Assembly: GCA_021324135.1 (NCBI GenBank)
Contig: JAJPJO010000494.1
Coordinates: forward strand, 1 to 33,953
Origin: Pseudomonadota bacterium
Lineage (GTDB): Bacteria > Cyanobacteriota > Vampirovibrionia > Obscuribacterales > Obscuribacteraceae
Reading direction: 5' to 3'
Length of the DNA stretch: 33,953 nt
Shown: piece after piece, positions 1-33,953 of the stretch
Layout of the letters: the number at the start of each line of letters is the position of its first letter
Numbering within the stretch: position 1 is the stretch's first letter
The notes under the pieces: model-generated
Seen by the model: only the letters and a program-made list of their open reading frames with translations
Database searches by the model: none
Told to the model about the DNA's origin: nothing
Program-made: the position numbers and the translations under genes

Positions 1-77
1 ATAGTCGATGAGTACATTGAAGGAGAATTGCCAGAACGGCGCAGACCGAGGCGCTAAAATAGCTAGGCATGTAAAGG

Positions 78-1643
78 CTAAGCTTTTGGCTTTTTAAATA
101 TATTGATGGTGTAATCAAACAGTCCTTTTATTTTTGAAAAAAACGAACCGTGAAAAATTTGGACGCCGCCCCTAATCCGCTTTTGTCGGTTGCGGCCGTA
201 AGGGTACCACCATAAGCGCGTGCCACCACCGGCGGCATCAATATTGATGTGCTTAATATTGACCAGATCCATCAGTCCGAATTGCGAATGCGCCCTTCCG
301 AAGCCGCTCTTCTTCAATCCTCCCCAGGGCAATTGCGGTACGGCATGCGAAAATAGACAATCATTGATCAGCACCGTGCCGACATTTAAATCTCGGGCGA
401 TGTTTTCGGCACGGCGCAGATTTCTCCCCCATACCGAGGCGCACAGACCGTACTCACTGTCATTGGCCAGCTCCACGGCCCTGTCTTCGCTGTCAATCAC
501 CATGAGCGGCAGCACAGGACCAAACGTTTCCTCCCTCATGATTTTCATATCGTGATTGACGTCCAGGAGCACGGTCGGCTCATAAAAGAAGCCCTGGAGC
601 TCTTCCAATTTTTTGCCGCCGGTCAAAATTTTGGCACCTTTCTCCTTCGCATCCTCGATGTGGTCGATCACCTTCTGGCGCTGATCTTCATCAATAATCG
701 GACCGACGTCGTTGTTTTCGTCCGTGCATGGACCCACTTTCAATGCTTTCGTTTCATCCACGATCGCTTGAATAATCTTTTCCGTTTTCTTGCCTTTGAG
801 AATGTAGACCCTCTCGATCGATGCGCATGCTTGACCGCAATTTGTGAAGGCACCCCAAACCAGAGCCCTGGCAGTCCAGGAGACCGGCGCGTCGGGCAAA
901 ACGATGGCTGCATCCTTGCCGCCCAACTCAAGACAAACTGGTGTCAAATTCTGGGCAGCTTGCTCCATAACCTTCTTGCCGCCCTCGACGCTGCCGGTGA
1001 AAATCAGCTTGGACAGCCGGCTTTCGCTGAGAATCTTACCGGTCTCGCGATCGCCTGTGATGATCGTCACAACGCCCTCAGGAAAACCAGCCTCCTTAAA
1101 TAGATCACCGATCTTGATTCCGATCAAAGTGGATTTTTCCGATGGTTTCAAAACAACAGTATTGCCAACCATCAGCGCCATCAGCATAGTCATCATCGGT
1201 ATGGAGAAGGGATAATTCCACGGCGAAATGATGCCGACCACGCCCAGAGGCTCGAAGGCGACCACGCCTTGCTTGGTGGATAAAAGCGGATTGGATAGTT
1301 GGATCATCTGATCGCTCAACAAACGCTCGGCGTTGTCCGCTAACCACACGCAAGTGTCGAGCGTTCCCATTATTTCTGATGAGTAACTTTCAGAAAGCGG
1401 TTTGCCGACCTCCGAGCTGATCAGGGCTGCGATCTCATCGGCTCGTCGGGCCAGGATCTTGTGCAACTTGAGGATGAGACGACCGCGCTTGGAGTAGTCG
1501 AGAAGTTGCCAGTCCTCATAAGCTTTCCATGCCTTTTCCACTGCTTCCTTGACGGCCAGCCTGGGCATGATGGGAAATTCTCCCAGAACCTCTCTGGTAG
1601 CCGGGTTTATCGACTGAAGTGTGGCTGTTTTGCTTGAAACCAT
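78..1643 (-). CDS. Aldehyde dehydrogenase family protein (NAD(P)-dependent)
   Basis: Oxidises an aldehyde to the carboxylate with NAD(P)+; the substrate cannot be read from sequence. The 521 residues show the full ALDH fold: PWNYP near 141-145, KPSE near 166-169 (cofactor site), FTGS near 215-218, the general base in LELGGK (E239), the nucleophile in GQACAS (C273), and EETFGP near 371-376. Length is slightly above the usual 480-500 because of a basic, aromatic C-terminal tail (WWYPYG followed by a hydrophobic/lysine stretch), which resembles tails of some succinate-semialdehyde-type ALDHs and could touch the membrane. ATG start at 1643, with no strong Shine-Dalgarno. It is the last minus-strand gene at this edge, 47 bp downstream of the TPR gene, so co-transcription is possible. 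Family assignment is firm; substrate is unknown. Confidence 0.93.
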   Translation of the reverse strand: MVSSKTATLQSINPATREVLGEFPIMPRLAVKEAVEKAWKAYEDWQLLDYSKRGRLILKLHKILARRADEIAALISSEVGKPLSESYSSEIMGTLDTCVWLADNAERLLSDQMIQLSNPLLSTKQGVVAFEPLGVVGIISPWNYPFSIPMMTMLMALMVGNTVVLKPSEKSTLIGIKIGDLFKEAGFPEGVVTIITGDRETGKILSESRLSKLIFTGSVEGGKKVMEQAAQNLTPVCLELGGKDAAIVLPDAPVSWTARALVWGAFTNCGQACASIERVYILKGKKTEKIIQAIVDETKALKVGPCTDENNDVGPIIDEDQRQKVIDHIEDAKEKGAKILTGGKKLEELQGFFYEPTVLLDVNHDMKIMREETFGPVLPLMVIDSEDRAVELANDSEYGLCASVWGRNLRRAENIARDLNVGTVLINDCLFSHAVPQLPWGGLKKSGFGRAHSQFGLMDLVNIKHINIDAAGGGTRLWWYPYGRNRQKRIRGGVQIFHGSFFSKIKGLFDYTINIFKKPKA

Positions 1644-1690
1644 ATGGTTGGCTCGCCCCCTGCGCTAATTGTAGATCAATAGCGCTCTCA

Positions 1691-3433
1691 TCACATTGAA
1701 CCGCCGAACTGCTTGAGAGCCTCGCGGGCGATTGCCGCCCGGGGGCCCTTCAGTCCGTGAGCTAAGCTTTGCTTGAAGTATGTGGCTGCTTCCTTTGCCT
1801 GCCCGCTGCGCTCATAAGCGCGCGCCAGCGCGAAGACAACCAGAGCATCGCCGTGCTCCATCGCCGGGCTTTGCTTGAGAATTTCCACGGCCGTTTCGCT
1901 GTCGCCGCTGTCTATGTGTGCCTGAGCGAGGGCGACCAGCACCTCACTATCACCCTTTGCCACTTGCTGTGCGCTTTTGATCGTTTCCATGCGTTTTGCA
2001 TTGTTGCCTTCACTTTCGAAGAGTTTGGACTGAGCCAGCATGGCATCGATGTTTCCCGGCTCTATCTCCAGGGCATGGCTGATTGCCGAGCGAGCCGGAT
2101 CCAGATGCCCGGCTCGTAATTCGCATAGCGCCAGGGCAATGTTCGCCTCCGGATCGTCTGCATTCTCCTTTACCGCCTCTTTTGCCAGGCGCATCGCCTC
2201 TTCCATTTTTTCGCGCAAAGGGGCTTGCTCGAGGGCCAACCTGGCTTCCATGGCTTTGCCGCTGGCCTTGAAGACTCGGACGCGCATGGCCTCGCGCGCC
2301 TCGCCAAGCGCCTCCTCGTCCTTTCCCTGCCTGAGGAAGAGTCTGGCCAGTTCAACATGCGCCGGAGCGAATAGTTGATCGTCCTGCAAGGAAGCGAACA
2401 GCTGCTTCTGCGCTGCCTGGCTATCGCCGCTGTACTGGAGCGATATGGCTTTCGCCAGGCAAGCGATCGGCAGTTTGTCATTGCGCTCGGGCAATTTAGC
2501 CACCGCCTCCTCGGCTTCCCGGCTCTGGCCAAGACGCAGGTGCAGAAGCGCTTTAATAGCCAGGGTTTGCGGGTCCAGGGTCTCTTGTTTGCGCTCGTTT
2601 TTCTTCCTCGATCGACCCGATGGAGCTGCCTGCAGTTTAGCGAGAGTATTCAGCCCATCTTCATAATGCCGCTGCCAGAGCTGCGCTTCAGCTTTCGCCT
2701 TGATGCAATCAGGTGAGTGGGGGTAAACCGCGAGGGCTCTATCGGCGGCTTGAATTGCCTCGTCGTAGGCATTCATCGAAAGGGCGTCTTTGGCAAGAGG
2801 GATGAAGAATTCCGGCTCCAGATCATCATCGCTGATTAAACGCTTGAGCTCTGTCGAGAGCGCTTGAAATTTTCCGGCCTTGTATAAGTTTCTTGCCGTA
2901 CGCACCCGGGCGGTTCTCGAATTCGGCTCCAGGCAAGCGGCTTTGTTAGCGCATTTCTTCGCCTCCTCTTGATCGCCGAGATCGGAGTAGAGGGCATTAA
3001 GTGCGGACCAGGCATCATAATTCGATGGATCGATCTTGACCAGCTGTCTAAATGCTGCCACAGCCTTCTCGCGATCGCCGGCGGCATTGAGGCAAACGGC
3101 ATATTGCATGTTTGCAGCCAGCGATTTCGGATCGAGACTGAGGGCTGTAGCAGCCGCATCCGCAGCCTCTTTTGCATGACCATTCATGCGAATCAAAATC
3201 GTCGACAGAAGGAGATTGAATTGCACCGAGTTCCTGCATTGCTCCTGATGCGCGCGCATGTACCGCAGCGCTTCTTGATCTTTGCCCTGGCCGAACAAAC
3301 GTGTCGCCTGGCTCAAATGCTCCGAGCAGTCATCGGCTTGCGCCGCGGTTTGAGCCAAGCAAGCCAGCGCGCTGGCAAGCAACAATGCCGGCACGAACGA
3401 CCGATATTTTTGAGTCCGTCTGGTCATGAACAT
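1691..3433 (-). CDS. Exported tetratricopeptide-repeat protein
   Basis: A 580-residue protein with a basic N-terminus, a hydrophobic stretch (about residues 13-28) and an Ala-X-Ala-like cleavage area before ADDCSEH, so probably periplasmic or secreted. Nearly all the rest is TPR-like helical hairpins of about 34 residues (for example around 70-105, 107-140, 220-250, 430-470 and 540-575), rich in Ala, Leu and Glu. TPR arrays usually mediate protein-protein contacts; no catalytic domain is visible. An ATG two codons downstream (3427) is an equally good start. It is transcribed divergently from another exported TPR gene across 178 bp, so the pair may share regulation. Partner and pathway are not identifiable. 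Confidence 0.85.
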   Translation of the reverse strand: MFMTRRTQKYRSFVPALLLASALACLAQTAAQADDCSEHLSQATRLFGQGKDQEALRYMRAHQEQCRNSVQFNLLLSTILIRMNGHAKEAADAAATALSLDPKSLAANMQYAVCLNAAGDREKAVAAFRQLVKIDPSNYDAWSALNALYSDLGDQEEAKKCANKAACLEPNSRTARVRTARNLYKAGKFQALSTELKRLISDDDLEPEFFIPLAKDALSMNAYDEAIQAADRALAVYPHSPDCIKAKAEAQLWQRHYEDGLNTLAKLQAAPSGRSRKKNERKQETLDPQTLAIKALLHLRLGQSREAEEAVAKLPERNDKLPIACLAKAISLQYSGDSQAAQKQLFASLQDDQLFAPAHVELARLFLRQGKDEEALGEAREAMRVRVFKASGKAMEARLALEQAPLREKMEEAMRLAKEAVKENADDPEANIALALCELRAGHLDPARSAISHALEIEPGNIDAMLAQSKLFESEGNNAKRMETIKSAQQVAKGDSEVLVALAQAHIDSGDSETAVEILKQSPAMEHGDALVVFALARAYERSGQAKEAATYFKQSLAHGLKGPRAAIAREALKQFGGSM

Positions 3434-3611
3434 TAGAGTAACTCATGATTCCGATAGTCTTGTACCAATACATGATTCCCAGTCGAGCTTAAAACGCATC
3501 GAAGTGTAATCGCTGGACCAAAAGAGTGTAATGAGAAGGCGGCAGATGAGCAAGGAGACCAGGGTCGGCGGCTATATAATAGATATGCTCATGTGAGACA
3601 CTTTTCACCAG
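3434..3611. other. Intergenic region between divergent TPR genes
   Basis: 178 bp without an ORF, separating the two divergent exported TPR genes. It must carry promoters for both directions. The only good element seen is a TATAAT on the plus strand (3575-3580). No palindrome or structured RNA was recognised. Confidence 0.4.
3575..3580 (+). promoter_or_regulatory. Candidate -10 element (TATAAT) for the plus-strand TPR gene
   Basis: Exact TATAAT 31 bp upstream of the ATG at 3612. No convincing TTGACA-like hexamer lies 16-18 bp further upstream, so this is a weak call based on the -10 alone. Confidence 0.3.
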
Positions 3612-4733
3612 ATGCGGTGCGAGCGAACGTCAATGTTGCCGATCTACGGATTTCGATTTTCTTGGCTCGTTTCATTTCTCTTAGCGACGACGGTCATATG
3701 CTGCACTCCTGCTCCAGCGGCGACAACTTTTGAGGAGCAATTCCAGCAAGCGCTCAATGATTATAATGCCGGCGCATTCGATAACTGCGAGGCTCGTTTG
3801 CGCGCCATTCTTCTCTCATCCACTGTCGATGCACAGAAGGCAAAGGCGCATAACCTGATCGGCAAGGTCTATCATCGCCAGCAAAAAATCGGGGCTGCCG
3901 AGGACGAGTATAAAACCGCCTTTTCAATTGATTCTAAACTGGTCGAGGCCAAGTTCAATCTGGGCATCGCCTTATTCGATCAAGGCAATTATCGGGATGC
4001 CGAGCGGGTTTTTCAGGATCTGATCAGAAGCCACCCTGATAATGCCGATTATCTGTACAATCTCGCGATCACGATGGAGAGGCTCGGTAAAAAAGATCAG
4101 GCTATGAACACGTACTTGCGGGTCATAAAGCTCAGCGTTAAGAATGCTCATGCCCACTACAGTCTGGGCCGGCTGTACCATGAACGCAAGAGCCTGCATA
4201 GAGCCATCGAGCAATATAAGGCCGCCCTGTCGATCGATCCGAACTTCGTGGCCGCTCACAACAACCTTGGCGCCGCATATGGTGCATTAGGCAATTTCCC
4301 GGACGCGGTCAAAGAATTTCAGACCGCTTTGAAGCTCGATCCGGATTTTCCTGAGGCGCAGATCAATCTGGGCTATCCGCAAGCTCACACCAGCCTTGGT
4401 ATCACATATTTCGGTATGGGGAAAACGGACAAGGCGTTCGAAGAGTACAGCAAGGCTCTGTCTATAGATCCTGACTGCGCAGATGCACACTACAATCTCG
4501 GTCTTCTTTACCAGCAAAAGGGTGATCTGGAAAAGGCAATCGCGCATTATGAGCGCGCGATTCAAATAGATCCAAAGAATGCATCCGCGCACAACAATCT
4601 CGGCGTCGCTTATGCACGCTCGGGCAAAAAGGATCAAGCAACAGCCCAGTATCGCAAGGCGCTCGAAATCAAGCCCGGATTTGCCGAAGCCGAGCAAAAC
4701 TTGAAAGAGATTGAAGGCAATAAAACTGAGTAG
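3612..4733 (+). CDS. Exported tetratricopeptide-repeat protein with one truncated repeat
   Basis: A 373-residue protein with an N-terminal hydrophobic segment (about 17-30) ending in Cys-Cys-Thr-Pro-Ala-Pro-Ala, then a mature region made almost only of canonical TPRs (motif pattern NLG..Y...G....A...Y..AL.IDP). Repeats run in exact 34-residue register from about residue 77 to 246. The next repeat keeps only ten residues (PEAQINLGYP, 247-256) before a new one begins at 257; three more follow. This looks like an in-frame loss of about 24 residues. The double Cys is near the cleavage area, but the preceding residues are not a good lipobox, so signal peptidase I processing is more likely. An ATG at 3633 is an alternative start. 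Likely a periplasmic scaffold; partner unknown. Confidence 0.85.
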   Translation: MRCERTSMLPIYGFRFSWLVSFLLATTVICCTPAPAATTFEEQFQQALNDYNAGAFDNCEARLRAILLSSTVDAQKAKAHNLIGKVYHRQQKIGAAEDEYKTAFSIDSKLVEAKFNLGIALFDQGNYRDAERVFQDLIRSHPDNADYLYNLAITMERLGKKDQAMNTYLRVIKLSVKNAHAHYSLGRLYHERKSLHRAIEQYKAALSIDPNFVAAHNNLGAAYGALGNFPDAVKEFQTALKLDPDFPEAQINLGYPQAHTSLGITYFGMGKTDKAFEEYSKALSIDPDCADAHYNLGLLYQQKGDLEKAIAHYERAIQIDPKNASAHNNLGVAYARSGKKDQATAQYRKALEIKPGFAEAEQNLKEIEGNKTE

Positions 4734-4795
4734 CCGATCTTGATGCGCACTCGATTGAGCGCGTTGGATACAGCTGGAACGCTCAAGCTGCCGGC

Positions 4796-5359
4796 TCAGC
4801 GCCAGCCTGTTCGGCTCGACAGTTTCGTTTTCACCGCCCGTCGAATATCATTCAGGTCCAGCTCTTTTGCCAGAGCTCGCCACATGTATCGGCGCGACTT
4901 GGTTCTGAATCCGTAGTCCATGCCGTTTTCTTTCAGCACATCCAGAGCCTCATCGCGCCAGAGCAACTGGCACATGTGGAACGGATTGACATCATTGTTT
5001 TGTCGAGAAGGCCAGATCTCATTCAGATAGGGTTCACCATCCTTGATACTGACGCTGATCAAGCCCCACCATTTCGGGATCAGGTTGACGGCATCGGAGA
5101 CATATCGTTCCGCGCATACAATGGACATCTTGTCGAAAACTTTGCTGTAATTCTTTTGCTGCTCCGGCAACCTGAGCAGATTATCGGACGGGCTCTTGAT
5201 CTCAAAGCCGTGCAATTTGTCATTGATCACCGCCACGTCCACCCGAAAGCTGCCTTCAATGACGCCCAGCTCGTCGATGATCAAACTGTCCGGCTTGTCC
5301 CGATACAGACCGTTTTTAAGAAATTTATGCAGCGCTATTCTGACGTCAAGTTCTTTCAT
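4796..5359 (-). CDS. sce7726 family protein (PD-(D/E)XK nuclease-like)
   Basis: A small soluble protein (187 residues from the chosen start) matching the sce7726 family by its run of motifs: DELGVIEGS, RVDVAVIN, HGFEIKS, YSKVFD and PKWWGL. The pattern E30 ... D41 ... E53-I-K55 is that of a PD-(D/E)XK nuclease core, so DNA cleavage or DNA processing is plausible; that is family-level inference, not demonstrated. The ORF could begin with a GTG at 5395 or an ATG at 5383, but the ATG at 5359 gives the usual short N-terminus (MKELDVRIAL), and a TATAAT sits just upstream. No partner nuclease, methylase or helicase is adjacent, so it stands alone. Such genes are often accessory or mobile. Confidence 0.72.
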   Translation of the reverse strand: MKELDVRIALHKFLKNGLYRDKPDSLIIDELGVIEGSFRVDVAVINDKLHGFEIKSPSDNLLRLPEQQKNYSKVFDKMSIVCAERYVSDAVNLIPKWWGLISVSIKDGEPYLNEIWPSRQNNDVNPFHMCQLLWRDEALDVLKENGMDYGFRTKSRRYMWRALAKELDLNDIRRAVKTKLSSRTGWR

Positions 5360-5386
5360 CGATGGTGCCGCATCCGGTGCCATCCG

Positions 5387-5392
5387 ATTATA
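5387..5392 (-). promoter_or_regulatory. Candidate -10 element (TATAAT) for the sce7726 gene
   Basis: Exact TATAAT on the minus strand, 27 bp upstream of the preferred ATG at 5359. If it is used, the GTG at 5395 cannot be the start. No clear -35 hexamer was found. Confidence 0.3.
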
Positions 5393-5422
5393 CACGGCGC
5401 GTTTGATCGCGTCCTGCCTTAC

Positions 5423-6295
5423 TTAGAATGGGCTGCTGATGTCGCCTATTTCGTAGAGAATGGAATTCTTGCCGGCTTCGCCGCCCCAGTAGCGATCGCT
5501 GTTGACGATGCTTCTCAAGGCGGCCGGGAAATCGGTCTGCGATAGAGCGATCTCTTGAGGGCTCCACCAGCCGACAAAAACGCCATGTTGAAACATCGGT
5601 TGATAGCCATCTCCAGGAGAAGGATGCTGGGCAAGGTCTGCTGCAGTGAGTTGACCTTGCCCGCCTCCTGCTCCGCTGGATTGCGCTTGGTCCGCCGAAT
5701 CAAGCGCTGCACTCGCGTTGTTATAGTTGTGGTTGCCGTTATTGGCGCCGGAATTGCTCCATTCCCCGGGTGGTGCGATGAACTCATCGGCACCCCAGGC
5801 CTCGGGCATGTAGCTGCCGTGTCCGGTTGTCAGTCCCTGGTCTCGGGCTCCCAGAATGCCTGTGTTGATGCGGTGTACTCGACTGAAACCCATATATGGA
5901 GGGATGCCGTCGGCACCTTCATCACCGTATATATGCTCTTTGTGAGCGCCGGCGTTGAGAACGAAACTGTCGAGGCGCGTAGGCGGCAATGTCCTGCTCA
6001 CAGGAATGCTCAAGTTCGCGGTCTGCGTGGGCAAATTGCTGGCAGTATTGATGCCGGTCGGGCTCGAGTAGGTGCTTTGATATGAGTTGGTATTTGAGTT
6101 TGAGTTGCTCGCATATGAGTATGAGATTTGAACGGCGGGCAGTCGATTACGCATTCCATATGAGAGCCGCCCTTGAGTTGGCCGTTGTCCTTGTCCCTGC
6201 TGGCCAAGCGATGCCGCCTGTGCGTCCGAGGAGAATGCCATAGTAAGGAATGCTGCTGATAGGGCTGCCAAAATGCCGTGCCGTTTTTTCATCAT
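5423..6295 (-). CDS. Exported Asn/Ser/Gly-rich protein of unknown function
   Basis: The ORF opens further upstream, but the first convincing start is the ATG at 6295 (a second ATG follows directly at 6292). It is preceded by a G-rich Shine-Dalgarno-like GGGGG and begins a textbook signal peptide (MMKKRHG, a hydrophobic core, then cleavage near DAQA-AS). The mature part of about 265 residues has low-complexity stretches: Gln/Gly-rich first, then Ser/Asn/Tyr-rich, later Asn/Gly-rich. The C-terminal 60 residues look more folded (MFQHGVFVGWWSPQEIAL through the WGG and YEIGD segments). No known domain was recognised. It is divergent from the histidine kinase gene. A surface or matrix role is a guess. 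Confidence 0.7.
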   Translation of the reverse strand: MMKKRHGILAALSAAFLTMAFSSDAQAASLGQQGQGQRPTQGRLSYGMRNRLPAVQISYSYASNSNSNTNSYQSTYSSPTGINTASNLPTQTANLSIPVSRTLPPTRLDSFVLNAGAHKEHIYGDEGADGIPPYMGFSRVHRINTGILGARDQGLTTGHGSYMPEAWGADEFIAPPGEWSNSGANNGNHNYNNASAALDSADQAQSSGAGGGQGQLTAADLAQHPSPGDGYQPMFQHGVFVGWWSPQEIALSQTDFPAALRSIVNSDRYWGGEAGKNSILYEIGDISSPF

Positions 6296-6450
6296 ATTGC
6301 CCCCACGCTCTTTCGTCAGTTTGCCTGTATGCGCCGTTCCAACCTGCCTGTACTGTAATCGTGGGCGTCGGCAAATTCCGAGCAAAGTTTTGGCAAATTT
6401 ATGGCACCAATCTGCTCTAATTAAGGCATGCATCAACAGCCCCATGATGC

Positions 6451-8316
6451 TTGCCGATGGGTCCAATATTGCGAATCCTCAAGAGCCTATCTCTTTCCCA
6501 AAAAGTCCTCATATTGGTGGCGCTGCCATTAATTTTCGAGTTAGGACTGGTGGCCGGATTGGCTTTTTTGATCAATCAGGCGGAGCGGGCGCGCGCCAGC
6601 GAGATGCACGCCATGGCTGTGACGGCAGAGTTGGACAGCCTGCTCAGATTGCTTCTGGAGCGCTCGTCCAGCAATGTTCTCAGGCACATGACCGGCAGCC
6701 GCGAGTACGAAAAAGCTTTTCATGACACGAGCGGCAATATGAAAAAGCATTTTGAAGAGCTAGAAAGACTTTGCTTGCAGGATGCTAAAGAGATGAACGC
6801 CCTGCGCGATCTGGAGCAACTGGCTGTGGCAGCCGATTTGCAGCTGCGCGAGGCGAGAGATTCATTCGACAGCGGCGACAAAGTTTCGAGCATAAAAGCC
6901 TGGCTGAGAATGAGGTCTGCTCTTAAAAAGGTTTACAGCCTCGTCGATGAGGAGCTGGCGCGCGAGACAACCATTCGCCACACGCGAGCAGAGGAGCAGG
7001 CCCGCACGCGCGCGGGCATCGAAGCGTTGTTGATTTGTGGTGCGGCCGGAAATGTCGTGTTGGCGATCGTGTTATCTCTCTTGTTTAACCGCAACACAAC
7101 CGAACGACTGAATCTCTTGATGCAAAACACGCTGCGCTATGCATCCGATCAGCCTCTTCATCCGCCACTGCGCGGTGGTGATGAGATGGCCAAGCTCGAT
7201 AGTTTTTTTCGTAACATGGCCAGATCACTGTCGGAGTCCAGGCGGAAGGAACGAGCCGTTCTCGACAATGCTCTCGATATAATTTGCTCGCTCGACAGCT
7301 CCGGTAGATTCTCGGCGATAAACCCCGCATGCCATGCGATCTGGGGATACAGTCCGGATGAGTTGATCGGCAAACGTTTGATCACAATCGTTCCGCAAGA
7401 AGAAACCGATCGTGTAAGTAGAATAATCGCCGGTATCATCGAAAGTCAGCGAGATGGCACATTTGACTGCCGGGTCAGAAAGGCGGACCGCTCGGTAGCC
7501 GAGATGCAGTGGTTGGTGCATTGGTCCAGTGATGAAAAATCATTGTTTTGCGTCGCGCATGATATTTCCGAGCGGAAAAAACTGGAGCGCATGAAACGGG
7601 ACTTCATCGCCATGGTCAGCCACGATTTGAAGACGCCTTTGACTTCCATTCAGATGGTGCATTCGCTTCTGGCGGAAAATTTCTACGGTAAGCTGAATGA
7701 GGAAGGGCAGCAGAGCATTGAGATTGCCGATGCGAACGTCAGTCGTTTGATCGCACTGGTGAATGATCTTCTTGATATTGAACGAATCGAGTCCGGTGAA
7801 TTGAATTTGAACCTGGAGCCCATGTGCATCTTTGATCTTGTTGAGGTGAGTGTTGAGTCCATTAAATTAGTAGCCGAAAAGGCGGGCGTAAAAGTCGTCA
7901 TCGAATGCGAGGATGAAGATCTCGAGCTTAAGCTGGACAAAGACAGGATCGCGCAAGTTCTCATAAATTTGCTTTCGAATGCGATCAAGTTTTCAGCTGA
8001 AGGAACGACGATCAGGATAGTGATAAGTGGTCTGGACAATCATGTTGAGATCCGCGTGATTGACCAGGGCAGAGGCATTCCCGAGGACGCTCAAGCGGCC
8101 ATTTTTGAGCGGTTTAAACAGGTGGACAGCGTCTCGGATCGCAAGAAAGGTGGTGCCGGCCTCGGTCTTGCTATTTCAAAAGCGATCGTTGAGCGCCACG
8201 GCGGTAAAATCGGAGTTGAATCCAAACCAGGAGAGGGAAGTTGCTTTTACTTCCTCTTGCCGAAAGGTGGTCCCAATGAGCTTACTGCTAAGCTTTTGCC
8301 GGAGAGTTCATGCTAA
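6451..8316 (+). CDS. PAS-containing sensor histidine kinase
   Basis: A membrane sensor kinase of 621 residues. Order of domains: TM1 (about 19-41), an extracytoplasmic helical region (about 42-188) of the four-helix type, TM2 (about 191-212), a linker where a HAMP would sit, a PAS domain (about 265-375, ending in DISERKK), HisKA with SHDLKTPL (phospho-acceptor H391), and HATPase with N box LLSNAIKF (N510), DQGRGIP (538-544) and GGAGLGLAI (567-575). It should autophosphorylate and pass phosphate to the response regulator 94 bp downstream. The first codon is TTG (6451); ATG at 6457 is an equal alternative, and neither has a clear Shine-Dalgarno. The signal sensed is unknown. Confidence 0.93.
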   Translation: MPMGPILRILKSLSLSQKVLILVALPLIFELGLVAGLAFLINQAERARASEMHAMAVTAELDSLLRLLLERSSSNVLRHMTGSREYEKAFHDTSGNMKKHFEELERLCLQDAKEMNALRDLEQLAVAADLQLREARDSFDSGDKVSSIKAWLRMRSALKKVYSLVDEELARETTIRHTRAEEQARTRAGIEALLICGAAGNVVLAIVLSLLFNRNTTERLNLLMQNTLRYASDQPLHPPLRGGDEMAKLDSFFRNMARSLSESRRKERAVLDNALDIICSLDSSGRFSAINPACHAIWGYSPDELIGKRLITIVPQEETDRVSRIIAGIIESQRDGTFDCRVRKADRSVAEMQWLVHWSSDEKSLFCVAHDISERKKLERMKRDFIAMVSHDLKTPLTSIQMVHSLLAENFYGKLNEEGQQSIEIADANVSRLIALVNDLLDIERIESGELNLNLEPMCIFDLVEVSVESIKLVAEKAGVKVVIECEDEDLELKLDKDRIAQVLINLLSNAIKFSAEGTTIRIVISGLDNHVEIRVIDQGRGIPEDAQAAIFERFKQVDSVSDRKKGGAGLGLAISKAIVERHGGKIGVESKPGEGSCFYFLLPKGGPNELTAKLLPESSC

Positions 8317-8396
8317 GCTTTCAAGTCGTGTATAGAAGCAATTAAGATCGTACTTGAGTCCCCGGGCAGGGTTTGTCGTAAACGACCTCATCATTC

Positions 8397-8403
8397 AAAG
8401 GAG
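8397..8403 (+). promoter_or_regulatory. Ribosome binding site that decides the response-regulator start
   Basis: AAAGGAG lies 7 nt before the TTG at 8411 but only 1 nt before the ATG at 8405. The spacing and the resulting MAKILLVEDD N-terminus both favour the TTG. Confidence 0.7.
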
Positions 8404-8410
8404 AATGAAC

Positions 8411-9085
8411 TTGGCCAAGATTTTGCTTGTCGAGGACGATCCGGAGCTTGCCAAACTAGTAAAAAATTGGTTATCGCTCGAGCACCATAACGTCGAGTCG
8501 GTTGACGATGGTGAGGAGGCGCTTACCAGGCTGAAAATCAGCACCTATGATCTCGTGGTTCTCGATTGGAATCTGCCTAAGTTATCCGGGGTGGAGGTTC
8601 TGAGACAGTTCCGCGCCATCGGAGCCAACACGCCAGTGCTGATGTTGACCGGGAAAAGTGCGATCTCTGAGAAGGAAGAAGGATTTGATGCCGGAGCGGA
8701 TGATTATTTGACCAAGCCATTTCACGGCAAGGAGTTGACCGCGCGAGTGAGAGCGCTGATGCGGCGACCGCCCAATCTGACAGGAGATGTTCTCAGGGTT
8801 GGAGCGCTGGTTCTCGAGCGCGACAATTTCAATGTTACCAACAATGGAGAATCAGTGAAGCTTTTGCCGAAGGAGTTCGCTTTGCTCGAGTTTCTCATGC
8901 GCTACCCGAATAAAGTTTTCTCCGCCGAAGCACTGCTCGAGCGTGTCTGGATATCGGAATCGGACGCCACCGTGGATGCCGTGACGACGACCATAAAAAG
9001 ATTGCGCAAGAAATTAGAAGCGGATGAAGGCTCATCGCCGATTTGCACCGTCCATGGTGTGGGGTACAAATTGGTTTCTGAATAA
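8411..9085 (+). CDS. OmpR/PhoB-type response regulator
   Basis: A 224-residue DNA-binding response regulator. The receiver domain begins MAKILLVEDD with the acidic pair near D9-D10. The phospho-acceptor is in VVLDWNLP (D52), then LMLTGK and DYLTKPF (conserved Thr and Lys). The C-terminal half is a winged helix of the OmpR type (LLPKEFALLEFLM, then TVDAVTTTIKRLRKKL, and the closing VHGVGYKLV). The TTG start is chosen because of the AAAGGAG at the right distance and the family N-terminus; longer versions from 8354 or 8405 are less likely. It forms a two-component pair with the kinase upstream. The regulon is unknown. Confidence 0.95.
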   Translation: MAKILLVEDDPELAKLVKNWLSLEHHNVESVDDGEEALTRLKISTYDLVVLDWNLPKLSGVEVLRQFRAIGANTPVLMLTGKSAISEKEEGFDAGADDYLTKPFHGKELTARVRALMRRPPNLTGDVLRVGALVLERDNFNVTNNGESVKLLPKEFALLEFLMRYPNKVFSAEALLERVWISESDATVDAVTTTIKRLRKKLEADEGSSPICTVHGVGYKLVSE

Positions 9086-9113
9086 TGATTCCCAGAGGAA
9101 ATACTCCAGGCCG

Positions 9114-11069
9114 CTAATGCGGGGTCGAGGCTGGAACAGCCGTCGTGATGATTGTGTTGTCCGAGCTGCCTTTAGGAGGATAGGCAATTATGCAGAGCCA
9201 GATTTTGTCCGGTTTGTGACCGCCGTTTGAATAGTCTTTGAGCAGGTCCGCGATGCTGTGCTCGAAGTGTCCTTTCTCGTCGGCGACCAGCTCATTTTTG
9301 AGGATCTGCCCGTCGGCGACCGGCACGGGCATGGCATTATATACGGTGCTGACACCAAGTCCGGTGCCGCCAATTATGGACAGGCGCGCCCCGGGCGAAG
9401 CATTGTCCAGAACGAGCTTGCCGTCTCGATCCTTAACGCTCAGCAGACCGTCTCTGACGCAAACAATTCGGTCGTGCTGTCTTGGCGTGATCTCCTTGTG
9501 CTTGCGAATGTATCTCGTGAGCGCCTCTGAGATTCGGATTTTTGAGTTGACCACATCCTTAGCTCCGGCGAAATTATAATTTTCGCCGCCGGTAAAACTA
9601 TAATCGTTCATCGCCATCTTGTAAGTTGACTTATCGTCGAGCGGCTTGTAATGACCGTTTCCATCGTCGGCGAGAATGAAGACCAGACGGTTGCCGGACG
9701 GTCGTGCATTATCGTAGGCAAATTTCAAACCGTGCACGTCAGCAAAATGACCACCCATGCCTTCTGCAAGGCTGTGCTCAACAGCTCTTCGCACGATGCT
9801 GCCATCGACGGTTGCGAAAGTGACGAAATTATCGAAGGGCAAAATTTGCGAAATTTCCGCCATGTTGATCGGACCCTTCTCGATCAAACCCCTGATGCCG
9901 CCGCGGTTGTGCATCGAAATGGTCACGCCGTAATCTTTGCCGCAATCGGCGACGGCGTCACAAACAATGTTTCCCATTGAGCTGTCACTGAGTGTATTCT
10001 TCTTCTCAAAATTGGCTGTCGCTTCACCAACCACGGTTCTGGTCAAAGCAGCAAAGGGCGCTGCCTCCTTGTCAATATATGCCTTGAGGTCAGGATCTTG
10101 CGGGGTCTGGGCGTTGATGTCGATGAGCTTATACCTGGTTCGATCCGGCTCCACCACTCCCTTTTCATCGAACGTCAACTGCAAAAATCCTACCGCGCGC
10201 CCGTAGGCTCCTGTTTGAACGATTGTCGTGGTGGTTCCATCCTCATGGTCGACCATCAGTGGCTTCGCCAGTCTCGTGTGGCTGTGCCCGCCGATGATCG
10301 CATCGATGCCGGGGATGTTCTCGGCGAGATCCATTTCACATGCCACTCCGCAATGGCTCAAGAAAATTATCTTGTTGTAGCCCTCGCTCTGCAGCTTTTC
10401 GACGACATCCTTAATCGGTTGGTACCAATGTTCACCTCTGGCCTTTAGCTTGACACCTTCTCGATGGGGGGCGGTGGCCAGAAATTCGAGTTCCGGCGTC
10501 ACGCCGCCGACAATGGCAATGGCTTGTCCTTTTACGGTCTTGATGATGTACGGCTTGAATAGCGATGCCAGCTTCGGAACGGCGGTGGCATCGAGATTGG
10601 CCGAGACGATCGGGAACTTGGCTTTTGAAAGCTGCTCGGCCAGATTGGTCGAGCCATCGTCGAATTCGTGGTTTCCAATCGTATAGGCGTCGTAGCCGAT
10701 CTGATTGAGCAGATGCACCTCGACGGCGCCATGATATTTCGTATAGAGTATCGATCCTTGAAAGATGTCTCCGGCATCCAGAACAAGCGCATCGGGGTGC
10801 TCTTTTTTGAGTTCGCGGATGACATGACCGACCCCAGCCCAACCACCGATTAGTTTGCCGTTTTCCTTGAAGGGCTCCTCATGGGCGTGCAAGTCATTGG
10901 TATGTATTATTGTAAGTGTAAGGTCTTTGGTTTCAGCAGCGCTGCTTTGCAACGGCTGAGAGAATGAGAATATGAGGCCCAGGAGAAAAAAGATGATCAA
11001 CCGAGGCAGGCGTGCGTTTCGTCCAATATCTCTACTCTTGTTTCCGTTCATCCTTGGCACCTTGGTCAT
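9114..11069 (-). CDS. Exported 5'-nucleotidase / UshA-family metallophosphoesterase
   Basis: Probably hydrolyses nucleotides or related phosphoesters outside the cytoplasm to recover phosphate and nucleoside. A signal peptide (hydrophobic core about 24-38, cleavage near SSAA) is followed by the calcineurin-type metal site: HTNDLHAH (56-63), DAGDIFQGS (98-106), GNHEFDDG (132-139), SHCG and GGHSH. The 5'-nucleotidase C-terminal domain follows (MHNRGGIRG, ILPFDN, NDYSFTGGENY). About 115 residues after TPRQHDRIV form an extra, probably beta-rich, C-terminal extension. The ATG at 11069 (or 11051) puts the 5' end inside the divergent plus-strand gene. TTG at L24 would shorten the overlap but loses the basic n-region. 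Convergent with the response regulator, 28 bp away. Confidence 0.9.
   Translation of the reverse strand: MTKVPRMNGNKSRDIGRNARLPRLIIFFLLGLIFSFSQPLQSSAAETKDLTLTIIHTNDLHAHEEPFKENGKLIGGWAGVGHVIRELKKEHPDALVLDAGDIFQGSILYTKYHGAVEVHLLNQIGYDAYTIGNHEFDDGSTNLAEQLSKAKFPIVSANLDATAVPKLASLFKPYIIKTVKGQAIAIVGGVTPELEFLATAPHREGVKLKARGEHWYQPIKDVVEKLQSEGYNKIIFLSHCGVACEMDLAENIPGIDAIIGGHSHTRLAKPLMVDHEDGTTTTIVQTGAYGRAVGFLQLTFDEKGVVEPDRTRYKLIDINAQTPQDPDLKAYIDKEAAPFAALTRTVVGEATANFEKKNTLSDSSMGNIVCDAVADCGKDYGVTISMHNRGGIRGLIEKGPINMAEISQILPFDNFVTFATVDGSIVRRAVEHSLAEGMGGHFADVHGLKFAYDNARPSGNRLVFILADDGNGHYKPLDDKSTYKMAMNDYSFTGGENYNFAGAKDVVNSKIRISEALTRYIRKHKEITPRQHDRIVCVRDGLLSVKDRDGKLVLDNASPGARLSIIGGTGLGVSTVYNAMPVPVADGQILKNELVADEKGHFEHSIADLLKDYSNGGHKPDKIWLCIIAYPPKGSSDNTIITTAVPASTPH
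10981..10985 (+). promoter_or_regulatory. Shine-Dalgarno AGGAG for the Gln/Pro-rich protein
   Basis: AGGAG 7 nt upstream of the ATG at 10993 selects this start over the ATG at 10972. The element lies inside the signal-peptide codons of the opposite-strand 5'-nucleotidase. Confidence 0.6.
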
Positions 11070-12003
11070 ACCTTATAGTGGGCAATCAGCTCTGGCGCAA
11101 TCGCAAATGCAAACCAGGGAGAAACTGCTTGGCGCTGACTTTTATCCCGAGGAGGGTTGTCCTGTCCGACCGACCGACATCAAAGTGGTGCTCGATGTCG
11201 ATCCCTTCGGAGCGCCCGCTGACTGCAAAATATACATAACTTACACGAATAATTCTTCCAAACCAATATCGGCAGTTAAATTTCGCTGTCGATTTGCAGA
11301 CAATCTTGGCAAGGACCGGGGTACCTTCCATGCCGTCGATACATACTCAACCTCGCCGGGCGGGTCACGATCGCAGCGGTGGAAACGCGAAGGGGCGCTC
11401 AGTCCAAGCATTAGCGCCTTTCAAATGCGAGCCCTGCAAGTGCTCTTCAGCGATGGAAGCGTCTGGCAGAGCCAAAAAATGGAGGAGCTGGCCACGCCGG
11501 AGGGAACGCCGCAATGGCAGCAAGGCTCGGAGCCGGCGGGAATAACGCAGCAGATGAGCCAGCAGCAGGCGCCCATGCAACAGATGGAACAGCCTCAGCA
11601 GCAAGCGCCGGCTATGCCTTCTGGTGGAGGCGATATGAGTCAGCGTGGACAGCAAAGCCTCTGGACGCAGCCGGATTTGCCGGTGCCTCAAACACCGACG
11701 CCGCAGCAACCAGTGGTTCAAGGTCTGCATCTGGATCAGTCGCCGAACGCCATTCAGCCGCAACCGCAAGGCAATTATTCGCAGCAACAAGCGCAATCGC
11801 AATCCGACTTGCTGCGCCAAATTCCATCGGGAACGCCAACCCAGGCGCCCTCATTAGAAAGAGCTTCCATGCAAGCTCCGCCGGCGCAGGCGCAATCAGC
11901 GGCACCGACTCAAGCCCCGGCCCAGACTCAGTCCCCGGCCCAGACGCAACCGCAACTCACCGAACAGCAACGCAAAGCAAAGGAAATGGCATTGCCGTGG
12001 TAG
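10993..12003 (+). CDS. Exported Gln/Pro-rich protein of unknown function
   Basis: 336 residues from the ATG at 10993. A basic N-terminus (MINRGRR) and hydrophobic core lead to cleavage near ALAQ-SQ. Residues of about 40-150 look like a folded, beta-rich domain (ADFYPEEGCPVRP, KVVLDVDPFG, CKIYITYTNNSSKPI, VKFRCRF), reminiscent of small sandwich domains but not matched to a known family. From about residue 165 on the chain is low-complexity Gln/Pro/Ala with repeated QAPAQ- and PAQTQ-like blocks, so probably disordered. It lies 40 bp before the spermidine-synthase-like gene on the same strand. Function unknown; a secreted envelope protein is the most that can be said. Confidence 0.75.
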   Translation: MINRGRRAFRPISLLLFPFILGTLVIPYSGQSALAQSQMQTREKLLGADFYPEEGCPVRPTDIKVVLDVDPFGAPADCKIYITYTNNSSKPISAVKFRCRFADNLGKDRGTFHAVDTYSTSPGGSRSQRWKREGALSPSISAFQMRALQVLFSDGSVWQSQKMEELATPEGTPQWQQGSEPAGITQQMSQQQAPMQQMEQPQQQAPAMPSGGGDMSQRGQQSLWTQPDLPVPQTPTPQQPVVQGLHLDQSPNAIQPQPQGNYSQQQAQSQSDLLRQIPSGTPTQAPSLERASMQAPPAQAQSAAPTQAPAQTQSPAQTQPQLTEQQRKAKEMALPW

Positions 12004-12043
12004 GATGGTCGGTTAAACGTTCGCCAGAATGAGTAGTTGAAAA

Positions 12044-14437
12044 TTGGCGCGGGCAGGAATTCTTCTTACTATCGGACTCTGCATGACAGCCATGGGAACT
12101 GTGCTGTTGGAGCTTATTTTGACGCGCCTGTTTAGCGTCACCGCCGGTTACCACTTTGCTTTTATGATCGTATCGATCACAATGTTCGGCATGACGCTTG
12201 GTGCCATCGTCACTCTCGCCCGCATGGCACCAAATACGGCATCAGTGATCAGGGCGCTGATTATAAACGCCATTGGCTTTTCGATCTCCACCGTCGCGGT
12301 TCTGGCTATCTACAATTCTTGCAATCAGATATTGTTGAAGTCGGGACCGTTGATCTGGATCTCGGCTACCTTCGTTTTGTTTTCACTGCCGTTCTATTTC
12401 TCGGGCGTATGTATTTGCCTCTGTCTGAGCCGGTTTCAAGGCGTGGGCAAATTGTATGCCGCCGATCTGATAGGGGCCGGCTTGAGTTGTCTTCTTCTGG
12501 TCGCAGGTCTCACCATTACCGATGCACAAAATATTCTTGTCACGAGTGGTTTGCTTGGAGCCCTCGGAGCAATTTGCTTTGCGCTGCATCAGAAGACGCC
12601 GGCAAGCAAGCCTGACGACGGGGCTGATCGGCAATCCGGTACTGATACTAAATCCGGTGCGCTGCTCGTCTCAGCTCTCGCTGCTGCGGTTGTCTGCGCA
12701 GCATGCTATTTCACTTTGCCGCCTCAGCCGGTAAATGTGTTGGTCACCGACCCGATCGAATACGTGAAGTGGAGCCCAATTGGTCGCGTCGTGGTCACTA
12801 CCTTTAAAGGCCCGGCAGTCTCATGGGCCAAAGTGCCGATCAGCAACCCACCTGATGTGGACCAGAAGGGCTTGTATATAGATTTTGGCGCATTCACGGT
12901 CATGACCAGTGGAGCCGCCACGCCACCGCAACTGGAGCCGATCAGGCAGGATGTCACCGCTGTCGGTAATATTCTTCGCCCCAACAACAGCGTATTTATC
13001 ATCGGCGTGGGAGGCGGAAGAGATGTTCTGACCGGACTGCTCTTCGGTCAAAAAACGATTGACGGTATCGAGGTGAATCCTGTCATCGTTCAAATGTTAC
13101 GGCAGAAGTATGCTGATTTTTCCGGAGATCTCTCCCAGAAGCCAGGGGTCAGGATAATCAACGACGAGGCGCGCAGCTGGTTAGCGCAATCCGGAAAGAA
13201 GTACGGTTTAATTCAGTGCTCTCTGGTCGACACCTGGTCAGCGTCTTCATCAGGGGCGTTCATGCTGACGGAGAACGTGCTTTATACAAAGGAAGCCTTT
13301 GAAGTTTATCTCCAGCACCTGGAGCCGCATGGATTGCTCTCCTTCCTGCGTTGGGGCGACGAGCACGAACCTGGGCAAATTCTGCGCATGCTCAACTTGG
13401 CGAAGCAAGCTCTGGCGAACGCCGGCATAAATGATTTCGACAAGCATGTCATTTTGATTGGGGCGAAATATCGAGAAGGCAAGTTCACTATCGGAGATAT
13501 GCTTGTTTCTCCTGAGCCTTTTTCACAGGCTGATATCGAGCGGGTTCACAAATTGGCCGATGATGAGGGTTACGATCTCTTTTGGCTGCCGGGCATCCCA
13601 AACAAGAGCGCCGAAATTGCAAAGGAGCCTTTTGCTTCCTTTATAAAGAACGCCTCGAGAATAAATCCCGGTTTGCCCAGCGATGACTGTCCTTTCTTCT
13701 TTACGCCGGTGAAGCCGGCCGACAACGAAAGCAGCATGGCGGAACCAGCTCAAGGCAGGGGGCTGGCGTTGCTCCTTTTCACATTCATTCTTTCATTCGT
13801 TCTCGTTCTGCTTACCATCGTCGTTCCCGCCTGGAGCCGACTGCGAGAAAAGCTTGGCTCGGGCAAAGAGATCGCCGCCTCAGCCGCTTTTTTCGCCTGC
13901 CTCGGCATAGGGTTCATGCAAGTCGAGGTCGGTCAGATCGAACGGCTTACCGTTCTTCTCGGCAATCCTACCTATAGTTTGTCAGTGGTGCTCTTCGCGC
14001 TGCTTCTATCATCCGGTCTGGGCAGCTATGTCGTCGAGATTCTCTTGAGAAGAAATTTCGCGCCGCTCAAACTCGTGAGGCTGTGCTTGATTGCCTCGGC
14101 GCTGCTTGTGGCGGCATCCGCCTGCGCTTCGCTCTTCTTCTCGTCGTTTGTCTTCGCCGCGCCCACAGGCTTGCGTATTCTGGCAGCGATAGTGCTTGTT
14201 TCGATCCCGGCATTTTTTATGGGCTGGGCCTTTCCACTTGGTATGACGATCTTCACCGGCAAAAACCGTGAGGGTGGTGCCTGGTTTTGGGCGGTAAACG
14301 GTGCCACTTCTGTCTTGGGTTCGGTACTGGCGGCGATACTATCTGTGATGATGGGGATAACGGTAACTCTTATGGCCGGCGCGATTCTGTACCTGGTGGC
14401 ATGGCTGGTGATGCTCCCGGTTCGGGCAGGAGAATGA
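12044..14437 (+). CDS. Membrane-embedded spermidine-synthase-like protein
   Basis: A 797-residue polytopic protein. The first ~190 residues hold about six membrane helices, with another near 205-225. A soluble Rossmann domain follows, with the SAM/dcSAM-binding glycine motif VFIIGVGGGRD (about 317-327), IDGIEVNP with the ribose-binding acid, and NDEARSWL. The last ~220 residues carry another block of membrane helices. This architecture is known for large spermidine-synthase-like membrane proteins. The post-Rossmann segment reads CSLVDTWSASSSGAF rather than the usual catalytic D..D-P pattern, so true aminopropyl transfer is doubtful; a methyltransferase-like or other role is possible. Start is TTG at 12044 with weak Shine-Dalgarno; ATG at 12083 is an alternative but would clip the first helix. 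Confidence 0.8.
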   Translation: MARAGILLTIGLCMTAMGTVLLELILTRLFSVTAGYHFAFMIVSITMFGMTLGAIVTLARMAPNTASVIRALIINAIGFSISTVAVLAIYNSCNQILLKSGPLIWISATFVLFSLPFYFSGVCICLCLSRFQGVGKLYAADLIGAGLSCLLLVAGLTITDAQNILVTSGLLGALGAICFALHQKTPASKPDDGADRQSGTDTKSGALLVSALAAAVVCAACYFTLPPQPVNVLVTDPIEYVKWSPIGRVVVTTFKGPAVSWAKVPISNPPDVDQKGLYIDFGAFTVMTSGAATPPQLEPIRQDVTAVGNILRPNNSVFIIGVGGGRDVLTGLLFGQKTIDGIEVNPVIVQMLRQKYADFSGDLSQKPGVRIINDEARSWLAQSGKKYGLIQCSLVDTWSASSSGAFMLTENVLYTKEAFEVYLQHLEPHGLLSFLRWGDEHEPGQILRMLNLAKQALANAGINDFDKHVILIGAKYREGKFTIGDMLVSPEPFSQADIERVHKLADDEGYDLFWLPGIPNKSAEIAKEPFASFIKNASRINPGLPSDDCPFFFTPVKPADNESSMAEPAQGRGLALLLFTFILSFVLVLLTIVVPAWSRLREKLGSGKEIAASAAFFACLGIGFMQVEVGQIERLTVLLGNPTYSLSVVLFALLLSSGLGSYVVEILLRRNFAPLKLVRLCLIASALLVAASACASLFFSSFVFAAPTGLRILAAIVLVSIPAFFMGWAFPLGMTIFTGKNREGGAWFWAVNGATSVLGSVLAAILSVMMGITVTLMAGAILYLVAWLVMLPVRAGE

Positions 14438-14546
14438 TTTCCAGGTTCTCTTAAAACCTTGGACAAGCTTTCAACAATCTCACTGGTTAGAGCCTTCCAT
14501 CATTTACAAATGGATGTGCTAAATCAGCAAAGCAAATTTGCAGTTG

Positions 14547-14560
14547 CACCACTAGTGGTG
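14547..14560. repeat. Dispersed palindrome, copy 1 (CACCACTAGTGGTG)
   Basis: A perfect 14-bp palindrome in the 273-bp non-coding gap between the spermidine-synthase-like gene and the small membrane protein gene. The same core occurs at 24187-24200 (one central difference) and 32418-32435 region (inside a longer palindrome). No T-run follows, so it is not a terminator of the usual kind. Confidence 0.65.
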
Positions 14561-14710
14561 ACACGGTGAAAATAAATTGAAGATTGATACAAATCCGCTC
14601 AATTATCTGTCCTTCAGGGCTTTTCATATGCCTGCTTTCCATGTATTGTATATCCACTTCACTCTTACAATCGAATAGCGTCACTTGTGAGCCGGTAAGG
14701 ATCACCGACT

Positions 14711-15178
14711 ATGCTTCAAACACTGGGTTCCCTTCTCCTGGTGTGCGGGGTCTCATACCATCTGGCGCGCTCTAGCTGGCAACTCGTGTTGCTATCTTTT
14801 GTCGCCGCTGGTATTGGATACGCCATCTGGAAAGTCCGAAAAGCTATAATTCGTCGCGCCAAAATCAAGGCATTGTGGAAACGCAGTCTTGAGATCGAGG
14901 CCATGCTCGAGCAGATGGAAGAACCGCTCTGGGCGCGGATCGCTGCCCCGCAGCGATCCGCCGCGGCAACAGAGCAATCCATGGCGGCCGCGGAGAAACA
15001 ATCAGACAGGCCGGCGCCGCCCCGAAAGACTTGTGTAGCTCTTGATCATCCCATTGGCTCGAAAGCTACAGCACCATCCATGAAGTCACCTTCAGTAGAT
15101 GCTCAAGCCAGTCGTTTTCGAATGGACAAGTGGGCTTGCACGCGAGACGAGCTGCCACGCCGACAGGCAATGGGCTAG
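14711..15178 (+). CDS. Small membrane protein of unknown function
   Basis: 155 residues. The N-terminal ~42 residues are hydrophobic and likely form one or two short membrane helices. A very basic stretch (KVRKAIIRRAKIKALWKR) follows, placing the tail in the cytoplasm, and then an Ala/Pro-rich, probably flexible C-terminus. A TAAGGA about 10 nt before the ATG is a usable Shine-Dalgarno. No family was recognised. It is isolated between a non-coding gap with a palindrome and a convergent neighbour 21 bp away. A real gene is likely but not certain. Confidence 0.55.
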   Translation: MLQTLGSLLLVCGVSYHLARSSWQLVLLSFVAAGIGYAIWKVRKAIIRRAKIKALWKRSLEIEAMLEQMEEPLWARIAAPQRSAAATEQSMAAAEKQSDRPAPPRKTCVALDHPIGSKATAPSMKSPSVDAQASRFRMDKWACTRDELPRRQAMG

Positions 15179-15199
15179 CACGCGACTGCATTAGCAGAT

Positions 15200-15859
15200 T
15201 TAGTCTGCGCCGGATTCTTTACGAACGTCTTTGAGCTCATCCTTTTGTTTGAGAATGTCTTCGCGCTGCGCTCCGAGCTTATCGACCATTTCCTTCTCAT
15301 ACTGCAGTTGCTGCTGTTCAAGTTTTTGGGCGTTGCTTTGCCTTTCCTGCCTGAGTTCGCGCCGATTCTCCCGGCGCATCTCTTTTATTAGAGCGTCGGA
15401 TTTCTGAGCGCCGTCCAGTCCCGGTTTCCACTTCGGACCAAGGACGTCTCCGGATTGCACCGGACGCTTGCCGGCGCCTGCCACTGAGATGATCTCATGC
15501 CAGCTCTGGTTGAGCGAGTTGTCGATTTGCTTCAAATCTTCAGGCTTTAGAGTACCGCCGTTTTGAGCACGCAGCTGCTGCGTTTGTCCTTCAATTTCAG
15601 TCACCCCTTTGAGAAGCTTCTGGGCCTGATCGTCGGTTATCGAACCCATTTTGAGGGCGCGCTTGATTCGCCGGCGCTGACGTTGAATGCGCTGGGCTAT
15701 GCTGTCCTGGCCTCCTGGATTACCAAGCGCCGGACCGCTGTTGGACGATGGAGCTCCTGATTGCGCATCGCCGTTCTGGGCGAAGCACGCCGCGGCCGAT
15801 GAAATTAATGCTGTTGAAAGGGAAAGAGCTACCAACGAATTTCTCAGGCGCATGGTCAT
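15200..15859 (-). CDS. Exported coiled-coil protein of unknown function
   Basis: 219 residues from the ATG at 15859, chosen because AGGAGG stands 7 nt upstream. The signal peptide (MTMRLRNSLVALSLSTAL with cleavage near CFAQ) is followed by a Gly/Ser/Asn-rich linker. A basic helix comes next (RIQRQRRRIKRALKMGSITDDQAQKLL), resembling the Arg-rich helical hairpins of small periplasmic stress proteins, and then a long Gln/Glu/Arg-rich coiled coil (about 150-215). It follows murJ by 66 bp on the same strand and may be the last gene of that unit. No named family can be assigned. Confidence 0.7.
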   Translation of the reverse strand: MTMRLRNSLVALSLSTALISSAAACFAQNGDAQSGAPSSNSGPALGNPGGQDSIAQRIQRQRRRIKRALKMGSITDDQAQKLLKGVTEIEGQTQQLRAQNGGTLKPEDLKQIDNSLNQSWHEIISVAGAGKRPVQSGDVLGPKWKPGLDGAQKSDALIKEMRRENRRELRQERQSNAQKLEQQQLQYEKEMVDKLGAQREDILKQKDELKDVRKESGAD

Positions 15860-15866
15860 AGAGAAG

Positions 15867-15872
15867 CCTCCT
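15867..15872 (-). promoter_or_regulatory. Strong Shine-Dalgarno AGGAGG deciding the start at 15859
   Basis: AGGAGG at 7 nt from the ATG at 15859 marks the true start. The ORF's longer in-frame extension to 15916 lacks any such signal. Confidence 0.7.
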
Positions 15873-15925
15873 GCTGCAAGTCCTAGGTAAGAATACCCGG
15901 GATCAGCGCCGCTCAATCGCGCCTT

Positions 15926-17686
15926 TTATTTCCTTCCAGGGATGAAGCGTTTGAAGCGGACGATGACTTGCCGGGGCTCATCCAGTTTCATCACCAGGCA
16001 CGATACCACATAGACTGCCAGACCGGCCGAGCCTGCCACCGCAATTGATACCGCGAGCGAAACCTGCTTGCCTAATCCACCCGGCAGGTGAAGGACTGAT
16101 GAAATGCCAAGCTCGGTGTAATGAGCCACGATTCCGCAAAGCAGCGAGGAGAGCAGCATGATCAAAGCCGGGCGAATCAGTTTGCCGGTTTCAAGAGATC
16201 CAATCTTCTTCTTCAATAACCTGGATAAGATCGTCATGTTGAAGATCGTCACTATAGTTGTAGAGAGCGCGATACCACTCAATCCGAGCGGACCGACAAG
16301 TATCCAATCCGCCAGAGCTTTTACAACTATTGAAAGCATGGCGACCTTGAATGGAGTCTGGGAATCTTGATGCGCGTAAAACGCCCTTGTGAGGAGGTCG
16401 CGCGCCACATAAAAGAATGCGGAAGGGACGAGAAAAAGAAGCGCTGAAATGACGAGAGCGCGAGAGTCATCGTTGAACTGACCGCGCTCGAAGAGAAGCT
16501 TGATTATGGGATTCGGCATGGCCAGAAGCATGGTCACAAGCGGCAGGACGGTGAACCACAATATGCGCAGGGCTTTGCGGAATTCAGCTTTCAGCTCATC
16601 GATTTCCTTTGCCGCTACCTGTTCGGTGAAGCGCGGCAGTATTGGCACCAGCATGGCCGTAAGCATCACCCCTAGTGGCAGTTGCAATAAACGATTTGCA
16701 TACTGTATGGCTGTCCAGCTGCCGGAAGAGAGCGAGGAAACGAAATAGCTGTCTATGTACACGTTTAGCTGACCGATACTGGTTCCAACCGCAGCCGGAC
16801 CGATCATGAAAAGGTATTCTTTCAAGCCGGGCTGTGGCGTAAACAACAGCTCGAAGCGCGGCCTTGATTTCATGATGCCAGGCAATTGCACCAGCAGCTG
16901 CCCGATTGCACCGATAAGCGTTCCGACTGCCAGACAAATCGCACTCGGATCGGGAAAGTAAAGCGCCGCGATGATGATCGCCAGACTTGCCACCGCCGGT
17001 GATAGCGAAGGCCAGGTGAACTCGCGGTACGTGTTTGAAATTCCAGCACCCAGACCGACGAGACCGGCAATGACGACCAGTGGAACCATAATGCGAAGGT
17101 GGGGAATGATGGCGCTTTGCAGCTGCACCCGCTGAGGCTCGGACAAACCGCCGGCCGGCACGATGATTGCCACCAGGAATGGTGCGGCTACATACATCAC
17201 CAGTGCTATCAAAGACAGACTGAAGAAAGTAAGCATGAGGAGCTGAACGACTAATTTTCGCGTATCCTCGCTTTCCTTGCGGGCCGCTAAAATCGATACG
17301 CTTGCCGAGTGAAACGGCCCGCCCTGTCCGCCGAAGAGAACCAGAATGTTGCCGGTAAACATGTAGGCGTAGTTGTAAGCGTCGGCCACCAGCGTTGTGC
17401 CAAAAGTGTGCGCCACGACGATGTCTCTGGCCAGCCCGACGAACTTGGAAAGAAAGTTGAGGAGCGCGACAATGCCGAAGGTTTTCGCTATGCCTTCTCG
17501 CTTCCCTCGCCCTGGTTGCACCAGTGGTGCCCGGCCAAGATCTTCAGGAGCAGCGTGAATCGACTCCTCGATTTCAGCAGGGACAGCTCCAAGCACACCG
17601 TCTTCCGGCTCGTCATCAGCCTCGTTTTTTGCTGGATTCCGACTTTCGACCATTTCACTCGGCTCTAATTTGACGCCCTTATGCAT
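15926..17686 (-). CDS. murJ: Lipid II flippase MurJ
   Basis: Flips undecaprenyl-linked lipid II from cytoplasm to periplasm for peptidoglycan synthesis. The protein has the MVIN/MurJ pattern: a first helix FGIVALLNFLSKFVGL followed by ARD, AYNYAYMFTGN, the FGGQGGPFHSA stretch, and about 14 predicted membrane helices, with RLLQLPLGVML and FFYVARDLLTRAFYAHQD in the second half. It has an unusual acidic, probably disordered N-terminal extension of about 65 residues before the first helix. The start is taken at the ATG (17684-17686), which shares its A with the ftsI stop codon (TGATG); a TTG one codon earlier is also in frame. No Shine-Dalgarno is seen, so translation is probably coupled to ftsI. 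Confidence 0.95.
   Translation of the reverse strand: MHKGVKLEPSEMVESRNPAKNEADDEPEDGVLGAVPAEIEESIHAAPEDLGRAPLVQPGRGKREGIAKTFGIVALLNFLSKFVGLARDIVVAHTFGTTLVADAYNYAYMFTGNILVLFGGQGGPFHSASVSILAARKESEDTRKLVVQLLMLTFFSLSLIALVMYVAAPFLVAIIVPAGGLSEPQRVQLQSAIIPHLRIMVPLVVIAGLVGLGAGISNTYREFTWPSLSPAVASLAIIIAALYFPDPSAICLAVGTLIGAIGQLLVQLPGIMKSRPRFELLFTPQPGLKEYLFMIGPAAVGTSIGQLNVYIDSYFVSSLSSGSWTAIQYANRLLQLPLGVMLTAMLVPILPRFTEQVAAKEIDELKAEFRKALRILWFTVLPLVTMLLAMPNPIIKLLFERGQFNDDSRALVISALLFLVPSAFFYVARDLLTRAFYAHQDSQTPFKVAMLSIVVKALADWILVGPLGLSGIALSTTIVTIFNMTILSRLLKKKIGSLETGKLIRPALIMLLSSLLCGIVAHYTELGISSVLHLPGGLGKQVSLAVSIAVAGSAGLAVYVVSCLVMKLDEPRQVIVRFKRFIPGRK
17518..17530. repeat. Short variant of the dispersed palindrome (GCACCAGTGGTGC)
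   Basis: A 13-bp odd palindrome within murJ, in the codons of the extra N-terminal region (Ala-Pro-Leu-Val). Its sequence resembles the CACCACTAGTGGTG family with the central bases lost. It could be chance; listed as a degenerate member. Confidence 0.35.
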
Positions 17687-19563
17687 CAATCGGGTTTTTT
17701 CTCTGCGGTCGCAGGCGTTTCATTGGCATATTTGATCGAGGGCGGGACGCTGTAGGGAACCAGCTTGCCATCCGGTCCAACGAATTTGCCGTTCACTTCC
17801 TGTACTTTATACGACTCGGGAATGCCCAGCAAACGAGCGGCTTCTCGTGCAATAGCGTTGAAAACCGGTCCGGCCACCGTGTTTCCCCAACGCCCATCGG
17901 TTTTCGGGTTGTCGATTGCAACAAGTATTAGCATTTGCGGATCTTCGGCAGGCAAGAACCCCACAAAAGAAGCGATAGTGGCGCCATGCATGTAGCCTTT
18001 ACCGCCTTCACGCACCTTTTGCGCCGTGCCTGTTTTACCGGCGACCCGGTAACCAGGGACGCCCTTACCGGCGATTTGCGAGCCCTGAGCGATGTTGTCG
18101 GCCAACAATTTAGCGACCAGACGCGCGGTTTGCGGCTTGAGCACCTGCCTGTGCTCAGGCTCGGTCCACTTCTCGGTCACGCCGGTGCGCGGATCATAAG
18201 TACGCCTGATCAAGTGGGGCTGGATCCATGTGCCGTTGTTTGCTACAGCTCCGACAGCGCAGGCCAGTTGCAGCGGAGTGACGGCAATCGCCCCCTGTCC
18301 GAATCCGGTGGTGGCCTGATCGATTTGCGCCCAGCGATGATAGTCCTTGAGCAGACCGCGCGATTCACCCGGCAGATCGATGCCTGTTTTCCGACCGACG
18401 CCGAACTGATAGAGCTTCTCGTAAAATTCCTTTGGTGTCATCCGTAGTGCCACCTTCGCAGCCCCGACGTTGCTCGAATGGATGAAGAGATGGAGCAAAT
18501 CGATTGTGCCATTACCGCCGTGGCTGTTGTGAATCGTTCGTCTGCCGATCGTGAAGGTGCCCGGGTCGCTGAATGTGGCATGTTCGTCGATCTTGCCTGT
18601 GTCCAGACCCGAGGAAATGGTCAGGACCTTAAAAGTCGAGCCCGGTTGATAGACATCGACCATTGCCCAGTTCTTCAAAGTGCCGAAAGCATACTTGGAA
18701 AAGTCGTTTGGATCGTAGGTAGGATAATTCGCCCAGGCGAGGATTTCACCGTTGCTCGGATCGATGATCAGGGCCGTGGCTCGATCGCACAGGCTGTGCT
18801 TAGCCATGGCGAAGAGCTCTTTCTCTGCCAGGTGTTGGAGTGAGTTATCGATGGTGAGCTCGATATTGCGCCCCAGGGGTGGTGTTATATCCCAGGTCGG
18901 TCCCTTGTGGGGAAGCAAAATAGTTCTGCCGCGACCGTCGAGTTGCGGCCTTGGTATGGCACCAGTGCTGGTGAGAGTGTCGTCTTGTGATTGCTCCACG
19001 CCACCCTGACCGGCAGTGTCCGAGTTCACATAACCGAGTAGATGCGCAGCCAGAGTGCCTTCCGGATAATGGCGAAACGGTCGCGGCACTATATCCATGC
19101 CGGTCCAATTGAGCTGCTGAAGTTGATCGACGACCTCGCGCTCGAGATGTTTGGCGACGGTGACGACCGGCTTGTTGCTCGTCAGAAGCTTGAGAATCTT
19201 GTCTTCGGGCTTCTGAGTCAACTCTGCGATCGTGCTTGCCGCTTGTTGTTTGGAGACCTTGAGCAGATCGGGATGGATGAATAGATCGTATCTTGTCGTA
19301 TCGATTGCCAGAGGCAAGCCATGACGATCTGTGATCGCACCGCGGTGCACGAGGAAATTGATTTTTTGTCGCTGCTCGAAAGCTTTATTGGTGAGGTCCG
19401 CGCCTTTGTATATCTGTAGATAATACAAGCGGCCGACAATGACCAGGACACCGCAGAGAAGCAAAATCTGCCAGACTCTCAGTCGCCACAGCGGAGTGCG
19501 AGGCTTGCTTCTCGGTCGTCGAGTACTGCGAAACTCATTAATGTCGACGGCTGTTCCGGGCAC
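17686..19563 (-). CDS. ftsI: Division-type class B penicillin-binding protein (FtsI/PBP3-like)
   Basis: Septal peptidoglycan transpeptidase. 625 residues: a short basic cytoplasmic tail, one membrane anchor (about 31-46), the class B dimerisation/pedestal region beginning HRGAITDRHG (73-82), and the transpeptidase domain with GSTFK (catalytic S309), SSN (363-365) and KTGTAQ (510-515). All three active-site motifs are intact. GTG start at 19563 with CAGGAG 6 nt upstream. It lies between the ftsL-like gene (88 bp before) and murJ (stop/start overlap), a division-and-cell-wall unit. FtsI fits best; a SpoVD-like label would describe the same domain architecture. Confidence 0.95.
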   Translation of the reverse strand: MPGTAVDINEFRSTRRPRSKPRTPLWRLRVWQILLLCGVLVIVGRLYYLQIYKGADLTNKAFEQRQKINFLVHRGAITDRHGLPLAIDTTRYDLFIHPDLLKVSKQQAASTIAELTQKPEDKILKLLTSNKPVVTVAKHLEREVVDQLQQLNWTGMDIVPRPFRHYPEGTLAAHLLGYVNSDTAGQGGVEQSQDDTLTSTGAIPRPQLDGRGRTILLPHKGPTWDITPPLGRNIELTIDNSLQHLAEKELFAMAKHSLCDRATALIIDPSNGEILAWANYPTYDPNDFSKYAFGTLKNWAMVDVYQPGSTFKVLTISSGLDTGKIDEHATFSDPGTFTIGRRTIHNSHGGNGTIDLLHLFIHSSNVGAAKVALRMTPKEFYEKLYQFGVGRKTGIDLPGESRGLLKDYHRWAQIDQATTGFGQGAIAVTPLQLACAVGAVANNGTWIQPHLIRRTYDPRTGVTEKWTEPEHRQVLKPQTARLVAKLLADNIAQGSQIAGKGVPGYRVAGKTGTAQKVREGGKGYMHGATIASFVGFLPAEDPQMLILVAIDNPKTDGRWGNTVAGPVFNAIAREAARLLGIPESYKVQEVNGKFVGPDGKLVPYSVPPSIKYANETPATAEKKPD

Positions 19564-19569
19564 TCAAAT

Positions 19570-19575
19570 CTCCTG
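19570..19575 (-). promoter_or_regulatory. Shine-Dalgarno CAGGAG supporting the GTG start of ftsI
   Basis: CAGGAG stands 6 nt upstream of the GTG at 19561-19563. No other start codon nearby has comparable spacing. Confidence 0.6.
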
Positions 19576-19651
19576 ACAACTCGTCATCAGCTTAACACCG
19601 TAGCTGAGCCAGCTATCTACTTATTAAACTAAGTTTTGGCAGATATGTGGA

Positions 19652-20212
19652 TTAGTATCCTGACATCAACGGCAAATGATCTTTATGCATTTTGTATGCA
19701 ATTGCCTGTGGGGCGGCTGTCTCTTTGACGACAACCACATGCTCGGGAACTCTCAGCCCGCACCGTCCGACGACGTTGTCCTGGATTTTTCCATATGATA
19801 TTGATTTCAGCAATTGTGCTGAAATTTCGGAGTTTTGCTCAGACAGCCGTCTGGCTTGCTCTTGCAGCTTGCCGACGTCGTTTGAAACGACCACATCGAG
19901 CCCGTATGAACAAATTGCGGCTCCGCACATAGCGACCAGCACCACCTGAAGTGCGCGATTCGCGCGAACCAGCAGTGGTGCCTTGCGCGTCTTTTTAGTT
20001 GGCGCCTCAACCGGCACCAGATGCGGTTTTTGAATGGGTTGTGGCTGCGTTTGCACGCGCACGGTATTGTCGCCGAAGGCAACCGGCCAACTTCTTTGTG
20101 TTGGAGTCGATACCACTGTGGCGGCACTGGTGGTGCTTTGCGATCTTCGATTGTTAGTAAAGCTGACGACCTGCGAACCACGACTTGGTGATGCTTTGAC
20201 GCTACCGACCAT
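19652..20212 (-). CDS. ftsL: FtsL-like divisome protein
   Basis: A 186-residue bitopic protein: a long basic, Ser/Thr/Gln-rich cytoplasmic region (about 1-85), one membrane helix (about 88-107), a short coiled coil (KLQEQARRLSEQNSEISAQL, about 115-134) and a C-terminal part (GRCGLRVPEHVVVVKE). FtsL is poorly conserved, so the call rests on topology plus position directly between rsmH and ftsI, where ftsL lies in many bacteria. The cytoplasmic part is longer than usual for FtsL. ATG start with TAGGAG (20218-20223), whose bases overlap the rsmH stop codon. It should scaffold FtsI/FtsW activation at the septum. Confidence 0.75.
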   Translation of the reverse strand: MVGSVKASPSRGSQVVSFTNNRRSQSTTSAATVVSTPTQRSWPVAFGDNTVRVQTQPQPIQKPHLVPVEAPTKKTRKAPLLVRANRALQVVLVAMCGAAICSYGLDVVVSNDVGKLQEQARRLSEQNSEISAQLLKSISYGKIQDNVVGRCGLRVPEHVVVVKETAAPQAIAYKMHKDHLPLMSGY

Positions 20213-20220
20213 ATATACTC

Positions 20221-21150
20221 CTAAGCCAGTTTTTCTCCTGCCCGTAGTTTAGCACTACGAGAGCGTACATTGGCAAGTACTTCCTGCTCACCGGCAACAA
20301 GTGGTTTACGCGTGATTATCAGTAATTCCGCCTTGTGATTGCAGGTGCAGAGAGGCTGTCTGGGCGGGCATATACAGCTTTGGGCCTTGGTTCTGAAAAA
20401 TTGCTTAACCAATCGATCTTCAAGCGAATGAAAAGTAATTATGACCAGTCTGCCACCCGGACCGAGCAGTGATGCGGAATCTTCTAAAAATTTTTCCAGA
20501 CACTGAAGCTCCTGATTAACAGCCATTCTCAGCGCTTGAAACGTCCGCGTCGCTGGATGTTTTGATGGGTCAAAACGTCCTCTCTGAAATTTTCTCAATG
20601 TTCTTGCAACGATTTCTGACAATTGCAACGTATTCTTTATTGGACGCGCGTGCACTATTGATCTTGCTATCTGTTTGCTGTAGCGCTCTTCGCCAAAGCG
20701 ATAGATGATGTCAGACAGATCGCGCTCGGAAAATGTATTGATGATATATTCGGCGGTATCACCCCTGGTTCGATCCATTCGCATATCAAGCGGACCTTCT
20801 TTTTGAAAGCTGAAGCCTCGTTCGGGCTCGTCAAGCTGCATTGAAGAAACGCCAAGGTCTGCAAGGATGCCACCATCTACGGTAGTGACACCATATTCGA
20901 TGAGTTTTTCTTTAATCTCGCTGTAGTTCGCATGGATGAGCTTGACATTATCGGGCACTCCCGGCTGGAGCCGCGCCAGGGCGTCCGCGTCGCGATCAAT
21001 ACCATATACGGTGCTGGCAGATCCGCATTGCCTTGCTATCTCCAGCAGATGTCCGCCCGCTCCTGCGGTTGCGTCCACATACAATTTCCCTGGAGTTACG
21101 CGTAGCAGCTCCAGGGATTCATTCAAGAGAACCGGGGTGTGGGGGCCCAC
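20221..21150 (-). CDS. rsmH: 16S rRNA (cytosine(1402)-N4)-methyltransferase RsmH (MraW)
   Basis: Methylates N4 of C1402 in 16S rRNA using SAM. 309 residues, the normal family length. The start HTPVLLNESLELL, the SAM motif DATAGAGGH, LADLGVSSMQLD, ERGFSF and PLDMRMD, KHPATRTFQALRMAVNQEL and IITFHSLEDRLVK are all diagnostic. Start is GTG (21148-21150), directly abutting the TAA of the upstream zinc-ribbon gene, with GGAAGG across the junction as Shine-Dalgarno; translation is therefore probably coupled. It is followed after 8 bp by ftsL. mraZ, often upstream, is absent. Confidence 0.97.
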   Translation of the reverse strand: MGPHTPVLLNESLELLRVTPGKLYVDATAGAGGHLLEIARQCGSASTVYGIDRDADALARLQPGVPDNVKLIHANYSEIKEKLIEYGVTTVDGGILADLGVSSMQLDEPERGFSFQKEGPLDMRMDRTRGDTAEYIINTFSERDLSDIIYRFGEERYSKQIARSIVHARPIKNTLQLSEIVARTLRKFQRGRFDPSKHPATRTFQALRMAVNQELQCLEKFLEDSASLLGPGGRLVIITFHSLEDRLVKQFFRTKAQSCICPPRQPLCTCNHKAELLIITRKPLVAGEQEVLANVRSRSAKLRAGEKLA

Positions 21151-21642
21151 TTACCTTCCGCTGGCGTCCTTCACGACCGTTCTTCGTTTGCTGACGAAGT
21201 CAAAATCCCAACAGAGGAAGTATATCGTTTGAACCGTAATCAAGCTGACGACCGCAGAGAGAAGCAACGGACTCAGCCACTCCGGCCGATCGGGCCAGAA
21301 GTTGCCGTAATAGAGTGCTCCATTTATTGCCAGGAGCGGGAGCATAAAGAATAGAACAATCGCTGCCAGTTGCCCGGCGCTTGCTGTTGTTCCTGCCCAG
21401 TGCCAGCGGAGACCATCCCACCAGAATGTCGGAGCGATTTTCCACCCCATCCGGTTCGAAGGATACAAGCACCTGCCGTTCCTCAATGGAACGAATGTTC
21501 GCATGCAGCTGTTACACTTCAGTGTTTCGGTCAGTCCAAACTGCTCCAGGGCGCCACAATTGCAGCGTGGGCACGGGTAGCTCTGATTGAGCGTAATTAC
21601 CTGTTGTCTGTAAGAGACGTGTTGGTAGGAGGAATTGAACAT
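21151..21642 (-). CDS. Zinc-ribbon membrane protein of unknown function
   Basis: 163 residues from the ATG at 21642 (an in-frame TTG at 21663 is less likely). The N-terminal part carries a four-cysteine zinc-ribbon pattern: CPRC, then about 14 residues, then CNSC. A WWDGLRWHW aromatic segment follows, then two membrane helices (about 90-112 and 128-150) and a basic tail. No named family was recognised. It is the first gene of the minus-strand division unit, its stop codon touching the rsmH start, and it has a good promoter upstream. The position suggests a role in cell-wall synthesis or division, or just translational coupling of rsmH; this is inference. Confidence 0.72.
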   Translation of the reverse strand: MFNSSYQHVSYRQQVITLNQSYPCPRCNCGALEQFGLTETLKCNSCMRTFVPLRNGRCLYPSNRMGWKIAPTFWWDGLRWHWAGTTASAGQLAAIVLFFMLPLLAINGALYYGNFWPDRPEWLSPLLLSAVVSLITVQTIYFLCWDFDFVSKRRTVVKDASGR

Positions 21643-21717
21643 AATCTCGAGTGTCCTGAGCAAAAATGACTAAACAACATGCAGGCGAATACGATGCAAA
21701 TTCGCTGCAGGGGCTAA

Positions 21718-21746
21718 TGTATAGATACCGGATTACAACCTGGCAA
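21718..21746 (-). promoter_or_regulatory. Sigma-70-type promoter for the zinc-ribbon/rsmH/ftsL/ftsI/murJ unit
   Basis: On the minus strand TTGCCA (21741-21746) and TATACA (21718-21723) are separated by exactly 17 bp. Transcription would start near 21711, about 70 nt before the ATG at 21642. This is the best promoter seen in the window. Confidence 0.5.
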
Positions 21747-21886
21747 TTGATAGATACCCGCGTTTCATGCCCATCCCAACAAGTCAAGAGTAAAATTTAA
21801 CAAATTTAATGCACACTCTATATACCGATGAATTAGAGAGATCCAATACAACTCAGTATTTGTGGCACCATGTCAAGCTCAAGACG

Positions 21887-21892
21887 TATAAT
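21887..21892 (+). promoter_or_regulatory. Candidate -10 element (TATAAT) for dapF-ftsQ
   Basis: Exact TATAAT 45 bp upstream of the GTG at 21937. A clear -35 at 16-18 bp is missing, so this rests on the -10 and on the divergent arrangement. Confidence 0.35.
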
Positions 21893-21936
21893 CAGGTCGT
21901 GTGTAGAAAGCCACGTCGAGTGTTTCTCTTGACAAG

Positions 21937-23247
21937 GTGAGGAGCGGAGGCTTGGAACAGCTGATAACGCCAGATGCCGGAGCGCCGGATCTAATGAGGC
22001 TGAGCGCAGTGCTTCCCTTCACGAAATATCATGGATTGGGCAATGACTTCATCCTGATCGATGCCCGTGAGCTGGCACTCGATCCCTCTCTGGCGCCACT
22101 TCTCAAGGACTGGCACGCATCCGCCGGCAGACTCGCGCCGTTGATTTGCGATCGCCACTTCGGCATCGGCGCCGACGGGATCATTCTGGCATTGCCTCTA
22201 GAGCTTGAGGAGGGCGACTCGACGGATTCAGGCTCTTTCCCGGCGCGACATGTCCATATTAAAGATGCTCATAGCCAGGCGGCATCGATCGAGCAGTACA
22301 AGCAGTATTGGCGCGCTTTGACAAATCAATATCCTCGCTCGGACGGCTGCAGCATCAGTTGGGTCTACACGAACTCAGACGGCAGCCAGTCCGACATGTG
22401 TGGAAACGGCTTGCGTTGTCTGGCTCTCTGGGCGCGATTGCGAGGCGGTTTGAGAAACGATTGCTTCAAAATCGCCACCAAAATTGGTCCAGTGGCTGTC
22501 TCATTGAGCTCCGGCGGGACCCTCGGCAAGAAGCAAGGCGTGGAGCAAATCTCCGTGGACGTGGGTGAGCCAATTCTCGAGGCCGCCGCTATTCCTGTAA
22601 ATTTGATGAAAGCGCAAGCGGCAGGCGATCAGTCGAAAGCCTCTTCGCATGCCCGGTTATCGTTCAATCTCCTCGACAAGAACTTCGCTGCCGTGGCAGT
22701 TTCGATGGGCAATCCGCATTGCGTTATCTTTGACGAGCTGGTTTGGATGGGCAGGCGCGACGCCACTGTCTCTGAAACAAGGGCTGGAAAAGGCGGAGCG
22801 AACAGGAGCGATGGCGATGCGGCCGGCATCACTACTGTCAAACGCCCGGAGGAGTTGAGCGGGCCTCTCAAGGATGAGATGGAAAGTCTGGCTCGAGCAA
22901 TTCAAAATAATGATGCATTTCCTGAGGGAGTAAACGTCGAGTTCGTCGACATCCTCAAGCGAGATCGGGTGCGCACATATGTCTACGAACGTGGTTGTGG
23001 TTTCACCCTGGCTTGTGCCAGTGGTGCTGCAGCCGTTGTTGTGGCGGGCGTTCTGGAAAGCAAACTGGATCGCAAAACGAGCGTTGAATTGCCGGGCGGA
23101 GTGCTCAGCATAGAATGGAATGAGGCTGACAATCACGTTAATATTACCGGCCCGGCACAAGAGGTTTTCTCGGGCGTTGTCCGTCTGGATTGCCTCGATG
23201 AATGCAAAAGTGGCTGGCAAAGCAAAGCGGGGGCCAATTGCCAATAA
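21937..23247 (+). CDS. dapF: Diaminopimelate epimerase DapF, enlarged form
   Basis: Epimerises LL- to meso-diaminopimelate for lysine and peptidoglycan synthesis. Core motifs are intact: FTKYHGLGNDF (28-38), DRHFGIGADG (72-81), YTNSDGSQSDMCGNGLRC with the first catalytic Cys (C155), MGNPHCV (257-263), EGVNVEF, YERGCGFTLACASGA with the second catalytic Cys (C360). At 436 residues it is about 160 longer than typical DapF. The surplus is an N-terminal lead and two insertions, roughly residues 86-140 and 270-313. GTG at 21937 is used here; TTG at 21952 (with GGAGC 7 nt before) and ATG at 21994 are alternatives. The last residues overlap the ftsQ start (TAATG). Confidence 0.93.
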   Translation: MRSGGLEQLITPDAGAPDLMRLSAVLPFTKYHGLGNDFILIDARELALDPSLAPLLKDWHASAGRLAPLICDRHFGIGADGIILALPLELEEGDSTDSGSFPARHVHIKDAHSQAASIEQYKQYWRALTNQYPRSDGCSISWVYTNSDGSQSDMCGNGLRCLALWARLRGGLRNDCFKIATKIGPVAVSLSSGGTLGKKQGVEQISVDVGEPILEAAAIPVNLMKAQAAGDQSKASSHARLSFNLLDKNFAAVAVSMGNPHCVIFDELVWMGRRDATVSETRAGKGGANRSDGDAAGITTVKRPEELSGPLKDEMESLARAIQNNDAFPEGVNVEFVDILKRDRVRTYVYERGCGFTLACASGAAAVVVAGVLESKLDRKTSVELPGGVLSIEWNEADNHVNITGPAQEVFSGVVRLDCLDECKSGWQSKAGANCQ

Positions 23248-24170
23248 TGCTGCCAGTGGAAGAAAGACGAGCCTGGATAAAAAGTCGGCGCCGAAAACGC
23301 AAGTCGGCTCAGATGGCGCGTACGCGCCGCCAACTCTTCCGCCTCTCTTTGCTGGTAACGATCCTATTTATAGGTTTGCTGGGATTCTCGTCATTCCCCT
23401 GGGCGATTAACGACCTAGAAAATCAAATCGTCGTCAGGGGCAACGTCTTCACATCAACCAATCAAATTAGAACCGCCCTTAGTGGCTCGATGTATAAGCC
23501 GCTCTATCGACTGGACCCGCAGACCATGGAGAAGAAGGTGCAGTCCCTCGAGACCGTCAAGACTGCATTTGTAAGACGCTACGCTTTCCCTCGACCGCAG
23601 ATAATCGTCGAGGTTCTGGAAGAGCATCCGTGGGCTTCATTGATATACCAGGGACAGGACCCGCATCCCACCGCCATGGAGCCCGGTGCGGACGAAACCG
23701 GTGAGTCTTCCGGCGCAGCCAAGATTGATGCTGTGATTGCCGAGTCAGGCAGGATAATTCCCACTTCGAAATTTCCTCGCGTCATCCAACCGCCGCTCAA
23801 GGTTTATGCCATGAACGGTCTGAAGATGACGCAGAATGATGTTAGGCAGTGGGCGACCTGGGTTTCATTCATCGAAAAGCAGATTGGTGAGCCGTTGGAT
23901 TATATCGATATGCGCAAACCATTTGATGTGCGCATACAAACAAAAACGCTTGCTTTGAAGATTGGAGTTCCCGATGCAACACTGACCCAGCGCCTCGGCA
24001 GGCTCATCTCCATCTTACCGGTGTTGAAGCAGTATCAGGACAATCTCGTTTACGTCGATCTCTCCCTTGATACGAACATACCGCTCAAAGTTACAAAGGA
24101 AGCGAAAAATTCAAACAAGAAATCAGTGGCGCAGGGAGCGCGGAGCGGCTCCGAGAGAGGACCGCTTTAA
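23247..24170 (+). CDS. ftsQ: FtsQ/DivIB-like divisome protein (POTRA domain)
   Basis: A 307-residue bitopic protein: a strongly basic cytoplasmic N-terminus (KSRRRKRK), one membrane helix (about 30-50), a POTRA domain (from about 60; IVVRGNVFTSTNQIRTAL), then the beta domain (RRYAFPRPQIIVEVLEEHPWA and VDLSLDTNIPLKV). An acidic Pro/Gly/Glu-rich loop (about 138-165) interrupts the usual link between the HPWA region and the AESGRII strand. The ATG at 23247 overlaps the dapF stop codon (TAATG), so it is favoured over the upstream ATG at 23202. FtsQ links early and late divisome proteins. The ftsA and ftsZ genes that often follow are not here. Confidence 0.85.
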   Translation: MLPVEERRAWIKSRRRKRKSAQMARTRRQLFRLSLLVTILFIGLLGFSSFPWAINDLENQIVVRGNVFTSTNQIRTALSGSMYKPLYRLDPQTMEKKVQSLETVKTAFVRRYAFPRPQIIVEVLEEHPWASLIYQGQDPHPTAMEPGADETGESSGAAKIDAVIAESGRIIPTSKFPRVIQPPLKVYAMNGLKMTQNDVRQWATWVSFIEKQIGEPLDYIDMRKPFDVRIQTKTLALKIGVPDATLTQRLGRLISILPVLKQYQDNLVYVDLSLDTNIPLKVTKEAKNSNKKSVAQGARSGSERGPL

Positions 24171-24186
24171 AGAGCGGATCGCCAAT

Positions 24187-24200
24187 CACCACCAGTGGTG
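24187..24200. repeat. Dispersed palindrome, copy 2 (CACCACCAGTGGTG)
   Basis: Six-base arms CACCAC/GTGGTG around a central CA, in the 47-bp gap between the convergent ftsQ and mazG stop codons. It differs by one base from copy 1 (14547-14560), and the flank CCGTGAA resembles that of copy 3. No T-run follows. Confidence 0.6.
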
Positions 24201-24217
24201 CCGTGAACCTGACGGAC

Positions 24218-25033
24218 TTAGCGAGGCTGGTAAGCTTCCTTGGCGCGAAGCCAGAGCTCATGCAGTTCTTCCTTGGATAGTGCCTTTAGCGGTTTATCGC
24301 TCAGCTCTTCCATGCATCGAAATCGTTCTTTGAATTTTTCGATGGCCAGCAGCAGCGATTCTTCCGGACTGATGGCATGCCATCGCGCTACATTCACCAT
24401 GCAAAAGAGCACATCGCCGAACTCCAGCTCGACCTCGCGTTTTGCTTGGTGGTGTTTTTCGGGGTGATCCATGTCCGGATTGGAGATCGCCGAGCGCAAC
24501 TCATCCAGTTCACTTTCCAATTTCAGCCAGACGTCGCCTTCCTTGTGCCATTCAAAACCCTGGCTGACAGCCTTTTCCGATACCTTCAGGGCTTGCAGCA
24601 GAGCCGGCATTGTCTTGGGTATGCCATCCATGGCTGACTCGTGGGGCCGTTCTTGCTTGCGCTCCTCGTCCTTCAGCTCTTCCCATTGCAGCTTAACCTG
24701 GTTTGCCGAATCGACCTTCTTGTCGCCGAACACGTGGGGATGGCGTTTGATCATTTTTTCATTGATGCTGCGTGCCACGTCTTCTATGTCGAATTCGCCT
24801 GTGTCTTTAGCGACCTGGGCGTTCAAAACGATTTGCAAAAGCAAGTCCCCAAGCTCCTCGCAGAGTTTCTTGCTGTCATCAGCGTGGATGGCTTCCAGGA
24901 CTTCGTACGTTTCTTCCAGAAGGTAGCGCGCCAGTGTTTTATGATCCTGCTCGCGATCCCACGGGCAGCCGTCCGGCGCGCGCAAACGCGCAATTGTATC
25001 GACAAACTGGAGCAATTGCGAAGTCATCGTCAT
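24218..25033 (-). CDS. mazG: Nucleoside triphosphate pyrophosphohydrolase MazG
   Basis: Hydrolyses (d)NTPs to NMP plus pyrophosphate, a housekeeping role in nucleotide-pool cleaning or lowering of alarmone levels. 271 residues with two MazG-type modules, as in the full-length enzyme. The first begins LRAPDGCPWDREQDHKTL and has the metal-binding EETYEVLEA and EELGDLLLQ motifs. The second has ELDELRSAI and VELEFGDVLFCMVN. The KRHPHVFGD motif is also typical. ATG at 25033; the ATG two codons on (25027) has slightly better Shine-Dalgarno spacing. Convergent with ftsQ and divergent from ugd; not part of either operon. Confidence 0.96.
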   Translation of the reverse strand: MTMTSQLLQFVDTIARLRAPDGCPWDREQDHKTLARYLLEETYEVLEAIHADDSKKLCEELGDLLLQIVLNAQVAKDTGEFDIEDVARSINEKMIKRHPHVFGDKKVDSANQVKLQWEELKDEERKQERPHESAMDGIPKTMPALLQALKVSEKAVSQGFEWHKEGDVWLKLESELDELRSAISNPDMDHPEKHHQAKREVELEFGDVLFCMVNVARWHAISPEESLLLAIEKFKERFRCMEELSDKPLKALSKEELHELWLRAKEAYQPR

Positions 25034-25218
25034 CCTGTATAGAGGGGTGCCAACTCAGGATGCTACCTCACCAAAAAGGGGAAACCCATAAGAAAACATC
25101 AATATATTTGAGCTTTGCGCGCGCTGAATGGTAACCTCTAAGCAAGAGGGTCTCGGCCTGGATATTGTCGCTGAGCCGAGGGCTGCTTATTTACTCAAAG
25201 AGATCGGGGACGAATGTC

Positions 25219-26610
25219 GTGGAAATATGTGTGGTCGGCGCTGGTTATGTTGGCCTGGTAACCAGTGCCTGTCTAGCTTATCTGGGCAATCAAGTGGTAG
25301 CCGTGGAAGCCAATCCTCAGCGCTTGACCAGCTTGCAGGCAGGCGAGGTACCCTTCTTCGAGCCTGGTCTGGACGACTTTGTTAAGAGCTGCTTGAATAC
25401 GGGCAATTTGAAGTTCAGTGACAATCTCGAGCAAGGCGTTAAGGATTCCGAAATCGTCTTTATATGTGTCGGCACACCATCGCTTGCCAACGGTGACCCC
25501 GACCTCTCGCAGGTGATGACCGTCGCCAGAGCTATTGGCGGTGCCCTGGACAACAAGCGGCGGCGTCTGATCGTCAACAAATCCACTGTGCCGGTGGGCT
25601 CCGGAAACTGGGTCGAGATGCTGGTGAATCAGGGTGTTCAAGCTGTTCAGCCGGTGCCGGCGCGCAGCGCTCGGCCCGAGTCGTCCGTTTTCTCCGTCGT
25701 CAGCAATCCTGAGTTCTTGCGGGAAGGCAGCGCTATCTCCGACTCGTTCTATCCCGATCGAATCGTTGTCGGCTCCACCGACGATGCCTCCGTGGAGCAG
25801 ATGCGAAAGTTGTACAAGCCGCTGATCACCCAGGATTTCGATCCGCCCGAGTGTGCGCCTCGACCAAAAGGATTGGAGCACGTTCCATTTGTGGTCACCG
25901 ATCTGGCCTCGGCTGAGTTGATCAAATATTCGGCCAACGCATTTCTGGCGATGAAGATCAGCTTTGCAAACGAAGTGGCCGGGCTCTGCGAGAAGGTCGG
26001 CGCTGATGTGAAACAAGTTACTCGTGGTATCGGACTTGATGGCAGAATCGGTGCATCATTTTTGAATGCCGGCGTCGGCTGGGGAGGCAGCTGCTTCCAC
26101 AAGGACGTTATGGCGCTTCAACAAGTGGCGCGCGAATACAACTATCCGACCAACTTGCTCGAGGCGACGGTTAAGGTAAACGAGCGACAGCGTTTGATAG
26201 TAATTCAGAAGTTGCAGGACGAGCTCAAGATCATCAAGGGGCGAACGATTGGCTTGATGGGCCTGTCGTTTAAACCAAATACCGATGACTTGCGAGATGC
26301 TCCCAGTTTGACGATTGCCCGGCAGTTGCTCAAGATGGGAGCGACAGTGAAAGCGTACGACCCCGTCGCCAACAAGGAGTGCAAAAGGCAGCATGCCGAT
26401 CTCGACATAAGCTATTGCGATGACTTGATTGAGCTTGCCACCGACTGTGATGCCCTGGTTTTAGTCACGGAATGGGATGAGTTCAAACGAGCCAATTGGC
26501 GGGAGGTATCCCGCGTGATGCGCTGGCCGCTCGTCATCGACGGGCGCAATGTGCTGCCTGAGGAAGAGATCGTTCAACACGGCATGACTTATAGAGGGAT
26601 CGGGCGTTGA
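25219..26610 (+). CDS. ugd: UDP-glucose 6-dehydrogenase
   Basis: Two-step NAD-dependent oxidation of UDP-glucose to UDP-glucuronate in the cytoplasm. The protein begins [16 protein letters not shown] (Rossmann GxGxxG). It has [17 protein letters not shown] and [11 protein letters not shown], followed by the catalytic Cys in [10 protein letters not shown] (about C292) and [16 protein letters not shown] near the C-terminal UDP-binding domain. I prefer the GTG at 25219, which gives the normal N-terminus with a GGGGA about 8 nt upstream; the ORF extends in frame to 25165. About 464 residues. It overlaps uxs by 4 nt, so the two form a UDP-sugar operon. A short inverted repeat (25152-25157/25175-25180) lies in the leader. 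Confidence 0.96.
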
Positions 26611-27554
26611 GAATCTTAGTCACTGGCGCAGCCGGATTTATCGGGTCGCATCTGGTCGATCGATTGATGTCGGAAGGACACTATGTGATCGCCATGGATA
26701 ATTTGATCACCGGCAAGTACGACAATCTGGAGCCGCATCGATCTGAGACGAGATTTGAGTTTATTCATCACAATGTCTCGAACTACATCCACGTGCCCGG
26801 ACATCTCGATTGGGTAGTGCACCTCGCCTCGCCGGCCTCGCCGGTGGATTATCTGGAGCTGCCCATCCAGACGCTCAAAGTGAATTCGCTGGGAACCCAC
26901 AATACGCTCGGATTGGCCGCGAATAAAGGGGCAAAATATTTGCTGGCCAGCACATCAGAGGTGTATGGCGATCCGGAAGTGCATCCGCAGCCGGAAACTT
27001 ACTGGGGGAACGTAAACCCGATTGGACCGCGCGGCGTTTATGATGAATCGAAGCGTTTCGCCGAAGCTTTGACGACTGCTTATAACCATATGCACAAGCT
27101 GGATACGCGCATCATCAGAATATTCAACTGCTATGGTCCGCGTCTGCGCTTGAACGATGGCAGGGTTGTATCGAACTTCATCTATCAAGCCTTGAAGGGT
27201 GAAGCCCTCACCGTATATGGTGACGGCAGTCAGACAAGAAGCTTTCAATACGTAGCCGATCTCGTTGACGGCATAGTTCGCACTATGGGCTGCGATCATC
27301 ATCTGCCGATTAATCTCGGTAATCCGCAAGAAAAAACGGTTCTCGAGATCGCGAAGTTGATAAAAGAATTAACGCGCAGCCGCAGTGAAATTGTTTTCAA
27401 ACCATTACCTATTGATGATCCTCGCAGACGCCTGCCCGACATCACCAAGGCTCGGGAATTGCTTGGCTGGGAGCCGAAGACGCAACTGGTCGACGGACTC
27501 AAGGAAACCATTGCCTGGTTCGAGGCCCAATTCCCAAAAGCGGCAGCGCGATAG
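26607..27554 (+). CDS. uxs: UDP-glucuronate decarboxylase (UDP-xylose synthase)
   Basis: Extended short-chain dehydrogenase. Residues 6-13 TGAAGFIG bind NAD; S115-T-S, Y145 and K149 (YDESK) form the catalytic set. [12 protein letters not shown] is the signature of UDP-glucuronate decarboxylases and separates it from simple 4-epimerases; also RIFNCYGPR and [12 protein letters not shown]. 315 residues, the normal size for bacterial UXS. TTG start at 26607 within the ugd stop region (TTGA, 4-nt overlap), so translation is coupled. Together with Ugd it makes UDP-xylose from UDP-glucose for capsule, LPS or exopolysaccharide. Confidence 0.92.
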
Positions 27555-27612
27555 AGTTAGCTCGAAAGAGTGATCTCGTAATTTAAAACTTTTATGAAAA
27601 GATCATATCTAA

Positions 27613-27628
27613 CTCAGTTATAACTGAG
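27613..27628. promoter_or_regulatory. Operator-like 16-bp perfect palindrome
   Basis: CTCAGTTA followed by its exact reverse complement TAACTGAG, 59 bp after the uxs stop codon. A perfect palindrome of this length outside a gene suits a dimeric repressor site, but no promoter is clearly attached to it. Confidence 0.35.
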
Positions 27629-27684
27629 GCCGTCGGAATCTTGACGTTTCCCTGATGCCTGCGCGTTCGATGATAAAGAGTGCA

Positions 27685-27728
27685 AGAGCTGTTCGGGCAT
27701 CCAGGAGCGTCCGGGCAGCTCTCTTTTT
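27685..27728 (+). terminator. Probable intrinsic terminator after ugd-uxs
   Basis: Stem AGAGCTG (27685-27691) with CAGCTCT (27716-27722), a 2x2 internal loop, and an inner stem CGGGC/GTCCG (27694-27698/27709-27713, one G-U pair), followed by CTTTTT. It sits 130 bp downstream of uxs and would separate it from the glucanase gene. Confidence 0.6.
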
Positions 27729-27984
27729 CGAACCATTTTTCAATTGAGCGGCGGTTTGAATTTTATTTGATCAACCGTTACCGCACAATTTCCTTTGGGC
27801 GTAATTGTTTTAACAGCTCCTGGAACGAACTGTGACCTTTCCTCATCCGACGCCTTAAATTTAGTCATCTGTTCGACTGCATCTGCCGCTCATCCTTGTC
27901 GATAGGCCGGTGGATCGTCGCTGACTCGATCCCTCTCTAGCGAACGGTCACAGCACATGACGTGTGTTCACGGGAGGTATTCTT

Positions 27985-29466
27985 ATGAGAATACGCATAA
28001 GAAGCTGCGCAGGCTGCGCGGCTGTGTTGATGCGCACATACCAGAGAGCACCATTTATACTGGTAGCACTGCTGGTATCATTGTTCGCAAGCGTCTCACG
28101 AGCTCAGGCCGGGCCATCAGGCATGGTGCTGGAGGGCGTAAACATATCCGGAGGCGAGTTTAATCCAACCTTAGTGCCGGGAGTTTACGGCACCAATTAT
28201 ATTTATCCATCAAACTCCGAGATTGATTATTTCGCTTCCAAAGGCATGAATGTGATTCGCGTGCCCTTCTCATGGGAGCGCATGCAGCCGGCTGCAAACG
28301 GTGCTCTGGATCCCACGGAATTGGGCAGGCTCGATGCAGTGGTGGCACGCGCTACCGCAAGAGGCATGTATACCGTAGTTGATCCGCATAATTATGGCGC
28401 CTATCAAGGTTTGACGATTGGCGTGCCGGGAGGGCAGCCGAATTCGATGTTCGCCGACTTCTGGAGCCGGATGGCAACGCACTATGCGAGCAATCCAAAG
28501 GTAATCTTCGGATTGATGAACGAACCGGTCGGGTCCAGCATGACCGCCACGACCTGGGCGGCATCAGCGCAAGCTGCGATAAACGCGATTCGGAAAACGG
28601 GTGCGACTAATTTGATCCTGGTTCCATCGACATACTGGGAGCATCCGGTGAACTTCCTTTCTCTCAATGCCAGTGCCATGATCAACATCACTGATCCGGC
28701 CAACAACTTCTCTTATGAAGTGCATCAATACCTCGATTACGATGGATCGGGAACCCATCCGGATTTTCTCAGCGTCACCGACAGCGTCGCCACACTCAGC
28801 GGTTTTACTCAATGGTTGCTCGCCAATCATAAAACTGCGTTCCTGGGTGAGATCGGTGTTACCACCGCCCCTGGTGCGCTGGCCGATTTGAATGCAATGC
28901 TCCAGTACATGCATGCCAATCCCGGCGCCTGGACCGGATACACATATTGGACGGCCGGCGCCTGGTACGGGCCGAATTACATGTTCGGTGTTGAGCCGAT
29001 CAACGGGCAAGATACGCCGCAGATGCAGGTTCTGGTCGCTAACCTCGGTACCCATACACCGGTGCCCACGCCTACGCCGACACCTACACCTACACCTACA
29101 CCAACGCCGACACCTACACCTACACCTACACCAACGCCGACACCGACACCAACGCCAACGCCGACACCGACACCGACGCCTACACCGACGCCTACACCGA
29201 CGCCGACACCAACGCCCACCCCGAATCCAGGCGGGCATGGTCATCATGGAGGAAGCGGCGGGCATGGAGGTGGGCACAGTGGCAATCACGGGCACTCTCC
29301 CCATCCGGCGCATCCTCCTCACGGCGGACAAAACGCCCATAGTGGACAACACCACCATGCCGCTGCGCATGAGCATTCCAGGCATGAGCACGCGGCGAGC
29401 AACAATTTGCACCGTCAGCCTCATCATGCACATGCACAGGCGCATGGTAACGGGCACGCCTCATGA
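27985..29466 (+). CDS. Exported GH5-family endoglucanase with Pro-Thr linker and His-rich tail
   Basis: A secreted glycoside hydrolase of family 5. The ATG at 27985 has GGGAGG 7 nt upstream. A signal peptide (hydrophobic core [14 protein letters not shown]) leads into the catalytic domain: GVNISGGEF, the [13 protein letters not shown] strand, [15 protein letters not shown] (acid/base E180), VHQYLD and FLGEIG (nucleophile E289). The closest picture is a cellulase (endo-1,4-beta-glucanase); exact substrate is inferred. A Pro-Thr linker of about 55 residues follows. The chain ends in about 76 residues containing 24 His plus much Gly, unlike any carbohydrate-binding module I know. The stop overlaps the next start (ATGA). 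Confidence 0.88.
29059..29226 (+). repeat. In-frame hexanucleotide repeat encoding the Pro-Thr linker
   Basis: Tandem CCNACN units encoding (Pro-Thr)n. A longer 30-bp unit is repeated exactly (29074-29103 and 29104-29133), suggesting recent slippage or duplication. Length variation between strains is expected here. Confidence 0.85.
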
Positions 29467-31184
29467 AGGTGCGCACGAAAAAAAGGGATAGTGGCAATGT
29501 TCTTGTCATTGTCACGCTCAGTATATGCATGATTGTCGTGCCACTATCCCTGGTGCTGATCCAAATAGGTATGTACCTCATTGACCGGGATCGCGCCGAG
29601 AGCACGGTTGAGGCAGCCTGTTTGGTGGCAGCAAACGATCTTTCTCGCATCGTAATCGATGACCCGCACTTCGGTTACGTCTCACTGAGCAACTATCCTC
29701 CTGTCGGGCGAGGGTTACGGGCCCCGGACGGCGAGCCTTTGCCGGTCGTCGGCATCAATACTCTTGTGGGCACCGTCCGGCAAAATACAATCATCGCCCA
29801 TGAGCTCGGCAACGAAACAATTGGGGCGCTTGTCGACGATGACAGAGAAGCACTGGATAAAACAATAAAGGATTTGAATTTCGCCTGGCGCTGTGCGCTA
29901 TCGAATAGAGGCAGGTACAGAGATATACATGGCGAGGAAGTGATTCTTCTTGATGATGTTACCGACTTCATCGAGAGCCATCTGCCGCCTAATTTGCATG
30001 TTCGCTCCATCGATCTGAGCCAGGGATGGCTGGTTGATGAGGGCGGGACAACTACCATATCCGTTCCTGAACCAGCCATGTATGCTCGAGTCAATGCCAG
30101 CGACCAGCGCGGCGGCAAGTACAAACCCTTCAGAAACATTCCTCTCTTCAATCGCCCATTTTCATTTGCGGGCGCGGGCGCATCTTCTTCACTCGTTCCT
30201 CTAAATCAATTTCAAGATGCCGATGCAAGGCACATCTGCTCCATCGTCAAAATTGATTGCACTATCGAGAGAGACGGACCCTGCCGAAATTTCATCTCGG
30301 CATCGAGCGATGCCTTTGGAATTTTGCATTGCCAGGCCTGTGCTCAACCCTACACCATGCCTGATACTGGACCAAGAGGAATTCTCACGCTCCGGTTTAC
30401 CGGTGAGCCTGTGCCCGGCTTGCAATCGTGGAGCGATCTCTTGAAGGACAATTTTCACGACAATCGCGTCACCACATACGAAGTCGTCGGCGGAGACTAT
30501 CCTCTTGACGGCCAGGCCCGCATGAAGCAATTCGAGCCCCCTGCCCCGCCAAGCACGGGTCGCCAGTTCTCTGAGCACTTTTACTATTGGTTAAGAAACG
30601 GACATCTGCGACCCCATGTCGATGCCGTTTTACGCATGGTAAACGACTCGTTCAAGGCTCGTCCACTTGAGATTTACACATACGAATTTGCCAGCGACGG
30701 CGATATTTCAAGAAGAGTCATCGCTCGCGATCCGTTTCCTATAGGGGTAACAGCCGACTCTCAGCTCTCCACCGTATGTGATACCAGCGTGCAGGGCGGA
30801 GTTTCTCCCATTATAATAATCAGAGATAACGTCTCCAGGCTTGGTACTAAGCATGGTGGCAAACATTGCGGAGAACCGCTTGAGGGGCATCCGCTCAATT
30901 GGTGCGAACTCACCGAATACGGTGGCGACGAGCATATGGCCAAAGGGCTGGGCAAAGGCAGGCTGGGCACTCGCCTTACATTGCTTGATCCTGATTGCAG
31001 GTCAAAGGATGCTTCTGACGATCCCAACTTCTTTATCTTCAGGCGCCTGGACGGCAGCAATTTAAGCTTGCAACCGCGCCGCAGTTTTTACAGCGGCGGC
31101 CTGGCAGTCGATATCGAAATCGGCGGAATATCCGGATCTACGGCCGCTCAGGACGTGCAGTCGATGCGACGACTGAATCGTTAA
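29463..31184 (+). CDS. TadG/TadE-like pseudopilin-type membrane protein
   Basis: A 573-residue protein with a short basic N-terminus ([12 protein letters not shown]), one hydrophobic helix (about 13-40), and the motif [24 protein letters not shown]. This is how Flp-pilus TadE/TadG-like and related flp-associated proteins begin: a Gly/Asn before the helix, then an Ala-rich amphipathic extension. The remaining ~510 residues are presumably extracytoplasmic, with several Cys (for example the pairs around CTIERDGPC and HCQACAQ) and no known enzyme motif. The ATG overlaps the GH5 stop by 4 nt and has no Shine-Dalgarno of its own, so both proteins are probably made together. Classification beyond 'TadG-like N-terminus' is tentative. 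Confidence 0.6.
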
Positions 31185-31299
31185 GGCAATGAGCCTGGAA
31201 AGAACCAGTCGATCTGTGTTAATGTGGCTCGGCTTCGCGGGCTCATTCTATGCCTTGAGCGACTGATCGAAGTCCGCTATCCTCAGCATTGGAAAACAG

Positions 31300-32112
31300 A
31301 TGAACACTATACTTGGTGCAGTAATTCTGACTGTCGTGTTTGCGACAATTGCCATCGTCGGACAGGCACTGGTCAGCCGCATGGTGAAGATCGACGTGCT
31401 CGAAAAGCATCACAGCGCTGCTGAAGCCATGCTCGGCGTCGTGGGCACTCTTTTCTCGGTTTTGCTCGGATTCATGGTCGCGTCCGCCATGGACAAATAC
31501 CAGGATGCGCAGCATTATGAACGGATCGAGGCCAGCAATGTCGCCAGCATCTTTAGAGTAGCCCGTGGTTTGTCCGATATCGACAGACCGAGAATCCGCC
31601 AGCTATGCAGGCGTTATGTTGATGATGTAATCAACAACGAATGGCCGAAAATGGAGCGAGGAGAAAAGATCAATCACGGCTGGGAGACATATCAGGAATT
31701 ATGGGAGAGCGTTTGCTCGGTGGTGCCTGAAAACGACAGGCAGAACAATCTTCATCAAGGCATCATAACTTCGATGCAGAGCCTGGGAGAGCAGCGCCGC
31801 GCCCGGATCTTGTTGAGTGAAACCGGCATGCCCGGCGCTCTCTGGTTAGTCATTGCCTGTGGTGCCCTGATAACGGTTGCCTTTACCTACATATTCGCAT
31901 CGCAATTTCCGCGCATTCAGGCGCTGATGACTACTATGGTGGCAACCGCTCTGGCGTTGAACGTTTGGTTGCTTTCAGCCTACAGCACACCCTACAGCGG
32001 AGAACTGAAGGTGAAACCAACTATGTTTTTGTTGTTGAAGCAGTCGGTGCTGGTTGTTCCCGATACTCCTACTCGTTTTTTGCATGACCCGCCGAAATCA
32101 GCCTCCAATTAA
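31300..32112 (+). CDS. DUF4239 (bestrophin-like) membrane protein
   Basis: 270 residues: an N-terminal membrane helix (about 4-24), a second (about 46-66; GVVGTLFSVLLGFMVASAM), a large cytoplasmic helical region with charged residues (about 67-175), and two closing helices (about 178-200 and 205-227). The layout and the motifs LEKHHSAAEAMLGVVGT and FSVLLGFMV fit the DUF4239/bestrophin-like family, whose biochemical role is not established (anion-channel likeness is only by fold resemblance). ATG at 31300 with a weak GGA upstream. It ends 7 bp before the convergent glycosyltransferase gene. Confidence 0.8.
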   Translation: MNTILGAVILTVVFATIAIVGQALVSRMVKIDVLEKHHSAAEAMLGVVGTLFSVLLGFMVASAMDKYQDAQHYERIEASNVASIFRVARGLSDIDRPRIRQLCRRYVDDVINNEWPKMERGEKINHGWETYQELWESVCSVVPENDRQNNLHQGIITSMQSLGEQRRARILLSETGMPGALWLVIACGALITVAFTYIFASQFPRIQALMTTMVATALALNVWLLSAYSTPYSGELKVKPTMFLLLKQSVLVVPDTPTRFLHDPPKSASN

Positions 32113-32119
32113 GTCACAC

Positions 32120-33499
32120 TTATGGACTCTCAGCGGAGTCTGTTGCCTGGCCCGGCTGGACCAGCCCTGCTGTTTTTTCTTTAAGCTTTAATAGCGGCGC
32201 GCAAAGAGCAACCCAGAGAACGATTACGCTGATCACGAAAAGAATCGGTGAGGCCAGGCGGGTGCTGCAAATGACAATCATCGTATAGAGGTTGGACAAC
32301 AACCATGCCGCAATCATGACATTCTTAACTCTTGTGCTGATGGCGTTTGGCCAAGGGACTCTCATGGCTAGAACGCCTGGTATAAGCCAGATGCAAAGGT
32401 CATAAAGGAAGAGATACGGCACCACTAGTGGTGCCGTAAAGGCACCTAGCGCCAGGGACATTGTATCGAGCAGTTTGGCGTCAGCCAGCAAGCGAGATTG
32501 CTTGAACAAAGCGAAGAGTGTCACGAGCAGAAGTATGCCGGCCAGAGCAAATACAAGCAGGCGCACCGGAGGCTGCTGCTCGACCGGGAACAGTAATATG
32601 ACGGCACGCGGCAAACTAATCATCAAATGACTGGCAACACCAAATTTGATATTTGAATAAACGGCATCGCTAAGCTTGAGGCAGCGCAGCCAGTCCATGA
32701 CCATTGAGGGTGAGAATAAAATGACGTTCAAAGCCGCGATCGAGGCGGCGCCCAGACAGAATCCGATTGCTGTCTTAAAGCGACGATTGAGGCACTGCAC
32801 AGCCATCGTCACCAGTGCGGGGATCATGAATTGCGGTTTCAAGATAGTAAGAGACCAAAGCAAGCCGGACAAGAGCGGTCTCTGCCTCATGGCAAAATAA
32901 TAGCCGGCGCAGAGCGGCAAGATGCCCAGGATGAGCCCCACCTGTCCTATCCATATTGTAATTGTCGTAGGCAGGTAGGCCAGGAATGCCCAGGCGCGCA
33001 GACCAGCCAGACCCGAAGGCGAATTCTTAACGCCGTCGAGCATGCCACTATATTTGATGCCGCTCACCAGAAAATATGCCGAGCCGAGCAGTGCACAGAT
33101 CGAGAGTATCTGCCAGGCAGCAATCGAGTAGTATGGAGGCAGCAGGCTGCAGGGAGTAAAGAAGAGAGCGCACAATGGCGGGTACATGTACTCGGATGTC
33201 GATGATGGTTGCAACTCGGGCACTATGCGGTGCGATGCGCGGTCGAAAGGCGCGTCGACAAATGATGTCGCACCAGGCGGTGGATAAAGATCTCGGGGTC
33301 TGTTTTCCAGGATCAGCCGACCGGCTGTATGGAAGGTCATAAGATAATCTGAGATGCAAACTACCTTTGGCAAAGCGAAGTCGGTATACATCACCAGGGC
33401 AAGCACAATAATGCTCCAGGATATGCTCAGGTGATTTAGAACTCGATTCATTCGCTCTTTTTCTGCACTGTCATCTTTGAGATTGCTGCTATTCTGCAT
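32120..33499 (-). CDS. GT87-type (DUF2029) membrane glycosyltransferase
   Basis: Polytopic protein of about 459 residues with roughly ten membrane helices. Features of the GT87 mannosyltransferase-like family: an acidic loop after the first helix (ISDYLMTFHTAGRLILENRPRDLYPP), YMYPPLCALFFTPCSLLP, GQVGLILGILPL, KPQFMIPALV, and a C-terminal block PYLFLYDLCIWLIPG. These enzymes transfer sugar from a polyprenyl-phosphate donor on the periplasmic side; donor and acceptor here are unknown. I take the ATG at 33499; the ORF's extension to 33703 is probably spurious because it overlaps the hydrolase remnant on the other strand. It contains the perfect 24-bp palindrome (32415-32438). UXS/Ugd nearby hint at surface-sugar biology but not at a direct link. 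Confidence 0.8.
   Translation of the reverse strand: MQNSSNLKDDSAEKERMNRVLNHLSISWSIIVLALVMYTDFALPKVVCISDYLMTFHTAGRLILENRPRDLYPPPGATSFVDAPFDRASHRIVPELQPSSTSEYMYPPLCALFFTPCSLLPPYYSIAAWQILSICALLGSAYFLVSGIKYSGMLDGVKNSPSGLAGLRAWAFLAYLPTTITIWIGQVGLILGILPLCAGYYFAMRQRPLLSGLLWSLTILKPQFMIPALVTMAVQCLNRRFKTAIGFCLGAASIAALNVILFSPSMVMDWLRCLKLSDAVYSNIKFGVASHLMISLPRAVILLFPVEQQPPVRLLVFALAGILLLVTLFALFKQSRLLADAKLLDTMSLALGAFTAPLVVPYLFLYDLCIWLIPGVLAMRVPWPNAISTRVKNVMIAAWLLSNLYTMIVICSTRLASPILFVISVIVLWVALCAPLLKLKEKTAGLVQPGQATDSAESP
32415..32438. repeat. Dispersed palindrome, copy 3 (perfect 24-bp palindrome)
   Basis: Twelve-base arms TACGGCACCACT and AGTGGTGCCGTA, perfectly complementary, containing the CACCACTAGTGGTG core of copy 1. 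It lies within the GT87 gene, encoding Thr-Ala-Pro-Leu-Val-Val-Pro-Tyr in a membrane segment. Confidence 0.85.
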
Positions 33500-33649
33500 G
33501 ATAGATGCGCCCTTTGGCAACACATGCAGGGCTGATCTTGTTCTCTCCTTATGCATGTTTGTGCGAATGCGCTCAACAGCGTTTTCCAATACTCTATATT
33601 TATCCGCGCTTTCTTTTCCCTGAGACTGAGCTTGAATGCAGGACCTGTC

Positions 33650-33852
33650 TGAGGCAGCCTCACCCTCCTGTTTTGATCGTGCACGGAACTGCGGATCCGA
33701 CAATTTCAGTTTGTAACGCGGATGAACTTTTTCGAATCGGTCTGGAGCCGAAGAAATATATTCGCCTGGATGGAGCTGGACATTGCCCCTTGAATTTCGA
33801 CTATCACAAGGTCATTGAAGGTTTTCTCTTGTCGCTGGCAAGCGGCAAATGA
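33650..33852 (+). pseudogene. C-terminal remnant of an alpha/beta hydrolase
   Basis: The reading frame contains only the last third of an alpha/beta hydrolase: PPVLIVHGTADPTIS (the catalytic Asp motif, D at about 33694), a helix ADELFRIG, and LDGAGHCP (catalytic His, H at about 33781), ending at a normal-looking C-terminus. The nucleophile elbow (GxSxG) and the N-terminal two thirds are absent from this frame and from the neighbouring frames. The upstream ~145 bp of the same ORF (from ATG 33505) reads as unrelated sequence. It looks like the leftover of a deletion or rearrangement next to the GT87 gene; a short functional protein is unlikely. Confidence 0.65.
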
Positions 33853-33953
33853 TCTGATGCTCTTAGTGCTGATGTAAGGTGTAAGACGCTTGCATATTAA
33901 TATTGCCGTGTATATTGATATGGGTTCGTCTGTGCAAACGCTGATTCAAGAAA
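33853..33953. other. Non-coding end of window
   Basis: 101 bp without a supported gene. An ATATTAATAT palindrome is present (about 33895-33904), but nothing links it to a function. Confidence 0.3.

Follow-up and report, generated by a model that had tools for sequence, protein, structure and literature searches.

A gene for a GH5 endoglucanase-type protein and, behind it on the same strand, a gene for a large TadG-like protein form a conserved pair in the loci compared here, and we regard this pairing as well supported. The source genome is a draft of 8 Mb, split into 574 contigs, and the pair lies on contig C445, within a stretch of 33,953 nucleotides that is referred to below as the window. 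An overlap of this kind would be nothing unusual by itself; it is the pair's conservation that goes beyond chance.

The gene pair and its conservation

The pair and its signals comprise the following features, all on the + strand.

27972..27977, +: Shine-Dalgarno sequence GGGAGG of the GH5 gene, 7 nt 5' of the ATG at 27985 (read from the sequence)
27985..29466, +: GH5 endoglucanase-type gene, first of the pair (Pfam Cellulase PF00150, 7e-57)
about 27985-28104, +: signal-peptide-like region of the GH5 gene (judged by eye)
29057..29228, +: (PT)n low-complexity linker of the GH5 protein (from the translation)
29229..29463, +: Gly/His-rich C-terminal tail of the GH5 protein (from the translation)
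29463..29466, +: ATGA, in which the TadG-like start (ATG 29463-29465) overlaps the GH5 stop (TGA 29464-29466)
29463..31184, +: TadG-like gene, 573 aa, second of the pair (translation of the open reading frame; orthologues in relatives)
29493..29639, +: Tad (TadE/G-like) N-terminal domain with membrane-spanning helix, residues 11-59 (PF13400)
29661..29780, +: most conserved motif 3' of the helix, ...DGEPLPVxGINTLxGTxR (alignments of orthologues and paralogues)

The list of open reading frames placed the GH5 start at GTG 27964; on reading the sequence, ATG 27985 with its GGGAGG at 27972-27977 is the better candidate. A preliminary description of this DNA had pointed to the overlap of the GH5 stop with the next start and to a second gene devoid of its own Shine-Dalgarno sequence. 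Both observations hold, as a word test of the 22 nt upstream of the TadG-like ATG found none of AGGAGG, GGAGG, AGGAG, GAGG, AGGA, GGAG and AAGG. Over positions 27500-31350 a promoter and terminator scan gave nothing usable: it returned three promoter-like sites where 3.3 were expected, and its terminator-like sites fall within the genes. About 400 bp upstream of the pair are genes for a UDP-glucose dehydrogenase and an NAD-dependent epimerase/dehydratase (25165-27554, +), which overlap each other by 4 nt and were not common to the other loci examined in the 27-locus neighbour comparison. Downstream of the pair follows a gene for a bestrophin-like membrane protein (31300-32112, +; 4.5e-52), a 36% relative of which is encoded about 1.6 kb past the TadG gene, on the opposite strand, in G022 (L070).

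Besides the window, the comparison took in L009 and 25 stretches from relatives (L050-L074), 27 loci in all; contig ends cut several of the stretches short. A GH5 gene lies directly upstream of the TadG-like gene and on the same strand in 16 of the 27 loci, with gaps ranging from -4 to 208 nt. These intact loci are those of the window, of 14 relatives from 12 genera and of one named MAG (L009), the genus of the window being a further one beyond those 12. With seven more loci consistent with the arrangement, the conservation in related genomes that the preliminary description had proposed to look for is confirmed; unlinking of the two genes, which would have spoken against a joint role, is not general among relatives, G020 and G007 being the two exceptions. 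Families of neighbouring genes other than the pair occur in at most 4 of the 27 loci each, and the largest shared flanking blocks are those between species of one genus. Since the flanks differ and no other neighbour is found in more than four loci, we conclude that the surroundings have been reshuffled while the pair was kept.

Translational coupling of the two genes, as proposed in the preliminary description, is compatible with the overlap lacking a Shine-Dalgarno sequence in the source genome. However, this arrangement is not conserved. The gap is -4 nt in the window only, -1 nt in G001 and 2 to 208 nt in the other 14 intact loci. Shine-Dalgarno-like words precede the TadG start in 10 of the 16 (a script picked the start in relatives according to the homologous position, and the word test ignored spacing), with GGAGG-type sites in G008, G030, G026 and G009. 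Because a 4-nt overlap without a Shine-Dalgarno sequence was seen in the source genome only among the intact loci, and such words are present in 10 of them, coupling is not a conserved feature, and it was rejected as the key feature of the pair.

The 11 loci without a GH5 gene on the same stretch are L073, L074, seven contig-edge cases, G020 and G007. L073 represents the C-terminal half of a split gene of G009, and L074 is a 33% relative that was treated as a paralogue. In the contig-edge cases (G029, G025, G023, G012, G028, G010 and G034) the contig begins at most about 750 nt from the TadG gene, and its start reads as low-complexity linker or GH5-type tail, in G023 as a short tail only. Close GH5 copies located away from the TadG gene (68-80% identical) run off a contig end in nine of nine cases, seven of them in the linker, and the type of linker is alike on the GH5 and TadG contigs of G025, G012 and G034. 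A search for GH5 in G028 and G010, whose assemblies are 66% and 86% complete, found none. G020 possesses both genes in unlinked form, the 3.3 kb that precede its TadG gene being other DNA. The 98% complete genome of G007 encodes the TadG-like protein with no GH5 found. Assemblies of the family repeatedly break in the GH5 linker (L050, L051, L052, L056, L066, L068, L069, L102-L110); the pair is therefore split between contigs in drafts and would escape automatic synteny tools.

Of 35 genomes of the same family, 24 have an orthologue of the TadG-like protein, as does the named MAG of L009; the two named relatives of the protein come from MAGs labelled Candidatus Obscuribacterales and Candidatus Melainabacteria. 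Among the 35 relatives, 21 have both genes, three TadG only, one GH5 only (G032, a fragment) and ten neither, which corresponds to a Fisher p of 1.5e-5 not corrected for kinship. In this count a fragment of G031 (53% identity over 160 residues) was scored as present, though left out of the alignment, and GH5 matches of 23-39% identity were not taken as orthologues; the two of the latter that were inspected, G030:C15 and G025:C184, have an ordinary stop and no adjoining TadG-like relative according to script labels. Pairwise identities of the two proteins at the 16 loci (120 pairs) are correlated (r = 0.70), as joint vertical inheritance would give; the means are 66% (GH5) and 48% (TadG-like). 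In a tree of 32 proteins a 100/100 branch splits the 25 orthologues from seven paralogues of the source genome; the underlying 25-row alignment left out L010 (same contig as the locus of G008), L073 and L074. A limited literature search on Obscuribacterales pili or cellulose and on Tad pili or glycoside hydrolases, judged from listings, found no report of the pair.

The two proteins

Judged by its sequence, the GH5 protein is a secreted endo-beta-1,4-glucanase-type enzyme with predicted cleavage of beta-1,4-glucan. Its catalytic domain spans residues 51-358 (PF00150, 7e-57), and the nearest solved chains in a PDB sequence search are named cellulase or endoglucanase, the best being 5hos (4.5e-80). 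The glutamates of the NEP motif (E187) and of the GE(I)G motif (E296), which we take to be the catalytic residues of the active site, are kept in all 16 linked copies; in that of G021 the former motif reads TEP, with threonine replacing asparagine. Low-complexity linkers of the PT, PN, PA, PD, PPP or GS type are present in 15 of the 16. The exception is again the linked copy of G021, a genome whose second copy, at a contig end, has such a linker. Tails vary by genus and are basic, coiled-coil-like or His-rich; no common docking motif was seen by eye among the 16 tails, and a uniformly basic tail was discarded as a candidate feature, the net charge of the last 35 residues ranging from -1 to +12.

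Further GH5 genes occur in family genomes outside the pair. On contig C121 of G026 (L099:6379-8589, +) a second copy, 52% identical to the domain of the window, carries a 376-residue low-complexity tail and ends in an ordinary stop with no adjoining TadG-like gene. On contig C15 of G030 (L100:1922-8461) three Tad-like open reading frames are separated by about 1.6 kb from a gene in the opposite direction, whose 707-aa product is a fusion of GDSL lipase and GH5; none of the three has a Pfam match, and one is 27% like a pilin-like open reading frame of the source genome.

The second protein had been described as a pseudopilin with a TadG/TadE-like N-terminus. PF13400 was indeed the only domain found; its match at residues 11-59 (E 9.4e-4) is borderline, with 19.9 bits against a curated cut-off of 22.3, and rises above the cut-off in the genome-wide search (24.6 bits). 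The same model is matched by 14 of 25 orthologues at E <= 0.01 (best 2.8e-5), the other 11 giving no match. Gly11 is invariant in all 25. A glycine followed by glutamate at +5 is the motif of class III and type IV pilins processed by prepilin peptidase; in the protein of the window this position is Ile16, and the glutamate is absent. To our knowledge, TadG proteins likewise lack it. Because of the missing glutamate, and because homology comes from one N-terminal domain, the term TadG-like fits better than pseudopilin.

The remaining part of about 510 residues, earlier called unclassified, deserves that label: it has no match in Pfam or NCBIfam, and no PDB sequence is a credible match to the family (best E 0.63 and 0.32). 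The cysteines that had been noticed in this part are present and only partly conserved (C266 in 22 and C293 in 20 of 25 orthologues). The motif downstream of the helix is largely common to the paralogues of the source genome too. Structure prediction, which had been suggested as a check, yielded only low-confidence models from 3-row alignments: AlphaFold gave a mean pLDDT of 32.7 for the full protein and of 44.2 for residues 1-200, with a long N-terminal helix at low confidence in each (residues 9-59 and 9-57, respectively). A search of viral contigs with the protein found no relative.

Tad genes and paralogues in the source genome

In line with the preliminary description, no other tad gene was found among the 10 window proteins scanned. 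The search for such genes elsewhere that it had recommended revealed a Tad assembly locus on contig C50, apart from the pair on C445, with genes for RcpC/CpaB, a CpaE-like ATPase, TadA, two TadB/C-like proteins and an A24 peptidase. A 68-aa open reading frame beside cpaB looks Flp-pilin-like by eye; the Flp model PF04964 has no match in the source genome. Three secretins are encoded on contigs other than C50. In the stretches examined the pair was never found inside a Tad assembly locus, and there is neither a TadE/F-like gene beside it in the window nor such a conserved neighbour over the 27 loci. RcpC is present in 34 of 36 family genomes (source genome included), in 3 of 3 others of the order and in 10 of 21 others of the class. 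Taken broadly (E <= 0.001), the TadG-like family has members in 38 of the order's 39 genomes, and none in the 21 other genomes of the class. Among 244 sampled genomes of the phylum, the source genome alone gave a full match; two further, weak matches were confined to about residues 6-61.

The source genome contains nine matches to the TadG-like protein including itself, the last of the eight others being weak. Two paralogues (on C492 and C92) are encoded directly 3' of pilin-like open reading frames of about 370 aa, the one on C492 having no Pfam match, and another (C559) precedes an open reading frame that matches TadE weakly. Further Tad-like clusters in the source genome feature a VWA-like domain, collagen-like repeats or a cellulose-synthase-like neighbour. 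On contig C77 (L085:1298-2914, -) a TadE-like protein (TadE 0.0016, under the cut-off) with C-terminal collagen-like repeats (Collagen 1.6e-7) adjoins an 839-aa TadG-like protein with a weak VWA match, and an 82% identical copy runs off the contig end. On contig C123 (L111:2334-7837, +) a VWA-bearing TadG-like protein and two small pilin-like open reading frames are directly followed by a cellulose-synthase-like glycosyltransferase, which scores 394.7 bits to TIGR03030, under the cut-off of 699.1.

Proposed function and comparison with known systems

That the pair was kept while its flanks changed, in a family of bacteria related to cyanobacteria but non-photosynthetic, suggests that the enzyme is displayed or delivered together with the TadG-like protein. 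With confidence slightly short of even, we read the pair as a surface module peculiar to this clade and resembling a Tad tip, by which an endoglucanase is displayed or delivered; docking, incorporation into a pilus and the substrate are inferred. The surface apparatus for attaching to or processing a glucan that the preliminary description had suggested is supported in part, by the conserved linkage and by the Tad assembly genes; its pilus part and its role in glucan attachment are putative. In this model the two genes, kept together in one family of Candidatus Obscuribacterales, would form an operon-like, presumably co-expressed module. The first would provide a secreted GH5 endo-beta-1,4-glucanase-type enzyme, usually on a long flexible linker, and the second a TadG-like protein in which a pilin-type membrane helix at the N-terminus is combined with a large outer domain specific to the lineage. 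By analogy with PMC12075869 and PMC9565799, the latter may be one of several interchangeable Tad-pilus tip or tip-like surface proteins of the source genome, with the glucanase as its partner; it would dock the enzyme and thereby display or deliver it at the cell surface, where the cell could hold and cut outside beta-glucan, for example the cellulose of algal, plant or oomycete walls. Besides the linkage, the co-occurrence of the two genes, the single clade of TadG-like orthologues, their Tad domain and the Tad locus on C50 favour this reading. Against a tip speak the TadG-like protein kept in G007 without GH5, the unlinked genes of G020, the lack of a shared docking tail, the linkerless GH5 of G021, the absence of a TadE/F-like gene at the pair, the position of the pair outside the Tad assembly locus in the stretches examined, the borderline Tad score, the low confidence of the structure models and the Flp model without a match.

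A serious rival is that the TadG-like protein never enters a pilus: as a plain single-span membrane protein it would, through its outer domain, serve the glucanase as an anchor, folding aid or export helper. The pair would then be a surface cellulase together with a dedicated anchor or accessory protein. Such a role would fit a pair conserved as two genes alone and the single borderline N-terminal domain that makes up the pilus evidence. It is less easily reconciled with the many Tad-like paralogues, some beside pilin-like open reading frames, and with a family that resides in genomes nearly all of which have RcpC, and we consider it somewhat unlikely. The glucanase might instead trim the cell's own cellulose or exopolysaccharide, the TadG-like protein being part of the same envelope or biofilm apparatus. 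A cellulose-synthase-like protein is encoded beside other Tad-like genes of the source genome, which in this respect is a counter-case, and sugar-nucleotide genes lie upstream of the pair in the window. However, these genes are not conserved beside the pair, and among 22 family relatives a CelA match of more than 200 bits is found in 1 of 11 with GH5 versus 4 of 11 without. Trimming of own cellulose is thus not favoured; the cell's own cellulose is probably not the target, and the proposal as a whole appears improbable. Finally, the two genes may be neighbours by inheritance only, with no joint function. Neighbouring genes may stay in order for no particular reason; in G020 the two are no longer linked, G007 has no GH5, and flanks are also common to species of one genus. 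Yet flanks differ between nearly all genera while the pair stays, at mean pairwise identities of 48% (TadG-like) and 66% (GH5), which makes mere inheritance very improbable.

Returning to the Tad-tip-like surface module, it is tempting to speculate that the Tad pili of Obscuribacterales have interchangeable tips, one of which, ancestral to much of the family, would carry or deliver an endoglucanase and so make up a cellulase-tipped pilus for holding and cutting through polysaccharide walls, perhaps in attacks on algae or other walled cells. We rate this extended version as rather unlikely, and walled algae or other cells as the target are a guess. Predation on Chlorella has been described for Vampirovibrio, a related member of the class (PMC5877343).

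Few partners and targets of large TadG-like proteins are known beyond predation, and the pair offers one such protein, from an uncultured lineage, a concrete and assayable partner. The gene pairing could also point to the jobs of other TadG-like paralogues in Obscuribacterales genomes.

With the GH5 cellulases of the 5hos/4w7u and 1gzj groups, which we take to belong to GH5 subfamily 5, the enzymes studied here share the catalytic domain and the active-site motifs; they differ in their long low-complexity linkers, their variable tails and the tie to a TadG-like gene. Pilins linked to cellulose adhesion in Ruminococcus resemble the pair in that pilin-type proteins occur in cellulose-dwelling bacteria. 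They belong to a different pilus class, and we know of no conserved pilin-GH5 gene pair in Ruminococcus.

According to a recent proposal, Tad pili have interchangeable tips that are based on large TadG-like proteins (PMC12075869). As outlined there for KilLMN of Myxococcus and for TadE/F/G tip complexes, these proteins combine an N-terminal pilin-type helix with a variable outer domain, and they occur as several paralogues per genome alongside a Tad assembly locus, as in the source genome. By contrast, Kil tips are three-protein complexes encoded together, whereas the TadG-like gene of the pair has a secreted GH5 partner in place of a TadE/F-like gene; no carbohydrase is named in the passages of that paper considered here. 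In TcpB-TcpF of Vibrio cholerae, a minor pilin docks a secreted protein whose gene belongs to the same operon and which likewise has a flexible end (PMC9565799). A cargo gene adjoining the minor-pilin gene is a feature of this system that recurs in the 16 intact loci and is consistent with seven more of the 27. The same account describes a Type IVb rather than a Tad system, in which TcpF, not a GH5 enzyme, docks via its N-terminus as known from crystal structures. Most likely, the pair is a variant on the themes of adaptable Tad tips and of a minor pilin with its cargo.
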